Positions 1-64,000 of a stretch of 64,000 nt of DNA are shown piece by piece. Location: NCBI GenBank assembly GCA_022826245.1, contig JAJDVG010000010.1:1-64000 (forward strand). Direction: 5' to 3'. The position numbers and the translations under genes were made by a program. This DNA is from Gammaproteobacteria bacterium (GTDB lineage: Bacteria > Pseudomonadota > Gammaproteobacteria > Steroidobacterales > Rariloculaceae). The notes beneath the pieces are model-generated. The model had not been told where the DNA came from, searched no databases, and saw nothing but the letters and a program-made list of their open reading frames with translations. The number at the start of each line of letters is the position of its first letter. Position 1 is the stretch's first letter.

Positions 1-1
1 C

Positions 2-1876
2 TACAACAACAACCTCGTCCATGAGCAGGGGCCGCCCACGTATTGGGAGACCGGCATCCACCCGGGCAACATGGACAGCCAGAACTTCCGCGCCAGCATC
101 CTGTTCCAGCCGCACGACCGGCTCAGCGTGCTCGGCCGCGCAGAGTTCAACTCGATCTGGAGCGACTCCGACGCGCCGTACCAGCCGAATCCGAGACGCT
201 TCAGGAACCCGTTCGACCCTTCGGGCTGGGGTCAATCGCAATACTACGCTTACTCCGAGAGCCAACTTAACGACACCGAGTTTGACCCGTACACGCTCGC
301 CCACAACGTACGCGACGGCTACATGGAGTCGGTGACCAATCTCTTCAGCCTTGATGTCACCTACAACTTCCAGAACGGACTGCAGTTCAACTCGCGCACC
401 GGCTACCAGGACAACGACCTGCGCACCACCGGCGATACGGATGCGACGCGCGCCACGGGCCAGCACTGGCGCATCGACGTAGGGCCCGATAACGACTATT
501 ACAACCAGGAGTTCACGCTGCTGTCGCCAGCAGACAACCGGATGACGTGGATCGTCGGCACGGCCTGGTATCACCGCTTCACGCCGGTGCAGGTCGCGAC
601 CGACACCTGGCTCAATGGCGCCTGCGGATACCAACCATCTACCGGACAAATACAGGAGTGTCTAGTGGAGGATCGTCGGCCGCATCGGCGCCTAATGGCC
701 GACGTCTACACGATCCAGCGGCACGCGGGGCTGTTCGGGCAGCTCACCTACGACATCTCCGATACGCTCGAGCTCGAGTTCGGCGCACGGATGTCCTGGG
801 ACAACAACATCAACTATCTGCGGGTACACCTCATGTGGGACCAGGAGGCCCCTCCTGGGTATAGGGGTCCGCCGATTCCTGTGGGGCCGTGTCGCGACCC
901 CGAGTTCATCCGGCCGGCGCCTTTCGACGCATACAACTGTCTCAATGCGGTCACGCTCGACCAAGATCGTGCAAAGTTCAAGGAAGACGAGCCGACCTGG
1001 AAAATCGGCCTGAACTGGACGCCGGGCGACGAGCACTTCATCTACGGCTTCTATTCCCGGGGCTACAAGTCCGGTGGCGTGGACGGCGGCACACGCTTTG
1101 AAAACGAGATCGTCGACCACTACGAATTCGGTTACAAATCGACGCTGCTCGACGGCAGGATGCAGGTTCAGGCGGCTGCGTTCTACATGGATTACCAGGA
1201 AATGCAGCAGGAGGCTTTCCACATTCTGTTCGAGCCAGGTCAGCGTTCCAACAACGACGGCATCATCAACGTTGGCGAATCGACGATCGAGGGCATCGAA
1301 CTCGAAATCGATGCGCAGTTCGGCAACTTCGGCCTGAACTTCGGCGCCGGCCTCGTCGATTCCGCACTCGGCGGATTCTCAACGGTCGATATTCGATTGC
1401 TTGACACCAGTGTGATCAATCCCGGTCAATTGCGTCGCGGTTGTCGGCCCGGCGAGGCGCCCGACACACTCGCCCCAGGCGACATCTTTCCATGCTTCGA
1501 TTATGTCAACAGCCCCGCCTACATCGATCTGGCCGCGACGAGCAACCTGTTCTCACCGGAATTCTCGTGGAACATGGCGATCGATTACGCGATTCCGCTC
1601 GACAACGGGGCAACGGTACGGCCGAGAATGTCGTACAGCTACGCTGACGCGGCATACTCGTCGCTTTTCCAGACAGACGACTACTACCGCACAGACGAGC
1701 GCAACCTCACGAACTTCTCGATCAGCTACGAGCGCGACGCTTGGGCGGCCTATCTGTTCTGCAACAACTGCGCGGATGAGGTCTACATCACGTCGGCGGT
1801 AAACAACGAGCCTAGCCGCGTGGTCTACAACCCGCCGCGAACGCTTGGCGTCCGGTTCCGGTACGACTTCGAGTAA
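2..1876 (+). CDS. TonB-dependent receptor, C-terminal part (5' end outside window)
   Basis: The frame is open from the first bases of the window, so the start codon, signal peptide and plug domain lie upstream. What remains is about 624 residues of outer-membrane beta-barrel: alternating aromatic/polar strands, many N/D/Y-rich turns (for example DNDYYNQEFTLLSP), and a C-terminal strand ending LGVRFRYDFE, the pattern recognised by the barrel assembly machinery. Receptors of this family import large or scarce substrates across the outer membrane using TonB energy. The sequence resembles the large receptors of environmental proteobacteria rather than a recognisable siderophore receptor, so the substrate is unknown. 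A strong terminator follows the stop codon, so this is the end of its transcript. Two small secreted proteins lie downstream on the other strand. Confidence 0.9.
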   Translation, partial: YNNNLVHEQGPPTYWETGIHPGNMDSQNFRASILFQPHDRLSVLGRAEFNSIWSDSDAPYQPNPRRFRNPFDPSGWGQSQYYAYSESQLNDTEFDPYTLAHNVRDGYMESVTNLFSLDVTYNFQNGLQFNSRTGYQDNDLRTTGDTDATRATGQHWRIDVGPDNDYYNQEFTLLSPADNRMTWIVGTAWYHRFTPVQVATDTWLNGACGYQPSTGQIQECLVEDRRPHRRLMADVYTIQRHAGLFGQLTYDISDTLELEFGARMSWDNNINYLRVHLMWDQEAPPGYRGPPIPVGPCRDPEFIRPAPFDAYNCLNAVTLDQDRAKFKEDEPTWKIGLNWTPGDEHFIYGFYSRGYKSGGVDGGTRFENEIVDHYEFGYKSTLLDGRMQVQAAAFYMDYQEMQQEAFHILFEPGQRSNNDGIINVGESTIEGIELEIDAQFGNFGLNFGAGLVDSALGGFSTVDIRLLDTSVINPGQLRRGCRPGEAPDTLAPGDIFPCFDYVNSPAYIDLAATSNLFSPEFSWNMAIDYAIPLDNGATVRPRMSYSYADAAYSSLFQTDDYYRTDERNLTNFSISYERDAWAAYLFCNNCADEVYITSAVNNEPSRVVYNPPRTLGVRFRYDFE

Positions 1877-1902
1877 CGCACTCCGACAACAAGGTCGGTA
1901 TG

Positions 1903-1934
1903 GCGGCGACCCCAACAGGGTCGCCGCTTTTTTT
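1903..1934 (+). terminator. Rho-independent terminator after the TonB-dependent receptor
   Basis: A perfect 10 bp stem (GCGGCGACCC pairing with GGGTCGCCGC) closes a 5-base loop and is followed directly by seven T residues. It begins 26 bases after the receptor stop codon. It is the clearest intrinsic terminator in the window. Confidence 0.92.
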
Positions 1935-2083
1935 GGGCTGGTAATCCAATCCCATGCGTACATGAGCCCGAACGGCGGTTACCCGGACGGACTGCGGGAA
2001 GCAGCCCAGGCGCGCCGCAAATTCGCCGAACGTCACAGAAACGAGCCTTGACGGCCCGACCAGGCGCCCGCAAAAATGTTCCC

Positions 2084-2578
2084 GTGAGCGCATCCATCGA
2101 CGTCCTCGCCGTCGCCGAGGCCCTGGAAGAGTCCGGCATGGACACGCGCCAGGCCCATGTCTGCGCCACGCAGATGCACCTGGTCGCCAACGCCCGCAAG
2201 GCGGTCACGCGACCGGAACTCACCGCCGCGCTCGGTCAACTCAAGGCCGAACTCCTTGAACGCATCGCGCAGAGCGAGCGGGGTCTCGTCGAGCGCACCG
2301 CGGAGAGCGAGCGAGGCCTCATCGAGCGCATCGCGGAGAACGAGCGAGGCCTCATCGAACGCATCGCGGAGAGCGAGCGCGGCCTCGTCGAACGCATCGC
2401 GGAGAGCGAGCGGGGCCTCGTCGAACGCATCGCGGAGAGCGAGCGAGGCCTCATCGAGCGCATCGCGGAAACGGAGCGGCGCATGATGGATCGCATGTCA
2501 ACGCAGTACTGGCGCCTCGTCGGCACGATGACCGCGCTGCTCGGTTTGGCGGTCGCCGCCATGCGTTACCTGCCCTGA
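2084..2578 (+). CDS. DUF1640-like coiled-coil membrane protein with six hendecad repeats
   Basis: About 164 residues from a GTG codon; a TTG 36 bases upstream is also possible and neither has a good ribosome binding site. The N-terminal 45 residues form a short helical region (IDVLAVAEALEESGMD). Residues 65-130 are six near-identical 11-residue repeats of the form ERGL(V/I)ERIAES, and the C-terminus is one membrane helix (LVGTMTALLGLAVAAM). This layout (helical head, long coiled coil, C-terminal anchor) resembles DUF1640/CCDC90-type proteins, whose bacterial role is unclear. An 11-residue period predicts a right-handed rather than classical heptad coiled coil. A shorter relative without repeats lies between ftsX and rpoH. 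The family assignment is by architecture only. Confidence 0.65.
   Translation: MSASIDVLAVAEALEESGMDTRQAHVCATQMHLVANARKAVTRPELTAALGQLKAELLERIAQSERGLVERTAESERGLIERIAENERGLIERIAESERGLVERIAESERGLVERIAESERGLIERIAETERRMMDRMSTQYWRLVGTMTALLGLAVAAMRYLP
2276..2473 (+). repeat. Six tandem 33 bp coding repeats
   Basis: Exactly 198 bases, six units of 33 bases, each encoding ERGL(V/I)ERIAE plus S, N or T. Units differ mostly at silent or conservative positions. They lie in frame inside the coiled-coil gene, so copy number can change without breaking the reading frame. Confidence 0.95.
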
Positions 2579-2671
2579 CCGGCTCTCCCCTCTTTCGATC
2601 GCGCGCAGCCAAGGGAGGAACGGCCGTTCCTCTGAGGCCCTTGTCTGTTCCGTGTGCGGGCCGGTCGACCG

Positions 2672-3142
2672 CTAGCGATCGCGATTCCGTCGTCGTTCCG
2701 CCGCCCGGTCGATGCGGACGTCTTCGCCATACAGCACCGAGCCGTCCGGAAGCGTTGCGTCGATCATGTGAATGAAGCGGCTGCCTTCTTCCCTGGGCGG
2801 GTGGCCGATGACGTGAATCGGATCGCCGGGCTTGAAGGTTTCGGGAGACCAACCGTTGCGAAGCAGGACGTTCGGCGTCCCGCCCTCCGCGATCCAGTTT
2901 TCCACCTGGCCATCTGCGTTGACGACGTCAATGAAGATCCGTACATGCGGATTGTTGTAGCGGAAATCCGTAACGGTGCCTTCGACTTCGATCTCGCTAG
3001 ACAGGATGTAGACCGACGATGGTGCGTGGTGGGCGACGGTCGTGCCCGCCGCAAGCGCCGCAATAGCAAGCAGTACCGGCATGTACGCCCTTTTGGCCCT
3101 GTCGGCCGCGTTGCGATTCTTCGTGCTCGTAACCATTTTCAT
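2672..3142 (-). CDS. DUF6152-type small exported protein
   Basis: A 156-residue protein with a hydrophobic N-terminal segment (VLLAIAALAAGTTVAHH) that looks like a signal peptide. The mature part has the DUF6152 pattern: AHHAPSSVY, a beta segment VEGTVTDFRYNNPHVRIFIDV, a GTPNVLLRNGW motif, and KPGDPIHVIGHPPREEG near the end. That order matches the small periplasmic OB-like domains of this family, often found beside secreted oxidoreductases or other unknown exported proteins. No enzymatic residues are evident. An AGGGG ribosome binding site precedes the ATG. The next gene upstream on the same strand is another exported protein of unknown function, about 90 bases away, so they may share a transcript. 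Confidence 0.75.
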   Translation of the reverse strand: MKMVTSTKNRNAADRAKRAYMPVLLAIAALAAGTTVAHHAPSSVYILSSEIEVEGTVTDFRYNNPHVRIFIDVVNADGQVENWIAEGGTPNVLLRNGWSPETFKPGDPIHVIGHPPREEGSRFIHMIDATLPDGSVLYGEDVRIDRAAERRRNRDR

Positions 3143-3231
3143 GTCCCCTGGTTTTCGCTTTCGTTACCGAGAATGTCCTGGCGGTTCGCGTGGCGTTACG
3201 CCACCGGCGACAGTTGCCGACTCCGGCGCCG

Positions 3232-4056
3232 CTACCGTTGCCCGGGTATGAACGAGCAATCGTACTCGTGATGAACGAGTGCGAGATCGTCGGCCCGCCG
3301 CCACTTCTTGTCCCACATCAGCGGCGATGCCAGGACTTCGCTGTCCTGGATCGTCAAGACCATGTTGAGCTGCTTCCCGTCGTCGCTCAGCACGTATCGC
3401 TCGACACCGGTGAGTTGGTCGCTGTGCTTGAGCCCCAGCGCCTGGCCGACGTAGAACGGGTTTGCGGCCACGTGCGACGTTTCGATCACGAGCGCGCCGT
3501 CTTCGATACGGGCCAGCGAATAGCCGAAGTGGAGATGCTCTTCAGGCGGCGGCGGAGCGCTGTCCGCCCAGTGGATGATCCGCTGCGAATCGTGCGTCTC
3601 GTAAAAGAACTCCAGGTGATCGTCGTGTGCGGTGATGCGCAACGGCATGACGGAAACCGAAATGGCGAAGTAGCCGTATCGCGTGCAGATGTCCTCGAGG
3701 TTGTCGACGATCGTTCGCGAATCCCATTCCGCCTGCACGGACGGAACCAGAGCGTTGCGGAAATCCTGAGCCCCGACCGCCGACGCTTCCCCGGAGAGCG
3801 CCCCAATCGGGCGGTCATCGTTGGCCGGATCATCAAGCAGCGCTGCAAAGTGCGCGATCTGATCCACCGTGCAGCCCCAGAAACAGAAATAGTCCTCCGA
3901 GACCCACCCCGGGTCGTCCGGCAACGTCAGCGTGGTGCTCCACACCCCCTCGAAATCCGCGCGCGTTTGCGCCGCCACAGGCGCCGCCGCGAGCATGCCC
4001 ACCGCCGCGGCGACGATGACTCCGGCGTAGTTCTGGATCAGTTCGGTCCTGTTCAT
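3232..4056 (-). CDS. Exported protein of unknown function (274 aa)
   Basis: I do not recognise a family. The N-terminus is a clear signal peptide (GVIVAAAVGMLAAAPVAAQ) with cleavage expected after AQ. The mature protein starts with DFEGVWSTTLTLPDD, an opening seen in many secreted lipocalin-like or steroid/terpene-associated unknowns, and contains an early Cys pair (YFCFWGC) and a late Cys that could form disulphides. The middle (EWDSRTIVDNLEDICTRYG, then DDHLEFFYE) looks like an antiparallel beta fold. The gene lies upstream of and on the same strand as the DUF6152 gene. The EGVW opening is often seen next to TonB-dependent receptors, but no direct link is shown here. Confidence 0.7.
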   Translation of the reverse strand: MNRTELIQNYAGVIVAAAVGMLAAAPVAAQTRADFEGVWSTTLTLPDDPGWVSEDYFCFWGCTVDQIAHFAALLDDPANDDRPIGALSGEASAVGAQDFRNALVPSVQAEWDSRTIVDNLEDICTRYGYFAISVSVMPLRITAHDDHLEFFYETHDSQRIIHWADSAPPPPEEHLHFGYSLARIEDGALVIETSHVAANPFYVGQALGLKHSDQLTGVERYVLSDDGKQLNMVLTIQDSEVLASPLMWDKKWRRADDLALVHHEYDCSFIPGQR

Positions 4057-4173
4057 CTTGTTTTCCCCAACTTCATTTCAACGGTGCGGTCTCGTCTGCA
4101 TTCGGTAAACGCGACTCGCCGACACAGGGTATCTTGCCGGAATTCGTGAGCCTGCTCAATTTACGGACAGAGC

Positions 4174-4779
4174 TCAGTGCCAGGGACTCGCGATGATGTA
4201 GTCCAGCGGAAACTCGTCGTATTCGCCTTTCGTGGTTGTAAAAGCGCGATTCGAGTAGAGCAGCGGTTTCACGCCGCCGTTCACGATGACGTCCTTGACC
4301 TCGCCGATGATGACCGCATGAGTGTGCGCGACCAGCATTTCCTCAACGGCGCAATCGAACGCGGCCAGCGCCTCGGCAAGCACCGGCGCCCCGGTGATCA
4401 GCTCCGTCCAGGTGCCGTAGTCGAAACGGTCTTCGTCCTCGCTTCCGAGCATGTTGGCGAAGCGTTTCGCCAGCTCTTCCTGGCTCTGGGCGAGTATGTT
4501 GATGCTCATGCAGCGGCTCTCGGCGATCTGTTGAAAACTGTTGCCGCTGAAGTTTATGCAGGCGAGCAGTCGCGGCGGCTCCGCCGAAAAGGAGCAGACG
4601 GCGCTTGCGGTCAGCCCCGATCGGGCCTCGCCGTTGCGGGTGGCGACGATATTCACGGCCCCGGTCAGCAACGCCATGCCGTCGCGGAACCGGTCCGCAT
4701 CGATTTTGGTTCCTCGAAAGTACCTTTCCATGCGCCACGCGAGCCTGTCGCTCAAGTCGAGCAATCGATGGTCGCTCAT
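4174..4779 (-). CDS. Flavin reductase-like domain protein
   Basis: A 201-residue protein whose residues 30-180 have the flavin reductase-like (HpaC/split-barrel FMN-binding) pattern: MALLTGAVNIVATRNGE, then GLTASAVCSFSAEPPRLLACIN, then FANMLGSEDEDRFDYGTW. These enzymes reduce free FMN or FAD with NAD(P)H and pass it to a partner oxygenase. The possible partner here is the HpaB-type oxygenase about 23 kb away; such pairs are usually adjacent, so the pairing is only an inference. The N-terminal 25 residues are longer than in short HpaC proteins. The gene lies downstream of tRNA-Phe on the same strand. The start ATG has no obvious ribosome binding site. Confidence 0.85.
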   Translation of the reverse strand: MSDHRLLDLSDRLAWRMERYFRGTKIDADRFRDGMALLTGAVNIVATRNGEARSGLTASAVCSFSAEPPRLLACINFSGNSFQQIAESRCMSINILAQSQEELAKRFANMLGSEDEDRFDYGTWTELITGAPVLAEALAAFDCAVEEMLVAHTHAVIIGEVKDVIVNGGVKPLLYSNRAFTTTKGEYDEFPLDYIIASPWH

Positions 4780-4992
4780 TTTATTCGAAACGGCGCCGGC
4801 CCGCTGCGGAACAGGTCATCCGGGCGGCCGCGTTGGCGCACGATATTTTCGTGGCGCACGACACGAGCATCGCTTCCAGCGGACGGATGCTTTGTCTGTC
4901 TCGCCACGTTGCATTACTTGTCCGACGGGCCGTCGGCAGTACTGCGTACCGCGATACCGTCCAGCACGCGGTGAGTAGTCCTGCGAAAAGGA

Positions 4993-5068
<76 letters not shown>

Positions 5069-5104
5069 AATTTTCGGGCTTTGCAAGCGGCGCGGCGGGC
5101 GAGT

Positions 5105-5133
5105 ATTACAACGGCGCCCCGCGCGCTAGTCAA
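5105..5133 (-). promoter_or_regulatory. Sigma-70 promoter of tRNA-Phe with GC-rich discriminator
   Basis: On the minus strand TTGACT (5128-5133) and TGTAAT (5105-5110) are separated by exactly 17 bases, each one base from consensus. The predicted transcription start is about 30 bases before the mature tRNA. The bases after the -10 box are almost all G or C, the discriminator type associated with stringent control of stable RNA promoters. Confidence 0.75.
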
Positions 5134-5321
5134 GGAATCGGGGCACGCATCGGCCGTTCTCGTTTTGCCCGTCGATATCTTTCCCGGATCGGGTTCGGCG
5201 GTCGATTCGGCGCGCGCCGCACCGGAACGGCAGGGCGTCTTTGACATGCAGTTGAGCGGTCGCTAGGCTGACCCCGCATCGCACGACACCGGCGCCTACG
5301 CCGGCCGGCAACCCCATCCGA

Positions 5322-6614
5322 ATGGTATCCGCACCAGCCCGTTTGCCGCCGGACATCGAGTCCGAGCCGCTTGCCGCCTATTTCGAACGTGTGCGCGGCA
5401 CGACGCTCGAGCTGGCGGCGCCGCTGACGCCGGAGGATCAGGTCGTGCAAACGATCCCCGAGGTCAGCCCGACCAAGTGGCATCTCGCCCACGTCACGTG
5501 GTTCTTCGAACGTTTCTGCCTGCTCGCCCACGACAGCGGCTATCGGCAGTTCGACGAGCGCTACCACCATCTGTTCAATTCCTACTACTACACGGCGGGC
5601 GACATGCACCGCCGGGCCGACAGGGGCCTGTTGAGCCGCCCGACTGTCGAAGAAATCTGCAAGTACCGCGAGCACGTCGATACCGCGATGCTCGAACTCA
5701 TCGAGCGATGCGCCGACGATCCGGACTTCGCGTTTCTCGTGACGCTCGGCCTCAACCACGAGCAGCAACACCAGGAGCTTCTGCTTACGGACATCAAGCA
5801 CGTGCTGTTCGTCAATCCGCTCGGACCGGCCTACTCGCCTCCGTTGACGGCCTGGCCGCAGTCGGCTGTGGGCGAGGCGACGGTGCCCGAGTTCGTCGAG
5901 TTCGAAGGCGGCCAGCGTGAAATCGGCGCCGACGGGCAAGGCTTTCGCTTCGACAATGAAACACCGCGCCACAGCGTGATCGTGGCCGACCACGCGATCG
6001 CGAACCGCCTGATCACGAACGGGGAATACCGCCAGTTCATCGACGACGGCGGTTATCGCGATCCGGCCGTCTGGCTCTCCGACGGTTGGGCAAGAATCCG
6101 CGCCGAAGGCTGGAACCGGCCGCTTTGCTGGTCCGAGGACATGACGAGGGAGTTCACCCTGCGCGGCTGGCAGGAGATCGATCCGCACTCGCCGGTCTGC
6201 CATGTGAGCTTCTACGAGGCCGATGCTTTCGCCCGCCGGGCCGGCGCTCGCCTGCCGACGGAAGCCGAATGGGAACTCGCCGCCGCGGATACGGACGTCG
6301 CCGGCAACCTGCTCGACTCGGCCAATCTTCACCCCGTGGCCGGCGCCGGTGCGACGGCTACCGGCAGCGGGATCGACCAGCTATGGGGCGACGTCTGGGA
6401 ATGGACGGCATCGAGCTACGACGCCTATCCCGGCTTCGTACCGCTCGCCGGATCGCTCGGCGAATACAACGGCAAGTTCATGTGCAACCAGAAGGTCGTG
6501 CGCGGCGGTTCCTGCGCCACGTCCAGCGATCACATCCGCGCAAGCTACCGCAGCTTCTTCTATCCGCACGATCGATGGCAGTTCCTCGGCTTTCGGTTGG
6601 CGAGAGATCTCTAG
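5322..6614 (+). CDS. egtB: Hercynylcysteine sulfoxide synthase EgtB
   Basis: A 430-residue non-haem iron enzyme of ergothioneine synthesis that joins trimethylhistidine (hercynine) to a thiol donor using oxygen. The N-terminal DinB-like domain carries the iron ligands: His57 region (KWHLAHVTWFFE) and His146/His150 in HEQQHQE. The C-terminal half is the formylglycine-generating-enzyme-like fold, with RLPTEAEWELAA, WGDVWEWTASSY and a final VVRGGSCATSSDHIRASYRS. The length is typical. It is followed 28 bases later by egtD, the preceding pathway step, so the two form an operon. No egtA, egtC or egtE is nearby, as is usual in proteobacterial two-gene clusters. An OvoA-like 5-histidylcysteine sulfoxide synthase is unlikely because the fused methyltransferase domain is absent. 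Confidence 0.93.
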   Translation: MVSAPARLPPDIESEPLAAYFERVRGTTLELAAPLTPEDQVVQTIPEVSPTKWHLAHVTWFFERFCLLAHDSGYRQFDERYHHLFNSYYYTAGDMHRRADRGLLSRPTVEEICKYREHVDTAMLELIERCADDPDFAFLVTLGLNHEQQHQELLLTDIKHVLFVNPLGPAYSPPLTAWPQSAVGEATVPEFVEFEGGQREIGADGQGFRFDNETPRHSVIVADHAIANRLITNGEYRQFIDDGGYRDPAVWLSDGWARIRAEGWNRPLCWSEDMTREFTLRGWQEIDPHSPVCHVSFYEADAFARRAGARLPTEAEWELAAADTDVAGNLLDSANLHPVAGAGATATGSGIDQLWGDVWEWTASSYDAYPGFVPLAGSLGEYNGKFMCNQKVVRGGSCATSSDHIRASYRSFFYPHDRWQFLGFRLARDL

Positions 6615-6642
6615 CTTCATTCATCGAAACAAGGAATCTTCC

Positions 6643-7620
6643 ATGACCACGCTCTCGGCCGCGCTCGCCATGGCCAACGATGCAACACCCGACGTTAGCG
6701 ACGACCACGCACAGATCCTCGAAGGGCTGCGTTCCAGGCAGAAATGGATCTCGCCCAAATACTTCTACGACGAGCGCGGCTCGGAACTGTTCGACGAAAT
6801 CTGCCGACTGCCCGAGTACTACCCGACGAGGACGGAGCTTGCGCTCATGGACCGGCATCTCGACGAGATCGCGCGCCTCGTCGGACCGCGCGCCTCGGTC
6901 ATCGAATTCGGAGCGGGTTCCAACGTCAAGGTCCGCAAGCTGCTCGACAGTCTCGATCGACCCGCGGCCTACGTGCCGGTCGAAATCTCGGCGGACTACC
7001 TCGTCAGGCAGGCCGAGGAACTCGCGCGCGACTACCCGGACGTTCACGTGCAGCCCGTGTTCGCGGATTTCACCCGGCCGTTCGAGCTGCCTGACCATCC
7101 CGTCACCCCGGAGCGGAATCTCGTTTTCTTCCCCGGGTCGACCATCGGCAATTTCACCCGGCCTCAGGCTGCGGATCTCCTCGAGGTCATGAAGCTCGAG
7201 GCGGGCGCCGAGGGAGCGCTCCTGATCGGCGTCGATCTGCGCAAGGATCCGGCGGTTCTGCACGCTGCCTACAACGACAGCCAGGGCGTAACGGCGGCAT
7301 TCAATCTCAACGTGCTTGAACGGTTCAATCGCGAGCTTGGCGCCAACTTCGACCTCGATAACTTTCGGCACGAGGCGATCTACGACCGGGGCGAGGGGCG
7401 CATCGAAATGCGGCTGGTCAGCAAGCGACCGCAATTGGTCGCCATCGCGGGGACACGCATTCCGTTCGCCGCGAACGAGCACATCATCACCGAGTATTCG
7501 CACAAATACTCGGTCGAGGAGTTTGTCGCGCTTGCCGAACGTGCCGGGTTCAACGCCGGCAGAACATGGATCGATGACGTTTCGCTGTTCAGCATCCACT
7601 ACATGACGGTCGCCGACTAG
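6643..7620 (+). CDS. egtD: L-histidine N-alpha-methyltransferase EgtD
   Basis: A 325-residue SAM-dependent methyltransferase that trimethylates histidine to hercynine, the first step of ergothioneine synthesis. Family hallmarks are present: QKWISPKYFYDERGSELFDE near the N-terminus, LPEYYPTRTE, the SAM-binding VIEFGAGSNVKVRKLL, FFPGSTIGNF, and IGVDLRKDP. The C-terminal region EFVALAERAGFNAGRTWIDD is also conserved. The frame is open further upstream through egtB, but the ATG used here is preceded by AAGGA at a 7-base spacing and gives the normal family length. The pair egtB-egtD should give hercynine and its sulfoxide; the final C-S lyase must come from elsewhere. Confidence 0.94.
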   Translation: MTTLSAALAMANDATPDVSDDHAQILEGLRSRQKWISPKYFYDERGSELFDEICRLPEYYPTRTELALMDRHLDEIARLVGPRASVIEFGAGSNVKVRKLLDSLDRPAAYVPVEISADYLVRQAEELARDYPDVHVQPVFADFTRPFELPDHPVTPERNLVFFPGSTIGNFTRPQAADLLEVMKLEAGAEGALLIGVDLRKDPAVLHAAYNDSQGVTAAFNLNVLERFNRELGANFDLDNFRHEAIYDRGEGRIEMRLVSKRPQLVAIAGTRIPFAANEHIITEYSHKYSVEEFVALAERAGFNAGRTWIDDVSLFSIHYMTVAD

Positions 7621-7782
7621 CCCTTGCCGCAAGAGACGATAGCGAACTGTCGTCAGGCCGGATCGCACAGAGGGCGCCGATTACGAGCGGTCAGCCTTGC
7701 CCGCTGCGTGCACGGGCGCATGTGTGGCCGCCCACGCCGCGACATGCGCGGCGCGACGCATTGCGATTATCATTTCGCGGCC

Positions 7783-9732
7783 ATGAACGCGCCCGTGCTC
7801 TACCCCGCTCCCGCCGACCGCGCCCGCACGGCCTGGGCGGATCAGGATGAATACGAGTCGCTTTACGCGGCTTCGATCGCCGACACGGAAGGCTTCTGGC
7901 GCGAGCAGGCGGCGCAGCTCGACTGGATTGCACCGTTCACGCAGGTCAGGGACGTTTCTTTCGACAGGGACGATCTGCACGTGAGCTGGTTCGCCGACGG
8001 CAAGCTCAATGTCGCGGCCAACTGCGTCGATCGCCACCTCGAAGCACGCGGCGAGCGCACGGCGATCATCTGGGAGAGCGACGACGGCGCGACGACTCTG
8101 CACATCAGCTACCGGGAGCTGCACGAGCGGGTCTGCCGGCTCGCGAACGCGCTTCGGACGCTCGGTGCAGTGAAGGGCGACCGGATCACGATCTACATGC
8201 CGATGGTGCCGGAGACCGCCGTCGCGATGCTCGCCTGCGCGCGAATCGGCGCCATCCACTCGGTCGTCTTCGGCGGTTTCTCCCCCGAAGCGCTCAGGAA
8301 CCGCATCGAAGACTGCGATTCGAATTTCATCATCACGGCCGACGAGGGCCTGCGCGGCGGCAGGACGATCCCGCTCAAGGCCAACGTCGACGCGGCGCTC
8401 GAGAAGCTCTCGGGCACGACGGTAAGCGCGGTCGTCGTCGTGAGGCGCACCGGCGGCGAAATTGGCTGGAACGACGGCCGCGACCACTGGTATCACGAGA
8501 TTACGGCCTCGCAACCCGCTGACTCGCCGGTCGAGGTCATGGGCGCGGAGGATCCCCTGTTCATTCTTTATACGTCCGGCTCGACGGGCAAACCCAAGGG
8601 CGTACTGCACACGAGCGGCGGTTACCTGCTCTACGCCTCGATGACCCACCGCTACGTGTTCGATTACCACGACGGCGCCATCTACTGGTGCGCCGCGGAT
8701 GTCGGCTGGGTCACGGGGCACAGCTACATCGTCTACGGACCGCTCGCCAATGGCGCGACCACGCTCATGTTCGAGGGTCTGCCGAATCACCCCGACGCGA
8801 GCCGGATCTGGCAGATCGTCGACAAGCACCAAGTGGAAATCCTCTACACGGCGCCGACGGCGATCCGCGCGCTCATGCGCGAAGGGGACGAGCCGGTCAG
8901 GGCGTGCTCGCGCAAGAGCCTGAAGACGCTCGGCACGGTTGGCGAGCCGATCAATCCAGAGGCCTGGGAGTGGTACCACCGCGTCGTGGGCGAGAGGCGC
9001 TGCCCGATCGTCGACACCTGGTGGCAAACCGAAACGGGCGGCATCCTGATCACGCCGCTGCCCGGCGCGACGGCGCTCAAGCCCGGCTCCGCAACGAAAC
9101 CCTTCTTCGGCATCCGGCCGGCGCTAGTCGATAACGACGGCAACATCCTCGATGGCGAGGCGGCCGGGAATCTCGTCATCCTCGATAGCTGGCCCGGCCA
9201 GATGCGCACCGTCTACGGCGACCACGAGCGTTTCGCCGAGACCTACTTCAGCCGCTTCGCCGGCATGTACTTCACCGGCGACGGCGCGCGGCGCGATGCG
9301 GACGGCGACTACTGGATCACGGGCCGCGTCGACGACGTGATCAACGTGTCGGGGCACCGCATGGGCACGGCCGAAGTCGAGAGCGCACTGGTTGCGCACC
9401 CCAAGGTCGCCGAAGCCGCGGTGGTCGGCGTTCCGCACGAGATCAAGGGCCAGGGCATCTACGCCTACGTCACCCTGATCGCCGGTGAGGAACCGACCGA
9501 GGAACTGCGCCTGGAACTACGCAACCGGGTGCGCAAGGAGATCGGCCCCATCGCCAGCCCGGATTACATCCAGTGGGCTCCGGGACTACCGAAAACTCGC
9601 TCCGGCAAGATCATGCGGCGCATTCTGCGCAAGGTCGCGGCGGACGATTTCGACGATCTCGGCGACACCTCGACGCTCGCGGATCCCGCCGTCGTTGACG
9701 ACCTCATCGAACACCGGATGAATCGGGCCTGA
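7783..9732 (+). CDS. acs: Acetyl-coenzyme A synthetase
   Basis: A 649-residue AMP-forming acyl-CoA synthetase that makes acetyl-CoA from acetate, ATP and CoA in the cytoplasm. The adenylation loop [15 protein letters not shown], the acetate-pocket region [30 protein letters not shown], the hinge region [15 protein letters not shown] and the C-terminal [12 protein letters not shown] with the regulatory acetylatable lysine are all present. The length matches Escherichia coli Acs closely. The frame extends about 160 bases upstream, but the ATG chosen fits the family N-terminus. The gene stands alone between egtD and yggX. Acetylation of the C-terminal lysine, as in other bacteria, is likely but cannot be shown from sequence. 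Confidence 0.95.
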
Positions 9733-9802
9733 AGCGGCGGCGGCGCTTGCCGAAGACCTATCCCGCGGCCAGTGTAACGGACCGATCGGCTGCGCGCCCG
9801 GA

Positions 9803-10072
9803 CTATTCCTCCGGCTGGAAATCCGGCGGACGCTCCGAACCCTCGCCGAAGAAGTACTTCTCCATCTCCTGCTCGAGGAACTGCCTGGCTCTGGGTTCGA
9901 AAGGCGTCAGGCGATACTCGTTGATGAGCATCGTCTGGTGGCCGAGCCAGCGCTGCCACGCGACCCGCGACACGCTGTCGAAAACCCGTTGCCCGAGCTC
10001 GCCCGGGTAGGGCGGCCGGTCCAGTCCCTCGGACTCGACCCCGAGCAACACGCATTGGACGGTCCTGCTCAT
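9803..10072 (-). CDS. yggX: Iron-sulphur protection protein YggX
   Basis: An 89-residue cytoplasmic protein of the Fe(2+)-trafficking YggX family, which in gammaproteobacteria protects iron-sulphur clusters from oxidative damage. The whole protein matches: [59 protein letters not shown], and [16 protein letters not shown]. The conserved early Cys is present. A purine-rich ribosome binding stretch (GGGAGAGAGAGGG) lies upstream. In many relatives yggX follows mutY, an iron-sulphur enzyme gene; here mutY is on the same strand about 5 kb away with other genes between. Confidence 0.95.
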
Positions 10073-10338
10073 GCGGTTTCCCTCTCTCTCCCGAACTACG
10101 GCCGCGCAGGCCCTTGCGCGCCCGGAGCGGACCCGCCCAGGAACAGGCGCGTGCCATCGGCGAGGATGAAGTCGCGGCCCACCATGATGTTTCGAAAGTA
10201 ATCGCCACGGAGCGACTATGTCAATCGAGAGGCTATGCCAGGCTCCGCGCGATTGAACCTACTATGGGAATGCGAACTTTCCGGACAGAACGTTGAGGTT
10301 TCCGGGGCCCCGTTTGTCGGGACCGCTCCGGTGCGCAG

Positions 10339-10869
10339 TCAGCCCCAGGCAGTCGAACTGCCTTTCTCATCGAACGCGCCCTTGATGCGGCCGATCAGTT
10401 CGCGCTGCAGTTCCGTGGCGCCGTCGACTGCCGCGACTTCCTCGACGAGGGACAGCGTCGATGCGATCTGGCTGTCGGCGAAGCGTTCCCGGCTCCTGGC
10501 GATCACGTCCGGAACCTGGTCCCTGAAGATCCGCCCGTCGCCCACGAGGTAGGCGCTTGACGCGAGCAGCTCTTCGGCCGCGCGCCGATCGAGCGCGAAC
10601 GTGCGCTCGAACGCGCCAAGCACTGTGCGCTTCTGCTCGGAACTCATGTCGCCACCCGCCTTGGCAATCCCGACTGCGAGCACGGCCGCGACTTCCATCG
10701 GATCATCGAGGCCGAACAGCGGATTGGCTTCGAACTTGCGCCGCCATGACCGTCTGCGCTTCAGTGCGAAGGGATTGAGGCCGCCAAGGTCGATCCCGGC
10801 GTCGGCGAGTCGGCTGAGCAGCACGAGCGCCGTAACGATGACTCCGAGCAGCCCGAGCAGATACGGCAT
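10339..10869 (-). CDS. TerB-like protein with N-terminal membrane helix
   Basis: A 176-residue protein with one N-terminal membrane helix (LLGLLGVIVTALVLLSRLA), a basic linker (LKRRRSWRRK), then an all-helical domain of about 120 residues. The helical part carries TerB-like features: MEVAAVLAVGIAKAGGDMSSEQKRTVLGAF and EEVAAVDGATELQRELIGRI, two acidic helix-loop segments related by pseudo-symmetry, as in TerB/DjlA-type metal-sensing modules. No J-domain is present. The role is unknown; membrane-tethered TerB domains are thought to act in envelope or metal stress. The gene stands alone, downstream of a 530-base intergenic region. Confidence 0.65.
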   Translation of the reverse strand: MPYLLGLLGVIVTALVLLSRLADAGIDLGGLNPFALKRRRSWRRKFEANPLFGLDDPMEVAAVLAVGIAKAGGDMSSEQKRTVLGAFERTFALDRRAAEELLASSAYLVGDGRIFRDQVPDVIARSRERFADSQIASTLSLVEEVAAVDGATELQRELIGRIKGAFDEKGSSTAWG

Positions 10870-11399
10870 GCCGTCAGTCCCGCGATCGCTTCGCCGGGTG
10901 CGGGATCAACGCACGGACGCGATCAACCACGTATCACCATTCGCATTGGTGGTCAGCGGGTCGACCTCGACCGGCAAGATCAGGGCTGCTGTCACGAACA
11001 CCGCTTGCATCGCTTTCGCCTGCCTGTTACTGCCTACAGGTCCGATTATGGATGATCCTGGCGGCCGTCTGCTCAATCGATCAGACGACAGGATACATGC
11101 TGGCTTATCCCTGACGGGCATTATCCGGCGCTGGGGCGCCGATACATACGAGTACCATTGCCTTCGGCGTCGCGAGCAAGCAAAGTATCGCAGACTAAAA
11201 TTCGAGCGCACTCACTTTTCCTAGTAGTATAGGCGACACTGGCAGCGTGACACTGCCGCCGCACCAAGGTAACTCGACAAATGTGTTCGCTTTGCCCGAA
11301 TAGGTCGATCAAAGCCACATAGCCCTTTTTCCTGCCAGACAATGTGCCCACGTGGAGGGTATTGGCAGCGTTTCGATCTACGAGGAGACAATCTTACAT
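10870..11399. other. 530-base intergenic region of lower GC content
   Basis: This gap lies between the divergently transcribed TerB-like and GntR genes. It is visibly poorer in G and C than its neighbours. I find no convincing gene. A minus-strand frame near 10906-11020 ends TNANGDTWLIASVR and could be a gene remnant, but I cannot match it. The right half holds the palindrome and repeated half-site listed separately. Confidence 0.5.
11241..11257. promoter_or_regulatory. 17 bp palindrome, candidate operator of the GntR regulator
   Basis: The sequence GGCAGCGTGACACTGCC is a near-perfect inverted repeat with one mismatched pair around a central G. It lies about 140 bases before the GntR start codon. 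The left half, GGCAGCGT, recurs exactly at 11364-11371. The size and placement suit autoregulation by an FCD-type GntR protein, but the operator of this regulator is unknown. Confidence 0.4.
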
Positions 11400-12083
11400 A
11401 TGAACAATATTCGGCCCATCGAACGTGAAGCAATGCCGCTGCGCCGCCAGGTGACTGCCCGGCTGCGCGAGGCGATCCTGAACGGACATCTGAAGCCGGG
11501 CCAGAAACTCGTGGAGCGGGAACTCTGTGCATCCCTCGATGTCAGCCGCCCGCTATTGCGCGAGGCGCTGCCGCAACTGCAGGCTGAAGGTCTGATCACC
11601 TGGGTTGCGCACCGGGGACCGTCCGTGGCCCTGGTCGATAGCGACGAGGTCAGGGAGATCTTCCAGGTCAGGATGGCGCTCGAGTCCCTGGCCGCACGCG
11701 AATTCGCCCGCAATGCCTCCGACGCGCAGGTCGCGGAGCTCAGGCGACAGGTCGCCTCGCAGAAGCCGGTCAACAGGTCCGGGAGCCTGCAGGATGTGTT
11801 GGCTCTGAAGGTGGGATTTTATTCTGTGCTGTTCGAGGGCTGCGGCAACAGGATGATCGGCCAGATCGTAAACCAGCTCATCAATCGAATCGTCCTGTTC
11901 GAAGAGCTGTCGCTTCCCGCGCCGGAACGCCTGCAGGAAGTTATCGAGGAACTCGAGGAGATCGTGTCGGCGATCGAGGCCCGCGATGCGAAACTGGCCG
12001 GCAAGATGTGTGAAAACCACGTCCGCAATGCCGACCTGCAGATCCGCAGCCGACGATACGAGGCAGCTGCCGCGAGTATTTGA
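11400..12083 (+). CDS. GntR-family transcriptional regulator, FCD (FadR) subfamily
   Basis: About 227 residues from an ATG preceded by GAGGAGA at an 11-base spacing. The N-terminal 70 residues form the winged helix: RQVTARLREAILNGHLKPGQKL, ERELCASLDVSRPLLREALPQLQAEGLI. The rest is the helical FCD effector domain (EIFQVRMALESLAAREFA, IVSAIEARDAKLAGKMCENHV), where an acidic residue and histidine commonly bind metal and a small carboxylate ligand. It converges with the M19 dipeptidase gene, so it may control the amidohydrolase/dipeptidase pair; that link is inferred from position only. One oddity is LPQLQAEGLI, where most relatives have LxxLExEGLI. Confidence 0.88.
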   Translation: MNNIRPIEREAMPLRRQVTARLREAILNGHLKPGQKLVERELCASLDVSRPLLREALPQLQAEGLITWVAHRGPSVALVDSDEVREIFQVRMALESLAAREFARNASDAQVAELRRQVASQKPVNRSGSLQDVLALKVGFYSVLFEGCGNRMIGQIVNQLINRIVLFEELSLPAPERLQEVIEELEEIVSAIEARDAKLAGKMCENHVRNADLQIRSRRYEAAAASI

Positions 12084-12116
12084 GACGGCCCTCTGCCTGA
12101 AGCGGGGCGTTCGGGT

Positions 12117-13373
12117 TCAGTCGTCGCGCGGCTGCGATTCGGCGGCGATTCGCTCGGCCTCCCGCCAGACCCTGAGCAGGTTGCCGCCCCAGAGTTTGGC
12201 GATAGCTTCCTCGCTATAGCCTCGGCGTACGAGTTCGAGCGTCACGTTGGCCGTGTCGGCGGCATCGAACCAGCCGACGATGCCGCCGCCGCCGTCGAAG
12301 TCCGAACTCAAGCCCACGTGATCGATGCCGATCAGATCGACTGCGTAGTCCACGTGGTCGATCAGGTTGCCGACGTCAGCGTAGCCGATCGCTCCGAGAC
12401 GAGCCTCCAGTAGGTCCCGCTGCTGCTCGCTCAGTGAGAACCAGTCCCCGAAGCCCTCGATGCCGAACTCCGCGAGAGCCGCGGCAGTCGCTTCACGCTC
12501 CGCGGCCGTCGCTTCCTTGAGGTAGGGCGCGAACGCGGTCGTCTGCATGACACCGCCGTTGTCGCGCAGGGCCAGCAGCGTCTCGTCGTCGAGGTTGCGC
12601 ACATGGTCCGTCAGTCCGCGCGCGTTCGAGTGCGACGCGATCACGGGCGCACGCGACAGGCGGATGGCATCGAGCGCCGCGTCCCTGGAAATGTGCGAGA
12701 TATCGATCATGATGCCGAGCCGGTTCATTTCCTCGATGACCTGCTCGCCGAATTCGCTGATGCCGCCGTGTTCGGCCGGGCCGTCGCCGAGATCGGCGCG
12801 CGGCTGCGCCGAGTCGGCGATGTCGTTGTGACCGTTGTGGGCCAGCGTGACATACCGCGCGCCGAGTTCGTGATAGCGCTCGAGCAGCGAGAGATCCCGG
12901 CCGATCACGTAACCGTTCTCGATGCCGATGGCCGCGACGAGCTTTCCCGACGCGTTGATGCGCTCGATGTCGTCGGCGCTGTAGGCGATTTCGATCAGAT
13001 CCGGGTAGAGCTCCTCGGCCATGCGGCGTATCGCGTCGAATTTGATGATCGCGCCGGCTTGAGCCTGCTCATGATTCTCCGGCGTCCGCTGGGTCTGCCC
13101 GAAGTAGACGATGAAAAACGCTGCATCGAGACCGCCGGCGAGCATCTTCTGCAGGTTGACCTGCCGGGGCGCGTCGAGCGGATCGACCGCATCGGTCGCG
13201 AAATCGAACGGGATGTCGTCATGACTGTCGATCGTAAGCGTGGCTTCGTGGATCGCGAGCGCGCGCTCGTCGGCCTGTTCGGCGCCGCCGCCCTGGGCGC
13301 GTGAATCGGCGCAACCGCCGAGCGTGAGTGCTGCCGTCAGGATGGTCATCTGCAACGGATACGCGTTCGTCAT
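12117..13373 (-). CDS. Membrane dipeptidase (peptidase M19), probable lipoprotein
   Basis: A 418-residue metallodipeptidase of family M19 (renal dipeptidase-like). The N-terminus is a lipoprotein signal with lipobox LGGC at about residues 18-21. Metal-site features are present: the first pair in TIDSHDDIPFD, the bridging glutamate region GIENGYVIGRD, then HNGHND, the HISRD segment, VIASHSNARGLTDHVRN and GIDHVGLSSDFDGGG. Family members cleave dipeptides, often with a D-residue at the C-terminal position. Its ATG overlaps the stop of the amidohydrolase gene by four bases (ATGA), so the two are translationally coupled. The pair probably processes small amide- or peptide-linked compounds in the envelope. 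Confidence 0.92.
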   Translation of the reverse strand: MTNAYPLQMTILTAALTLGGCADSRAQGGGAEQADERALAIHEATLTIDSHDDIPFDFATDAVDPLDAPRQVNLQKMLAGGLDAAFFIVYFGQTQRTPENHEQAQAGAIIKFDAIRRMAEELYPDLIEIAYSADDIERINASGKLVAAIGIENGYVIGRDLSLLERYHELGARYVTLAHNGHNDIADSAQPRADLGDGPAEHGGISEFGEQVIEEMNRLGIMIDISHISRDAALDAIRLSRAPVIASHSNARGLTDHVRNLDDETLLALRDNGGVMQTTAFAPYLKEATAAEREATAAALAEFGIEGFGDWFSLSEQQRDLLEARLGAIGYADVGNLIDHVDYAVDLIGIDHVGLSSDFDGGGGIVGWFDAADTANVTLELVRRGYSEEAIAKLWGGNLLRVWREAERIAAESQPRDD

Positions 13374-14545
13374 CCGACCACCCTCCCGCCGAGCACGGTC
13401 GCAGACGGAAACAGCCGCTCGCGACCGATACGCGTGCCCTCGTAGTTGTCGACGAACTCGAACTCGCCTTCGCGCAGCTCCATGATGGCGATGTCGGCCG
13501 GAGCGCCGACATTGAGCGTGCCGCGGTCCTCGAAGATGCCGAAGCAGCGCGCCGCGTTCGTCGTCGCACAGGCGATCACGTCGGCGAGCGGCATGCCGAC
13601 CAACAGGAACCTCGACATGCAGTTCGGGAAGTCGACCACACCGGAGGTGCTCGACATGATGTTCCAGTCCGTCGAGATGGTATCGGGCCAGAAACCCTGC
13701 TCGACCGAACGCTCGATCATCTCCCAGGTGAAATGCCCGAACCGCCCGTTGCCGAAATCGAAAATCACGCCGCGGCGGCGCGCGGCAGCGACCTCGGGGA
13801 AGAGTTGCCCGTCCTCGTCGAGGATCGCGTGAGGCGGCGGAGCATACATGTGCGTGACGATGTCGCCGCGCTTGAGAAGCGGCAGAATGGCGCGCATGGG
13901 CGAATAATTCTGGCCGACGTGCGCCATGACCGGGAGCCCGAAAGGCCGCACGGCTTCCTGCGCGCGCCTGAGCGCTTCGAGATCGTTGGGACCCGTGACT
14001 TCCGCCGAGAGCCTGATCTTGACGCCCGCAACGATGTCGCGGTGTCGCGCGATGGCGCCCTGGGCGAGCGCCACGTTGGCCGCGTCGAGGTCGTTAAGCT
14101 CGCCGTCGGATACCACTCCGGTACGCGCGATGTGGACGAGCGCGCAGCCGGTCTGCGGCGCAGCGCGGATGACCTCGGCGATCGCGTCGATGTTGTCGGC
14201 GCCGGCGGAGCCCGCGTCGACGAAGCCCGTGACGCCGTCCCGCAGCGCAAGCGCCGGCCCTTCGGCGTCGCGTGCGGCATGGGTGTGAATGTCGATCAGT
14301 CCCGGTGCGACGATCCTGCCGCTCGCATCGAGCACCTCGTCGGCATCGTCGCCGATATCGACTGCGACGGCCGCAATTCGTCCGCCGGCGATACCGACAT
14401 CTCGCACGGCGTCGAGCCCGACGGACGGATCGATGACGCGGCCCCCCCGGATAATGAGATCGTAGGCAGCCGCCCGCGCGGCGGGCAGGCGCGCGGCGAG
14501 CGCAAGCCCCATGGCCGTGTTCAGAAATGTACGCCGGGTTGTCAT
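13370..14545 (-). CDS. Amidohydrolase/deacetylase-family metallohydrolase with Tat-type signal
   Basis: A 391-residue member of the amidohydrolase superfamily, of the dihydroorotase/D-aminoacylase-like branch. The frame is open much further upstream, but the ATG chosen is preceded by GGAGGT and starts MTTRRTFLNTAMG, a twin-arginine-like signal sequence. Features: DLIIRGGRVIDP, IVAPGLIDIHTHAARD (metal-binding HTH), GVKIRLSAEV (the carboxylated-lysine position), VMAHVG, DIVTHMYAPP, ISTDWN and NVGAPADIAIM. The family has deacetylases and enzymes of unknown substrate, so the substrate is not assigned. The stop overlaps the M19 dipeptidase start, suggesting joint action. Export by Tat would place it in the periplasm with the lipoprotein dipeptidase. 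Confidence 0.88.
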   Translation of the reverse strand: MTTRRTFLNTAMGLALAARLPAARAAAYDLIIRGGRVIDPSVGLDAVRDVGIAGGRIAAVAVDIGDDADEVLDASGRIVAPGLIDIHTHAARDAEGPALALRDGVTGFVDAGSAGADNIDAIAEVIRAAPQTGCALVHIARTGVVSDGELNDLDAANVALAQGAIARHRDIVAGVKIRLSAEVTGPNDLEALRRAQEAVRPFGLPVMAHVGQNYSPMRAILPLLKRGDIVTHMYAPPPHAILDEDGQLFPEVAAARRRGVIFDFGNGRFGHFTWEMIERSVEQGFWPDTISTDWNIMSSTSGVVDFPNCMSRFLLVGMPLADVIACATTNAARCFGIFEDRGTLNVGAPADIAIMELREGEFEFVDNYEGTRIGRERLFPSATVLGGRVVG

Positions 14546-14718
14546 GTCATGACCTCCGGTGGCTGACGAGCGTTGTCGTATCGTGGTGCGCGCAGGGCTT
14601 GCATCGTCATCCGCTAGCGGCGGCCGTGTCAAGAACGGCTCCACGGCTCCGAACCCCGGCAGATTTCCCGGATAAGACTTCCACGATGCGAGACGGGACA
14701 CCAGGGTCCGCGGACGAT

Positions 14719-15774
14719 TCATTCGTCGAGCCTGTCGGCGAGGCTGCGAAGCAACGCGGCAATGGGAGCGGCGACACCGACAGTCGGCGGAGTTGCAGGA
14801 TCCTGCCAGAGCCGGTCCCGACCGTCCCCGACGATGTTCGGGCCGCCCGCCAGCGAGACCTCGAACGGCGCGAGTTCGAGGTCGAAATGCGTGAACGAGT
14901 GCATGACCGGATCGCACTTCCGAACCGATCGAACGCGGGCGCCGAGCTTACGATCGCACCATTGCCCGGGTTCCTCGCCGTCACGCAATTCCGGAAAGCT
15001 GTAGAGCCCGCCCCAGATGCCCTGTTCCGGTCGTCGTTCGAGCAACACATGGCCTTCCGGATCGATCACGATGAGGATAGTGGATACTCGCTGCTTCCGG
15101 TTTCGCTTCGGCCGCGCTGCGGGTAGGCGATCCTCGATCCCCGCTTGCCGCGCAGCGCAGCCCCGAGCGACCGGACACTCGGTGCAGAGCGGCCGACGCC
15201 GCGTGCAGACTGTTGCGCCGAGATCCATGATCGCCTGCGTGTAGGCCGCAACCCTGTCGGGCGGCGTGTGGTGCTCGGCGTACTCCCAGAGCGCCCGTTC
15301 GACCGCCGACTCGCCGGGCCAGCCCTCCATGGCGTGGTAGCGTGCGAGAACGCGCTTGACGTTGCCATCCAGGATTGCGCACCGACGGCCGTGCGCCTGC
15401 GCCAGTATCGCACCGGCTGTCGAGCGACCGATGCCGGGCAGTGAGACCAGCCCTTCGAAGGTGTCAGGCAGGCGCCCTTCGCATCGTTCGACAACGATGC
15501 GTGCGCTTCGATGCAGGTTCCGGCCGCGTGCGTAGTAACCCAGGCCCGCCCACAGGCCGAGCACGTCGTCGAGTGGCGCCTCAGCCAGGGCCTCCAGCGT
15601 CGGAAAGCGCCGCATGAAGCGCTCGTAGTACGGCGCCACGGTGGTCACCTGCGTCTGTTGCAGCATGACCTCGGCGACCCAGATGCCGTACGGCGTCGGG
15701 TCGAGCTGCCAGGGCAGGTCGTGACGGCCGTGGATCGCGTGCCAGTCGAGCAGTTTGCGCGCGAACGAGTCCAC
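14719..15774 (-). CDS. mutY: A/G-specific adenine DNA glycosylase MutY
   Basis: A 351-residue base-excision repair enzyme that removes adenine opposite 8-oxoguanine. It has the helix-hairpin-helix LPGIGRSTAGAIL, the catalytic glutamate in AEVMLQQTQV (Glu35), the catalytic aspartate in LDGNVKRVLARY (Asp136), and the four cysteines of the iron-sulphur cluster at 190, 197, 200 and 206. A C-terminal NUDIX-like domain (HVLLERRPEQGIWGGLYSFPE) senses 8-oxoguanine. The start is GTG. It lies just downstream of tRNA-Gly on the same strand. The window also has mutM, the partner enzyme that removes 8-oxoguanine itself. Confidence 0.96.
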   Translation of the reverse strand: MDSFARKLLDWHAIHGRHDLPWQLDPTPYGIWVAEVMLQQTQVTTVAPYYERFMRRFPTLEALAEAPLDDVLGLWAGLGYYARGRNLHRSARIVVERCEGRLPDTFEGLVSLPGIGRSTAGAILAQAHGRRCAILDGNVKRVLARYHAMEGWPGESAVERALWEYAEHHTPPDRVAAYTQAIMDLGATVCTRRRPLCTECPVARGCAARQAGIEDRLPAARPKRNRKQRVSTILIVIDPEGHVLLERRPEQGIWGGLYSFPELRDGEEPGQWCDRKLGARVRSVRKCDPVMHSFTHFDLELAPFEVSLAGGPNIVGDGRDRLWQDPATPPTVGVAAPIAALLRSLADRLDE

Positions 15775-15837
15775 GCTAGCTGGACGGGCTTACCGCGGGA
15801 ACGCCGGCAACCGCGTATGGTTGCCGATCGGATGAAG

Positions 15838-15912
15838 TGGAGCGGGCGATGGGAATCGAACCCACGTCTCTGGCTTGGGAAGCCAGGGTAATGACCATTA
15901 TACGACGCCCGC
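15838..15912 (-). tRNA. tRNA-Gly (anticodon CCC)
   Basis: On the minus strand a 75-nucleotide tRNA has a 7 bp acceptor stem (GCGGGCG with CGCCCGC), discriminator T, an encoded CCA end, an anticodon stem CTGGC/GCCAG closing the loop TTCCCAA (anticodon CCC), and a T-arm GTGGGTTCGATTCCCAT. The discriminator T is usual for bacterial glycine tRNAs. Confidence 0.96.
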
Positions 15913-15922
15913 ACCTCGATCG

Positions 15923-15931
15923 ATTGTAGCA
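15923..15931 (-). promoter_or_regulatory. Extended -10 promoter of tRNA-Gly
   Basis: On the minus strand TGC is followed directly by TACAAT, one base from the -10 consensus, giving an extended -10 element about 11 bases before the mature tRNA 5' end. I see no good -35 box at the usual distance, which an extended -10 can compensate. Confidence 0.55.
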
Positions 15932-16209
15932 GTCCCCGGCAAAAGCGGCGCTTCATTGAAACGCGCCGCCGGACTGAAGCCGGGGAGTGCCGACACAGCG
16001 TAACTCATCCGTCGGCCGTTACGCCGCTCACGGACAGTTCGTTTCATCTCGGGCGGCGAGTAGACCATGAATCCGCTCGTCTCTCCCGGTATTTCGGTTA
16101 GTATTTGGCGTTCAGGCTGACGGCAGATAACCGACAGGTCAGCGAGCGCGAGGCTCTCGTCCCATCGGTCGTCTCCTTCGGGCTTTTCGCCTTGCCTCAG
16201 GAGCACAAG

Positions 16210-17727
16210 ATGAATACAGGGCCGCTAGCCGAACGCTCGCGCAGTGACTGGATCAAGACGGCCTGCTGGCTCGTCATCGGCGTATTCGTCCTGACGCGGA
16301 TTGCCGGAGTCCTGCAGGGCCAGCCGCTATTGAGCGCGTTCGATCTTTCGAACCTCGGGCTGCTCGGGACGCTCGCCGCCATCGCGCTGATCGTCCGGAT
16401 CTTCATGGCGCCGCGCCTCGTCAAGGCCGCGACGATGATCGAGCAGAACGAAATCAGGACGGTCGTGCTCTCGTTCTCCTTCGTGTTCATCCTGATGGCG
16501 GCCTACTACATCCTGAGACCGGTGCGCGACGCAATGGCGAGCGATTGGACCAACACCGAGATCAGCGTGCTGTGGAACATACAACTGGTTCTGAGCACGG
16601 CGGTCGTCGCGCTGTACGGCCTGGCCTGCTCGCACGTGCGCTTCCGGCTGCTCGTACCGGCCGTCTACATCTTCTTCGCGCTGACGTTCTGCGGCTTCTG
16701 GCTCGGCTCGGGCGCGGTCGCGGACCGCGTGCTGCTCGACAAGGGTTTCTATCTCTGGGTGAGCCTGTTCAGCCTGTTCCACGTCTCGGTCTTCTGGAGC
16801 TTCATGGCCGATACCTTCAGCAAGGAACAGTCGCGGCGCGTTTTCGCGTTCATCGCCGCGGGCGCGAGCGCCGGCGCGGCAGCGGGGCCGCTGGTCGCGA
16901 ACCAGATCGTGTCCGACATCGGCACCGACAACCTCATGCTGCTCGCTTCGGCGATGCTGCTGGTCGCGATCCCCGTGGCGCTCTATCTGCAGCGTTTGAA
17001 GCGCGTCGACCTGCACAACGAAGGTGTCGCCGCGGATCTCAGCGCCGCGAAAATCGGCGGCAATCCACTGGCGGGATTCAAGACCTTCTTCACGAACCCC
17101 TACCTGCTCGCGATCGGCGCGTTCATCCTGCTTTACACCACGATCGGTTCGTTCGTCTATTTCCAGCAGACGGATCTCCTGCGCGAATTCACGCGCGAAG
17201 AACGCACCGAAATCCTCGCAGGCCTCGCCTTCGTCGTGAACCTGCTGACCTTCGGGCTTGGTCTCTTTGCGACGAGCCGTATCGTCACGAGGTTCGGCAT
17301 GCCGACGACGCTCGCGCTCGTGCCCGTCTTCATCTGCGCCGGACTGCTGATTCTCGCATTCGCGCCAATTCTGACGGTCCTGCTGGCGCTCCAGGTGGCG
17401 CGCCAGGCTGGCAACTACGGTATCACCCGTCCCGCGCGTGAAATGCTGTTCACGAACGTCGACCGTGAAACGCGCTTCAAGGCGAAACCGGTGATCGACG
17501 TCGCCGTCTATCGCGGCGGTGACGCGGCCAGCAGCATCGCCTTCGCCGGCCTGACCGACGGCCTCGGCTTCGGCCTTGCGGCCATGGCCGCGATTGGCGC
17601 ATGCATTGCCGCAGTCTGGGGAGCGGCAGGCGTCTACCTCGGCCGGGTCTTCGGCAGGACAGCGGGGGTCGATGTTGCCGAGGATGACGCGAGCGCCGCC
17701 GTGCCGCATCGTCAGGCGGCTACCTGA
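16210..17727 (+). CDS. ADP/ATP-carrier-like (NTT/TLC-related) membrane transporter
   Basis: A 505-residue inner-membrane protein with about 12 helices. It resembles the nucleotide transporter (ATP:ADP antiporter, TLC-like) branch of the major facilitator fold: AAYYILRPVRDAMASDW, FYLWVSLFSLFHVSVFWSFMADTF, FAFIAAGASAGAAAGPLVA, RPAREMLFTNVDRETRFKAKPVID and VYRGGDAASS. Free-living bacteria carry distant homologues whose substrate is generally unknown, so ATP/ADP exchange should not be assumed. An AGGAG site lies six bases before the ATG. The stop codon falls within or just before the start region of trmB, which suggests co-transcription. Confidence 0.7.
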   Translation: MNTGPLAERSRSDWIKTACWLVIGVFVLTRIAGVLQGQPLLSAFDLSNLGLLGTLAAIALIVRIFMAPRLVKAATMIEQNEIRTVVLSFSFVFILMAAYYILRPVRDAMASDWTNTEISVLWNIQLVLSTAVVALYGLACSHVRFRLLVPAVYIFFALTFCGFWLGSGAVADRVLLDKGFYLWVSLFSLFHVSVFWSFMADTFSKEQSRRVFAFIAAGASAGAAAGPLVANQIVSDIGTDNLMLLASAMLLVAIPVALYLQRLKRVDLHNEGVAADLSAAKIGGNPLAGFKTFFTNPYLLAIGAFILLYTTIGSFVYFQQTDLLREFTREERTEILAGLAFVVNLLTFGLGLFATSRIVTRFGMPTTLALVPVFICAGLLILAFAPILTVLLALQVARQAGNYGITRPAREMLFTNVDRETRFKAKPVIDVAVYRGGDAASSIAFAGLTDGLGFGLAAMAAIGACIAAVWGAAGVYLGRVFGRTAGVDVAEDDASAAVPHRQAAT

Positions 17728-18448
17728 ACGCTTGGCGCCCGATCACCGTCGCAAGGTACGCAGCTTCGTACGGCGGCCCGGCCGCATCACGAAGGCGCAA
17801 CAACGCGCTCTGACTGCGCTGCTGCCGCGTTGGGGCATCCCGTACAACGAATCGAGGATCGATCTCGATGAAGCATTCGGCCGGCGCGCGGCGCGCGTGC
17901 TCGACATCGGTTTTGGCGACGGCGAGGCCTTGCTGACTACGGCGGCGAATTATCCCAGCATCGACTACCTCGGCGTCGAGGTCCACGAACCCGGAATCGG
18001 GCATCTGCTCGTGTTGCTCGAGAAAGCCGGCCTCGACAACGTCAGGATCATCGACCGCGACGTCGTCGATGTCCTCGACCACATGATCGAAGACGCTGCT
18101 TTCGACGCCGTGAACCTGTTCTTTCCCGACCCCTGGCCCAAGAAGCGCCATCACAAGCGTCGACTCGTCCAGCCCGGCTTCGCCGCGGCGGTCGCGAGGG
18201 TGCTCGTCGACGGAGGGCTCTTTCATATCGCGACCGACTGGGCCGACTACGCCGAACATACGCGTGAAGTGCTCGCGCGATGTCCCGACTTCGGCGCGGT
18301 TCCGGCCGGAGAACTCGGCGGCGACCCGCTCTCGTTCCGGCCGCCGTCGAAGTTCGAACGGCGCGGCCTGCGCCTCGACCACGTTATCGACGACCAGTAC
18401 TATAGGGCGCGGTCCGCCGCACCGTCGGCCAGCACCAGGAGCCCGTGA
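17684..18448 (+). CDS. trmB: tRNA (guanine-N7-)-methyltransferase TrmB
   Basis: A class I SAM methyltransferase that makes 7-methylguanosine at position 46 of tRNA. The family pattern is complete: RSFVRRPGRITKAQQRAL, ARVLDIGFGDGEALL (SAM site), YLGVEVHEPGIGHLL, VNLFFPDPWPKKRHHKRRLV (the PDPWPKxRHxKRR signature) and LFHIATDWADYAEH. The start is uncertain: ATG codons at 17672 and 17684 overlap the previous gene, and an in-frame TTG at 17732 would give about 238 residues, the usual length, just after the upstream stop. None has a good ribosome binding site. The stop overlaps the start of the next gene (GTGA). Confidence 0.92.
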   Translation: MTRAPPCRIVRRLPERLAPDHRRKVRSFVRRPGRITKAQQRALTALLPRWGIPYNESRIDLDEAFGRRAARVLDIGFGDGEALLTTAANYPSIDYLGVEVHEPGIGHLLVLLEKAGLDNVRIIDRDVVDVLDHMIEDAAFDAVNLFFPDPWPKKRHHKRRLVQPGFAAAVARVLVDGGLFHIATDWADYAEHTREVLARCPDFGAVPAGELGGDPLSFRPPSKFERRGLRLDHVIDDQYYRARSAAPSASTRSP

Positions 18449-19746
18449 GCACCTCCACCCGAACTGTCGTATCCGCCCGCCGGCCGTGGCAGGAAATCCT
18501 GTTCAACCGAAAGATGCTGATCTGCATCTTTCAGGGATTCTCGTCGGGCATGCCGCTCTACGTACTGGCTCAACTCGTGCCCGCATGGCTGCGGAGCGCG
18601 GAAATCGATCTGTCGACGATCGGGCTGTTTGCGCTGCTGACGCTCCCCTACAACTGGAAGTTCATCTGGGCGCCGATGCTCGATCGTTTTCGGCTGCCGT
18701 TTCTTGGTCGGCGTCGAGGCTGGATCCTGCTGAGCCAGATCCTGCTGCTGTTCAGCATCGGCCAATTCAGCGCTGTCGATCCCGCGACGAACATCCTGCC
18801 CGTGATGTGGGTCGTTCTCGCGACGGCGTTCTTCAGCGCGACTCAGGACATCGTGCTCGATGGCTATCGCCGTGAGTTGCTCTTTGACGATGAGCTCGGT
18901 ACCGGCAACTCGCTGTTCATCAACGCCTATCGCATATCGTCGCTCGTACCTGGCTCACTCGCGCTCGTTCTCGCCGACAGGATCGAATGGTCGATCGTGT
19001 TCTGGGTCGTCGCAGCGTTCATGGCCATCGGCATCGTCACGACACTGCTCGTGCCGGAGACCGCGCGCGACGACGCCGCGCCGTCGTCCGTACTGGCCGC
19101 CATCGTGAATCCATTCGTAGAGTTTTTCACACGCGACACCGTCAAGTCGGCGCTGCTGATCCTCATTTTCATGGTGCTCTACAAGCTCGGCGACAACATG
19201 GCCGTGGCGCTGCAGACGCCGTTCTTCCTCGACATGGGCTATACCCTCACCGAAATCGGCACCGTGCAGAAATTCGCGGCGCTCGGCGGCGTCATGGCAG
19301 GGGCCGCGGTCGGCGGGCTCATCATGCTGCGCGTATCCATCAACCGTTCGCTTTGGATGTTCGGTGTCGTGCAGATCGTGACGATCCTGGGCTATGCCGT
19401 GCTCGCGCGCATCGGCACGAACCTGTATGCGCTGTTCCTCGCCGTCGGCTTCGAGAATATCGGTGTGGGCCTGGGCACGGTGGCGCTCACGGCGTTCATC
19501 GCCAAGCAGACGAGCACGCGCTTTACCGTGACTCAATTCGCGCTGCTCACGAGCCTCGTCGCCCTGCCGCGCACGGTCGCGAGCGCGAGTACGGGCTTCA
19601 TCATCGAGGCGATCGGCTACTTCAACTTCTACCTGCTTTGCTTCGCCGTCGCGATCCCCGGAATGCTCATGCTGTTTCTCGTCGCCCCGTGGTCACAGGC
19701 CAGCGAGGCGTCCGGGACATCGGACGCAGGTCAGGCCAGATCGTAG
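18445..19746 (+). CDS. ampG: AmpG-like muropeptide MFS transporter
   Basis: A 433-residue inner-membrane protein with 12 predicted helices, starting at a GTG that overlaps the trmB stop. AmpG-type features: ILFNRKMLICIFQGFSSGMP, LPYNWKFIWAPMLDRFRLP, GRRRGWILLSQ, FFSATQDIVLDGYRRELL, GNSLFINAYRISSLVPGSLAL and a second half with NMAVALQTPFFLDMGYT. AmpG imports anhydromuropeptides released during wall turnover. The specific substrate is inferred from similarity. A regulatory link to beta-lactamase cannot be judged because no ampC or ampR is in the window. Confidence 0.82.
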   Translation: MSTSTRTVVSARRPWQEILFNRKMLICIFQGFSSGMPLYVLAQLVPAWLRSAEIDLSTIGLFALLTLPYNWKFIWAPMLDRFRLPFLGRRRGWILLSQILLLFSIGQFSAVDPATNILPVMWVVLATAFFSATQDIVLDGYRRELLFDDELGTGNSLFINAYRISSLVPGSLALVLADRIEWSIVFWVVAAFMAIGIVTTLLVPETARDDAAPSSVLAAIVNPFVEFFTRDTVKSALLILIFMVLYKLGDNMAVALQTPFFLDMGYTLTEIGTVQKFAALGGVMAGAAVGGLIMLRVSINRSLWMFGVVQIVTILGYAVLARIGTNLYALFLAVGFENIGVGLGTVALTAFIAKQTSTRFTVTQFALLTSLVALPRTVASASTGFIIEAIGYFNFYLLCFAVAIPGMLMLFLVAPWSQASEASGTSDAGQARS

Positions 19747-20501
19747 TCGATCGTCAGCGGCGCGTGGTCGGAGAAGAATTTGCGCTTGTAGATGCTGACC
19801 GCCTGCGCTGCGCTGCGAAGCCCGGGCGTTACCAGTTGATAGTCGATACGCCAGCCGACGTTCTTCTCGCGCGCCCGGCCGCGGTTCGACCACCAGGTGT
19901 ACTGGTCGGGTTCCGGGTTCACGGTCCTGAATGCATCGACGTAGCCGATGTCGTCGAAGATGTGGTCCATCCACGCGCGCTCTTCCGGCGTGAACCCCGA
20001 GTTCTTCTGATTTCCCCGCCAGTTCCTGATGTCGATCTTGCGGTGCGCAATGTTCACGTCCCCGCAGATGATGTACGGGATCGGTCGCGCGAGCAGCTCG
20101 ATCATGTGCGCTTCGAAACTCTCGAGGAAGCGAAACTTCGCTTCCTGCCGCGCGGGACTCGATGAGCCCGACGGAAAATAGGCGCTGATCACGCCAAAGG
20201 TATCGAACACTGCCTCGATGTAGCGCCCTTCGCCATCGAATTCGGCGTTGCCATAGCCCGTGATCACGTTGCGCGGTTCGGCACGGGAGTAGATTGCAAC
20301 ACCGCTGTAGCCCGGCCGCTCGGCGCAGAAGAGATAACGCTTGAAGCCCCGCGCGTGAAACGCGGCATCCTCGATCTGGTGCGGTTTGGCCTTGAGTTCC
20401 TGCAGGCACAGGATGTCGGCGCGCTGGCGGCGAAACCAGTTGAAGAAGCCCTTCCGCACCGCCGCGCGCAGGCCGTTGACGTTGACGGTGATGATTCTCA
20501 C
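19731..20501 (-). CDS. Exodeoxyribonuclease III family protein, Crc-like but catalytically intact
   Basis: A 256-residue member of the exonuclease III/EEP nuclease family, started here at a GTG (MRIITVNVNGLRAAV). The active-site residues are present: the glutamate in LCLQELKA, Asp-Asn in CGDVNIAH, and the Asp-His pair in SDHAPLTIDYD. The middle (DIRNWRGNQKNSGFTPEERAW, then GWRIDYQLVTPGL) is strikingly similar to Pseudomonas Crc, a catabolite-repression factor that evolved from this family and lost catalytic residues. Like Crc it lies beside pyrE. With its catalytic residues intact, it is more likely an abasic-site endonuclease/3' exonuclease in DNA repair. The 3' end overlaps the ampG-like gene by 16 bases on the opposite strand. 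Confidence 0.88.
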   Translation of the reverse strand: MRIITVNVNGLRAAVRKGFFNWFRRQRADILCLQELKAKPHQIEDAAFHARGFKRYLFCAERPGYSGVAIYSRAEPRNVITGYGNAEFDGEGRYIEAVFDTFGVISAYFPSGSSSPARQEAKFRFLESFEAHMIELLARPIPYIICGDVNIAHRKIDIRNWRGNQKNSGFTPEERAWMDHIFDDIGYVDAFRTVNPEPDQYTWWSNRGRAREKNVGWRIDYQLVTPGLRSAAQAVSIYKRKFFSDHAPLTIDYDLA

Positions 20502-20580
20502 GAAACTACAGGCAGCGGTATCCCCGGCGTGCCCGGGCACAAGCGCGGTATGATACCCGAGCCATTCCGACCCATCGCCG

Positions 20581-21234
20581 ATGAAAGCCTACAAGAAAGA
20601 ATTTCTCGAGCTTGCGCTCGAGCTTGACGTGCTTCGTTTCGGCCGCTTTGAACTGAAGTCCGGGCGGATAAGCCCATACTTCTTCAACTCCGGACTATTC
20701 AACACGGGTGCTGCAGGCGCCAGGGTCGGCCGCTGCTACGCCGCTGCGATCGCTGCACTGGATTTCGAGTTCGACATTCTGTTCGGCCCGGCCTACAAGG
20801 GCATCCCGCTGGTTGCGCTCGCTGCGGCCGCACTCGCCGAGCATCACGACCTGAACTATCCGTTCGCGTACAACCGCAAGGAACCGAAGGACCATGGCGA
20901 AGGCGGCCGCGGTGTCGGCGCACCGCTCGCCGGCCGCGTGCTGATCGTCGACGACGTCGTAACCGCCGGGACGGCGACACGCGAGGCGGTCGGCATCATT
21001 CGCGCGGCCGGTGCGACGCCCGCCGGAATCCTGGTCGCTATCGACCGCGAAGAAGTCGGCACGAATCCCCGCCTGACGACAGTCCGGCAGATCGAGACCG
21101 AACTCGGCATTCCAGTCAGGAGCATCGTCTCGTTCACCGATCTCGTCGAGCACATGGAAGGCAACAGCGCGTTTGCCGAGCGCGTCCCGGCCATGCGCGC
21201 CTATCGGGAGCGCTACGGCGCGATGTCCGCGTAA
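20581..21234 (+). CDS. pyrE: Orotate phosphoribosyltransferase
   Basis: A 217-residue enzyme that converts orotate and PRPP to orotidine monophosphate in pyrimidine synthesis. Conserved parts are LKSGRISPYFFNSGLFNTG, LFGPAYKGIPLV, FAYNRKEPKDHGEGG (catalytic flexible loop with the lysine and histidine), and the PRPP motif VLIVDDVVTAGTATREA. The length matches the gammaproteobacterial form. It is divergent from the exonuclease III-like gene, as crc and pyrE are neighbours in Pseudomonas. No slmA lies between pyrE and dut, unlike in Escherichia coli. Confidence 0.96.
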   Translation: MKAYKKEFLELALELDVLRFGRFELKSGRISPYFFNSGLFNTGAAGARVGRCYAAAIAALDFEFDILFGPAYKGIPLVALAAAALAEHHDLNYPFAYNRKEPKDHGEGGRGVGAPLAGRVLIVDDVVTAGTATREAVGIIRAAGATPAGILVAIDREEVGTNPRLTTVRQIETELGIPVRSIVSFTDLVEHMEGNSAFAERVPAMRAYRERYGAMSA

Positions 21235-21335
21235 GCGTCAGCCGCATATCCGGGCCGGAGCGTGAGTCCAGCGGCGAGAGTTCGGCGGCTACGCACCCTG
21301 CGCCTCCCGGCACTGCCGGGGAAACGCAAACCCGG

Positions 21336-21896
21336 CTAACGCGTACCGGAGTGACCGAAGCCGCCCGCGCCGCGATCGGATTCGGTGAAGTCCTCGACGA
21401 CCTCGAATTCGAAGGCGGCCACGGGCACGACGACGAGCTGCGCGAGCCGCGCTCCGGGCTCGATCCGAAACGGAGCGGTTCCCCGGTTCCAGCACGATAC
21501 GAGCAGTTCGCCCTGGTAGTCGGAATCGATGAGGCCGACGAGATTGCCGAGCACGATGCCGTGCTTGTGGCCGAGCCCGGAGCGCGGCAGGATCACCGCC
21601 GCAAGGCCGGGATCGGCGATGTGGATCGCGATGCCGGTCGGCACGAGCAGCGTGGCGCCGGGCTCGAGCGTGGCGGGCTCCGCAAGGCAGGCTCTGAGGT
21701 CGACGCCGGCCGAGCCGTCAGTTGCGCGCGCTGGCAGCGGGATCTCCCGTCCCACGCGCTCGTCGAGAATTCTAAGCTTGATTTGAACGCCGGCCGCGGC
21801 CGCACGGCGATCTTCAGCGACAACCGCGGCAAGGCGCCCATCCACGGCGGGAGCATCGCCTGGCGCGTCGTTTTCGCGTACTGAATCGGTAGTCAT
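21336..21896 (-). CDS. dut: Deoxyuridine 5'-triphosphate nucleotidohydrolase (dUTPase)
   Basis: Hydrolyses dUTP to dUMP, keeping uracil out of DNA and feeding thymidylate synthesis. All five motifs of trimeric dUTPases are present in order: [52 protein letters not shown] and the flexible C-terminal [11 protein letters not shown]. The protein is 186 residues; the catalytic core starts near residue 37 ([13 protein letters not shown]), so there is an extra low-complexity Ala/Asp-rich N-terminal stretch. No start codon with a good ribosome binding site fits the core start, so the extension may be real. In many relatives coaBC immediately precedes dut; here an exported fusion protein gene separates them. 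Confidence 0.95.
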
Positions 21897-22052
21897 CGAG
21901 ATCTCGTCGATGGATTGTCCGGGGGTCGGTCGTATGTCACCGGGTTCGAATCTTGGCCGTTGTGGCGACGCGGCGAAAATGTCCGCGTCCGCCTGAGTGT
22001 TTCGCTGGACTGCCGCAGTTTGCGTCGGCTCCGACAGGCGCCGGATCCATAC

Positions 22053-23600
22053 TCAGTTCGCTGCGGAAATCACTCCACAGGCGACTCTGGGACCTCCGCC
22101 GCCGAGCGCCCGGGGGAAATCGGAATAATTGTCGCCGCCGCCGTGAATCACGAGCGCGCGGCCTTGCAGGTCGCTTGCCTGCAGCCGGGGCGCGACGACG
22201 GGCACGGTCGCCGTACCGTCCGCGGCGACCGCAAGCACGGGCAGGTCGCCCAGGTGCCCGTTGCCGTAGGGCCCTTCGTGCCGACCCGTGCTATCCGGAT
22301 CGTAGTGGCCGCCGGCGTTCAGGCCGCCGTTGCCGCAGTCGGGATTCGCATGCACATGAAAACCGTGCGGGCCCGGCGTGAGCCCGCTCAGCGACGGGGA
22401 GAGCCGCAGACCGATGTCGCTATCCTCGACGAGCACGGTCCCCAGGAAAGGCGCGCCCGGACCGGTGCCGTATATCGACACCGCCATGCCCCCGTCCTCG
22501 GACGGGTAGTAGCCGGCGGCGAGCAGCACGGGCATGCCGTAAGTGACCACGCGCTTGACGAAGGCGATCTTGTTCTCGGTTCGACCGGTCACCGGATTTC
22601 GCGCCTCGTAGGCCAGAAACGTCTCGCCAAACGCTTCGCTGACCCGGAGGATATCGTAGCCCCCGAATTGCCCGTCCCGGTCGAGTTCCGGGGTCGAGGC
22701 GCCGAACCAGCGGTTCCAGGGGTCGCCGTTGAACAGCACGTTGCCGTAGGTATCCACGCCGAACAGGTAGATCGAGCCGCTGCGCCAGCGCGGTTCGGCG
22801 ATCATCGCCTGGGCGGCGAAATAGCCCAGCGGTTCCAGTTCCAGCGCGGCGCAACGCACGAACTCCGCCAGCCGCCCGTTGCCGCCCTCGGCATCGAGAA
22901 TCGCAGCGTTGACTTCGTCGGCCTCGCAGGTGGCGGGCAAATCGCGGCTGTAGAGCCCCGCGGCGATCACGGCATCGATGCCGTTCCACTGGATCCGCTT
23001 GACGTATGAGGCCTTCGGCGCGTCGTCGCCCGTGGCGGGATTCGTGAATGAGTAGTAGACCCAGCCTTCGTCGAACCGGGTGGCGATTCGATGGAACTCG
23101 CGAAACACATCGTTGCCCCACGCGTCGATCACCTGCCCGAACGGCCCTGCTTCGCGCGCCGGGTCGGGCGGAAAGACAAACACACGCGCCTGATCGCTCA
23201 TGGTGGTGACTTCGGCGACGAAGACGTACATCGGCCCGCTTTTCCAGCGCTCATCGTCGTGGAACGCCTGGCGCGCAGCTTCGAAACCGACCTCGAGAAC
23301 ATGCTCGTACGCGCACTGCACGAACGAACGGACATCGGCGCGCGTGCTGACGGCGCCGGCCATGACCGGGCGGTCCGCGCAGGACGGGTGCTCGGCGACC
23401 GCGGGCTGGATTGGCGCGGCGACCAGGAGGATCGACGCGATCGGCAACAGGAGACGGAGCACCGGCGCGCCGCCGAGCAGCTTCGCAAGACCGGCAGACA
23501 CGACCGGGGACGCGCCGGGATTCGCAAGCAGGGCGCGACCGTAAGGATCAACCCTGCTTCGGAATGCGATGAAGCCACTCCGCCCGCATGCGATACCCAT
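22053..23600 (-). CDS. Exported tandem Cache domain / Cu-Zn superoxide dismutase fusion protein
   Basis: A 515-residue protein started at an ATG with a strong AGGAAGG site. After a long polar N-region, a hydrophobic stretch (LRLLLPIASILLVAAPIQPAVA, about 48-69) looks like a signal peptide or anchor. Two Cache-like sensor repeats follow (about 80-210 and 215-360); each has a strand ending in FTNPATGDD or ARNPVTGRTEN, then ASYVKRI/IAFVKRV and a final AAGLY/AAGYY. From about 372 to the end is a Cu/Zn superoxide dismutase with all ligands visible: HVH (415, 417), GGHYDP (432), RHEGPYGNGHLGD (441, 449, Asp452) and VIHGGGDN (486), plus the disulphide cysteines (about 422 and 508). It should act in the periplasm. 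I know of no standard protein with this domain order. Confidence 0.85.
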   Translation of the reverse strand: MGIACGRSGFIAFRSRVDPYGRALLANPGASPVVSAGLAKLLGGAPVLRLLLPIASILLVAAPIQPAVAEHPSCADRPVMAGAVSTRADVRSFVQCAYEHVLEVGFEAARQAFHDDERWKSGPMYVFVAEVTTMSDQARVFVFPPDPAREAGPFGQVIDAWGNDVFREFHRIATRFDEGWVYYSFTNPATGDDAPKASYVKRIQWNGIDAVIAAGLYSRDLPATCEADEVNAAILDAEGGNGRLAEFVRCAALELEPLGYFAAQAMIAEPRWRSGSIYLFGVDTYGNVLFNGDPWNRWFGASTPELDRDGQFGGYDILRVSEAFGETFLAYEARNPVTGRTENKIAFVKRVVTYGMPVLLAAGYYPSEDGGMAVSIYGTGPGAPFLGTVLVEDSDIGLRLSPSLSGLTPGPHGFHVHANPDCGNGGLNAGGHYDPDSTGRHEGPYGNGHLGDLPVLAVAADGTATVPVVAPRLQASDLQGRALVIHGGGDNYSDFPRALGGGGPRVACGVISAAN

Positions 23601-23703
23601 CACGCCTTCCTCATGCCCGCATGAGCAATCATGCTAGCGGTCGCGACGACTGCGAACAATACGCGGCGAACGCGTCCGGAAGGCTCCGGGAAAGTGCCAT
23701 GCG

Positions 23704-24960
23704 CTATCCCGCCAGCAGCGATGTGCGCGGAGTCTCGCGCGCAGCGTGGTAGCGCTCCGCGACGAGTTCGACGAGTTGCCGTGCAAGCACCGACTTCGCC
23801 CGCTCGCCGAACTCGGCTTCGCCGCCGGGCCAGAACACCTTGAGCGCGTTCGTCTCGGCATCGAAGCCGCAATCGGGTCCGACACGGTTGGCGGCGATCA
23901 TGTCGAGCCCCTTGTTCGCGAGCTTGTCGCGCGCGTGCCGATCGAGATCCTCGGTCTCGGCGGCGAAGCCGACGCAGAACGGCCGATGAGCGAGGGCGGC
24001 AACGCTCGACAGCGTGTCTTTCGAACGCACGAGATCGACCTTGATTTCCTCGTCGCTGCGCTTGATCTTGCGCGCCGACGCACGATGGGGACGATAGTCC
24101 GATACCGCCGCACAGGCGATGAACAGCTCCGTGTCGTGGATCTCGCGATGCACGGCGCCATACATCTGCTCGGCCGTCTCGACGTCCACGCGGCGCACGC
24201 CCCCGGGCACTCGCAACGACACCGGACCGCTGACCAGCACGACGTCGGCGCCCGCGTCTCTTGCCGCCTCGGCGATGGCGTAGCCCATCTTGCCGGAGCT
24301 GCGGTTCGTGATGTAGCGCACGGGATCGATCGGTTCGCGCGTCGGGCCGGCGGTGATGACGGCCTTGACGCCCTTGAGGCGCTGCGGTTCGAGGCGGCCG
24401 GCGACGACGCGCCCTTCCAGCAATTCCCGGGCGATCTCGACCGGTTCCATCATCCGGCCCATGCCGTGTTCGCCGCAGGCCTGATCGCCTTCGACGGGCC
24501 CGAGCAGCCGGACGCCGCGGCCCTCGAGCACGGCCCGGTTCGCCTGCACCGCGGCGTGCTCCCACATGACGCGATTCATCGCCGGAACGAGGACGACGGG
24601 CGCGGTCGTCGCGAGGCACAGCGTCGACAGGAGATCGCCTGCAAGACCGCCGGCGAACGATCCCATGAAATGCGCCGTCGCCGGCGCGACGACGACCAGG
24701 TCGGCCCAGCGGGCAAGCTCGATGTGCCCCATCGCGGCTTCCGCCCCGGCGTCCCAGAGGTCGTCGCGCACACGCCGCGACGAGACCGCCTGCAGCGTCG
24801 TCGCCGTGACGAACTGACCGGCGCCGCGCGTCATCACGACCTGGACCTCGGCGCCGCGTTCGACGAGGCGCCGAACGAGCTCGGGGCTCTTGTAAGCGCC
24901 GATCCCCCCGGTGACGCCGAGCAGGATGCGTGGCGAAGAACTGCCGGATTCTCGTGACAT
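23704..24960 (-). CDS. coaBC: Bifunctional phosphopantothenoylcysteine decarboxylase/phosphopantothenate-cysteine ligase
   Basis: A 418-residue two-domain enzyme of coenzyme A synthesis. The N-terminal FMN-dependent decarboxylase (CoaC) has ILLGVTGGIGAYKSPELVRRL, the histidine segment AAMGHIELARWAD and VLVPAMNRVMWEH (PAMN loop), then GDQACGEHGMGRM. The C-terminal ligase (CoaB) starts near AVITAGPTREPIDPVRYITN, with SSGKMGYAIAE, AAVSDYRP and the lysine region KIKR. The frame continues upstream, but the ATG used gives normal length. It faces radC divergently, as in other gammaproteobacteria the order dut-coaBC-radC is conserved. Confidence 0.95.
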   Translation of the reverse strand: MSRESGSSSPRILLGVTGGIGAYKSPELVRRLVERGAEVQVVMTRGAGQFVTATTLQAVSSRRVRDDLWDAGAEAAMGHIELARWADLVVVAPATAHFMGSFAGGLAGDLLSTLCLATTAPVVLVPAMNRVMWEHAAVQANRAVLEGRGVRLLGPVEGDQACGEHGMGRMMEPVEIARELLEGRVVAGRLEPQRLKGVKAVITAGPTREPIDPVRYITNRSSGKMGYAIAEAARDAGADVVLVSGPVSLRVPGGVRRVDVETAEQMYGAVHREIHDTELFIACAAVSDYRPHRASARKIKRSDEEIKVDLVRSKDTLSSVAALAHRPFCVGFAAETEDLDRHARDKLANKGLDMIAANRVGPDCGFDAETNALKVFWPGGEAEFGERAKSVLARQLVELVAERYHAARETPRTSLLAG

Positions 24961-25298
24961 GCGGTCGGCCGTGCGTTCCAATGCCGTGAGCTTACCCCCG
25001 GTCGCACCTGTTTTTCCACCGGAGCGGCGGCCCGCATCGGTCCGTGGCGAAAGCCCCGATGCGTTGGGCGAAACTCCTGACCGAATACGGCCGATCGCCC
25101 GGCGCGACGCGGAGTTCCGCCACGGGCTGCCAGCCGCGACGCCGCCGTCAACGCTCCACTCGATCCGACAACGCCGGATCACACGGCTACCGCGCCGTTC
25201 TGCGCACCGCTGGCGTTTCTCCACGACTTGCCGACAAATTCGGGCTGCGTTGCCGACGCCCATTCGCCATGCTGCGCTCAAACCGTGGAAACCAACAC
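24961..25298. other. Divergent intergenic region between coaBC and radC
   Basis: About 340 bases separating the start codons of coaBC (minus) and radC (plus). It must contain both promoters, but I see no convincing -35/-10 pair on either strand. The radC frame stays open through most of it without stop codons; the translated residues look non-conserved. Confidence 0.5.
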
Positions 25299-25976
25299 AT
25301 GACGAATCTGGGTAGTCGGCCGCGCAGCGAGCGGCCGCGCGAACGGCTTCTCGAAGCCGGCGCCGAACTCCTGTCGGATCGGGAACTGCTTGCAGTGCTT
25401 CTCGGCTCCGGCCTTCCCGGCCGCGATGCCATGACGCTGTCGCAAACGCTGCTCGAGCAGTGGGGCAGCCTGCACGCGCTCATGCGCCGCGGCGCGAGAG
25501 AACTGACGCGCGCCGAGGGGCTGGGGCCGGCGCGAACCGCCCGCCTGCTGGCCGCGCTCGAACTCGGCCGGCGCTGCATCGAGGGTCCGACCGATCGGCG
25601 CCGGGCGCTCAAGAGGCCGCAGGACGCAGCCCGCTGTTTCAAGGCCCGCCTCGCGGATCTGTCCCACGAGGTGTTCAGTTGCCTGTTTCTCGATACGCGC
25701 CACCGCGTGATCTGTTACGAAGCGCTGTTCCGCGGCACGGTAGACGGCGCAACGGTCTATCCAAGGGAGGTCCTCAAGCGCGCGCTCTACCACGACGCGG
25801 CCGCGGTCATCCTGGGCCACAACCATCCGTCGGGAAACTGCGAGCCGAGCGAGGCCGACCGGACGATCACCACCAAGCTCGCCGAAGCGCTCGCCCTCGT
25901 CGACATCCGGCTGCTCGATCATCTCGTCGTGAGCCGCAACGGCCACGTCTCGCTGGCCGAACGAGGCTGGGTCTAG
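25299..25976 (+). CDS. radC: RadC family JAB-domain protein (UPF0758)
   Basis: A 225-residue protein with an N-terminal helix-hairpin-helix-like region (LGPARTARLLAALELGRRC) and a C-terminal JAB/MPN metalloprotease-like domain. The zinc motif is intact: VILGHNHPSGNCEPSEAD provides two histidines and the aspartate, with a glutamate upstream in REVLKRAL. The name comes from an old repair phenotype that was later questioned; the biochemical role is not established. The frame is open upstream; the ATG in AACACATGACG gives the family length. It lies upstream of rpmB-rpmG, the usual order. Confidence 0.92.
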   Translation: MTNLGSRPRSERPRERLLEAGAELLSDRELLAVLLGSGLPGRDAMTLSQTLLEQWGSLHALMRRGARELTRAEGLGPARTARLLAALELGRRCIEGPTDRRRALKRPQDAARCFKARLADLSHEVFSCLFLDTRHRVICYEALFRGTVDGATVYPREVLKRALYHDAAAVILGHNHPSGNCEPSEADRTITTKLAEALALVDIRLLDHLVVSRNGHVSLAERGWV

Positions 25977-26089
25977 TGCCCTGTCGCGCACAAAACGCCG
26001 GTTCAGCAGTGTCGGTCAAGGAGCGGACAACCCGTGGCAAGAACCGCTCTGCGGCGGGCAGCCGGCAGACGCCCGCGGGGTCGCCGATC

Positions 26090-26118
26090 TTGCCCGCGCC
26101 GGATATGCGGGGTATATT
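26090..26118 (+). promoter_or_regulatory. Sigma-70 promoter of rpmB-rpmG
   Basis: TTGCCC (26090-26095) and TATATT (26113-26118) are 17 bases apart, matching consensus at four and five positions. The predicted start is about 25 bases before the rpmB ATG, giving a short leader for the two ribosomal protein genes. Confidence 0.65.
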
Positions 26119-26150
26119 CGCGGCCCCTTCGCTTCCTCGACGATCGCGCC

Positions 26151-26387
26151 ATGTCCAGAGTTTGCCAGGTAACGGGGAAAGGCCCGATGACGGGCAACAA
26201 CGTCTCGCACGCGAACAACAAGACGCGACGGCGCTTCCTGCCCAATATCCATACCAAGCGGCTGTGGCTTGAGAGCGAACAGCGCTTCATCAAGCTCAGG
26301 GTCTCGCGGAAAGGGCTCAGGATCATCGACAAGCTGGGCGTGGAGAAGGTCGTCGCGGACCTGCGTTCCCGCGGCGTTAAAGTCTAG
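26151..26387 (+). CDS. rpmB: 50S ribosomal protein L28
   Basis: A 78-residue ribosomal protein of the large subunit. The sequence is diagnostic: [40 protein letters not shown] and ITLR-like segments ([16 protein letters not shown]), ending [16 protein letters not shown]. The length equals that in Escherichia coli. It lacks the zinc-binding cysteine set found in some L28 proteins (one cysteine only). A ribosome binding site is weak. rpmG follows 26 bases later, so the two form the usual operon. Confidence 0.97.
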
Positions 26388-26413
26388 TGCGAATGTCCGG
26401 AGTGTGAGAGACG

Positions 26414-26569
26414 ATGCGCGAGAAGATCAGACTCAGGTCGACAGGCGGCACCGGCCACTACTACACGACGACGAAGAACCGGCGCCTGCATCCGGAGAAG
26501 ATGGAGGTCATGAAGTACGACCCCAAACTCCGCAAGCACGTGATCTACAAGGAAACGAAGATCAAGTAA
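26414..26569 (+). CDS. rpmG: 50S ribosomal protein L33
   Basis: A short gene of 51 codons plus stop. The product begins [20 protein letters not shown] and ends with [17 protein letters not shown]; the middle [17 protein letters not shown] is typical. There are no cysteines, so this is the zinc-free form of L33. It directly follows rpmB in the standard rpmBG operon. GAGAGACG upstream offers a modest ribosome binding site. Confidence 0.97.
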
Positions 26570-26636
26570 GGGCGGCTGATCGCCCACGGAGGCCCGGCGA
26601 CCGCGCCGGATTCCGCCCGCCGGCTTACGGTCTGGC

Positions 26637-27845
26637 TCAGGCCGAAACCCGTTCCGGCATCGCCCTGAACGACCTCAGGTACACGACGAAATCCGCCATT
26701 CCCTGAATGCCGCTGGCTTCGGCGCGGCGGCACCACTCACGGAAATCCGCGAGCAGACTCTCGTTGCTCCTGTACGCCCCGTCCCAGAGGCTTCTGAGCT
26801 CGTTGCGGTATTGAAGGACCGTGCGAACGCCCGGATGCCGGTCGACGAGTTCAGCCAGCCGCCTGCTCGATGAATCGTCGAGCATCCGGGGATCCCGGAT
26901 CAGCAGCCGTTTGGCCGCCCTGAATACCGAACGCCTCTTCTCCCCCGCATCGTCGAGTTCGCGGCGCAGTAGCGGCAGCGTGACGTGGTTCGTGTAGTGG
27001 CGCAGGACGTGCATCCGGTTGACGATGACGGCCCTGAGCGAGTCGAGGTCGGGCGCAAGGGATTCCGGCGCAAGTTCCGGATGGTTCGCGACGCGCTTGA
27101 TTCGCGCCAGACCCAGCGCGGAAAGCACTTTCAGATGCAGCCACCCCATATCGAGCTCGTGTCGCCGCATCGAGAACTTCGCCGATGTCGGAAACGCATG
27201 ATGGTTGTTGTGCAGTTCCTCGCCGGCGACGAAGAGACCGATTGGCCAGAGGTTCGTCGACGCATCGTTCGTCTCGAAGTTCCGGTAGCCCTTCGCGTGG
27301 CAGAGGCCGTTGATCACGCCCGCCGCGAGCATCGGCATCGTGCCGAGCTGAAAGGCGACCATCGTGATTCCCGGTATGCCGAACAGCACGAGATCGACGA
27401 CCACGAGCAGAACGATGCCGGCGTTTCGATGCGGCACGTACACGTTTCTTTCCAGCCAGTCGTCGGGCGTGCCCCTGCCGTATTTCTCCACGGTCTCGGG
27501 CTTTCTGGCCTCCGCCTGGTACAGTTCGGCGCCCTGCCAGACCACCTTGTTGAGCCCGAACAGCTTCGGGCTGTGCGGATCGCCTTCCTGCTCGCAGTGC
27601 GCGTGGTGCTTGCGGTGCACCGCGACCCATTCCTTCGTCGAGGCGCCCGTGTTCATCCAGAGCCAGAAGCGGCAGAAGTGCCGCACGGCCGGGTGCAGGT
27701 CCACGGACCGGTGCGCCTGGTCACGATGGAAATAGAGCGTGATCGCCATCATCGTGACGTGCATCCAGAGCAGCGTGACCACGACGTAGCCCCAGAAGCC
27801 GAGATTGGTCAGGCCATAGAGATGCGTCGCGAGGAATTCGATCAT
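26637..27845 (-). CDS. Membrane acyl-CoA/acyl-lipid fatty acid desaturase
   Basis: A 402-residue di-iron desaturase. The three histidine boxes are HRDQAH (40-45), HRKHH (77-81) and HNNHH further on (EELHNNHHAFP), set between hydrophobic helices. This is the delta-9 type that introduces a double bond into saturated acyl chains using oxygen. The C-terminal 150 residues (LWDGAYRSNESLLADFREWC, then GIQGMADFVVYLRSF) are soluble and found in Pseudomonas-like desaturases. The ATG used is preferred over an upstream GTG because GGGG precedes it at suitable distance. It lies between rpmG (convergent) and the HpaB-type gene on the same strand, inserted in the rpmG-mutM interval. Confidence 0.9.
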   Translation of the reverse strand: MIEFLATHLYGLTNLGFWGYVVVTLLWMHVTMMAITLYFHRDQAHRSVDLHPAVRHFCRFWLWMNTGASTKEWVAVHRKHHAHCEQEGDPHSPKLFGLNKVVWQGAELYQAEARKPETVEKYGRGTPDDWLERNVYVPHRNAGIVLLVVVDLVLFGIPGITMVAFQLGTMPMLAAGVINGLCHAKGYRNFETNDASTNLWPIGLFVAGEELHNNHHAFPTSAKFSMRRHELDMGWLHLKVLSALGLARIKRVANHPELAPESLAPDLDSLRAVIVNRMHVLRHYTNHVTLPLLRRELDDAGEKRRSVFRAAKRLLIRDPRMLDDSSSRRLAELVDRHPGVRTVLQYRNELRSLWDGAYRSNESLLADFREWCRRAEASGIQGMADFVVYLRSFRAMPERVSA

Positions 27846-27947
27846 GAGCGCCCCAATTGCCGAATTCGAGTGGCCGGTCACTATAGCCCATGGCGGGCAG
27901 ACGCTCCAAGCCGAACGCCCGACCGGCAGCAGTTTCCGCCCGGGCGT

Positions 27948-29510
27948 TTATTCCGTCTTGACGTCCTGCGCCTTGACGTAGGCGGCCACCTGTTCTTTCA
28001 CGGTGCCCTGCCCCTCGACCAACGGAATTCCGCAGACTTCGCGCGCGAACGCGGTCATCGGCCCATTGGGCTGAAACTCCGTACGGTGCATCGTCAGCAT
28101 GCGGATCGTGTTGAGCGGCGTTCCGTTGAACTGGTCGAACATGCGCCCGCGGTCGCCCCAGTCGCTGAGGAACATGTCGCGGATGACGCGAAATACCTTC
28201 AGGCGTTGCTTGCCGTCCTTCCAGGCGCCGCGCAGCATCGTGTCGAGCAGATCGCCGAATTCATCGAAGTCGCTGGCCGCCGGCTGAATGATCGCGCTGC
28301 GGCCGCTCAGGTCGAGCAGCTCGTTGATGATTTCCTTGGAATGCTCCTGATAGAACGCGCGCCCGAAATCGAGCTGAATGTTATTGGGCTTGTACATGCC
28401 TCCCGGCGTCGTGAACCCGGTGGCCTCCGCCGCGACACGAAAAGCGCGAATCGTCTCGCGGAAACGGATGATGTCCGCGATACGGCTGGCAGTGGCGGGA
28501 ATCTTGAGCAACCCGGAACCGTCGCCGACCAGCAGGGCGAGCCCGGCCATCAGTTCAGTCTTTACGCCGAACCGAACCAGGTCGATCCAGTGCAGCCAGT
28601 CGAACAGGCGCTGCGGATAGTACATCGCATGTTCCGGATTCCCCAGGTGAAATATGTACTCACGCGGCACGAATACGTTGTCGAACACGATCGAGTTGTC
28701 GAGCTCGTCGCCCTGACCGATCAGCGGGTGTTCCTCTGCGGACACATCCGGGCGCGACAGGCACTCGCGTGACAGCAGCGTGACGCCCTTCGTGTTCACC
28801 GGCATCACCAGATACATCACCTGATCCTCGGGCATGCCGGGGCGCCAGAACACGCCGACCATGATCCAGTCCGCGAATATGGTTCCGGTGGCGACCGCCT
28901 TGACGCCGTCGATCACGATTCCGTCGTCGCGGTATTCGACGACGCGGCAGTTGGGCGATTCGGCCTCCGCCTCGGGGCGTGAACGATCGACCGGAGGATC
29001 GATGACCGCCGGGGCCAGGTTGATGTCCTCGTCGACCATCTTCGCCCAGAAGCTGCGAATGTTGTCGGCAAAACCGGTCGCATCGTAGCCGACGGTGTTT
29101 TCTTCCCACGGCTGGGGGTCATCGATGTAAGTCAGAAAAATGGCGTTGTTGACGTCCGGCATTCGCCCGAAGAACGAGCGGCCGAACATCCGGCAGACCG
29201 TGTCGTGGTATATGCGCCTCGAATCGAGCTCGTCCTTGTTTCCGTGCAGAAACCATGTCTTGGCGCGGCGCACGCCGTCCTCGTCCACGAACGTCATGAT
29301 GTCGCTGTATTCGGGATCGTGATGCGCGTCGTACCAGGAAGCGACCGTGTTGGCGTAGTCCCGTGTCAGGGAGTGCGTCGCAACGTTGTCAACCTGCTGA
29401 CCGTTGACGAAAACCCGGCGGCCATCGTTGAGCGCCTCGAGGTAGTCGGCTCCGGTTCTGACATGGGCCTGTTTCGCTCCGCCGTTTCCGCCACTGCTGT
29501 GTGAGCTCAT
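27948..29510 (-). CDS. 4-hydroxyphenylacetate 3-hydroxylase family (HpaB-type) flavin-dependent oxygenase
   Basis: About 520 residues of the HpaB family, which uses reduced FAD from a separate reductase to hydroxylate aromatic or related compounds. Features: TGADYLEALNDGRRVFVNGQ, HSLTRDYANTVASWYDAHHD at the N-terminus, ESPNCRVVEYRDDGIVIDGVKAVAT in the middle, DELDNSIVFDNVFVPREYIF, and the C-terminal FAD helical part GLLKIPATASRIADIIRFRE. The start uses an ATG after GCAGGTGAA; an upstream ATG is possible. The only flavin reductase in the window is about 23 kb away, which is unusual because such pairs are often adjacent. The true substrate is unknown; plant-like phenolics or other hydrophobic aromatics are possible. 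Confidence 0.85.
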   Translation of the reverse strand: MSSHSSGGNGGAKQAHVRTGADYLEALNDGRRVFVNGQQVDNVATHSLTRDYANTVASWYDAHHDPEYSDIMTFVDEDGVRRAKTWFLHGNKDELDSRRIYHDTVCRMFGRSFFGRMPDVNNAIFLTYIDDPQPWEENTVGYDATGFADNIRSFWAKMVDEDINLAPAVIDPPVDRSRPEAEAESPNCRVVEYRDDGIVIDGVKAVATGTIFADWIMVGVFWRPGMPEDQVMYLVMPVNTKGVTLLSRECLSRPDVSAEEHPLIGQGDELDNSIVFDNVFVPREYIFHLGNPEHAMYYPQRLFDWLHWIDLVRFGVKTELMAGLALLVGDGSGLLKIPATASRIADIIRFRETIRAFRVAAEATGFTTPGGMYKPNNIQLDFGRAFYQEHSKEIINELLDLSGRSAIIQPAASDFDEFGDLLDTMLRGAWKDGKQRLKVFRVIRDMFLSDWGDRGRMFDQFNGTPLNTIRMLTMHRTEFQPNGPMTAFAREVCGIPLVEGQGTVKEQVAAYVKAQDVKTE

Positions 29511-29681
29511 TTCACCTGCCTTCGATTCGTGAGGAGTCGGCATAGTCTACGTTCGCCGACGGTCGTTTGCAGCTTCCATGCGGATGCCGGTAACTCGGGA
29601 GCTCGTGAGGCGAGCCGTCGACTGGCCGGTTCAGCGGCCTGCCACTGGCAATAACGGGAACGGCGCGTTTAGGCTTGCGCC

Positions 29682-30494
29682 ATGCCCGAGCTTCCCGAGG
29701 TTGAAACCACGCGCCGCGGCCTCGAGCCGCTGCTCGTCGGCAAGTCGATCGAATCGTTCGAAATCCGCGAACCGCGCCTGCGCTGGCCCGTGCCGAGCGA
29801 CCTCGACGCAAGGCTCGGCAAGCGGCGCATCGAGCGTCTCGGGCGGCGCGCCAAGTACCTGTTGATCGTCACCGATGGCGGCACGCTCATCGTGCACCTC
29901 GGCATGTCCGGCAGCCTGCGCTATCTGCCCAGGCCGCTTGGCGCCGGAGCGCACGATCACGTGGACATCCGCCTTGCGGGCGGCGGCCGGCTTCGATTCA
30001 ACGATCCGCGCCGCTTCGGCAGCCTGCATTTCGCGGCGGAGCCGCTGGATCATCCGCTGCTCAGACATCTCGGACCCGAACCGCTCGGCGACGATTTCAC
30101 CGGCGAGTACTTCGAACAGGCATGCGCCGGGCGGCGCGTGGCGATCAAGCACCACCTCATGAACAGCCGCATCGTCGCCGGAGTCGGCAACATCTACGCC
30201 AGCGAAGCGCTGTTTCGAGCCGGGATCCATCCCGCGCGGCAGGCCGGACGGATCGCCCGGCGCAGGCTGGACGGGCTCGTGGATGCGGTACGCGCCGTGC
30301 TCGGCGACGCGATCGGCGAAGGCGGTACGACGTTGCGCGACTTCGTTGCGAGCGACGGCCGGCCCGGTTACTTCAAGCTGTCGCTTGCCGTCTACGATCG
30401 CGCGGGAGCCCCGTGCACACGCTGCGGGCTGCCGATCCGCATGCGCCGGCTCGGCCAGCGCGCAAGCTATTACTGCCCCGCCTGCCAGCGGTAG
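29682..30494 (+). CDS. mutM: Formamidopyrimidine-DNA glycosylase MutM
   Basis: A 270-residue bifunctional DNA glycosylase/AP lyase that removes 8-oxoguanine. It begins MPELPEVETTRRGL, with catalytic Pro2 and Glu3 after methionine removal; GRRAKYLLI holds the conserved lysine. The helix-two-turn-helix NSRIVAGVGNIYASEALFRAGI and the C-terminal zinc finger (CTRCG then YYCPACQR) are intact. The start is certain because Pro2 is catalytic. In Escherichia coli mutM follows rpmG directly; here two genes intervene on the other strand. With mutY in the same window, both arms of the GO repair system are present. Confidence 0.97.
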   Translation: MPELPEVETTRRGLEPLLVGKSIESFEIREPRLRWPVPSDLDARLGKRRIERLGRRAKYLLIVTDGGTLIVHLGMSGSLRYLPRPLGAGAHDHVDIRLAGGGRLRFNDPRRFGSLHFAAEPLDHPLLRHLGPEPLGDDFTGEYFEQACAGRRVAIKHHLMNSRIVAGVGNIYASEALFRAGIHPARQAGRIARRRLDGLVDAVRAVLGDAIGEGGTTLRDFVASDGRPGYFKLSLAVYDRAGAPCTRCGLPIRMRRLGQRASYYCPACQR

Positions 30495-30709
30495 GCGCGT
30501 ATGGGGTGGAACTGCCGGAGCTTCGTGGGCTTGCCTAAGTGGATTTGATCGCTACTGGTGCATGGTGGCGTTGGGAGGCTGGATAGCGCGGATTTCGGCG
30601 TCCGTAAAACACCTCGGGCGATACCGGGGAACGAGCGATGTCGGGTCAGGCCGAGCACGCCGAGCGAGTCTTTGACGGTTTTTCAATCGCTTCCTCGGTC
30701 AGGGTCCCG

Positions 30710-32485
30710 CTAATCCCCGAGCGCCACACCCTCCCGGCGCGGGTCCGCGCCGCCCGACAGGACCCGCCCGTCGTCCGTGTACTCGATCGCGATGCCGTGC
30801 AGTCCGCTGTTCAGCGTTCTCGACACGACGCTGTGGCCGAGTGCCCGGAGCTGCCCGGCATGGTCGAGAATCGCGGTGTCCTGCTCGAGTTCGATGGAGC
30901 GGTCCTGCGCCAGGAAGTGCGGCGCCGCAACGGCGTCCTGGATATTGAGCTCCCAATCGAGCACGCCAACGATGGCCTGCGCGACGTAGTTGATGATCCG
31001 CGTCCCGCCGGGCGAGCCGACGAGCAGCCGTAGCCGATCGTCCGCGTCGAAGACGAGAGTCGGCGACATGCTGCTGAGCGGCCGCTTGCCGGGCTCGGGC
31101 CGGTTCGCGACGGGCAACCCGTCGACCTCGGGCACGAAGGAGAAGTCGGTGAGCTGATTGTTCAGGATGAAGCCGCCGACCATGAGCTGGCTGCCGAAAG
31201 CGCCCTGCACTGTCGTCGTCATCGAGACGGCATCGCCCCAACGGTCGACGATCGAGAAGTGGCTCGTCGACATGACGTCGGTCGGCGCGCCGGGCGCGAA
31301 GTTCCACGCCAGATCGGGCCGGGGTGCGCCGGGCGACACCTGCCGCAGCGCTCTCCCGGGATCGATCAGCGCCGCGCGGCTCTGCAGGTACTCGCGGTTC
31401 ATCAGTGCGGCAACGGGCACGTCGACGAAATCCGGATCCGCCAGGTACAGATTGCGGTCGGCGAACGCGAGCCGGCTCGCCTCGGCGACCAGGTGAATCG
31501 ACGTCACGGGGTCCGCGCCCGGGGCCGGGAGGTCGAACGCTTCGAGCATCCCGAGAATCTGCTGAACGGCGATACCGCCGGAGGACGGCAGGCGCGGCCC
31601 GCACACCCGCCATTGTCGGTACGGCGAGCACAGCGGTGCGGTCGCCTGGGTCTCGTAGCCTGCGAGATCCTCGCGTGTCATACGGCCCGGTCGAATCGTA
31701 TCGTTCGTGACCGCTGCGACGATCCGGTCGGCGAGTTCGCCCGTATACATCGCATCGGCGCCCTGCGCGGCCAGCGTGCGCAGCGTCTCGGCATACTCGG
31801 TGTTGACGAGGCGGTATCCGGTTTCGCGGGGCTCGCCGTCCTCGTCGTAGAAATACGCCCGGAACTGCTCGTCCCTGGCGACCCGCCGGAACCGGTCGAG
31901 CAGGAAATACAGCCGTGGCGAGACCTCGAAGCCGCGCTCGGCCAGCTCGATCGCAGGTTCGAAGAGCTCGGGCCACGGCAACCTGCCGTGCTCCCGATGC
32001 GCGCGCTCGAGCATGCGCATGGCGCCCGGCACTCCCACGGCCTGACCCCCGAACGCCGCGTCCAGGAATGACAATTCTCGGCCGTTGGCGTCGAGGAACA
32101 TGCCGGGTGTCGCCGCCGCCGGCGCCGTCTCGCGGCCCGCGTAGGCGACGATCCGGGCGGGCTCCCCGGCTGGGGCGGAGGACCCCCTCGCCGAAACCGG
32201 CCGATCGCCGGGCACGTCGTACACGAGCATGAACGCGCCGCCGCCGATACCCGACGACTGCGGTTCCACGAGCGACAGCACGAGCTGCACGGCGATGGCT
32301 GCATCGACGGCACTGCCCCCGGCGCGCAGGATCGCGATCCCGGCTTCGGATGCGTGGGGATTCGCTGCCACGACCATCTGTTCGGTCGCGCGTACGGGTT
32401 CGGCTGCGCCTGCCGCGGCGAGCCAGACACAGGTGGCCGCGAATGAACAGACGAGGAGCTTCGCCCGGTGAATCGAAACTGTCAT
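30710..32485 (-). CDS. ggt: Gamma-glutamyltransferase
   Basis: A 591-residue periplasmic N-terminal nucleophile hydrolase. The signal peptide is LLVCSFAATCVWLAAAGAAE. Family features: MVVAANPHASEAGIAILRAGGSAVDAAIA, QSSGIGGGAF, then the autoprocessing site around TSHFSIVDRWGDAVSMT, where the Thr becomes the catalytic nucleophile, and RPLSSMSPTL. It cleaves gamma-glutamyl bonds of glutathione and related compounds. The start uses an ATG after AGGGAAAG; the frame is open upstream. The gene is inserted between mutM and coaD, which are adjacent in Escherichia coli. Confidence 0.94.
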   Translation of the reverse strand: MTVSIHRAKLLVCSFAATCVWLAAAGAAEPVRATEQMVVAANPHASEAGIAILRAGGSAVDAAIAVQLVLSLVEPQSSGIGGGAFMLVYDVPGDRPVSARGSSAPAGEPARIVAYAGRETAPAAATPGMFLDANGRELSFLDAAFGGQAVGVPGAMRMLERAHREHGRLPWPELFEPAIELAERGFEVSPRLYFLLDRFRRVARDEQFRAYFYDEDGEPRETGYRLVNTEYAETLRTLAAQGADAMYTGELADRIVAAVTNDTIRPGRMTREDLAGYETQATAPLCSPYRQWRVCGPRLPSSGGIAVQQILGMLEAFDLPAPGADPVTSIHLVAEASRLAFADRNLYLADPDFVDVPVAALMNREYLQSRAALIDPGRALRQVSPGAPRPDLAWNFAPGAPTDVMSTSHFSIVDRWGDAVSMTTTVQGAFGSQLMVGGFILNNQLTDFSFVPEVDGLPVANRPEPGKRPLSSMSPTLVFDADDRLRLLVGSPGGTRIINYVAQAIVGVLDWELNIQDAVAAPHFLAQDRSIELEQDTAILDHAGQLRALGHSVVSRTLNSGLHGIAIEYTDDGRVLSGGADPRREGVALGD

Positions 32486-32510
32486 TGCTTTCCCTTGCTG
32501 TATGGCAGAT

Positions 32511-33023
<513 letters not shown>

Positions 33024-33108
33024 CTACCTTACGGCGCGCCGCATGCGCCCGGCAGACGCCCGGGGAACCGCGTCGTGCCTGAACAAGGTCGGGTTTCCTC
33101 AGGAGTTG

Positions 33109-33675
33109 TCATGTGCCGGTGTTCGGGAGCCGCTGGGCAGAACCAGCGAGCCGGGCAAGACCGAAGCAGACGGCGCCGGCGCGGCCGGTTTTTTGCCAGC
33201 ACAGCGCCGCCGATTCGGGCAGCCCCTCGCTCGCGGCCCGTTCGAGGTACAGCAGCGCCTCGGGCGCCATGACCGATACGAGAGCGCCGATCTCGGCATC
33301 GACGCGAGTCGCGTAGGGCGGATCGACGAACACGACATCGAAAGGCGTTTCGACCGCTCGGCGCAGAAACGTATCGACATCCTCGCACAAGACGCGGCCG
33401 TTCCCTCCCAGTAGCCGGAGCTGCTCGCCGAGATGCCGGGCGAGCTTTCGGTCGCGCTCGACGAACCACACCTCATCTGCCCCGCGCGAAAGCGCCTCGA
33501 GTCCGAGCATCCCCGTGCCGGCGTAGAGGTCGAGGCAGCGCGTCCCTTCGATCCGCTCGCCGAGCCAGTTGAACAGCGTCTCCCGAACGCGATCGGCGGT
33601 CGGACGAACGGTCGTTCCGGCGGGGAAACGCAGTCGCCTGCCGCGCCAAGCGCCGGCGATGACGCGCAGGCGCAT
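33109..33675 (-). CDS. rsmD: 16S rRNA (guanine(966)-N2)-methyltransferase RsmD
   Basis: A 188-residue class I SAM methyltransferase modifying G966 of 16S rRNA. Features: MRLRVIAGAWRGRRLRFP, TVRPTADRVRETLFNWL, CLDLYAGTGMLGLEALSRGA (SAM site) and FDVVFVDPPY (catalytic NPPY-like motif as DPPY). The ATG overlaps the stop of the upstream unknown gene by one base (TGATG), so translation may be coupled to the polyglycine operon. In most gammaproteobacteria rsmD lies next to ftsY; here about 3.5 kb of accessory genes separates them. Confidence 0.94.
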   Translation of the reverse strand: MRLRVIAGAWRGRRLRFPAGTTVRPTADRVRETLFNWLGERIEGTRCLDLYAGTGMLGLEALSRGADEVWFVERDRKLARHLGEQLRLLGGNGRVLCEDVDTFLRRAVETPFDVVFVDPPYATRVDAEIGALVSVMAPEALLYLERAASEGLPESAALCWQKTGRAGAVCFGLARLAGSAQRLPNTGT

Positions 33676-34133
33676 CAATCCGTATACGCGACGATCGCCG
33701 GATGCATTGCGATCACACACTCCGCGATCAAATCGCCTATCAGCATGGCGTCATCGGTATCGCCCGGCGGCAGACCCGCAATGTCCGAATGCGATGGGTC
33801 GGCATCGTAATCTCCGGTTGCCTGAAGCGGGTCGTGGATGATTCGCAACGAGTCCAACTCCTCGGCAACCTGGCGAACGACCGTGCCGACGTTCATTTCC
33901 GCAAAGCGCCCGCTTGCCCGTAAACGAAGGCGGGACAAACGTCGAACCTCGCTCAACTGATGGTTCTTGCCGGGCTCGAAGGCATCGAGCCAATTGACGG
34001 ACAGTCCGGTCTCGTCCGGTCTGCCGGAGCGCAAACGAAAGTCCGAACCGTCAGCCGTTCCATCATCCCGAACCATGCTCGGCTTGACATAGCGGACAAT
34101 CTGGTCGCCTTCCGGCAGATCGTCGCCCTTCAT
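33675..34133 (-). CDS. Conserved protein of unknown function (152 aa), third gene of the polyglycine operon
   Basis: I do not recognise a named family, although the sequence looks like a conserved bacterial unknown. No signal peptide or membrane helix. The first half has VRYVKPSMVRDDGTADGSDF, then FRLRSGRPDETGLSVNWLDA; the second has RFAEMNVGTVVRQVAEELDS and ADPSHSDIAGLPPGD, then DDAMLIGDLIAECVIA. The regular mix of strands and helices suggests a single compact cytoplasmic domain. Its ATG overlaps the stop of the preceding gene by four bases (ATGA), and its stop overlaps the rsmD start. This tight packing implies that it works with its two upstream neighbours. No catalytic residues can be proposed with confidence. 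Confidence 0.75.
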   Translation of the reverse strand: MKGDDLPEGDQIVRYVKPSMVRDDGTADGSDFRLRSGRPDETGLSVNWLDAFEPGKNHQLSEVRRLSRLRLRASGRFAEMNVGTVVRQVAEELDSLRIIHDPLQATGDYDADPSHSDIAGLPPGDTDDAMLIGDLIAECVIAMHPAIVAYTD

Positions 34134-34837
34134 ACATAAACCAATGAATGTAGTTCGAACGCGCCGATCTGCTGCTCTATCCCTTCCAGGGTATCCCGCC
34201 CGGTTACCCTCGAAATTCGTGGCCCTTGCTCGCGCTGCTTGAAAATGACGTATTGCACCATTCTGCCGCCAAGAAACTGCAGGCCCAGATGCGTTCCGCG
34301 TTCATCCTTCCATATTGCTCTCAGATTGCCGTTATCCATGAGCACCAGGTTGCCGCGCCGCATATTTGGAGCGGACTCGATGAACTGCCTGAAATCGATT
34401 TCGGAGGCAAAATTCAGCGTGTAGCCATCGTGGCGCGCTTCTTCCTGCAGCAGCTTCATGCGCTCCAGATAGGAATCGTGTTTGGCGCGCCCATGCCGCG
34501 CCATGTCTTCCGAATCAGATGCCGGAGCCGCGGCGGAACGTCGAAGACTCGTCGTACCTATTACTGAGCTAGCTGAACCACGCAACGCGATTGCCTGGGA
34601 ATTGAGTTTCTCCAGGGAACGGGTTGTAGCTTCGCGTGTGTCATCATCCCGACTGGAAAAATTGAATCCGCCATGACGACGCGGATTCCAAACCATTTTC
34701 GGCGGATGACAGCCTTCGTCAATCTGAAGGGATCCATCCCCTCGAACGTCAGGTTCTTTCAAATCCACCGTCTCCATCGCCGCCGACAGACCGTCCAGCC
34801 CGCCAGCTTTTCCGGCTTCTGCATGCTCCAACAGCAC
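34130..34837 (-). CDS. Conserved protein of unknown function (235 aa), second gene of the polyglycine operon
   Basis: The GTG start overlaps the preceding TAG stop by one base (TAGTG) and has GGCGGAGA upstream. The N-terminal 100 residues are polar, low in conservation features and probably disordered. The C-terminal 130 residues look like a real domain: RAKHDSYLERMKLLQEEARH helix, LNFASEIDFRQFIES, then MRRGNLVLMDNGNLRAIW, THLGLQFLGGRMVQYVIFKQ and RDTLEGIEQQIGAFELHSLV. The beta-rich middle (GNLVLMDNGNLRAIWKDE) suggests a small mixed alpha/beta fold. I recall similar sequences only as unknown bacterial proteins. There is no signal peptide. It is probably co-translated with the polyglycine protein and the 152-residue protein. 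Confidence 0.72.
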   Translation of the reverse strand: MLLEHAEAGKAGGLDGLSAAMETVDLKEPDVRGDGSLQIDEGCHPPKMVWNPRRHGGFNFSSRDDDTREATTRSLEKLNSQAIALRGSASSVIGTTSLRRSAAAPASDSEDMARHGRAKHDSYLERMKLLQEEARHDGYTLNFASEIDFRQFIESAPNMRRGNLVLMDNGNLRAIWKDERGTHLGLQFLGGRMVQYVIFKQREQGPRISRVTGRDTLEGIEQQIGAFELHSLVYV

Positions 34838-35430
34838 TATTGCTCTCCGCCGACGGAAATCAACGGCACGAACAGCACGAAACCATGGGCGCCTGCAACA
34901 CCGGCATCGCCTGCCTCAAAGCCCTTGCCACCGTCTCCGCCACGGCCACTCCTGCCAATTCTGACCTCGAATTCGTCATCGATGGACAAATCTGCAATCT
35001 CGACAATCCGCGTTTCTCCGGGGAAGCCCTTGCCGCCTTGGCCACCGTCCGCCGTGAGGCGGCCATCGGCCGAAGGCGCCACTGCCCCGCGCCCGCCGTT
35101 GCCGCCGTCGCCGTAGTGGCATCCTTGCCCCGGTGACCCAGAGACAGGCTTCCCCTCGTGAAGACCACCACCGCCGCCGCCGCCGCCACCGCCGCCGCCC
35201 GCAGCTTGATAGGTTATGTCTCCATGTTTCACGCTGGTTGGCGCGCCGCCACCGCCGCCACCGCCGCCGCCCGCACCGTATACATTCAACTCCTCGAGAC
35301 AGAACGCGCCGCCGCCGCCGCCACCGCCGCCTGCCGCGCCGCGAATGATCAGCAAACCGCGTTGTTCGGACCACGGCCATGCGAAGACCCCGGATTCAAC
35401 GACGCGGCGCAATGCCTTGTTGTCCTGCAT
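34837..35430 (-). CDS. Polyglycine-rich protein (197 aa), first gene of a three-gene operon
   Basis: The ATG follows a strong GGAGGAAG site. After a short head (MQDNKALRRVVESGVFAWPW) and a strand LLIIRGAA, the protein has three pure glycine runs: 8 at residues 34-41, 9 at 54-62 and 12 at 78-89, each preceded by a short beta-like strand. The second half has looser glycine repeats (GDGGNGGRGA, DGGQGGKGFPGE, GRGGDGGKGFEAGDAG) and ends in a hydrophobic strand, HGFVLFVPLI. No signal peptide is visible. Polyglycine runs between strands recall polyglycine-II sandwich folds such as phage gp38 adhesins, but I cannot assign a family. It heads a set of overlapping genes that runs into rsmD. Confidence 0.75.
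   Translation of the reverse strand: MQDNKALRRVVESGVFAWPWSEQRGLLIIRGAAGGGGGGGGAFCLEELNVYGAGGGGGGGGGAPTSVKHGDITYQAAGGGGGGGGGGGGLHEGKPVSGSPGQGCHYGDGGNGGRGAVAPSADGRLTADGGQGGKGFPGETRIVEIADLSIDDEFEVRIGRSGRGGDGGKGFEAGDAGVAGAHGFVLFVPLISVGGEQ
35164..35331. repeat. Three imperfect GCC/ACC trinucleotide tracts encoding polyglycine
   Basis: On the plus strand, tracts at 35164-35199, 35245-35271 and 35308-35331 consist of CCG/CCA-type triplets. They encode the 12, 9 and 8 residue glycine runs on the minus strand. Such tracts can change length by slippage in steps of one codon. Confidence 0.9.
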
Positions 35431-35739
35431 CCGATACTTCCTCCGTTGCGCAATGCGAGTCGCGATCGAATGATTCGCAAAAATGCCGGGACGTCGCCGA
35501 CAAGCGTGGCACAGGGCATGCCTGCCTGTCGATCCGGAAACCGGGACGTTCTCGGCAATTTTGAGACATCAATGCGACCTTTCCAGTAGTTCGAATGCGC
35601 GCGCCGCCCGATTCCGAGGCCGCCGTGCAAACAGTTGCTGCCGGTAATTCTTGTGGACGCGACCAAATGTATCGCTCGGAATTGACATACGATGTTCTCG
35701 CGCGTCGTATGGAACCACGTTACCCGCGAGGAGGCTGCC
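35431..35739. promoter_or_regulatory. Divergent intergenic region with a TTGACA -35 box
   Basis: About 310 bases between the polyglycine gene (minus) and the 483-residue exported protein (plus). On the plus strand a perfect TTGACA (35682-35687) is followed 17 bases later by a weak TCGTAT (35705-35710); transcription would start about 10 bases before the ribosome binding site of the plus-strand gene. I see no clear promoter for the polyglycine operon. Confidence 0.45.
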
Positions 35740-37191
35740 ATGTTGAATGATAGAAGTCCGGCCGCCCTTGGCAAGAGCCCCACCGCGCCAAGCTGGTGGC
35801 CAAATTCGTCCGGTGATCCGGCGAATTGCCGGCGCAACGCGAACTCGCACCGGCGCCCGGCATTGGTCGCGAGCCTGGCTACCGCGGCATATCTCGCGGC
35901 AATGCCGACGAGCTTGTCCCAGACAAGCGTCGGCCGAGGCGCTCCGGATCCGCTTCGCGCGGACGACATCGTCGGTTCCGAAGGCAAGGGCTACCTCATC
36001 GGTCCCGGCGTTCCCGACGACAACATGCCGATCTACGCTGCGCGCGACGGCGCGACTCCGCCCGGCATCGAGCCGCTGCCGGTCGATATCTTCACGACCG
36101 ACGACTTCTACCTCGACGAGGCGCTCTGGTTCGATCCGCGCTATTACCGCTGCAACTCCGCGGTCGGTCTCGAACAGATCTGGGGCGCCTACGAAGTTCC
36201 CCTGATCGGTGACGACCCGCCCGCATCCGCGGCCTGGGGCTTCTGCGACCGCGACTACCCGCGCGAGGAGATCGTGAGCCCCTACGCGTTCACTACGGCG
36301 GGTGAGCACTACCGGGCGCTGCTCGACGAAGCGCGCGACCGTGGCGGCCCGACACGGTACACGCAGGCGACGCTGCCCGACTGGAATGGCCGGTACGCGC
36401 GCCAGCGCGAAAAGACCCAAAGCTGGATCTACGGCGCCGTGCTCCAGATACCGACATACCTGTCGCTGCTGACGCCCGAGTACCAGCGGCGCTTCGTTCA
36501 GCAGATGTATCACTATTCGGGCAACAACGCAGCGCAGTGGCCGGGCTCGTATTGCTGGCCCGAAGGCTACATGCGCCGAATCTCGCAATACGGCGGCGGC
36601 CGGTCGAACCTCGTGATGACGCCGGACCTTGTTCTCGACATTCGCAACGCCGCGAAAACCCTGGTCACGCAGATTCACATCGGCCGTGAATTCGACGAAT
36701 CCGGCGTCGTACCCAGGCTCGGCGCCGACGTGCCGCAGTGGCTCGGCGATACGATCGGGTTCTGGGACGGCGAAGCGCTGATCACCTGGACATCGAACAT
36801 CCAGGGCTGGATCTCGCACGGGCAACACGAGTTCAGCAACCGAATGCAGACGATCGAGGTCTACACGCCGCGCGAGAATTCGGACGCGGAGTTCATCGGC
36901 CTTCGGCACGAAATCATGATCTACGATGAGGAGGCGTTCCTCGAGCCCGTTCGCATCGTCCAGTACCTGGACAGGCAGACCGGCCTCAACGAAGGCGATC
37001 CGTTCCTGTATATGGAGTGCGTCCCGCAGATCTTCCCGGTCGAAGGCGTCGCGACGCCGATCGCGCCGGGCCAGACCTTCGAGTACACGCTTCCGGACAC
37101 GTTCGGCCGCCCCTGGGCGCAGATCTGGGAACGGTACCACGAGGAAGGCATGCAGCGCCCGGAAGAAGAGGACATATTCAGTTTCGAATGA
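35740..37191 (+). CDS. Large exported protein of unknown function (483 aa)
   Basis: I do not recognise a named family. The ATG follows CGAGGAGG at a five-base spacing. The N-terminus is basic, then [22 protein letters not shown], a probable signal peptide after a long n-region. The mature protein is rich in aromatic residues and Asp/Glu: [62 protein letters not shown] (a repeated beta motif common in exported unknowns), and a tail ending EEEDIFSFE. The DTIGFWDG...LITWT segment is reminiscent of large secreted unknowns found near TonB receptors and steroid- or terpene-degradation genes in environmental proteobacteria. It sits alone between the polyglycine operon and ftsY. Confidence 0.72.
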
Positions 37192-37272
37192 GCTGAATCG
37201 CAATACGTATAATCCTCAGGGCCGGCGCGCGGCGGCCGGCGCATTCCCCTCGACAGCGTCAAGGTCGTTTCG

Positions 37273-38208
37273 GTGCTCAGCGGCTCGACATCTGAAGGCG
37301 ACAGCGGATTCTTCGGCAGGCTCAGGTCCCGGCTGAACAGGGGCCGGGCATGGCTCGCCGGCGATCTGGCCGGACTCTTCGCCGGCGGCATCGACGCCGA
37401 AACGCTCGAAGCGCTTGAGACGGAGCTGTTGCTCGCCGATGTCGGCGTCGAGGCGACGCAGGCGCTGGTCGACGCCCTGCAACGCTCCACGAAGAACGGT
37501 GAGGATGCGGTCGAAGCGCTGCGCGGCAAGGTCCTCGAGTTGCTCGATCCGCTCGCCCGGCCGCTCGACATCCCGAACGGCGCGAAGCCCTTCGTGATCC
37601 TCGCGGTCGGCGTCAACGGGACCGGCAAGACGACGACCGTTGGCAAGCTCGCGCATCGCTTCGTCGCCGAAGGGCGGTCGGTCGTGATCGCCGCGGCCGA
37701 CACGTTCCGTGCGGCGGCCGTCGAGCAGCTCGCGGAGTGGGGCCGGCGCGCCGGCGCGACCGTCGTGAGTCAGGCCGACCGGGCGGACCCCGCGGCCGTC
37801 GTCCACGACGCGCTCGCGACGGCGCGCGCGCGCGGCGCCGATGTCGTCATCGCCGATACCGCCGGGCGCCTGCACAGCGATGCGGGCCTCATGGACGAAC
37901 TCGCGAAAATCCACCGCGTCGTCTCGCGCTTCGACACGCAGGCGCCGCACGAGACCTTGCTCGTGCTCGATGCGAGCCAGGGCCAGAATGCGCTCGTGCA
38001 GGCCGAACGCTTCAACGACCGGCTCGGGGTCACCGGACTCGCGATCACGAAGCTCGACGGTACGGCCAGGGGCGGGATCGTGATCGCGATCGCCCGCAGG
38101 CTCGCCTTGCCGATCCGTTTCGTCGCGATCGGTGAAGCGATCGAGGACTTTGCGGTGTTCAGCGCCGGCGAATTCACCGACGCGCTGATCGGAGACCGCG
38201 CCGCATGA
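37273..38208 (+). CDS. ftsY: Signal recognition particle receptor FtsY
   Basis: A 311-residue SRP GTPase that docks ribosome-SRP complexes at the inner membrane. The N domain starts near FGRLRSRLNRGRAWLAGDLAG and the G domain has GVNGTGKTTTVGKLAH (G1), AADTFRAAAVEQL, DTAGRLH (G3) and TKLDGTARGG (G4/G5), ending with FVAIGEAIEDFAVF. The protein starts at GTG and lacks the long acidic N-terminal A domain found in Escherichia coli FtsY, so it is a short form. It overlaps ftsE by four bases, heading the ftsYEX operon. Confidence 0.96.
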   Translation: MLSGSTSEGDSGFFGRLRSRLNRGRAWLAGDLAGLFAGGIDAETLEALETELLLADVGVEATQALVDALQRSTKNGEDAVEALRGKVLELLDPLARPLDIPNGAKPFVILAVGVNGTGKTTTVGKLAHRFVAEGRSVVIAAADTFRAAAVEQLAEWGRRAGATVVSQADRADPAAVVHDALATARARGADVVIADTAGRLHSDAGLMDELAKIHRVVSRFDTQAPHETLLVLDASQGQNALVQAERFNDRLGVTGLAITKLDGTARGGIVIAIARRLALPIRFVAIGEAIEDFAVFSAGEFTDALIGDRAA

Positions 38209-38927
38209 TCAGCTTCGAGAAGGTCTACAAGCGGTACCCGAACGGGCACGAGGCGCTCAGCGGCATCAGTTTCGCGCTCGAACGCGGGGAAATGGCCTTC
38301 CTGACGGGTCCGTCGGGCGCCGGCAAGAGCACGCTCCTGAAGCTCATCGCACTGATCGAACGGCCGACGCGCGGCAGCGTGATCGTCAACAGCCGCAATA
38401 CCGCGAGGGTTTCACGCCGCCGCATCCCCGGTTTTCGCCGCCGCATCGGCGTCGTCTTCCAGGATCACAAGCTGCTCCATGACCGCAGCGTGTTCGACAA
38501 CGTCGCTCTGCCGCTCGTGATTGCCGGCTTCGGTCCGCGCGAGACGGGCCGGCGCGTCCGGGCGGCGCTCGACCAGGTCGGGCTGCGCGGACGCGAACAG
38601 GACGCGCCGATCACGCTGTCGACGGGCGAGCAGCAGCGCGTCGGCATCGCGCGGGCGGTCGCGAGCCGGCCCGATGTCGTCATAGCCGACGAGCCGACCG
38701 GGAATCTCGACCCCGAGCTTTCGCGCGAGATCATGCGCCTGCTCAGGCGCTTCAACGAAGTCGGCGTAACGTTGTTGATCGCGACGCACGATCTGCAGCT
38801 CGTCGAAGAGTTCGGGCACCGGCGGATCAGTCTCGCCGCCGGGCAGATCGCCGGGGACGGGCTGGCGCCGGACGCGCCGCCAGGCTACCGGTCGACGTTT
38901 CCCGACCGTCGCGGGTCGCCACCGTGA
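38205..38927 (+). CDS. ftsE: Cell division ABC-type ATP-binding protein FtsE
   Basis: A 240-residue ABC ATPase that, with FtsX, drives murein hydrolase activation at the division septum. It has the Walker A GPSGAGKSTLLKL, Q-loop VVFQDHKLL, signature LSTGEQQRVGIARA, Walker B DVVIADEPTGNLD and the H-loop histidine in LIATHD. The signature reads LSTGEQQ where most relatives have LSGGEQQ, a small change. The start ATG overlaps the ftsY stop (ATGA). Confidence 0.95.
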   Translation: MISFEKVYKRYPNGHEALSGISFALERGEMAFLTGPSGAGKSTLLKLIALIERPTRGSVIVNSRNTARVSRRRIPGFRRRIGVVFQDHKLLHDRSVFDNVALPLVIAGFGPRETGRRVRAALDQVGLRGREQDAPITLSTGEQQRVGIARAVASRPDVVIADEPTGNLDPELSREIMRLLRRFNEVGVTLLIATHDLQLVEEFGHRRISLAAGQIAGDGLAPDAPPGYRSTFPDRRGSPP

Positions 38928-39844
38928 TGGGCGCGGCGTTACGTTACTTCCGGCTGCACCGGCAGAACCTGAGCGGCGCGATCGGGCGGCTCCTGCGCCA
39001 CCCGCTCGGCAGCCTGCTGACCGTGCTCGTCATCGCGGTCGCCCTCGCGCTGCCGGCCGGGCTGCGCGTGCTCGTCAACAACGTCGGTGCGCTGAGCGGT
39101 ACCTGGGAAGGCGCCGCGGATTTCACAGTCTATCTCGCCGACGCCGTGAGCGAGGAACGCGCCCGCGCGCTTGCGAACGATATCGGCGCACGCGACGAGG
39201 TCGCCGAAGTCGCGTTCATCAGCCGCGCCGATGCGCTCGAGGAGTTTCGAACTCAATCGGGTTTCGGCGCAGCGCTCGACGCACTCGACGAGAATCCGCT
39301 GCCGCACGCGCTCGTGGTCAGGCCTGAGCTGAGCACGGTCGGCGAGATGCAAGCCCTGGCCGAATCGCTGGCTGCGCTCGAGGAAACCGCTCTGGTGCAG
39401 CTCGACACCGAGTGGGTCGAGCGGCTCAGGGCCATGCTCGTACTCATCGAACGCGCCGTCGACATCGTTTCGGCGCTCGTCGCGCTCGGCGTCGTCCTCG
39501 TGATCGGCAACACGATCAGGCTCGAGATCAACAACCGCAGCACCGAGATCGAAGTCATGAAGCTCGTCGGCGGCAGCGACGGGTTCATTCGCAGGCCCTT
39601 CCTGTATCTCGGCTTCTGCTACGGCCTGGCGGGCGCCCTGGTCGCCGCGTTGCTCATCGCGGCCTCACTCGGGCTGCTGGCCGCACCGGTCGGGGCGCTC
39701 GCGGAACTCTACGCGAGCGCCTGGTCGCTGACGGGACTCGGCTTGCGCGATACCGCAATCCTGATCGGCGGCGGCGCCGCGCTGGGCTGGGCGGGCGCCT
39801 GGCTTGCCGCCGCCCGCCATCTGCGCGCGATCGAACCCACGTGA
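38927..39844 (+). CDS. ftsX: Cell division ABC-type permease FtsX
   Basis: A 305-residue inner-membrane partner of FtsE. An N-terminal helix (LLTVLVIAVALALPAGLRVLV) is followed by a periplasmic domain of about 120 residues (VSEERARALANDIGARDEVAEV, DENPLPHALVV) and a C-terminal three-helix FtsX domain (GVVLVIGNTIRLEINNRSTEIEVMKLVGGSDGFIRRPF). The ATG overlaps the ftsE stop by one base; a GTG three bases upstream is also in frame. This is the last of the tightly packed ftsYEX genes. Confidence 0.94.
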   Translation: MGAALRYFRLHRQNLSGAIGRLLRHPLGSLLTVLVIAVALALPAGLRVLVNNVGALSGTWEGAADFTVYLADAVSEERARALANDIGARDEVAEVAFISRADALEEFRTQSGFGAALDALDENPLPHALVVRPELSTVGEMQALAESLAALEETALVQLDTEWVERLRAMLVLIERAVDIVSALVALGVVLVIGNTIRLEINNRSTEIEVMKLVGGSDGFIRRPFLYLGFCYGLAGALVAALLIAASLGLLAAPVGALAELYASAWSLTGLGLRDTAILIGGGAALGWAGAWLAAARHLRAIEPT

Positions 39845-39945
39845 ACGGGCGATCTTGCATGGCTTCCTGTTGATTCTTCAGATTCTGGGCGAAACCAACC
39901 GAATCGGACGGAACGACTTTCACCCAAGGCTGCTATGCTACGGGC

Positions 39946-40179
39946 ATGGCCGCGTTCGACACACTCACCGCCGCGAAAACCCTCGAAGCCACGGGTTTGC
40001 CGTCACAACAGGCGAGCTCGATCGTAGCGGCAATCCTCGCCGCCCAAGGCGATCACGTCAGCGTGGCGACTCTTCAGGCAGAACTGGCCAAACTCGAAGC
40101 CCGACTCACGATCCGCATGGCGGCCAGCATCGGGGTCGGGGTCGGTGTGATTGCCGCAATCGTCCGATTCTGGGCATAA
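39946..40179 (+). CDS. Small DUF1640-like membrane protein (77 aa)
   Basis: A 77-residue protein beginning MAAFDTLTAAKTLEATGLPS and ending with one membrane helix, ASIGVGVGVIAAIVRFWA, after a short amphipathic segment, LQAELAKLEARLTIRM. The layout mirrors the longer repeat protein at the start of the window: a small helical head, coiled coil, C-terminal anchor. Here the coiled coil is only about 20 residues long and has no tandem repeats. It sits between ftsX and rpoH, which are adjacent in many gammaproteobacteria. The role is unknown. Confidence 0.7.
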   Translation: MAAFDTLTAAKTLEATGLPSQQASSIVAAILAAQGDHVSVATLQAELAKLEARLTIRMAASIGVGVGVIAAIVRFWA

Positions 40180-40246
40180 GCCGCGAAACGAGGATCATGA
40201 TCGCGCTCGCCGCGAGCGCGGTCGGCAGCACCTTCAACCCGGGTTG

Positions 40247-40273
40247 TTAGCACTCTAGGGTGATGAGTGCTAA
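40247..40273. promoter_or_regulatory. Perfect CIRCE element (HrcA operator) at the rpoH promoter
   Basis: TTAGCACTC (40247-40255), nine bases, then GAGTGCTAA (40265-40273): an exact match to the CIRCE consensus, the inverted repeat bound by the heat-shock repressor HrcA. It overlaps a plausible sigma-70 promoter, TTAGCA (40247-40252) and TAAAAT (40271-40276) at an 18-base spacing, so bound HrcA would block RNA polymerase. It ends about 40 bases before the rpoH start codon. Confidence 0.95.
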
Positions 40274-40276
40274 AAT
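40271..40276 (+). promoter_or_regulatory. -10 box of the rpoH promoter
   Basis: TAAAAT lies at the right edge of the CIRCE element. With TTAGCA at 40247-40252 as the -35 box, the spacing is 18 bases. This predicts a transcript starting near 40283, with GGAGG at 40300-40304 in the leader. Confidence 0.55.
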
Positions 40277-40314
40277 TTGCGCCTGTGGCAATTCACACTG
40301 GAGGCAACACCCCC

Positions 40315-41199
40315 GTGACGACTGCGACGACCGCGCTGGTTCGACGACCCGAAGATTTCGTGCTGAGCGGCCCGCTGGGCAGCCTCGATCAATATACCCA
40401 GGCCGTCAACAGCATTCCCGTACTCAGCGCCGAAGAGGAACACGAACTCGCGACGCGCCTGCAGGAGCACGGCGACCTCGATGCCGCCCGCGCGCTCGTG
40501 CTTGCTCACCTGCGATTCGTCGTGCATATCGCCCGCGGCTATTCCGGTTACGGGCTGCAGCTCGGCGACCTGATCCAGGAAGGCAACGTCGGCCTCATGA
40601 AAGCGGTGAAGCGCTTCGATCCCGAGGTCGGAATCCGGCTCGTCTCCTTCGCCGTACACTGGATCCGCGCCGAGATTCACGAATTCGTGCTGCGCAACTG
40701 GCGGCTCGTCAAGGTCGCGACCACGAAGGCCCAGCGGAAGCTGTTCTTCAACCTGCGCAAGGCCAAGTCCCATCTCGGCTGGTTGAATGCGGAGGAAACC
40801 GAAGCCATCGCGAAGGATCTCGGGGTCACGCCCCGTGAAGTCACGGAGATGGAAAAGCGGCTCAGCGGCCGCGACATGAGCTTCGATCCTGGTCCGAGCG
40901 AGGCCGAGGAATATTCGCCGAGCGCCTGGCTGCCGAGCCCCGACCGCGACCCCGCCAGTTTCGTCGAGGAAGAGGACTGGACCGAGTCCACGCACACGCA
41001 CCTCAACGACGCGCTGCGGCAGCTCGACGACCGCAGCCGCGACATCGTCGCGCGCCGCTGGCTCGGCGAGTCGAAGTGGACGCTTCACGAGCTCGCGGCC
41101 GAGTACGGAGTCTCCGCCGAGCGGATCCGGCAGATCGAGGCCAATGCGATGCGCAAGCTCAAGGCCCTGATGCCCCCGGAGACCGTCGAAGCCTTGTAG
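40315..41199 (+). CDS. rpoH: RNA polymerase heat-shock sigma factor RpoH (sigma-32)
   Basis: A 294-residue alternative sigma factor directing RNA polymerase to heat-shock promoters. It contains region 2 ([62 protein letters not shown]), the RpoH box [12 protein letters not shown] that sets it apart from other sigma-70 proteins, and region 4 ([21 protein letters not shown]). The start is a GTG preceded by GGAGG; an earlier in-frame GTG at 40285 is possible. In enterics rpoH is controlled by an mRNA thermosensor and by DnaK/FtsH; here a CIRCE element at the promoter suggests added repression by HrcA. It follows ftsYEX as in other gammaproteobacteria. Confidence 0.96.
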
Positions 41200-41363
41200 C
41201 GGCCCCGCTGTCCCCCACCGCTGACTACCATCCGACCTGGCGTCCGGACCCGGACGCGTCAGCGAATGCACTCCGGTATCATGCCGAAAGCCGCCGGGTG
41301 GCCCATGACCCGGTGAACTGACGGCTCGCCGTCGACGTCCGAATCGAAGCGGGTGGGTGACGC

Positions 41364-41831
41364 ATGTCCGCGGCCGACAAGTGGCTCGATGAATACGGCA
41401 GGGATCACGTCCACGCGGCCAACAAGGCGCTGCACTGGGTATGCGTGCCGCTCATCGTGACGAGCCTGATCGGGCTGCTGTGGTCGCTGCCGGTACCGGA
41501 AGCGTTCAGCCAATCCTCGCCCGTGCTCAACTGGGGCACGCTGTTCATCATGGCGTCGGTGGTCTATTACTTCATCATGTCCCTGACCCTGGCGTTCGGA
41601 ATCCTGCCGTTCCTGGTCCTCGTCGTCGTCATCGTGTCCTGGGCGGACGGCCTCGCGACGCCGCTCTGGCTCATCTCGGCCGTCGCGTTCGCGCTGGGCT
41701 GGCTCGGGCAGTTCATCGGCCACCGCATCGAAGGCAGGCCGCCATCGTTCTTCAAGGACCTGCAATACCTCATGATCGGTCCGATCTGGCTGCTCGCGGC
41801 CGTCTACCGGCGCCTGCACATCCCGTATTGA
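41364..41831 (+). CDS. DUF962/Mpo1-like membrane protein
   Basis: A 155-residue inner-membrane protein with four or five helices. The N-terminal signature KWLDEYGRDHVHAANKALHWVCVP has the spaced histidines of the DUF962/Mpo1 family (yeast Mpo1 is an iron-dependent dioxygenase acting on 2-hydroxy fatty acids). A second site WLGQFIGHRIEGRPPSFFKDLQYLMIGP carries the conserved histidine and the RPP motif. This makes a lipid oxidation role plausible, but bacterial members are not well characterised. It lies 165 bases after rpoH and 25 bases before the response regulator gene. Confidence 0.83.
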   Translation: MSAADKWLDEYGRDHVHAANKALHWVCVPLIVTSLIGLLWSLPVPEAFSQSSPVLNWGTLFIMASVVYYFIMSLTLAFGILPFLVLVVVIVSWADGLATPLWLISAVAFALGWLGQFIGHRIEGRPPSFFKDLQYLMIGPIWLLAAVYRRLHIPY

Positions 41832-41856
41832 CACACAACCCTCCGAAGAGTCGAAC

Positions 41857-42555
41857 GTGACATCGCGCAAGCTGGTCGCCATCGTCGAGGATGAGACAGC
41901 GATCCGGGACAACTACGCCGAACGGCTGCGCCGGCAGGGCTATCGCGTGGCCGGCTACTCGACCCGGCGCGAGGCCCTGGCCGGTTTCGCCGCCCGCCTG
42001 CCGGACCTCGTCATCATCGACATCAGCCTCGGCGACGAAGTCGAAGGCGGCTTCGAACTCTGCCGCGAACTCCGGGCCCGTTCGGCACAGTTGCCGATCA
42101 TCTTCCTCACGGCACGCGAGAGCGAGATCGATGTCGTTTCGGGCCTGAGACTCGGCGCGGACGACTACCTGACGAAAACGATCGGCCTCGAGCACCTGCT
42201 CGCACGCGTCGCGGCGCTCTTTCGCCGCACCGACGCGCTGAGTTCGCAGGCTGACGGCGGCGAGCGCATCGAGCGGGGTTCGCTCGCGCTCGACCGCGCA
42301 CGGATGACCGCAACCTGGCGCGGGCGGCCCGTCACGCTCACGGTCACCGAGTTCTGGGTGGTTCACGCGCTCGCCCGACGGCCCGGTCACGTCCGCAACC
42401 GCGAACAGCTCATGGCGGCGGCGAACGTCGTGCTCGACGACAGCACGGTCACGTCGCAGGTCAAGCGCATCAGGGCAAAATTCGCGGCCGTCGACCCGGC
42501 ATTCAACGCGATCGGCACGGTCTACGGGATGGGCTACCGCTGGGAGTCCGATTGA
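41857..42555 (+). CDS. pdsR: Response regulator of the proteobacterial dedicated sortase system (PdsR-type)
   Basis: A 232-residue OmpR-type regulator. The receiver domain has the acidic pair ED near residue 11, the phospho-acceptor Asp55 in LVIIDISLGDEVEGGF, the conserved Thr in IIFLTARESEID and the lysine in YLTKTIGLEHL. The C-terminal winged helix has LTVTEFWVVHALARRPGHV, STVTSQVKRIRAKFA and TVYGMGYRW. The long insertion after the phosphorylation site and the DNYAERLRRQGY start are typical of the PDS regulator subfamily. Its usual kinase partner is encoded about 7 kb downstream on the other strand. No sortase or PdsO-like gene is in the window. Confidence 0.85.
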   Translation: MTSRKLVAIVEDETAIRDNYAERLRRQGYRVAGYSTRREALAGFAARLPDLVIIDISLGDEVEGGFELCRELRARSAQLPIIFLTARESEIDVVSGLRLGADDYLTKTIGLEHLLARVAALFRRTDALSSQADGGERIERGSLALDRARMTATWRGRPVTLTVTEFWVVHALARRPGHVRNREQLMAAANVVLDDSTVTSQVKRIRAKFAAVDPAFNAIGTVYGMGYRWESD

Positions 42556-42844
42556 CGCGGCGTTCCGCCGTTTCTTATAGTTGGCGGTCGGCACGCGTTT
42601 GCTGGGGCCAGGAACTGGGCCGCCGCCGCCCGGGTCCGACCACGGAACGGCGCCGCGCGACAACCCGCCCGAATCCCCCCAGCCACCACTTTGTCTTGAT
42701 ACGTGCGGAGCGAGCGCCGACTCCGCAAGGGGAAGCCATGACTTCACGGGTCGACAGCAAGACCCTGCCCGCGGCCCGAGCCGGGCACGCAGGCCTGTTG
42801 CCGTCCGTTCCCCGCGCCATCCCCTGCCCGCAGGCGGCAAGCCG

Positions 42845-45800
42845 ATGAGCGTCAGGCGCAGTTCCATCCCGCCGGGGGCCAGCGGCCTTTACCGGCCCGA
42901 ATACGAGCACGATAGCTGTGGCGTCGGCTTCGTGGCTCACATCAAGGGCGAACGCAGTCACCGGATCATCCGCGATGCCGATCACCTGCTTTGCCGAATG
43001 GATCACCGCGGCGCCCGCGGCGCCGAGCCCAATACCGGCGATGGCGCAGGCATCCTCACGGCGTTGCCGCACGAGTTCCTGCGCAAGGTGGTCCGCGAGG
43101 ATCTCGGCGCCGAGCTGCCGGCTCCGGGCCGATTTTCCGCCGGCGCCGTCTTTCTGCCGACCGACGAAAACGAGCGCGCCCACTGCAAGGCCGAAGTCGC
43201 ACGGATCTGCGCCTCCGAAGGTCAGCAGCTCGTAGGCTGGCGGGAGGTCCCGGTCAACCCGGAGCGGGCCGATCTCGGCGCTTCGGCAATCGCGGCCGCG
43301 CCGCACATCGAGCAGCTCGTGATCGCGGCCGGCGACGGGCTCGAGGGCGACGCGTTCGAGCGCAAGCTCTACCTGATCCGCAAGCGCGCGAGCCACAGTC
43401 TCAGGGGCGACACGTCGCTCGCTGAGGCCAAGTCCTTCTATATCTGCAGCCTCTCGACGAAGGTGCTCATCTACAAGGGCATGCTGACGCCGAGCCAGTT
43501 GCCCGACTTCTTCGAGGATCTCAACGACCCGGACTACAAGAGCCACCTGGCCATGGTCCACTCGCGGTTCTCGACGAACACCTTTCCGAGCTGGGACCGC
43601 GCCCAGCCCAACCGATTCATGTGCCACAACGGCGAGATCAACACGCTGCGCGGCAACGAGAACTGGATGAAGGCCCGCGAAGGCGTCATGCAGAGCGGGC
43701 TGTTCGGCGGCTCGCTGCGCGATCTGTTCCCGGTCGCCGAGCCCGACTGCTCCGACTCCGGCGTCTTCGACAACGTGCTCGAGTTCCTGCTCATGACCGG
43801 CCGGACGCTGCAGGAATCCGTGATGATGATGATTCCCGAGGCCTGGCAGCGCAACGAGCTCATGTCCGCGACACGGCGCGCGTTCTACGAGTACCAGTCC
43901 TGCATCATGGAACCCTGGGACGGCCCGGCTTCGATCGCCTTTACCGACGGTCACTACATCGGCGCCGTGCTCGACCGCAACGGCCTGCGTCCGAGCCGGT
44001 ACTACCTGACGCACGACGACCGCGTCGTCATGGCGAGCGAGGTCGGCGTCGTGCCGATCGACCCCGCCAACGTCAAGGCCAAGGGCCGACTCGAACCGGG
44101 CCGCATGTTCCTGATCGACTTCGAACAGGGCCGGCTCGTTCCCGACGACGAACTCAAGGACGAATTCGCGCGGCGGCATCCCTATGCACAATGGCTCGAC
44201 GCCCAGCGGCTGACGCTCGACGAGCTCGAAACCGGGGCTGCGCCCCGGCGCTTCGATCGGGACACGCTGCTCCCGCGGATGCAGGCTTTCGGCTTCACGA
44301 CCGAGACCATGCAGTTCATGCTGCAACCGCTGATCGAGGAGCTTCGCGATCCCGTGGGTTCGATGGGCAACGACAGCGCGCTGGCCTGTCTGAGCGACCG
44401 TTCGCGGATGCTCTACGACTACTTCAAGCAGTTGTTCGCGCAGGTCACGAACCCGCCGATCGACTCGATCCGCGAAGAAATCATCATGTCGCTCGAGTGC
44501 TACATCGGCCCCGAGGGCAACCTGCTCGCGCCGAGCGAAGGGCACGCGCACCGTCTGCGTCTGCGCCATCCGATCCTGTCCAACGAGGACCTGGCGGCGA
44601 TCCAGACGATGAACCACCTCGGCTGGCGTTCGAAGACGATCGACATCACCTACGAACGCACGGACGCTCCCGGCAGCCTCGTCGCCGCGCTGCAGCGGAT
44701 CAGCCGCGAAGCCGAACAGGCGATCGACGACGGCTACAGCATCGTGGTGCTCTCCGACCGGCGCATCGGTCCGGACCGCATCCCGCTGAGTTCACTGCTC
44801 GCCTGCGGCGCCGTCCACCACCATCTCGTGCGGCGCGAGAAGCGCACCCGGATCGGCATCGTGCTCGAGAGCGGCGAAGCGCGCGAAGTGCACCACCACT
44901 GCCTGCTGATCGGCTACGGCGCCGATGCCATCAACCCGTATCTCGCGTTCGAGGCCCTCTGGCAGGCGCGCGAAGAAGGCCTGATCCCCGCCGACACGAA
45001 GCTCGTCGAAGCCTATCGGAAGGGCGTCGCCAAAGGGATGCTCAAGGTCATGGCCAAGATGGGAATTTCGACCCTGGCGTCCTACAAGGGCGCGCAGATC
45101 TTCGAAGCGCTCGGCCTCGCCGACGAGGTCATCGAGCTCGCTTTCGCCGGGACGCCGAGCCGCCTGCAGGGCGTGGGTTTCGACGTGCTCGAACGCGAAG
45201 CCGCGCGCCGGCATGCGATCGGTTATCCCGAAGACGAGGACGACCGCACATCGTCGCTGCCGAACCCGGGCGATTTCCACTGGCGCAGCGCCGGCGAGCA
45301 GCATGAATGGGATCCGACGACGATCTTCGCCCTGCAGGTCGCCGCGCGCCGCGACGACGGCAACGCCTATCGCCAGTTTGCCGAACACGCCAACGCCGAA
45401 GCGCGCAACGCCGCAACGCTGCGCGGGCTTCTCGAGTTCGAGCCGGGCGCGGCCGGCGGCCCGATTCCGCTCGACGAGGTCGAACCCGCGAGCGAGATCG
45501 TCAAGCGCTTCTGCACCGGCGCCATGAGCTTCGGCTCGATCTCGGCCGAATCGCATGAAGCGCTCGCGATCGCGATGAACCGCCTGGGCGGCCGGAGCAA
45601 CACCGGCGAAGGCGGCGAGGATCCGGAGCGCTTCGTGCCGCTGCCGAACGGCGACTCCCGGCGCTCGGCGATCAAGCAGGTCGCCTCGGGACGGTTCGGC
45701 GTCACGATCTGGTACCTGACGAACTCCGACGAGTTGCAGATCAAGATGGCGCAGGGCGCCAAGCCCGGCGAGGGCGGGGAACTACCGGGGCGCAAGGTCG

Positions 45801-47479
45801 ACGAGACGATTGCGCGAATCCGCTATTCGACGCCCGGCGTCGGACTGATCAGCCCGCCGCCGCACCACGACATCTATTCGATCGAGGATCTCGCGCAACT
45901 GATCCACGATCTGAAGAACTCCAATCCGTCAGCGCGCGTCAGCGTCAAGCTCGTGTCCGAGATGGGCGTGGGCACGATCGCGGCCGGCGTCGTCAAGGCG
46001 CATGCCGACCACGTGCTCATTTCGGGCGATTCCGGGGGCACCGGCGCGTCGCCGCTGACCAGCATCAAGCACGCGGGGCTGCCCTGGGAACTCGGCATCG
46101 CCGAGACGCACCAGACGCTGGTGCTCAACGACCTTCGCAGCCGCACGATCCTGCAGACCGACGGCGGTCTCAAGACCGGCCGCGACGTCGTCATCGCCGC
46201 GCTGCTCGGCGCGGAGGAAATGGGCTTCTCTACCGCGCCGCTGATCGCGCTCGGTTGCATCATGATGCGCAAGTGCCATCTGAACACCTGTCCCGTGGGC
46301 ATCGCGACCCAGGACCCGGGGCTCAGGAAGAAGTTCGCAGGCCAGCCCGAGCATGTCGTCAACTATCTCTTCATGGTCGCCGAAGAAGCGCGCGAGATCA
46401 TGGCCGAGCTCGGGTTCCGCCGCTTCGTCGACATGATCGGCCGTACCGACGCACTGCGCACGCGCAAGGCCATCGACCACTGGAAGGCCGACGGTCTCGA
46501 TCTCTCGCCGATCCTGGCGCCGGCGGTCAGGCCGCACGACTCGGTCGGCGTCTACTGCACGATGGCGCAGGACCACGGCCTCGACCGCGCGCTCGACAAC
46601 CGCCTGATCGAGCTCGCCGGAGAATCGCTCGCGAGCGGCGCGAAGACGCGCATCGAGTTGCCGATCGTGAACACCAACCGCACGGTGGGCACGACCCTGA
46701 GCCACGAACTCGTCAAGAAACGGGGCGAGCGCGGTCTGCCTGCCGACACGATCCACATCAAGCTCACGGGCTCCGCGGGCCAGAGCTTCGGCGCGTTTCT
46801 CGCCCGCGGCATCACGCTCGAGCTCGAGGGCGACGGCAACGACTATGTCGGCAAGGGTCTCTCCGGCGGCGACCTGATCGTGTATCCGCCGCGCGCGAGC
46901 ACCTTCGTCGCGGCCGACAACGTCCTGATCGGCAACGTGGCGCTCTACGGGGCCACCGGCGGACGCGCGTTCTTCAGCGGCCAGTGCGCGGAACGCTTCT
47001 GCGTGCGCAACAGCGGCGCACAAGCCGTGATCGAGGGCGTGGGTGACCACGCCTGCGAGTACATGACGGGCGGCCGCGCCGTCGTGCTCGGACGCACCGG
47101 ACGCAACTTCGCGGCGGGCATGTCCGGCGGCGTCGCCTACGTGCTCGATGCCGACGGCGATTTCGCTCAGAAGTGCAACATGGAACTGGTGGAACTGGAG
47201 GCGCTCGAAGCCGACGAAGACATCGCCGAGCTTCGGGAACTGATTCGACTGCACCTGAAGTACACCGGATCCGAGGTCGCCGGGCGCGTGCTCGATGACT
47301 GGCCGAACGTGCTCTCGCAGTTCGTCAAGGTCATGCCCACGGACTACAAGCGCGTGCTGGCCGAGCGTGCGCGCGCCGAACAGGAGCGAACGCTCGCCGA
47401 GCGCGTCTGCCATGACGGGGAGCTCGAAGCCGCGGGCCACGAAGAGGCCGCCGGCAGGGTCGCCGCGCTCGGCAGATAG
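42845..47479 (+). CDS. gltB: Glutamate synthase (NADPH) large subunit
   Basis: A 1544-residue enzyme that moves the glutamine amide to 2-oxoglutarate, making glutamate. The N-terminal glutaminase domain has its nucleophile as Cys25 in [18 protein letters not shown] after a short propeptide, with [17 protein letters not shown] and [15 protein letters not shown] downstream. Central and FMN domains follow ([69 protein letters not shown]). The 3Fe-4S cysteines are in [19 protein letters not shown], and the C-terminal beta-helix ends near [10 protein letters not shown]. The start is set by the propeptide; the frame is open upstream. gltD follows 17 bases later. Confidence 0.97.
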
Positions 47480-47496
47480 TCGGAGACGCCGCGAGC

Positions 47497-48990
<1,494 letters not shown>

Positions 48991-49006
48991 GGGGAGTCGA
49001 GGGTCC

Positions 49007-49648
49007 GTGAACGCGATGTTCGCCCGCAGGCAGCCTGCCATGGTCAGCGCGGAGCGGGCGCTCGCCGGACGGACGGAACCGCTTGCCGTCGCCGACACCC
49101 ACTTCGTCCTCGGCCGGCCGATCAAGCCGCCGTTCCCTGAGGGACTCGAACGCGCCGTGTTCGGCATGGGCTGTTTCTGGGGCGCCGAACGCGGCTTCTG
49201 GCTCGCCGACGGCGTCTACACGACCGCGGTCGGTTACGCCGGAGGCTACACGCCGAATGCGACCTACGAGGAAGTCTGTTCGGGACTGACCGGCCACGCC
49301 GAGGTCGTGCTCGTCGTCCACGATCCTGAAGTCCTTGGCTACGAAGCGTTACTCGCGATGTTCTGGGAGTCGCACGATCCCACACAAGGCATGCGCCAGG
49401 GCGCGGACATCGGCACGCAGTACCGCTCGGCGATCCATACCGACAACGAATCGCAGCGCAGTCAGGCCGAGGCGAGCCTGGAACGTTACCAGCGCAGGCT
49501 CGGCGAAGCGGGCTACGGCTCGATCACGACCGAGATTCGCGCAGCGCCCGAGTTCTACTACGCCGAGGACTACCACCAGCAATACCTCGCCAGGAACCCG
49601 GCCGGATACTGCGGAATCGGCGGTACGGGCGTGCGCTTTTCCGGGTAA
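49007..49648 (+). CDS. msrA: Peptide methionine sulfoxide reductase MsrA
   Basis: A 213-residue repair enzyme that reduces methionine-S-sulfoxide. Catalytic Cys56 lies in [15 protein letters not shown]; the rest of the signature is [25 protein letters not shown] and [23 protein letters not shown]. The C-terminal [20 protein letters not shown] has the resolving cysteine. The N-terminal extension ([20 protein letters not shown]) is found in Escherichia coli-type MsrA. A GTG is used here; an in-frame ATG three codons on is possible. The 16-base gap to gltD suggests a common transcript. Confidence 0.95.
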
Positions 49649-49693
49649 GTCGATCCCCGCCACGTGCCGATTGCGTACGCCGCGCCGAGAGCG

Positions 49694-51757
49694 TTATTCG
49701 GAGCAGCGCGGAAACCCGACGCGAAAAACGACTCCGCGATCGTCGGGGAGATTGTCTGCCTCGACTCGCCCGGCGTGGAATTTCGCGATCAGCGCAACGA
49801 CGTACAGTCCAAGCCCGAGGTGCGGCCGTCCATCGCCATGCTTGCGCAGCGATACCAGTGAATCGAACAGTTGTTCGCGCATCGACCCGGGCAGGGTTGA
49901 ACCCTCGTTGCTTACCGAAAGGACAAGCTCCGACGGGGTACCGGCAAGCGCGACCCCGATGCGGCTCCCGGCGGGACTGAAACCGACCGCATTGTCGATG
50001 AGCTTGTCCATGAGTTGCGCAACCAGTTCCGCGGAGCCCGTTACGGTCGCCGCCCCGTCGAAGCTTTTCTCGAAGTCGAAGCTCCGCTCCCGGTACACGT
50101 CCCGGTAGGCCGTGCAGCAGGCCTCGACGACCTGAGCGAGATCGAAGACTTCGGGCGTCGTCTCGGCGATCGCGTGCTCCATCTGCGTGGCCTCGCTCAT
50201 CGCTCCCAGTATTGAATCCAGGCGCCCGGCGCCGTCGCGCAAGCGCCGCAGATAGACCTGTGCGGATTCCTTGCCGACCTCGTGTTCGAGATTGTCGAGC
50301 GAGGTCGAGACGACCGCCAGCGGCGTTCGCAACTCGTGCGACAGCTTGCTCGTCAGCGTCCGCAGATAGTCCGTGTGCTCCCGAAGCCGCCGCAGCAGGT
50401 CGGCGAAGCTGCGCGCCAGGTCGCCAATCTCGTCCCGCGCGCGCCGGCCGGGCACGGCAAGCTGAATCTCGCCCTTCGGGCCGAGCGCCGTTTCGGCCGC
50501 GTTGGCGAGCCGCCGGACGCGTACGGAGAGAAATGTCGCGTAGCCGAGCAGCCCGAGGGCGGCAAGCACGCTCGCGAGCACCGTGAACGTCATGAGCCGC
50601 ATCAGCGCCTGGTTCGTGAGGGTGAGGATCGGATCGCTGGCCTGTTCGAGGAGCACGGCGCCGAGCACGCCGTCCGGCCCGCGAATCGGCGCCGCGGCGG
50701 CGACGATGGCGCTGTCTTCGGGGCCCCTGCGGAACCACGCCGTCGCGGGCTCGCCGCCGAGCGCGGCGCGCAGCGTCGCGTCGCCCAGATGACCGAACGG
50801 TTCCTCGAGCATCGCGTACTGCGGGTCGTCGCGGCGCAGCAGCGCGCGGAAGAATCGCTCGGAGACAGTCGTGGCGGGTGCGCCCACAACGCCATCGCCG
50901 GGCTCCACGCCGCCGGCGTCGGAAAGCACCCAGCCGGCGCGGTTGACGACGCGGAAACGGTCGCCGGCGCGGCTGAACTGAGTCACGAATTCCTGCAGGT
51001 CCGGAAGCTGGTGGATCAAAGGGGATGGGCTGGCTTGCCCGCCTTCCCACGTCGAGTTGAGCTCGACGGAGTAGTCCGCGGAGCCCGCGGGATCGACATC
51101 GATGACCGCGAGTCCGAGCGACGAGCCGATGAGTTCGAGCGGTACGCGGACCTCGACCGTGAAACCGGCGGGCGTAGTGCGCCACGCGCTCAGGATCCGG
51201 TCCTCGAAACTGCCGCTCGGCGCGAAGGCCGGCGGTGCGGTTCGCTGCGCCCGGAACCGTCCGGGCGCTCGGGTCATGAGCAGCAACGAACGCGGCGCAC
51301 CGGCCTCCGGTTCCAGCACAAGCACCAGGCGGTCGCCGTAAGGCGTCTGCCCCGGGGAGCCCTGATAGACGATGTCCGCGTCGCGGACGGCGATAAAGAG
51401 ATATGCGTATCGTCCGTAAACGCCGGCCCGGTACTCCTGCCCGCCCGGCAGGGATCGCACCGTCGTGTCGCCGGGACCCCAATCGTTCGGAAAACCGTCG
51501 ACCGTAAGTTCGCGGCGCAGCGGCTCCGCGTAGATCGTCGCCGCGACGTCGGCATGATCGTCCGCGCGTTCGCCGACGGGACGAATCAGCGCGGGTTCGC
51601 CGTCGAGTGCAGCGGCAACGGTGCCGGCGCTTGCGAGCAGCGACGCCTCCAGACCCCGGCGCAGCGCAGCTTCCATCTCCTGCACGAAGCGCAGCCCCGC
51701 CCAGGGCAATACGAGCGTCAGCAGTCCGAAAGCCAGGAGCTGGGTACGCAGCGACAT
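49694..51757 (-). CDS. pdsS: Histidine kinase of the proteobacterial dedicated sortase system (PdsS-type)
   Basis: A 687-residue sensor kinase. An N-terminal helix (LLAFGLLTLVLPWAGLRFV) and a second one (FTVLASVLAALGLLGYATFL) frame a large periplasmic domain. That domain has a carbohydrate-binding-module-9-like part (TVDGFPNDWGPGD, YRAGVYGRYAYLFIAVRDAD), a feature of this kinase subfamily. A HAMP region (RVRRLANAAETALG) leads to the H-box LSHELRTPLAVVSTSLDNLE, N-box LIDNAVGFSPAGS and the G-box HLGLGLYVVALIAKFH. It should phosphorylate the PdsR-type regulator upstream of gltB. The kinase is separated from it by gltBD and msrA and transcribed towards msrA. Confidence 0.84.
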   Translation of the reverse strand: MSLRTQLLAFGLLTLVLPWAGLRFVQEMEAALRRGLEASLLASAGTVAAALDGEPALIRPVGERADDHADVAATIYAEPLRRELTVDGFPNDWGPGDTTVRSLPGGQEYRAGVYGRYAYLFIAVRDADIVYQGSPGQTPYGDRLVLVLEPEAGAPRSLLLMTRAPGRFRAQRTAPPAFAPSGSFEDRILSAWRTTPAGFTVEVRVPLELIGSSLGLAVIDVDPAGSADYSVELNSTWEGGQASPSPLIHQLPDLQEFVTQFSRAGDRFRVVNRAGWVLSDAGGVEPGDGVVGAPATTVSERFFRALLRRDDPQYAMLEEPFGHLGDATLRAALGGEPATAWFRRGPEDSAIVAAAAPIRGPDGVLGAVLLEQASDPILTLTNQALMRLMTFTVLASVLAALGLLGYATFLSVRVRRLANAAETALGPKGEIQLAVPGRRARDEIGDLARSFADLLRRLREHTDYLRTLTSKLSHELRTPLAVVSTSLDNLEHEVGKESAQVYLRRLRDGAGRLDSILGAMSEATQMEHAIAETTPEVFDLAQVVEACCTAYRDVYRERSFDFEKSFDGAATVTGSAELVAQLMDKLIDNAVGFSPAGSRIGVALAGTPSELVLSVSNEGSTLPGSMREQLFDSLVSLRKHGDGRPHLGLGLYVVALIAKFHAGRVEADNLPDDRGVVFRVGFPRCSE

Positions 51758-51898
51758 TGCCTGGCGGGTCCGCGCCTAGCAGCCCGTGGCAGAAGGCAAA
51801 TTTTGCATCATCCCGGGATTCCGAATTCCTCTATCGCGAAGTCCATTGTATTGTGAGCCGCTTTGATCAAGAACTCGGGCGAGACCCGGAGGATGCTC

Positions 51899-53191
51899 AT
51901 GCGTAACCAGACGGCGCGCCGCGTCGCGATCGTCGGAGCGGTCAGGATACCTTTCTGCCGCGCCTACACGAGCTATCGCACGTGCTCGAACAGGGAGATG
52001 ATGACGGCGGCGCTCGGCGGTCTCGTCGAGCGGTTCGATCTGCAGGGCGAGCGCATCGGCGACGTGTCGCTCGGCGCGGTCATCAAGCATCCGCGCGACT
52101 TCAATCTCGCGCGCGAATCGACGCTGTCTTCGGGGCTTGCCGCGGAAACGCCGGCCTTCGACATTCAACGGGCCTGCGGGACGAGCCTGTCCGCTGCTTC
52201 GGCCATAGCGAGCAAGATCGCCGTCGGCATGATCGACTCCGGCATCGCCGGCGGCACCGACAGCATCAGCGACGTGCCGGTCGTCTATCCCGATGCCTAT
52301 CGCCGTCTGCTGTTCGCAAGCGCGGGCGGAAAGACGCTCGGGCAGCGGCTCAAGCCCTGGCTCGGATTGCGGCCGCGTCACTTCAAGCCACAGTTTCCGA
52401 TCGTCGTGGAACCGCGGACCGGCCTGTCGATGGGCCAAAGCATGGAGATCACGGCCAGGCAGTGGCACATCTCGCGCGAAGCGCAGGACGCACTTGCTCT
52501 CGCGAGCCACAAGAACGCCGAGCGCGCGTATCGCGACGGTTTCTTCGACGATCTCGTCATCGAGTTCAACGGCGCGCGCCAGGACAACAACATTCGCGGC
52601 GACACGAGCATCGAGAAGCTCGCCGGGCTCAGGCCCGTCTTCGACAGAAGCGGTTCCGGAACGCTGACAGCCGGCAACAGCACGCCCCTGACCGACGGCG
52701 CATCGGTCGTCCTCATGGGTTCCGAGCAATGGGCAGCCGAGCGCGGCCTGCCGGTGCTCGCCTACATGACGTACGCGAAGGCAGCCGCCGTCAATTACGT
52801 CGACGACGAAGGCCTGCTCATGGCGCCGGCGTACGCCGTGTCGGAGATGCTCGAACAGGCCGACCTCGCCCTGCAGGACTTCGATTTCTACGAGATTCAC
52901 GAAGCGTTCGCGGCACAGACGCTCGCTACGCTCGCCGCGTGGGAATCTCCGGAATTCTGCCGCGAGCGGCTCGGGCGCAGCGAACCGATGGGCTCGATCG
53001 ACCGTTCGAGGCTCAACGTCAAGGGCGGGAGCGTCGCGGTCGGGCATCCCTTCGCCGCGACGGGTACCCGTCTGCTCGGCACCCTTGCCAAGCTGCTGCA
53101 CGAGCGCGGCTCCGGCCGCGGCCTGGTCACGGCCTGCACGGCCGGAGGCATGGGCGTGACCGCGATCCTTGAAGCTGCCGACTCCGACTGA
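51899..53191 (+). CDS. Acetyl-CoA C-acyltransferase (thiolase), FadI-like
   Basis: A 430-residue thiolase. The nucleophilic Cys93 is in QRACGTSLSAASAIA, the second active-site set is FYEIHEAFAAQT, then NVKGGSVAVGHPFAATGTR and the final CTAGGMGVTAI. The N-terminus VAIVGAVRIPFCRAYTSYRTC and the SMGQSMEITARQWHISREAQD region resemble the FadI/trifunctional-type enzymes that cleave 3-ketoacyl-CoA in beta-oxidation, but biosynthetic use cannot be excluded. The ATG follows GGAGG at six bases; two upstream starts are in frame. No fadJ-like partner is adjacent; pdsS is divergent on the left and an AEC transporter converges on the right. Confidence 0.88.
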   Translation: MRNQTARRVAIVGAVRIPFCRAYTSYRTCSNREMMTAALGGLVERFDLQGERIGDVSLGAVIKHPRDFNLARESTLSSGLAAETPAFDIQRACGTSLSAASAIASKIAVGMIDSGIAGGTDSISDVPVVYPDAYRRLLFASAGGKTLGQRLKPWLGLRPRHFKPQFPIVVEPRTGLSMGQSMEITARQWHISREAQDALALASHKNAERAYRDGFFDDLVIEFNGARQDNNIRGDTSIEKLAGLRPVFDRSGSGTLTAGNSTPLTDGASVVLMGSEQWAAERGLPVLAYMTYAKAAAVNYVDDEGLLMAPAYAVSEMLEQADLALQDFDFYEIHEAFAAQTLATLAAWESPEFCRERLGRSEPMGSIDRSRLNVKGGSVAVGHPFAATGTRLLGTLAKLLHERGSGRGLVTACTAGGMGVTAILEAADSD

Positions 53192-53196
53192 GTTTC

Positions 53197-54084
53197 TCAG
53201 GCGGCGATCGCCAGGACGTAACTCACGAGCAGCGGCAGCGTCAGCGCGCTCAGCAACGTCGAGGTGAGCACGATGCTCGCGACATCGTCCGGATCGCGGT
53301 CGTAGCGCGCGGCAAAGAGATAGTTGAAGACCGCGGCCGGCATCGCCCCCTGCAGTATCAGCACGCTTCTGGAAACCCCTTCGAGGCCGAAGATCTCGGC
53401 GACGCCGAGCGCGAGGCCGAAACCGATGACGAGCCGCGTCGCCCCGAGCGACAGCGCCATCGGCAGGCGCTTTGCCCGCAGCCCGGCGAGCGTGTTGCCG
53501 AGCGCGAGCAGCATGAGCGGGATCGTGACGTCGCCGAGCAGCCCGATCGACGCCGCGATCCACTCCGGCAACTGCAGGTCGCCCGCAAACACGACCGTTC
53601 CGATCGCGGCAGCGTAGATCACGGGCGTCGTTGCAAGCGTGCGAATGGGCGAGTCCTGCGACTGCAGCATCGGCGTCAGCATGAACTGCCCGACCGAGGT
53701 CGTCACGAACACCGCAACGCCGAGCGCGAGGCCCGTTTCGCCGAACGCGAACAGGCAAAGCGGCAACCCGATATTGCCGTGATTGCCGATCGCAAGCGCC
53801 GGCAGATAGGAGCGGACCGACAGCCGCGCGATCCTCAGCACGCCCCATGCACACGTGATCGTCAAGACGAACATCGCAATGCCCGCCACCACCATGTTTG
53901 CGACGTCGGCGATCGGCAGCGTGAGCCCCGCGAAGCTGTCGATGATCAGGCAGGGACCGCACACGTTCACGATCAGGCGCGTGACGAATTCACGTTCGAA
54001 CGGAAAGCCGAATCGGCGCCAGCCGAAACCGATTCCGGCGAGCGCAAGCACCGGCAGGAGGATGCCCGAGAGCTGACCGATCAC
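53197..54084 (-). CDS. AEC-family (auxin efflux carrier-like) transporter
   Basis: A 295-residue inner-membrane protein with about ten helices, in two five-helix halves, as in the AEC family of bile-acid/arsenite-like folds. Features: VLALAGIGFGWRRFGFP, ITCAWGVLRIARLS, ALAIGNHGNIGLPLCLFAFGE (the conserved NxGNxGLP crossover motif), VTIPLMLLALGNTLAG and GAMPAAVFNYLFAARYDRD. Members export organic anions or malonate-like compounds, but the substrate here is unknown. The start is GTG. It converges with the thiolase gene, five bases apart, and is divergent from the SDR/sterol-reductase cluster. Confidence 0.9.
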   Translation of the reverse strand: MIGQLSGILLPVLALAGIGFGWRRFGFPFEREFVTRLIVNVCGPCLIIDSFAGLTLPIADVANMVVAGIAMFVLTITCAWGVLRIARLSVRSYLPALAIGNHGNIGLPLCLFAFGETGLALGVAVFVTTSVGQFMLTPMLQSQDSPIRTLATTPVIYAAAIGTVVFAGDLQLPEWIAASIGLLGDVTIPLMLLALGNTLAGLRAKRLPMALSLGATRLVIGFGLALGVAEIFGLEGVSRSVLILQGAMPAAVFNYLFAARYDRDPDDVASIVLTSTLLSALTLPLLVSYVLAIAA

Positions 54085-54250
54085 CTTGCGTCCCGCGCCA
54101 CAGCGGGTGACCTCGACTGAAGCGGCCCGGTGTGAGCCGGCGACGGACGGCGTTCACGCGAGCCTGGAAACGACGGCAACGGGTCGATCATGGCGCGGAG
54201 TATCTCGATTTTTACCCGGTCATGCTATTTTCCGCGATCGTTACGCCGGT

Positions 54251-55075
54251 ATGACAGCGGGGGTACCGAGTGGCGGTGCCGCGAAGTCGATGAAGGGATC
54301 CTTGCCAGCCCGCTATGGGCCGTGGGCCGTCGTGGCGGGGGCTTCACAGGGCCTGGGCGCCGCTTTCGCCGAGGATCTCGCACGGCGCGGCATGAACGTC
54401 GTGCTCGTTGCTCGCCGCGGCCAACTGCTTGAAGAGGTTGCCGGGCGCCTGCGCGCGGCCCACAAGGTCGACGTCCGCTGCGTGACTCTCGACCTGGCCT
54501 CTGCCGATTTCACGGTGAAACTCGCCGATGCCGTGGCGGATATCGACCTCGGGATCGTCATCTACAACGCGGCTCGCATACCCATCGGCAGTTTCCTCGA
54601 CATGGACGAAGACGTGCTCGAACAGGTCGAGCGCGTCAACGTGCGCGGGCCGCTTCTGCTCGCCCGGGCGCTGTTGCCGGCGATGCGCGAACGCGGGCGC
54701 GGCGCGCTCGTGCTCGTCTCGTCGCTGGCGGGAATGCAGGGCGCCCCGCGCTTTGCCGCGTATTCGGCGAGCAAGGCCTTCAACACGATCCTGGCGGAAG
54801 CGCTGTGGGCCGAGCTGCGCGACCACGGGATCGACGTCTCGGTCTGCTGCGCCGGCGCGATGCCGACCCCCGGGTATCTCGCCACGACAAAAAAGGCCGC
54901 GCCGGGCATGCTCGCTCCCGAGACCGCCGCGCGACAGACGCTCGACGCGCTCGGCGAGGGTCCGCGCTTCGTTCCCGGGCTCATCAATCGGATCTCGGCG
55001 CAGTTGATGGGGCGATTCCTGACCCGCAAGGCGGCGATCCGCCTCATCGACAGCAATACCCGGCACATGTCATGA
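54251..55075 (+). CDS. Short-chain dehydrogenase/reductase, first gene of the sterol-reductase-like cluster
   Basis: A 274-residue SDR. The cofactor site is VVAGASQGLGAAFAEDLARRG, with DLA at the Asp position in the second strand; the NAG-equivalent motif is YNAARIP, and the catalytic set is Ser in LVSSLAG and YSASK (Tyr-x3-Lys). RRG after the second beta strand suggests NADP preference. Family members include hydroxysteroid and 3-ketoacyl reductases. A start at 54290 is also possible. The stop overlaps the ATG of the ERG4/ERG24-like gene (ATGA), so the two products are likely made together. Confidence 0.88.
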   Translation: MTAGVPSGGAAKSMKGSLPARYGPWAVVAGASQGLGAAFAEDLARRGMNVVLVARRGQLLEEVAGRLRAAHKVDVRCVTLDLASADFTVKLADAVADIDLGIVIYNAARIPIGSFLDMDEDVLEQVERVNVRGPLLLARALLPAMRERGRGALVLVSSLAGMQGAPRFAAYSASKAFNTILAEALWAELRDHGIDVSVCCAGAMPTPGYLATTKKAAPGMLAPETAARQTLDALGEGPRFVPGLINRISAQLMGRFLTRKAAIRLIDSNTRHMS

Positions 55076-56157
55076 ACGCCGCACTGCCCGGTTTTTTCGC
55101 GCCGTGGGCGATTTACGCGGCCGTTCTCTTGCTGCACCTGGCGCTGCCGGCTCGCCAACTGACGGGTTACGCACGGCACGAAGAGACCGGCGAGAAGCTG
55201 CGCTATCGCCTCAACGGAACGCTCGTGGCGGCGGTCAGCGTCGGCCTCTGGCTCGCCGCCGCTTACAGCGGCCTGATGCCCTGGGACTGGTTGTGGACCG
55301 TGCGCTGGCCGAGCGCCGCGGGCGCACTGACGCTCGGCCTGCTGATGTCGGCAGCGGCGGTGCTGCCTGCGTCGAGTCGCGGGGGCTCGCTCCTTGCGCA
55401 GTTCTATCTCGGCCGACTCGCGAATCCACGGTTCTTCGGCGGCCGCGTCGACGCCAAGATGTTCCTGTATCTCGCCGGCGCGGTCCTGCTGCAACTGCAT
55501 CTGCTCGCGTTCGCAGCGCACCACTTTCTCGCCTTTCCCGACGACCCGTCACCGGGCGTCGTGCTGTACGTCGTGCTCTTCACGTGGTTCGTCTGGGACT
55601 ACCTCGTTTTCGAGCACGTTCACCTGTACACCTACGATCTCTTCGCGGAACGCCTGGGCTTCAAGCTCGTCTGGGGCTGTCTGTCGTGGTATCCGTACTT
55701 CTACGTGGTGGGACTGTGGGCGGTCGCCGATCTCGCCAATCCGCAGGCGCCCGCCTGGCTCGCGGTGCTCGCCACCCTGATCTTTTTCGCCGGCTGGACG
55801 CTCGCACGCGGCGCGAACATGCAGAAGTACGTCTTCAAGCGCGACCCGGACCGGGCGTTTCTCGGCCGCATCGAGCCCCGGGTCCTGACTGACGGCGAAC
55901 GCCGCCTGCTTTGCAGCGGGTTCTGGGGCGCGTCGCGCCACGTCAATTATCTCGGCGAGATCCTCATGGCGACGGGCCTTGCGCTGGCGCTCGGCTGGCC
56001 GCTGATTCTCGCTCCCTGGTTGTACCCACTCTACTATGTCGCTCTGCTGCTGCCTCGGGAACGCGATGACGACCGGCGTTGCGCCGCAAAGTACGGGGCC
56101 CTTTGGGAACAATACCGCGCAGCGGTGCCGTGGCGGATCGTGCCGCGAGTCTACTAG
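55072..56157 (+). CDS. ERG4/ERG24-family sterol reductase-like membrane protein
   Basis: A 361-residue integral membrane protein with eight to ten helices. Family features: GRLANPRFFGGRVDAKMFLYL, FVWDYLVFEHVHLYTYDLFAERLGFKLVWGCLSWYPYFY, ARGANMQKYVFKRDPD, GFWGASRHVNYLGEILM and a C-terminal RERDDDRRCAAKYGALWEQY followed by VPWRIVPRVY. The C-terminal set contains the NADPH-binding residues known from delta-14/delta-7 sterol reductases and lamin B receptor. Bacterial homologues exist in only some groups, and their substrates are mostly unknown. Its ATG overlaps the SDR stop, and a DUF1214 gene follows nine bases later. This pairing suggests reduction of a steroid- or terpenoid-like compound, by inference. 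Confidence 0.85.
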   Translation: MNAALPGFFAPWAIYAAVLLLHLALPARQLTGYARHEETGEKLRYRLNGTLVAAVSVGLWLAAAYSGLMPWDWLWTVRWPSAAGALTLGLLMSAAAVLPASSRGGSLLAQFYLGRLANPRFFGGRVDAKMFLYLAGAVLLQLHLLAFAAHHFLAFPDDPSPGVVLYVVLFTWFVWDYLVFEHVHLYTYDLFAERLGFKLVWGCLSWYPYFYVVGLWAVADLANPQAPAWLAVLATLIFFAGWTLARGANMQKYVFKRDPDRAFLGRIEPRVLTDGERRLLCSGFWGASRHVNYLGEILMATGLALALGWPLILAPWLYPLYYVALLLPRERDDDRRCAAKYGALWEQYRAAVPWRIVPRVY

Positions 56158-56166
56158 GCGCCGACG

Positions 56167-57363
56167 ATGCGACGATTTCTCATCGGCCTGCTTGCACTGT
56201 TCCGGCGAACCTCCCTGCTGCTGCTCAGGCTGCGCGGCAAGACGACAGCCGATGTCGCCGAACAACGCGTGGTCAGCGGTCAATCCTGGGACGAGTTCTG
56301 CGATACGCTCAAGGCCGCCGGCGCCGCGCTCAACTATCCGGGCGCGCCGCGCGATCCGTTCAACCAGGCGGAGGGCTACCGATATCTCAGCCGCCTGCTC
56401 AGGGGCGGCCTGATGGCTTTCGTGGAGTACGCGGACCCCCGAACTCCGGTGCTGCACCGCGTGGCCCACGAAACCGTCAAGCTCGGTTCGGACAACCCGG
56501 ACAACTACTACCAGACGGCCGCCATCCACGGCGACTACGACTACCGGATCTGCGGCCGGCGCAACACGGTCAGGTATCTCGGCTTCGGCACGCAGGCCGG
56601 GCACTACGGGCAGGGCGGCGGCATGCCTCCGACGGGCTACGTCGAAGCCGGGGAACTGGCGATCGGCGGCGACGGGCGCTTCGAACTGATCGTGAGCGCG
56701 ACTCCGCATGACGGTAACTGGCTGCCGATGAAGCCGGAAAGCCGCACGCTGATCGTGCGCCAGACCTTCCTCGATCGGCAGACCGAAACACCGGCCGATC
56801 TGACGATCGAGCGCATCAACTGCAGCGACGAGGAAAAACGGCCCGCGCCTCTGACGCCCGAACAGCTCGACGCGGGGCTCAAGTCCGCCGGGACGCTCGT
56901 GGCGGGCGCCGCGATGCTGTTCGCCAATTGGGCGCGCGGCTTCAGGAAGCACACGAACACGCTGCCCATGTTCGATCCCGAGGTCTCGCTTGCCGCGGGC
57001 GGCGACCCGAATATCGTCTACTACCATAGCCATTGGGCACTGGCCGAGGACGAGGCCCTGCTGATCGAAGTCATGCCGCCTGAGTGCGAACACTGGAACT
57101 TCCAGGTAAACAACTACTGGATGGAGTCGCTCGACTACCGCTACCACACCATTCACACGAACAAGAGACTCGCCCGTTACGAGGACGACGGCTCCGTTCG
57201 GCTCGTGGTGGCCCACCGCGATCCCGGCTTGCCGAACTGGCTCGAAACCGCCGGCCACACGTCCGGCACCATGTGTTTTCGCTGGATCAAGGCGAGCGAA
57301 CATCCCGAACCGGGCACTCGGATCGTTAACATGTCGGAGCTTGAAGCTCTGCGGAGCCGTTAG
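56167..57363 (+). CDS. DUF1214 domain-containing protein
   Basis: A 398-residue protein. An N-terminal hydrophobic segment (FLIGLLALFRRTSLLLLRL) may anchor it. The body (GDNPDNYYQTAAIHGDYDYRICGR-like region, then YVEAGELAIGGDGRFELIVSATPH) is all-beta and the C-terminal part is the DUF1214 module: EDEALLIEVMPPECEHWNFQ, NYWMESLDYRYHTIHTNK, VRLVVAHRDPGLPNWLETAG. DUF1214 proteins have no established enzymatic role but often occur in degradation or lipid-metabolism clusters with SDRs and sulfotransferases, as here. It lies nine bases after the sterol-reductase-like gene and 29 before the sulfotransferase gene. Confidence 0.83.
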   Translation: MRRFLIGLLALFRRTSLLLLRLRGKTTADVAEQRVVSGQSWDEFCDTLKAAGAALNYPGAPRDPFNQAEGYRYLSRLLRGGLMAFVEYADPRTPVLHRVAHETVKLGSDNPDNYYQTAAIHGDYDYRICGRRNTVRYLGFGTQAGHYGQGGGMPPTGYVEAGELAIGGDGRFELIVSATPHDGNWLPMKPESRTLIVRQTFLDRQTETPADLTIERINCSDEEKRPAPLTPEQLDAGLKSAGTLVAGAAMLFANWARGFRKHTNTLPMFDPEVSLAAGGDPNIVYYHSHWALAEDEALLIEVMPPECEHWNFQVNNYWMESLDYRYHTIHTNKRLARYEDDGSVRLVVAHRDPGLPNWLETAGHTSGTMCFRWIKASEHPEPGTRIVNMSELEALRSR

Positions 57364-57392
57364 GCTCCCCGGCGCGTACGGACGTTCCAGGG

Positions 57393-58682
57393 ATGGCCAT
57401 GCCGACAGGAAAACCGCGGCAGACGTCGACCGACTACGCCAAGCCGTATCGGCCGTTGCCCGTCGCTATCGTCAACCACGTGGGCCGCCTTGCGCGCAGG
57501 TTGCGCCGCGGCGATGCGCTCAACGTCGACAGCATGCTCGCCGCGGCCAGAAAACGGACCGGGCTTTCGGACTTCGGCGACGACTGGTTCCTGCAACCGC
57601 TGGACGTCCTCGTGAAATCCATCAACGAGGAGGCCAATCTCACGACCGCGGGTTACGTCGTGCAGAGAGCCAGGATCGTGTCCGCGCTCTCGACCCGTCT
57701 GCGCGCGCAGCAGCTCATCTGCAAGCACCCGGAAATCCTCGATCTCGATTTGGGCCGAATCGTCCTGATCTGCGGCCTGCAACGAACGGCAACGACCAAG
57801 CTGCACCGCCTGATCGCGGCGGATCCGGGCATGCGCGCGTTAAGCGCCTGGGAGGCGCTCAACCCGGTTCCGCTTCCCGGCGACGCGCCCGGCGATCCGC
57901 AACAACGCCTGCGCGAGGCGCAGCGTGCCGAAAGGACGTTGAGCTGGCTCGCGCCGGAGTTCTCCGCCGTTCATCCCATAGGCCATGACGCGCCGGAGGA
58001 GGACGTGTTCCTGCTCGACCTGTCGTTCATGAGCCAGTCGCCCGAAGCGATGATGCACGTGCCGACCTACTCGGCGTGGCTCGAACACCAGGATCACACC
58101 AAGAGCTACGAGTATCTCTTCGCGATGCTCAAGGTGCTGCAATGGCAGCGGCCCGGCAGGAACTGGGTGCTCAAGACTCCCAACCATCTCGAACACCTCG
58201 ACGTTGCGCTCCGCGTGCTGCCGCGAACCGCCATCATTCAGACCCACCGCGACCCGAAGCGGGCGATCGCTTCGTTCTGCAGCATGGTGGCCCACGGCCG
58301 GGGCATTCTGAGCGACCGCGTTGACCCGCGCGGGATTGCCGCACACTGGGTCCCCAAAATGCGCAGGATGCTCGAGCGTTCCATCGCGACTCGCTACTCG
58401 GTCAAAGCCGACGCCTGTGTCGATGTGTCCTACTACGATCTCGTCAGGAACCCGCTCGACGAGTTGCGCAGGATCTACCGCTGCGCCGCGATCGAATACG
58501 ACGAGGAATCCGAACGCTCTGCGACCGAGGCACTGCGCCTCAACGTCAAGGATCGCCACGGCGCGCATGCCTATTCACTCGGCGATTTCGGCCTCGATGC
58601 CGACCGGATCGACCGGGATTTCGAGTTTTATACCCGCGTCTACCGAATACCGGATGAACAAGCGGGACTGGCGGAAAACTGA
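57393..58682 (+). CDS. Sulfotransferase-family protein
   Basis: A 429-residue protein with the P-loop-like 5'-phosphosulfate-binding site ICGLQRTATTKLHRLIAADP (usually GLPRTGTTLLH), and the 3'-phosphate site around TAIIQTHRDPKRAIASFCSMV. ENWVLK-like RNWVLKTPNHLEHLDVALRVLP is the conserved core. Members transfer sulfate from PAPS to hydroxyls of steroids, glycans or lipids; bacterial steroid/lipid-cluster members usually have unproven substrates. Helical N-terminal residues 1-130 are longer than in classical cytosolic enzymes. The context (SDRs, sterol-reductase-like gene, DUF1214) hints at sulfation of a sterol-like alcohol. The stop is followed by an SDR gene 62 bases later. Confidence 0.87.
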   Translation: MAMPTGKPRQTSTDYAKPYRPLPVAIVNHVGRLARRLRRGDALNVDSMLAAARKRTGLSDFGDDWFLQPLDVLVKSINEEANLTTAGYVVQRARIVSALSTRLRAQQLICKHPEILDLDLGRIVLICGLQRTATTKLHRLIAADPGMRALSAWEALNPVPLPGDAPGDPQQRLREAQRAERTLSWLAPEFSAVHPIGHDAPEEDVFLLDLSFMSQSPEAMMHVPTYSAWLEHQDHTKSYEYLFAMLKVLQWQRPGRNWVLKTPNHLEHLDVALRVLPRTAIIQTHRDPKRAIASFCSMVAHGRGILSDRVDPRGIAAHWVPKMRRMLERSIATRYSVKADACVDVSYYDLVRNPLDELRRIYRCAAIEYDEESERSATEALRLNVKDRHGAHAYSLGDFGLDADRIDRDFEFYTRVYRIPDEQAGLAEN

Positions 58683-58744
58683 CAGGGAGGGTCCGGGCTC
58701 ACGCGCCGGACACGGACACGACACAAGGAAACAGGCAACGCACC

Positions 58745-59779
58745 ATGCAGAGAGACAAACGAACCAGGGACTACACCAGTATGACCGGCGCCACGTACGC
58801 TGCGATCGCCGATCAATTCTCGCGCAAGCGCACCGTCGAGCCTCTGCCGGACAGCGTCCGCATCGACGGCAAGGTCTGCCTCGTCACGGGCTCCAACAGC
58901 GGGCTCGGCAAGGCCGTCGCGATCGACCTCGCCAGGCGCGGCGGTCGCGTCCTCATGGCCTGCCGCAGCGGCCACCCCGAAGCCGGGGAAGAAGTCAGGC
59001 GCATGTCCGGTTCGAACCGCGTGGAAATGCTCAAGGTCGATCTGGCCGACCTCGAGTCCGTCCACCGGCTCTGCGATACGCTCAAACAACAGGGTCGGCC
59101 GCTCGACATCGTCGTGCTCAACGCAGGCCTCATTACCGTCAATGCCCGCATGTCGGCGCAGGGCTACGAGATGATGTTCGCGGTGCACTTTCTGGCCAAC
59201 CGCGCCCTGATCGACCGGCTCCTGTCCGACGGCCTGATTCGTGCGTCGGCGCGCCCCGGAGAACGGTCCCGTATCGTGATCGTCTCCTCCGAAGCGCATC
59301 GATCCGGGAGACCCGTCGACTTCGCGACGTTTGGCGCGTTCTCCGACTTCGGGCTTGCGGACAGTCTCAAGTACTACGCAGACAGCAAATTGAGCCTTTG
59401 CACCTGGGCCCAGGAACTGTCGCGCCGGCTGAATCCCGACGGCGAGGTACGCGTCTCGGTGAATTCCTTGTGTCCGGGCGCCGTTGCCACCGGTATCGTG
59501 CGCGAGGCGCCGCCGCTCCTGAAACTGCTGTTCTATCCGGTTTACAAACTGATGTTCCAGACGCCCGAAAAGGCCGCGCGGCCAGTGATCTACCTGTGCT
59601 GCTCCGAGGAGATGGACAGTCGCAGCGGCGTCTACCTGCACGAGTTTCATGAGAAGCCGCCTGCCCCGCTGGCGCGGGACGAGGCCGCCGGCGCCCGATT
59701 GTGGGAGGAGAGCGAAGCGTTGCTTGAGAAACACGCGTCGGGCGGTCAGGGCTGGGCGGGCGACGGTCACCTGGGATGA
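58745..59779 (+). CDS. Short-chain dehydrogenase/reductase (retinol-dehydrogenase-like)
   Basis: A 344-residue SDR with an extra 35-residue N-terminus and a long C-terminal tail. The cofactor site is VCLVTGSNSGLGKAVAIDLA and the Arg-rich RGGRVLMACRSG suggests NADP(H). NAG motif: VVLNAGLITV. Catalytic residues: Ser in VIVSSEAHRSG, and YADSKLSL (Tyr-x3-Lys). The pattern is that of the retinol dehydrogenase/WW-domain oxidoreductase-like group, which reduces aldehydes and ketones of hydrophobic compounds. AAGGA precedes the ATG by a reasonable distance. It belongs to the same-strand cluster with the sterol-reductase-like gene. Confidence 0.9.
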   Translation: MQRDKRTRDYTSMTGATYAAIADQFSRKRTVEPLPDSVRIDGKVCLVTGSNSGLGKAVAIDLARRGGRVLMACRSGHPEAGEEVRRMSGSNRVEMLKVDLADLESVHRLCDTLKQQGRPLDIVVLNAGLITVNARMSAQGYEMMFAVHFLANRALIDRLLSDGLIRASARPGERSRIVIVSSEAHRSGRPVDFATFGAFSDFGLADSLKYYADSKLSLCTWAQELSRRLNPDGEVRVSVNSLCPGAVATGIVREAPPLLKLLFYPVYKLMFQTPEKAARPVIYLCCSEEMDSRSGVYLHEFHEKPPAPLARDEAAGARLWEESEALLEKHASGGQGWAGDGHLG

Positions 59780-59840
59780 CGGCAAGGCGCGACGACCGCC
59801 GACCGGAGGAATCGATAGGCATCCGAGAGGAGGACTGGCA

Positions 59841-60290
59841 GTGTTCCGGCACACGGTGAGTTCGAATACCGGAGAGATCGACGCGCCGGCAGAGCGAGCG
59901 TGGCAGGTCCTCACGGATTTCGAACGCTACGGCGAATGGAATCCGTTCACGACCCGCGTCGACACGCGTCTCGAGATCGGCGCGTCGGTCCACATGCGCG
60001 TCAGGCTCGGACCGCTGCGGGTCAGCCAGGCCGCACGGATCTCGGCCATCGAGCCTCCACGGCTGCTCGCCTGGGGCGTGACCATGGGTCCGCGATGGCT
60101 ATTGCTTGCACACCGCGAACAACGGATCGAGGAACTCGGGGATTCGCGCTGCCGCTATGTCACGACCGATGCCTTGGCCGGCCTGCTCGTACCGCTGCTC
60201 GTGCTGCTCGTCGGCGGATTCATCCGCCGCGGTTTCGACGCGATGGGCGCGGCGCTCAAGGCGCGGGCCGAAAGCAGCGCGGGCCGCTGA
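59841..60290 (+). CDS. SRPBCC (START-like) domain protein
   Basis: A 149-residue protein. The start GTG is preceded by GAGAGGAGG at a seven-base spacing, which is why a longer upstream frame is not used. The domain pattern is EIDAPAERAWQVLTDFERYGEWNPF (the first helix and strand of SRPBCC/polyketide-cyclase-like proteins), then MRVRLGPLRVSQAARISAIEPPRLLAW, typical of the helix-grip fold that forms a hydrophobic ligand cavity. The C-terminal segment LLVPLLVLLVGGFIRRGF is unusually hydrophobic. It probably binds a hydrophobic ligand, consistent with its neighbours, but no specific ligand can be named. Confidence 0.85.
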   Translation: MFRHTVSSNTGEIDAPAERAWQVLTDFERYGEWNPFTTRVDTRLEIGASVHMRVRLGPLRVSQAARISAIEPPRLLAWGVTMGPRWLLLAHREQRIEELGDSRCRYVTTDALAGLLVPLLVLLVGGFIRRGFDAMGAALKARAESSAGR

Positions 60291-60353
60291 TGGACAGGCC
60301 GATTCCAGGCCCGTTACTGTAACGATACGTTCGCTCGTACGGGAGAGGATGTC

Positions 60354-61115
60354 ATGGCTTCTGCTACGCCCTCGCTGCTCGACAGGACCGGCATGGACTT
60401 CGCGGACGAACGCATCGCTCTGGCCTGTGCGTTCCGCTGGACGGCCCGCCTGGACATGCACGAATCGGTCGCCAACCACTTCAGTCTTGCCGTCAACGAC
60501 GCCGGAACGAAGTTTCTGATGAACCCGAGGGGCCGCCATTTTTCCAGCATCAGGGCGAGCGAACTCCTGCTGCTGGACGCCGAGGACGAGGCGGCGATGG
60601 AGCGGCCGGATGCTCCGGATCCGACCGCCTGGGCGCTGCACGGCAGCATCCACCGACGCGTTCCGCATGCCAGGTGCATCCTTCACGTTCACTCGAGAAA
60701 CGCGGTAGTGCTCGCCTGCCTCGCCGATCCGACGCTGCCGCCCATCGACATCAACGCGATGCGATTCTGGCAACGCGTGAGCATCGACGACGGCTTCGAC
60801 GGCATGGCCCTCGACGACGAGGCCGAACGCATCGCCGAACGGGTGGGAGACAAGCCGATCGTTCTGATGCGCAACCACGGCGTGATGGCGGTCGGAGAAA
60901 CCGTCGCCCGAACGTTCGACGATCTGTACTACTTCGAGCGGGCCTGCTCGACCTACATCGAAGCGCTGCAGACCGGCCGGGAACTGCACATCGTCCCGGG
61001 CGAAGTGGCGGCGAAGACGGCGCAACAATGGCGCGACTACCCTGACCTGAGCGAAAACCACTTCCGCGAGCTTCAGGAGATCCTGGACCGGGAGGATCCC
61101 TCCTGGCGCAGTTGA
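60354..61115 (+). CDS. Class II aldolase/adducin-family protein
   Basis: A 253-residue protein of the class II aldolase/adducin fold. GGGAGAGGA precedes the ATG. Family features: ERIALACAFRWTARLDMHESVANHFSLAV, FLMNPRGRHFSSIRASELL, and the zinc site made by HVHSRNAVVLACL and RNHGVMAVGETVARTFDDLYYFERAC. Family members include fuculose-phosphate aldolase and many decarboxylase or dehydrogenase-like relatives, so the reaction cannot be named. It ends the same-strand cluster that starts with the SDR at 54.2 kb. Confidence 0.88.
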   Translation: MASATPSLLDRTGMDFADERIALACAFRWTARLDMHESVANHFSLAVNDAGTKFLMNPRGRHFSSIRASELLLLDAEDEAAMERPDAPDPTAWALHGSIHRRVPHARCILHVHSRNAVVLACLADPTLPPIDINAMRFWQRVSIDDGFDGMALDDEAERIAERVGDKPIVLMRNHGVMAVGETVARTFDDLYYFERACSTYIEALQTGRELHIVPGEVAAKTAQQWRDYPDLSENHFRELQEILDREDPSWRS

Positions 61116-61130
61116 CCGCGCCGGGCCCGC

Positions 61131-61613
61131 TTACGCGCTTCGACCAATTTCTCGAGACATGGGATGGCAATACGTCCCACAGTACTCATGCCTTGGGTCT
61201 CCGTCGGGCGTATAGCCCGCACTCGTGTAGAAGCGCAGCGCGGTGTTGGAACTCTCGAGCTTCGTTTCCCGAACTCCGGCAGCCATGGCGGCTTCCTCGA
61301 GCGCCGACAGGAGCGCTTTGCTGACACCGCAGAACCGGGCATCCGGAGACACGTACAGCAGCACTATGACGCCGCTCAGATCCATGAGCCCGAATCCCAC
61401 GATCTGATCCGCTCGCTCCGCAACGAGCGCCACGTTGCGTTCGGATGCGATCCACGCTTCGAAGTTGGCGGCCGTCTTGTTTTCAAGCCACCGCTCGAAA
61501 ATGCGCGGATCGTCGCGGTGATCCTCCGCGCAAAGCTCGATGATGGAGCGCCGCACGACGTCGCACGCCGCCGCCGCGTCGGCGGTAAGCGCTTGCCGGG
61601 TTGTACATTGCAT
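61131..61613 (-). CDS. GNAT-family acetyltransferase
   Basis: A 160-residue acetyltransferase of the GNAT superfamily, started at an internal ATG (MQCTTRQALTADAAAACDVV) that gives normal length; the frame continues upstream. The acetyl-CoA site is in VSPDARFCGVSKALLSALEEAAMAAG (degenerate R/QxxGxG/A as RFCGVSKA) and the C-terminal NTALRFYTSAGYTPDGD is the typical last strand and helix. The specific acceptor is unknown. It converges with the class II aldolase gene (15 bases apart) and lies downstream of the fructosamine kinase-like gene on the same strand. Confidence 0.85.
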   Translation of the reverse strand: MQCTTRQALTADAAAACDVVRRSIIELCAEDHRDDPRIFERWLENKTAANFEAWIASERNVALVAERADQIVGFGLMDLSGVIVLLYVSPDARFCGVSKALLSALEEAAMAAGVRETKLESSNTALRFYTSAGYTPDGDPRHEYCGTYCHPMSREIGRSA

Positions 61614-61680
61614 TTCCGTGCTGCGCAATCCGAAACGAACGATCGTGAACCCTTCCAGGTCTGGCAGAAACTGCCTCGAC

Positions 61681-62553
61681 CTACCGCTGTAGCTCCGCCA
61701 ACACGCCCTCGATCCTCCCCAGATACCCAGCCCCAAAGAGATTGAAGTGGTTGAGCAGATGGTAGAGATTGTAGAGCGCCACCCGGCCCTGCCAGCCGGG
61801 CGCAAGCGGCCAGGCTGACTCGTAAGCGCGATAAAACGGCTCGCCGAAACCGCCGAACAGCCGCGTCATCGCGAGGTCGGCCTCGCGGTCGCCGTAGTAG
61901 ACGGCTGGATCGAAGATGCATGGCGCGCCGTCTCGCGTCGCGCCCCAGTTGCCTCCCCAGAGATCGCCGTGCAGAAGTGACGGTTCGGGCCGGTAGCCAT
62001 CGAAGTATCGTTCGAGCCTGTTCAACAGCGCTCCAACCCGCCGTTCGCACTCGCGCGGCAGGCCGTTGCGAACGGCAAGCTCGAGTTGAAAGCCGAGCCG
62101 GTGATCGCGCCAGAAATCGATCCAGTGCTCCGTGGGCGTATTCGGCTGCGGCGTCGAGCCTATCGTGTTGTCGCGATCCCAGCCGAAATATTCGCCCGCA
62201 TGCGCGTGCAACGCGGCGAGGTCGCGACCGAGCCGCGCGGCCGCCGGCTGCGGGTTCGCTGCGAGCTCGAGCCACTCGAGCGCGAGCCAGGCATGATCGC
62301 CGGTAACGCCAAGCGCGAGCACGGTCGGAGCCGCGACGGCCCGGGCTGCGCGAATCGCCTCGAGGCCGGCCGCTTCGGCCGCAAACATGGCCGCGCCATC
62401 ACTCGTATTGACCTTGAGAAATACCGGCCCGGCGCCGGTCTCGACCCGGAAGGCCCGGTTGATGCTGCCGCCGCCGACGGGCCGGAGCGACCCCCTCTCG
62501 CAGGCGATGGCGGCCTGGTGTTCGAGGTCGTCGAGTATCCGGTCGAGCGCCAT
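61681..62553 (-). CDS. Fructosamine kinase-family protein
   Basis: A 290-residue kinase-fold protein of the fructosamine-3-kinase/YniA family. Features: LRPVGGGSINRAFRVETGAGPVFLKVN (nucleotide-binding lobe with Lys), WLALEWLEL hinge, LLHGDLWGGNWGATRDGAP (catalytic HGDLWxGN), and FDPAVYYGDREADLAMTRLFGGF (metal-binding and protein kinase-like DFD equivalent). These enzymes phosphorylate sugar adducts on lysine so that glycation can be reversed. The small size is typical of bacterial members. It lies downstream of the HNH endonuclease gene, 24 bases away, on the same strand. Confidence 0.92.
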   Translation of the reverse strand: MALDRILDDLEHQAAIACERGSLRPVGGGSINRAFRVETGAGPVFLKVNTSDGAAMFAAEAAGLEAIRAARAVAAPTVLALGVTGDHAWLALEWLELAANPQPAAARLGRDLAALHAHAGEYFGWDRDNTIGSTPQPNTPTEHWIDFWRDHRLGFQLELAVRNGLPRECERRVGALLNRLERYFDGYRPEPSLLHGDLWGGNWGATRDGAPCIFDPAVYYGDREADLAMTRLFGGFGEPFYRAYESAWPLAPGWQGRVALYNLYHLLNHFNLFGAGYLGRIEGVLAELQR

Positions 62554-62577
62554 GCGCTCGCGCCGCGGCCGCGCGGC

Positions 62578-63210
62578 TCAGCGAATGCCGCTCACCCGCG
62601 CCAGATCTCCGTTCAGGCGGGCATGCAGCGGGCTGGTCCGCGGGAAATGGCTCAGCAGGTACTCCATCTGATCGGCGAGGACCTTGCGGCCCTTGAGATA
62701 GATGTACTCCGGGTAGGTCGGCGTGAACGGTACGGCCACGAGCTGCATGCCGGCTTCCTCGGGGGAACGCCCGCCCTTGTGGTTGTTGCAGCGCCGGCAG
62801 GCCGCCACGACGTTCGGCCAGGCGTCGCTGCCGCCGCGGCTGAGCGGCGTCACGTGGTCTCGCGTCAGCTCCGAAGTCGGAAACCGCATCGCGCAATACA
62901 TGCAGACGTTCGCATCGCGCTTGAAGAGCGTACGGTTGTTGAGCGGGGGCGTGTAGCGGCCGCGGTTGTTCTCGACCTTGCGCGTATCGCCGCGCGTCGC
63001 CACGATCGAACTGACCACGATGACGCTGCGCAGCCCCGTGATCGCGTTGTAGCCGCCTCGAACGCGATAGATCGGCGATCCGCAGCAATAGGCAACCTGG
63101 CCGCCGTGATAGAGCGATGCGGCAGCCCGGTAGTCGATCCACTCGAGCGGCATACCGGCGATGTCGGTACGCAACACTTCCTGCGAGAAAATATTGTTTT
63201 GCGTGTACAT
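62578..63210 (-). CDS. HNH endonuclease domain protein
   Basis: A 210-residue protein. The HNH nuclease core is CMYCAMRFPTSELTRDHVTPLSRGG, then NVVAACRRCNNHKGGRSPEEAG: two CxxC zinc pairs and a DHV-type catalytic histidine. N-terminal residues 1-90 (EVLRTDIAGMPLEWIDYRAAASLYHGG) form a distinct domain found in stand-alone bacterial HNH proteins. Such proteins are common in gammaproteobacterial chromosomes and their role is unclear; it is not obviously part of a phage or a restriction system here. Start ATG is chosen by length; a TTG/GTG upstream is possible. It faces priA divergently. Confidence 0.9.
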   Translation of the reverse strand: MYTQNNIFSQEVLRTDIAGMPLEWIDYRAAASLYHGGQVAYCCGSPIYRVRGGYNAITGLRSVIVVSSIVATRGDTRKVENNRGRYTPPLNNRTLFKRDANVCMYCAMRFPTSELTRDHVTPLSRGGSDAWPNVVAACRRCNNHKGGRSPEEAGMQLVAVPFTPTYPEYIYLKGRKVLADQMEYLLSHFPRTSPLHARLNGDLARVSGIR

Positions 63211-63236
63211 CGTTCGCTGCCTGTGCCGCGCCGCAA

Positions 63237-63264
63237 GTTTTACCGAGACGGCAAGAATTATCAA
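63237..63264 (-). promoter_or_regulatory. Candidate promoter of the HNH endonuclease gene
   Basis: On the minus strand TTGATA (63259-63264) and TAAAAC (63237-63242) are 16 bases apart, with five and four consensus matches. It is located just upstream of the HNH start codon, giving a short leader. Confidence 0.4.
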
Positions 63265-63472
63265 CCGGTCTCGTTACGTTGCAGTTTCGATACAGCTACG
63301 GCGGCTTCGCGGCGGCGGGGTGGCCGCCAGCTTGCTCAGAGGCTATAACGTCACCGACGAGCGGCAAGGGTCCCGTTCCGGTGTCCTCCTGGCGTCGGCC
63401 CGGGATCACCCGGATTACGATAGCCCCGCTCGAGACTCTCCCTTGCGGAAGTTTCCTTACGGTTCGAAGCAC

Positions 63473-64000
63473 TTGCCCAAGCCCGCCGACAAATCACTGG
63501 TTCGAGTCGCAATAGCCGTGCCTCTGGCCGACGGCTTCGACTACCTGTGGACCGGCGCCGGAGCGCCCCCGCCTGCCGGAGCCCGCGTTCGCGTGCCGTT
63601 CGGCACGCGCGAGCGCATCGGTATCGTGCTCGACCACCCGGCGGCGACGACGCTGCCGGCGAACAGGCTCAAACCCGTCATCAAGCCGATCGACCGGCAT
63701 CCGGTGCTCGGCGATGAGTTGCTCGAAACGTTGCGTTGGGCCTCGGAGTATTACCACCACCCGATCGGCGAGGTCCTGAGTCACGCGTTGCCGGCTCTGC
63801 TGCGTCAGGGCCGGTCGCTCGACGAACCGGTCGAGCGGGTCTGGCGGCTGACTGCCGAAGGGGCGGCTCAGCCGATCGACCGCGTCGCGAGACGCGCGCG
63901 GCAGCAGGCACGTTGCCTCGACCTCCTCAAACGGCAAGAGCGCGTGGCTCAATCGGATTTGCGGCGCGCCGGATTGACCGCCGCAATCATCGGGCGGCTC
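63473..64000 (+). CDS. priA: Primosomal protein N' (PriA), N-terminal part (runs off window)
   Basis: The frame is open to the window end, so only about 176 residues of this ~730-residue helicase are seen. The N-terminus LVRVAIAVPLADGFDYLWTG and the DNA-binding region ARVRVPFGTRERIGIVLD, then WASEYYHHPIGEVLSHALPALLRQG are typical of the PriA 3'-DNA-binding domain. PriA restarts stalled replication forks. The start used here is TTG, chosen by similarity; the helicase and zinc motifs lie beyond the window. The gene is divergent from the HNH gene. Confidence 0.92.
   Translation, partial: MPKPADKSLVRVAIAVPLADGFDYLWTGAGAPPPAGARVRVPFGTRERIGIVLDHPAATTLPANRLKPVIKPIDRHPVLGDELLETLRWASEYYHHPIGEVLSHALPALLRQGRSLDEPVERVWRLTAEGAAQPIDRVARRARQQARCLDLLKRQERVAQSDLRRAGLTAAIIGRL

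Follow-up and report, generated by a model that had tools for sequence, protein, structure and literature searches.

Cache domains are known as the input parts of receptors, and a 2016 survey, in the portion of its text available to us, lists a signalling output for every Cache family but SMP_2 (PMC4822843). The sCache_2 domain PscD (5G4Y) binds carboxylates through Tyr90, His103, Tyr143 and Lys156, as given in the accessible excerpt of the structural report (PMC5062169). On the enzyme side, multi-domain Cu/Zn superoxide dismutases are known, and DrSOD is a well-studied one. Its two-part architecture is confined to one genus in InterPro, and its physiological role is described as unresolved; the available text of the same paper counts 276 InterPro architectures with this SOD domain and does not contain the word "Cache" (PMC12362111). 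Here we analyze a gene which joins two Cache repeats to a Cu/Zn superoxide dismutase (SodC), located in a stretch of 64,000 nucleotides (the window) from a gammaproteobacterial genome. The initial annotation knew of no established protein of this domain order, and indeed none was found beyond two species of one genus in the genomes searched, nor was such a protein described in the titles and abstract openings covered by our literature searches on Cache with superoxide dismutase, secreted Cache proteins and solute-binding fusions. The Cache-Cache-SodC architecture may be listed in InterPro. What is new here is the combination of known domains, the Cache half coming from a non-signalling family that appears to be undescribed.

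As outlined in Table 1, the fusion protein is encoded by a single intact open reading frame, in which a hydrophobic export-like segment is followed by the two Cache repeats and the SodC domain. The ATG, which lies one codon inside the GTG start and is preceded by AGGAAGG, appears from the sequence to be the likelier start. The signal-like segment noticed in the initial annotation was recovered by eye as a hydrophobic stretch with a possible cleavage site at AVA/EH behind it. Only a short join links repeat 2 to the SOD barrel, the fusion being in frame, and the observed di-Cache plus SodC architecture is far above chance. A scan for promoters and terminators at the gene revealed nothing above shuffled sequences.

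Table 1 Coordinates of the fusion gene, its domains and its neighbours in the window.
Feature	Coordinates	Strand	Residues	Basis and remarks
Whole fusion gene	22053..23603	-	516 aa from GTG; 515 aa from ATG 23600	ORF call
Hydrophobic export-like segment	23394..23462	-	48-70	read by eye from the sequence
Cache repeat 1	22929..23384	-	~74-225	Pfam, fold comparison; C75/C97; PscD ligand positions Y126, F144, Y184, K197
Cache repeat 2	22491..22928	-	~226-371	Pfam, repeat alignment, fold comparison; C226/C251; equivalent positions Y279, F291, Y332, K345
Cu/Zn superoxide dismutase domain	22056..22490	-	~372-516 (Pfam 388-512)	Pfam, alignment, fold; short S-S subloop
coaBC (dfp), upstream neighbour	23704..24939	-		gene search, locus reading
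dut, downstream neighbour	21336..21896	-		ORF list, locus reading

The two Cache repeats were recognized by Pfam above the family cut-offs, with two stretches each for dCache_2 (PF08269, 44.6 bits against a cut-off of 26.5) and sCache_2 (PF17200, 39.4 bits against 25). The repeats are 33% identical to each other over 126 residues (E 3e-13), and the Cache part matches 4K08 at the profile level with an E value of 4.4e-9. Because the SOD part filled the structural match list of the full-length model, the di-Cache was modelled and structure-searched alone; the AlphaFold models were fair, with a mean pLDDT of 63 and 60, the latter being that of the di-Cache. In the predicted model repeat 1 superimposes on 4K08 with a Z score of 11.2 (3.3 Å, 123 aligned residues), the best value of the di-Cache against solved Cache domains, and repeat 2 fits best to 5IS1 with a Z score of 9.7 (3.8 Å, 120 aligned). 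Foldseek itself ranked intracellular PAS domains first for the Cache part, and these superimposed poorly. Structure prediction, which had been proposed as the means of overturning the Cache assignment, returned a Cache/PAS-like fold for both repeats.

The residues equivalent to the PscD ligand contacts were located in repeat 1 by profile alignment, the Tyr90 position by eye, and mapped onto repeat 2 by analogy with repeat 1. Each repeat keeps three of the four carboxylate-contact residues, and the His103 position differs, being taken by F144 and F291, respectively. Among 138 family modules the Tyr, Tyr and Lys positions are kept in 126 to 134; at the His103 position 128 of them carry F or Y in repeat 1, and 130 carry F, M or L in repeat 2. 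Judged by these residues, the pockets look both kept and altered. As three of the four PscD carboxylate-binding residues are present in both repeats, a small carboxylate-like ligand is the leading guess; since PscD His103 is replaced by an aromatic residue in repeat 1 and a hydrophobic one in repeat 2, the ligand may be no carboxylate. The kept residues raise the likelihood of the ligand binding suggested in the initial annotation, and the quinone found no support. An invariant pair of cysteines opens each repeat; all four are present without exception where aligned in the 138 modules, and pairing of C75 with C97 and of C226 with C251 is predicted. The NPATG/NPVTG pattern, which the initial annotation noted in the repeats, turned out to be part of a family-wide NPxTG consensus.

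Cache receptors for signal transduction combine a membrane helix with a signalling output domain. The fusion protein has neither: a Pfam search found no output or signalling family, and no second hydrophobic segment was seen in its sequence C-terminal to the export-like one, which bears out the earlier remark that an output is lacking. The Cache pair therefore cannot signal by the known route, and in our reading it is no signal-sending sensor.

For the SodC half, Pfam identified Sod_Cu (PF00080) with an E value of 4.7e-32 (111.6 bits against a cut-off of 28.9). We take H416, H418 and H487 to be the Cu ligands, H433 the bridging histidine, H442, H450 and D453 the Zn ligands, C423/C509 the disulphide and R506 the active-site arginine (516-aa numbering). 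All of these residues are kept in the alignment to solved SODs, and the beta-barrel of the model superimposes on 1YAI with a Z score of 17.3 (2.4 Å, 127 aligned), so that the description as a complete Cu/Zn SOD with all metal ligands and the disulphide pair is corroborated by Pfam, alignment and fold. The score against the NCBIfam equivalog of E. coli SodC (NF007628) was 143.7 bits, the cut-off being 165. Leaving out the own gene, the best 20 SodC matches from the class were 51-69% identical to the window SOD. In a tree of 52 rows it groups with EcSodC-type gammaproteobacterial sequences with a support of 94/92, which is below the star threshold, and has no resolved place inside this group. 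Three SODs of Bryobacterales genomes and 16 SODs of other types in the order branch separately from it. The short S-S subloop was considered as a special trait of the window SOD and rejected, as it is common among gammaproteobacterial SodCs. No further PF00080 gene was found in the window's genome.

A second species of the genus (G001) carries the same fusion protein, changed at 6 of 516 residues (99% identical). Its copy lies on an independent contig of 456 kb, that of the window measuring 226 kb, and in both species the same coaBC gene adjoins the fusion. The initial annotation had named absence from related genomes as a sign of an assembly error; finding the gene again on a separate contig of a second species led us to reject such an error. 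The two genes are 98.8% identical in nucleotides, with 13 synonymous versus 6 nonsynonymous differences. Over the compared stretches the two carrier genomes are 73-99% identical per 500-base piece, and the fusion gene sits in a tract of 96-99% identity; it may therefore have passed recently between the two species. When positions 16500-25000 and 30500-36000 of the window were compared with the G001 stretches L262-L264, most pieces differed by ~10-20%, and several tracts, one of them with the fusion gene, were 95-99% identical, a pattern of mosaic exchange between species.

For the neighbouring genes, coaBC was searched in 39 genomes, found in 35 and read at 30 loci. At 27 of these dut follows coaBC directly, two are the fusion carriers and one is cut by a contig end. 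The third species of the genus (G002, 92% complete) yielded no fusion match and has dut directly after coaBC, that is, an empty site. With respect to this adjacency, the fusion gene seems to have been inserted locally, in a single lineage, between coaBC and dut. Its GC is like that of the neighbours, its GC3 does not stand out either, and the search for insertion-sequence traces or flanking repeats at the gene returned only short, chance-like repeats. Carriage by phage or plasmid was rejected, no di-Cache match being present in phage records, plasmid records or viral contigs; five SodC matches in viral contigs came from the SOD query, not from the di-Cache.

A scan of a species-genome collection (84,980 species) with the Cache pair returned two loci, the G001 copy and L052 in a Bryobacterales MAG (44% identity), whose protein ends directly after the Cache pair. 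The genome of L052 holds 12 di-Cache matches. In a set of 120 relatives that contains this genome too, 16 give matches at E ≤ 0.001, 14 of them strongly (best E < 1e-100, 6-19 matches per genome) and two weakly, and an even draw of 396 genomes of the Bryobacterales' phylum gave six matches at 1e-15, one weak and one the query genome. Around the window, the matches were limited to the two known carriers in 396 genomes of the order and to the own genome plus one weak partial match in 180 genomes of the phylum. In the class, 20 of 369 genomes match the Cache pair at E 0.001, namely the own genome and 19 weaker ones, mostly with a single Cache domain.

From the fetched stretches 97 distinct module-bearing ORFs were taken. 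Their partners are SodC in two (the window and its near copy), SBP_bac_5-type domains in 11, SBP_bac_3-type domains in three, an N-terminal jelly-roll-like part in seven (named by eye, with no Pfam match in L064) and an N-terminal region of 400 aa in 16; none was recognized in 58, which are single or tandem. Pfam analysis of eight representatives identified SBP_bac_5 (E ~5e-54) in two and SBP_bac_3 in two, one of the latter below the cut-off. Alignment of 21 modules unveiled 42 invariant columns, and the window module has all traits of the Bryobacterales-type family, i.e. two repeats, four cysteines and the conserved pocket residues. In the tree it falls into a clade of 15 rows (97/95) together with its near copy L051 and 13 modules from Bryobacterales-related genomes, the closest of which are 57-60% identical to it; these 13 carry SBP5, SBP3, the jelly-roll part or no partner. 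From these sequences we infer that the di-Cache is a partner-swapping, putatively secreted module. The first reading thus holds in part: it missed the large family and the mobile di-Cache with other C-terminal partners, whose existence makes the SOD one of several partners and not a dedicated output.

Other Cache-SodC fusions were sought and rejected. In the class, the longest other open frame among the 76 of 369 genomes with a SodC match measures 343 aa, and of the 14 Bryobacterales-related genomes six contain PF00080, none of it fused to a di-Cache; the 670-aa frame L100 has no di-Cache match. Clustering of the neighbours of 75 loci revealed no conserved operon partner, no cluster exceeding 12 loci.

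Several observations were made along the way. In Bryobacterales-related genomes the di-Cache stands in front of whole solute-binding domains (SBP5 in L106, L107, L112, L116, L153, L154, L169, L181, L187, L188 and L102; SBP3 in L109, L158 and L190), which makes proteins of ~650-1,250 aa having ligand-binding parts of two kinds, and no transporter genes were recognized beside the six such loci read by eye. At L152, L156, L166, L170, L182 and L185 a single di-Cache gene lies in divergent orientation to a ~400-aa receiver-domain gene, behind which come a small kinase gene of anti-sigma-like type and, in three cases, a STAS-like gene (by eye); a regulatory link at these six loci is possible. Gammaproteobacterial Cache-like repeats with no evident output occur in L025 and L027 (two repeats) and in G114:C1:1458116-1459717 (about four, in a 595-aa frame), and non-signalling Cache arrays may be more widely spread. 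Furthermore, one genome (G476) contains two arrays (L109:4772-10882 and L108:3798-8814), in each of which five related di-Cache genes follow one another head to tail, a sign of recent amplification.

Judged by the kinship of its parts, the fusion gene is a chimera of a partner-swapping di-Cache module and a gammaproteobacterial enzyme of the E. coli SodC type. The different nearest kin of the two halves fit a transfer of the di-Cache, which probably reached the window lineage in this way, followed by fusion to a gammaproteobacterial SodC; the fusion may also have been made elsewhere. An immediate donor was not found in the genomes searched (best identity ~60%), and the transfer into the genus could have proceeded via unsampled lineages.

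For the role of the protein we lean slightly towards an exported, non-signalling chimera, in which the Cache pair is the binding, docking or tethering part of the SodC. The protein would leave the cytoplasm through its signal peptide, judged by eye as it is, and a cysteine staple would hold each Cache repeat in the oxidising periplasm. Each repeat would then bind a small molecule resembling a carboxylate, or else a surface-borne ligand, and the SodC would dismutate superoxide constitutively in the periplasm, with the di-Cache deciding where the enzyme sits or what it travels with. The same docking role is presumed for the di-Cache with a solute-binding partner. Going by the sequence features, export and SOD activity are highly probable and ligand-competent Cache pockets are reasonably so; for docking or tethering as the purpose of the di-Cache the chances are about even. 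A general role of the di-Cache as a secreted docking module, which would display interchangeable cargoes (solute-binding domains, SOD) on a common ligand or surface, is a rather doubtful extension.

Since the known signalling route is closed to the Cache pair, binding or docking of the exported enzyme is favoured over both a passive passenger and ligand gating. A di-Cache that is a neutral passenger or stabiliser, in a gene kept for its periplasmic SOD function alone, would agree with the fusion being the only PF00080 gene found in the genome. Such a passenger should be considered unlikely, albeit not negligible, given that the fused copy retains its pocket and cysteine residues and that the protein is nearly unchanged (6/516) across two species, although the surrounding tract is itself unusually similar. 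Gating of the SOD, whereby a Cache ligand such as an organic acid alters its activity or oligomeric state, could draw on the conserved ligand-type residues in both pockets and on the short in-frame join between repeat 2 and the enzyme. We regard it as distinctly improbable, as the same module is also found by itself or joined to solute-binding domains, for which gating is not needed, and the active site of the SOD is complete and of canonical type; moreover, Cu/Zn SOD works close to the diffusion limit, and allostery is not known for it. An artefact of assembly or binning might be suspected because the second carrier is a metagenome bin, the window's genome comes in 62 contigs and the third species lacks the gene. 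It is hardly conceivable, however, with the same fusion beside the same coaBC on independent 226- and 456-kb contigs of species that are 73-99% identical per 500-base piece, the domain join lying within a continuous ORF and the GC resembling that of the neighbours.

If the di-Cache is indeed such a general docking module, a sensor fold serves here as an address and not for signalling, and the window shows a system that moves between phyla and gains a new enzymatic cargo. Genomes of one bacterial group carry the di-Cache in many copies, with changing C-terminal partners, among them solute-binding domains; in the window's genus that partner is an enzyme. With the fusion it can be tested directly whether Cache domains are able to serve as binding or addressing modules.

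In comparison with the described Cache domains, the window repeats resemble the sCache_2 domains PscD (5G4Y) and Adeh_3718 (4K08) in fold (Z 10.9-11.2) and share the PscD ligand residues Tyr90, Tyr143 and Lys156. Whereas these domains sit in chemoreceptors, the window protein has a Cache pair with no signalling part, two repeats with cysteine pairs and a replaced His103. The Bryobacterales-related proteins L052, L106, L117 and L158 contain the same module (44-60% identity) with the same four invariant cysteines and pocket residues, but there the partner is none, another di-Cache, SBP_bac_5 or SBP_bac_3 instead of SodC. With the E. coli/Salmonella-type SodC (1ESO, 1EQW, 6D52) the window SOD shares ~46-58% identity, all ligands, the disulphide and the barrel fold (Z up to 17.3); it is ~8 residues shorter in the S-S subloop and, unlike these enzymes, bears an N-terminal di-Cache. 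DrSOD (DRA0202) of Deinococcus radiodurans, a Cu/Zn-SOD joined to a beta-propeller lactonase, is a two-part protein like that of the window; according to the available text, its SOD is N-terminal and its partner a calcium lactonase, whereas here the SOD is C-terminal and the partner a Cache pair (PMC12362111). Beside DrSOD, the window protein is a second case of a SodC with a fused domain of unknown purpose.

Follow-up and report, generated by a model that had tools for sequence, protein, structure and literature searches.

A mobile, modular three-gene cassette beside rsmD in a Rariloculaceae genome: a candidate conflict system with a polyglycine front gene

Three overlapping genes next to rsmD

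We analyzed a 64,000-nucleotide stretch of contig JAJDVG010000010.1 (assembly GCA_022826245.1, family Rariloculaceae), referred to here as the window. Three genes on its minus strand, which we call A, B, and C, form a cassette that ends on rsmD. The features of the locus are as follows.

35692-37191, plus strand: divergent gene of 499 aa on the other side of the insertion point; outside the cassette
34837-35430, minus strand: gene A, polyglycine protein of 197 aa, ATG start; the exchangeable front gene
34130-34837, minus strand: gene B, 235 aa, GTG start; variable N-terminal part and conserved C-terminal domain
34133-34483, minus strand: conserved C-terminal domain of B, from alignments; motif LxLxxxGNLxAxW...LxLxFLG...
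33675-34133, minus strand: gene C, 152 aa, ATG start, conserved partner of B; motifs R..., AFxLR, LSVxW, NPAHxxI
33109-33675, minus strand: rsmD (16S rRNA methyltransferase; PF03602, 4e-46); downstream housekeeping neighbor, outside the cassette
33501-35900, no strand: high-identity tract with the whole cassette, 94-99% identical to same-genus G020 (locus L005)

The junctions, read from the sequence, are TAGTG between A and B, ATGA between B and C (adjacent and on the same strand), and TGATG between C and rsmD, which confirms the overlapping minus-strand arrangement described in the original prediction. The glycine runs that it reported in the first product are also exact: gene A encodes runs of 8, 9, and 12 glycines, flanked by short hydrophobic stretches, and glycine accounts for 64 of its 197 residues. 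As had likewise been noted, the sequence of A shows no signal peptide or other hydrophobic signal at its N-terminus. A profile of C has a single match in the whole window genome.

The three open reading frames are real genes, because the same-genus species G020 (L005) keeps all three intact and without indels, with proteins that are 95-97% identical (95% for A) and dN/dS values between the window and L005 of 0.22 for A, 0.28 for B, and 0.39 for C. The dN/dS values and the indel-free conservation argue against chance reading frames arising from GC-rich repeats.

Searches of Pfam, PADLOC, and NCBIfam with the three window proteins gave nothing better than chance, in agreement with the earlier statement that the two unknowns belong to no nameable family. 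In particular, no toxin or antitoxin domain is recognizable in A, B, or C with Pfam or NCBIfam, the NCBIfam scan does not identify A as TIGR04255, the PDC-M32 models discussed below find nothing in B and C, and B has no PADLOC match at E<=10. A PHROGs scan of the window proteins stayed at noise level throughout; the polyglycine protein has no match to a glycine-rich tail-fiber family, with none in Pfam and a nonsignificant E of 6.3 for the tail-fiber family phrog_454. Sequence searches against solved structures returned no match. AlphaFold models, built from five-row alignments, were poor (mean pLDDT 45 for B and 39 for C), and because the alignments are shallow, structure prediction is limited and adds no evidence. 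The C-terminal domain of B is predicted, with low confidence, to be a beta-meander (local pLDDT ~50-72); a Foldseek search with this weak structure returned nothing below E 0.25 and was set aside as evidence.

The cassette is an accessory insert exchanged within the genus

Outside positions 33501-35900, identity to L005 falls to 74-91% and 86-88% in the flanks, with a drop to 84% toward ftsY and to 86-88% within rsmD. Synonymous divergence from L005 follows the same pattern: dS is 0.04-0.10 for A, B, and C, compared to 0.54 for ftsY, 0.48 for the divergent reading frame, and 0.21 for rsmD. A segment of approximately 2.4 kb with the whole cassette has thus been exchanged recently between two species of the genus. 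Farther along, dS is low again in coaD (0.086), so the exchange may not have been confined to a single tract. The base composition of the cassette is foreign, with GC3 of 0.57 in B and 0.69 in C against 0.79-0.88 in neighboring genes.

The neighbors of the cassette in the window are ftsY, rsmD, coaD, and ggt, and it does not lie within a type I restriction operon. In the sister species G034, the order of ftsY, the divergent gene, rsmD, coaD, and ggt is unchanged, but A-B-C is absent and another gene occupies the gap; ftsY and rsmD are adjacent in four other family genomes (L034, L035 with L042, L036, and L040). The proposed coupling of the trio to rsmD therefore reduces to a genus-local, lineage-specific insertion point, and because G034 and the family genomes carry rsmD without the cassette, the overlap follows locally from the position of the cassette. 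Only this TGATG overlap speaks for a translation-linked housekeeping operon with rsmD, which we consider hardly credible, given that such rsmD neighbors are missing from G034 and the other family genomes and that copies elsewhere adjoin glmM/ftsH, polA, mutM, or ahcY instead (genes named by reading). These neighborhoods refute such an operon, and a functional link to rsmD is not supported.

The 499-aa divergent gene, which lies between ftsY and rsmD within the genus, cassette-free G034 included, is missing from the ftsY-rsmD gap of the family's other genera. A gamma-glutamyltransferase-like gene follows coaD (window 30710-32545, minus strand) in an order kept in most family members examined. 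In G020, approximately 3 kb past rsmD-coaD, there is a DUF262/DUF1524-like (GmrSD-type) gene by reading (L005 10863-12677, minus strand), which is not seen at the corresponding place in the window.

A conserved B-C core with an exchanged A gene

Among 147 genomes of the order, a search with B found relatives in G020, G012, and G128 only, in addition to the window genome. The B-C overlap is retained in both G012 and G128, where C is 68% and 60% identical to the window C, respectively. The polyglycine gene is absent from both: in G012 the A position holds a TIGR04255 protein (3e-25), and in G128 B is fused to an unrelated domain. B and C are adjacent in L008, L009, L012, L014-L018, L020, L021, L027-L029, L061, L064, L065, and L067, a distribution spanning unrelated Proteobacteria, plasmids of Hymenobacter, and viral contigs. 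In almost every copy, the two genes either overlap or are separated by a few bases; overlaps are maximal values, as the first possible start codon was taken. Relatives come mostly from draft genomes, the viral contigs are predicted viral, and neighboring genes given without a Pfam, PADLOC, or NCBIfam figure were read by eye or from record annotation. Direct tblastn of the window B in plasmids and phages, like the first viral scans, found nothing, and the phage and plasmid copies were reached only via profiles built from relatives or with relatives as queries. Occurrence is sporadic (4/147, 3/369, 9/398, and 5/78 genomes, the first three counts including the window genome), and these frequencies are lower bounds because search sensitivity is limited.

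The gene in the A position differs from copy to copy. The most common one is TIGR04255, a family described as 'sporadically distributed', which precedes B-C in L014, L016, L027, L028, and L029 (NCBIfam 9e-21 to 1e-35) and, by alignment, in L061, L064, L065, and L067; the window has the polyglycine gene there. To our knowledge, TIGR04255 has no known activity, and we found no mention of it in the literature searched. Three Hymenobacter plasmids have a protein of the DUF4209/C6orf70 HEPN family in this position (Pfam 4e-9), a family absent from the window, and all three copies keep the HEPN-type motif RNRIAH (RNxxAH). DUF4209 proteins are predicted HEPN RNases with catalytic activity and are found in operons related to restriction-modification (PMC3710099). 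In L011/L045, a ClpP-like SDH protease (1e-20) precedes B, and an AlbA_2/HATPase protein replaces C. A front domain is fused to B in L009, and the front genes of L012 and L017 belong to no known family. Even the closest B-C relatives, L008 and L009, carry front genes other than the polyglycine gene.

The conserved core is thus the B-C pair rather than the trio, and A is exchanged between copies. The original prediction of an undescribed multi-gene system stands insofar as B and C are conserved, overlapping, and travel together in unrelated genomes, plasmids, and viral contigs; it does not extend to the polyglycine gene, which had been taken as a constant member and is instead one of several front genes. 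The recurrence sought in unrelated genomes was accordingly found for B-C, with the A position swapped. B and C do persist where the glycine gene is absent, a pattern that had been expected of isolated housekeeping proteins, but the pair is not housekeeping. Separately, a C-like gene with an NPAHALL motif adjoins a glycosyltransferase gene in L062 (926-1420, minus strand).

Copies often lie beside antiviral genes

The B-C pair is often found beside antiviral genes, counted here as individual cases. In L045, B belongs to a type I restriction operon with the order hsdR-hsdM-hsdS-protease-B-AlbA_2 (Pfam). L043 contains an N6-methylase and an AAA_21 ATPase (Pfam), the latter with AriAB as its best PADLOC match. 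The BREX genes BrxA and BrxE, together with DUF262, are near B-C in L018, as is MmeI in L020. On viral contigs, the cassette adjoins a PDC-S20 KAP ATPase (L065, 5e-138), and it lies between phage structural genes in the order terminase-A-B-C-portal (L064); a Zot gene and a resolvase-like gene are nearby in L067. The window itself has no defense gene within approximately 10 kb of the cassette, and only housekeeping neighbors are in view there and in L044 and L046-L051.

The L045 segment at 7409-15284 (minus strand), which combines hsdRMS, the SDH protease, the B domain, and the AlbA_2/HATPase protein, is possibly a composite defense operon itself.

B and C resemble the candidate defense pair PDC-M32

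PDC-M32, a phage-defense candidate in PADLOC made up of M32A and M32B, is listed as a hypothetical defense system in Sinorhizobium prophages (PMC12429752), the only place where it is named in the literature searched. Its model PDC-M32A finds the B gene of the TIGR04255-B-C trio in L061 at 1.1e-6. In profile-profile comparisons, C matched a set of intermediates at 1.7e-8 and the intermediates matched M32B at 1.1e-4 (C against M32B without the intermediates, 0.011), while B matched intermediates at 3.6e-4 (0.0039 with a slightly different set) and the intermediates matched M32A at 3.6e-4; the direct comparison of the window B with PDC-M32A was weak (0.038). These figures are single pairwise comparisons, and two comparisons with a shared member were left out of the evidence. 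Further likenesses are that B-like and C-like genes are adjacent, that B can be aligned with M32A in the C-terminal part of the latter, that M32B and C have a common motif order (R..P / SxAF / LSV / PxHAxI), and that both B-C relatives and PDC-M32 are linked to type I restriction operons. PDC-M32 differs in that M32A has a 250-residue N-terminal part missing in the window B, and in that it is a two-gene pair without a separate A gene. Judging from these alignments, B and C are likely to be distant relatives of PDC-M32A and PDC-M32B.

The PDC-M32 pair bears on whether the cassette was originally an accessory part of restriction-modification, such as a modulator or anti-restriction partner, that has since spread beyond it. 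PDC-M32A and a C-like gene (M32B) lie directly between hsdM and hsdS in L053, L054, and L057 (hsdM being in view in L053 and L054 only; both M32A and M32B scored with PADLOC in L053), and B comes after hsdRMS in L045. Nevertheless, most complete A-B-C copies, that of the window included, have no nearby restriction genes, and the phage copies stand alone, which makes such an origin improbable.

The polyglycine protein has one relative outside the genus

Within the order, the full-length polyglycine protein turned up in just the window genome and G020, two species of one genus. Its only relative outside the genus is a 67-aa protein in G060 (L078 1417-1617) with the same N-terminus, one run of six glycines, and a similar C-terminus. 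The gene for this short protein overlaps, through TGATG, a following Xre/MbcA/ParS antitoxin gene (PF09722, 5.5e-10). The window differs from this module in having no such antitoxin, and B and C have no match to one. Since the short relative fronts an antitoxin gene, the polyglycine gene, too, would occupy a front position and pair with conflict modules of different kinds, and because this single extra-genus relative is placed in the same overlapping arrangement, we regard the polyglycine protein as a probable cytoplasmic modular partner.

A surface, binding, or structural role had been suggested for the protein. A system based on polyglycine sandwiches, whether surface, adhesin, antifreeze, or structural, could draw on the three glycine runs beside short hydrophobic stretches and on the very weak resemblance to phrog_454 (E 6.3). 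We judge it very improbable: nothing supports export, no signal peptide is visible, the closest B-C relatives have unrelated genes in place of the polyglycine gene, and the short relative, which precedes an antitoxin gene, has a single glycine run. The adhesin or antifreeze role consequently finds no support.

Two other features occur near the short polyglycine gene. After the antitoxin gene there is a short interrupted frame with a RES-like look and no Pfam match, the whole arrangement being at L078 523-1617 (minus strand), and nearby, in L079, a long open reading frame by eye resembles a type IIG restriction enzyme.

A probable mobile conflict cassette

The cassette is mobile and modular, as the exchanged tract and the swapped front genes demonstrate. 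We consider it somewhat probable (roughly 55%) that the window trio is one representative of a three-gene, mobile conflict cassette, whose nature is most likely anti-phage or toxin-antitoxin-like; the defense or addiction role, and which gene does what, are what we infer from gene content and neighborhoods. A, B, and C would be produced together via overlapping translation, and such co-translation may serve to form an A-B-C complex. A would most likely be the part that acts or recognizes the intruder, and B-C would most likely bind A and control it. A is cast as the effector because of the DUF4209 (HEPN) and protease versions only.

A plain toxin-antitoxin or other selfish stabilization module would explain many of the same observations. 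In that case, A (or A with B) would be toxic, C or B-C would neutralize it, and the cassette would persist by addiction with no dedicated antiviral role. The genes are small and overlapping, their spread is patchy, and they are carried on plasmids and phages; one A type has the HEPN RNase motif, VapC/RelE genes are near copies in L019, L043, and L074, and the polyglycine relative precedes an antitoxin gene. However, a simple toxin-antitoxin pair would not usually comprise three genes, have an A protein that frequently reaches >=250 aa, or show B fused to other domains, and the window A, B, and C match no toxin-antitoxin family. We therefore rate pure addiction as rather unlikely, and prefer the mobile conflict cassette.

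A broader version of the conflict cassette can be put forward tentatively: B-C may serve as the control pair, undescribed and widespread, of an immune platform built from modules, in which one slot can be filled by effectors or sensors that are unrelated to each other. This slot would take TIGR04255, the HEPN RNase, the ClpP-like protease, and the polyglycine protein. If so, the platform would unify the unexplained TIGR04255 family with candidate PDC-M32, and the polyglycine protein would be a new kind of partner. The analysis ties three unexplained items (TIGR04255, PDC-M32, and the polyglycine protein) into one mobile cassette with an exchangeable component, borne by phages and plasmids and present inside restriction operons. 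The exchangeable slot offers a direct handle on the function of the B-C pair. If the cassette is a defense system, its window form is missed by current defense annotation, because the window proteins have no PADLOC match.

A C gene also occurs with no visible B, beside VapC and DUF433 genes, on a symbiotic plasmid of Rhizobium gallicum (L019 5848-6375, plus strand).
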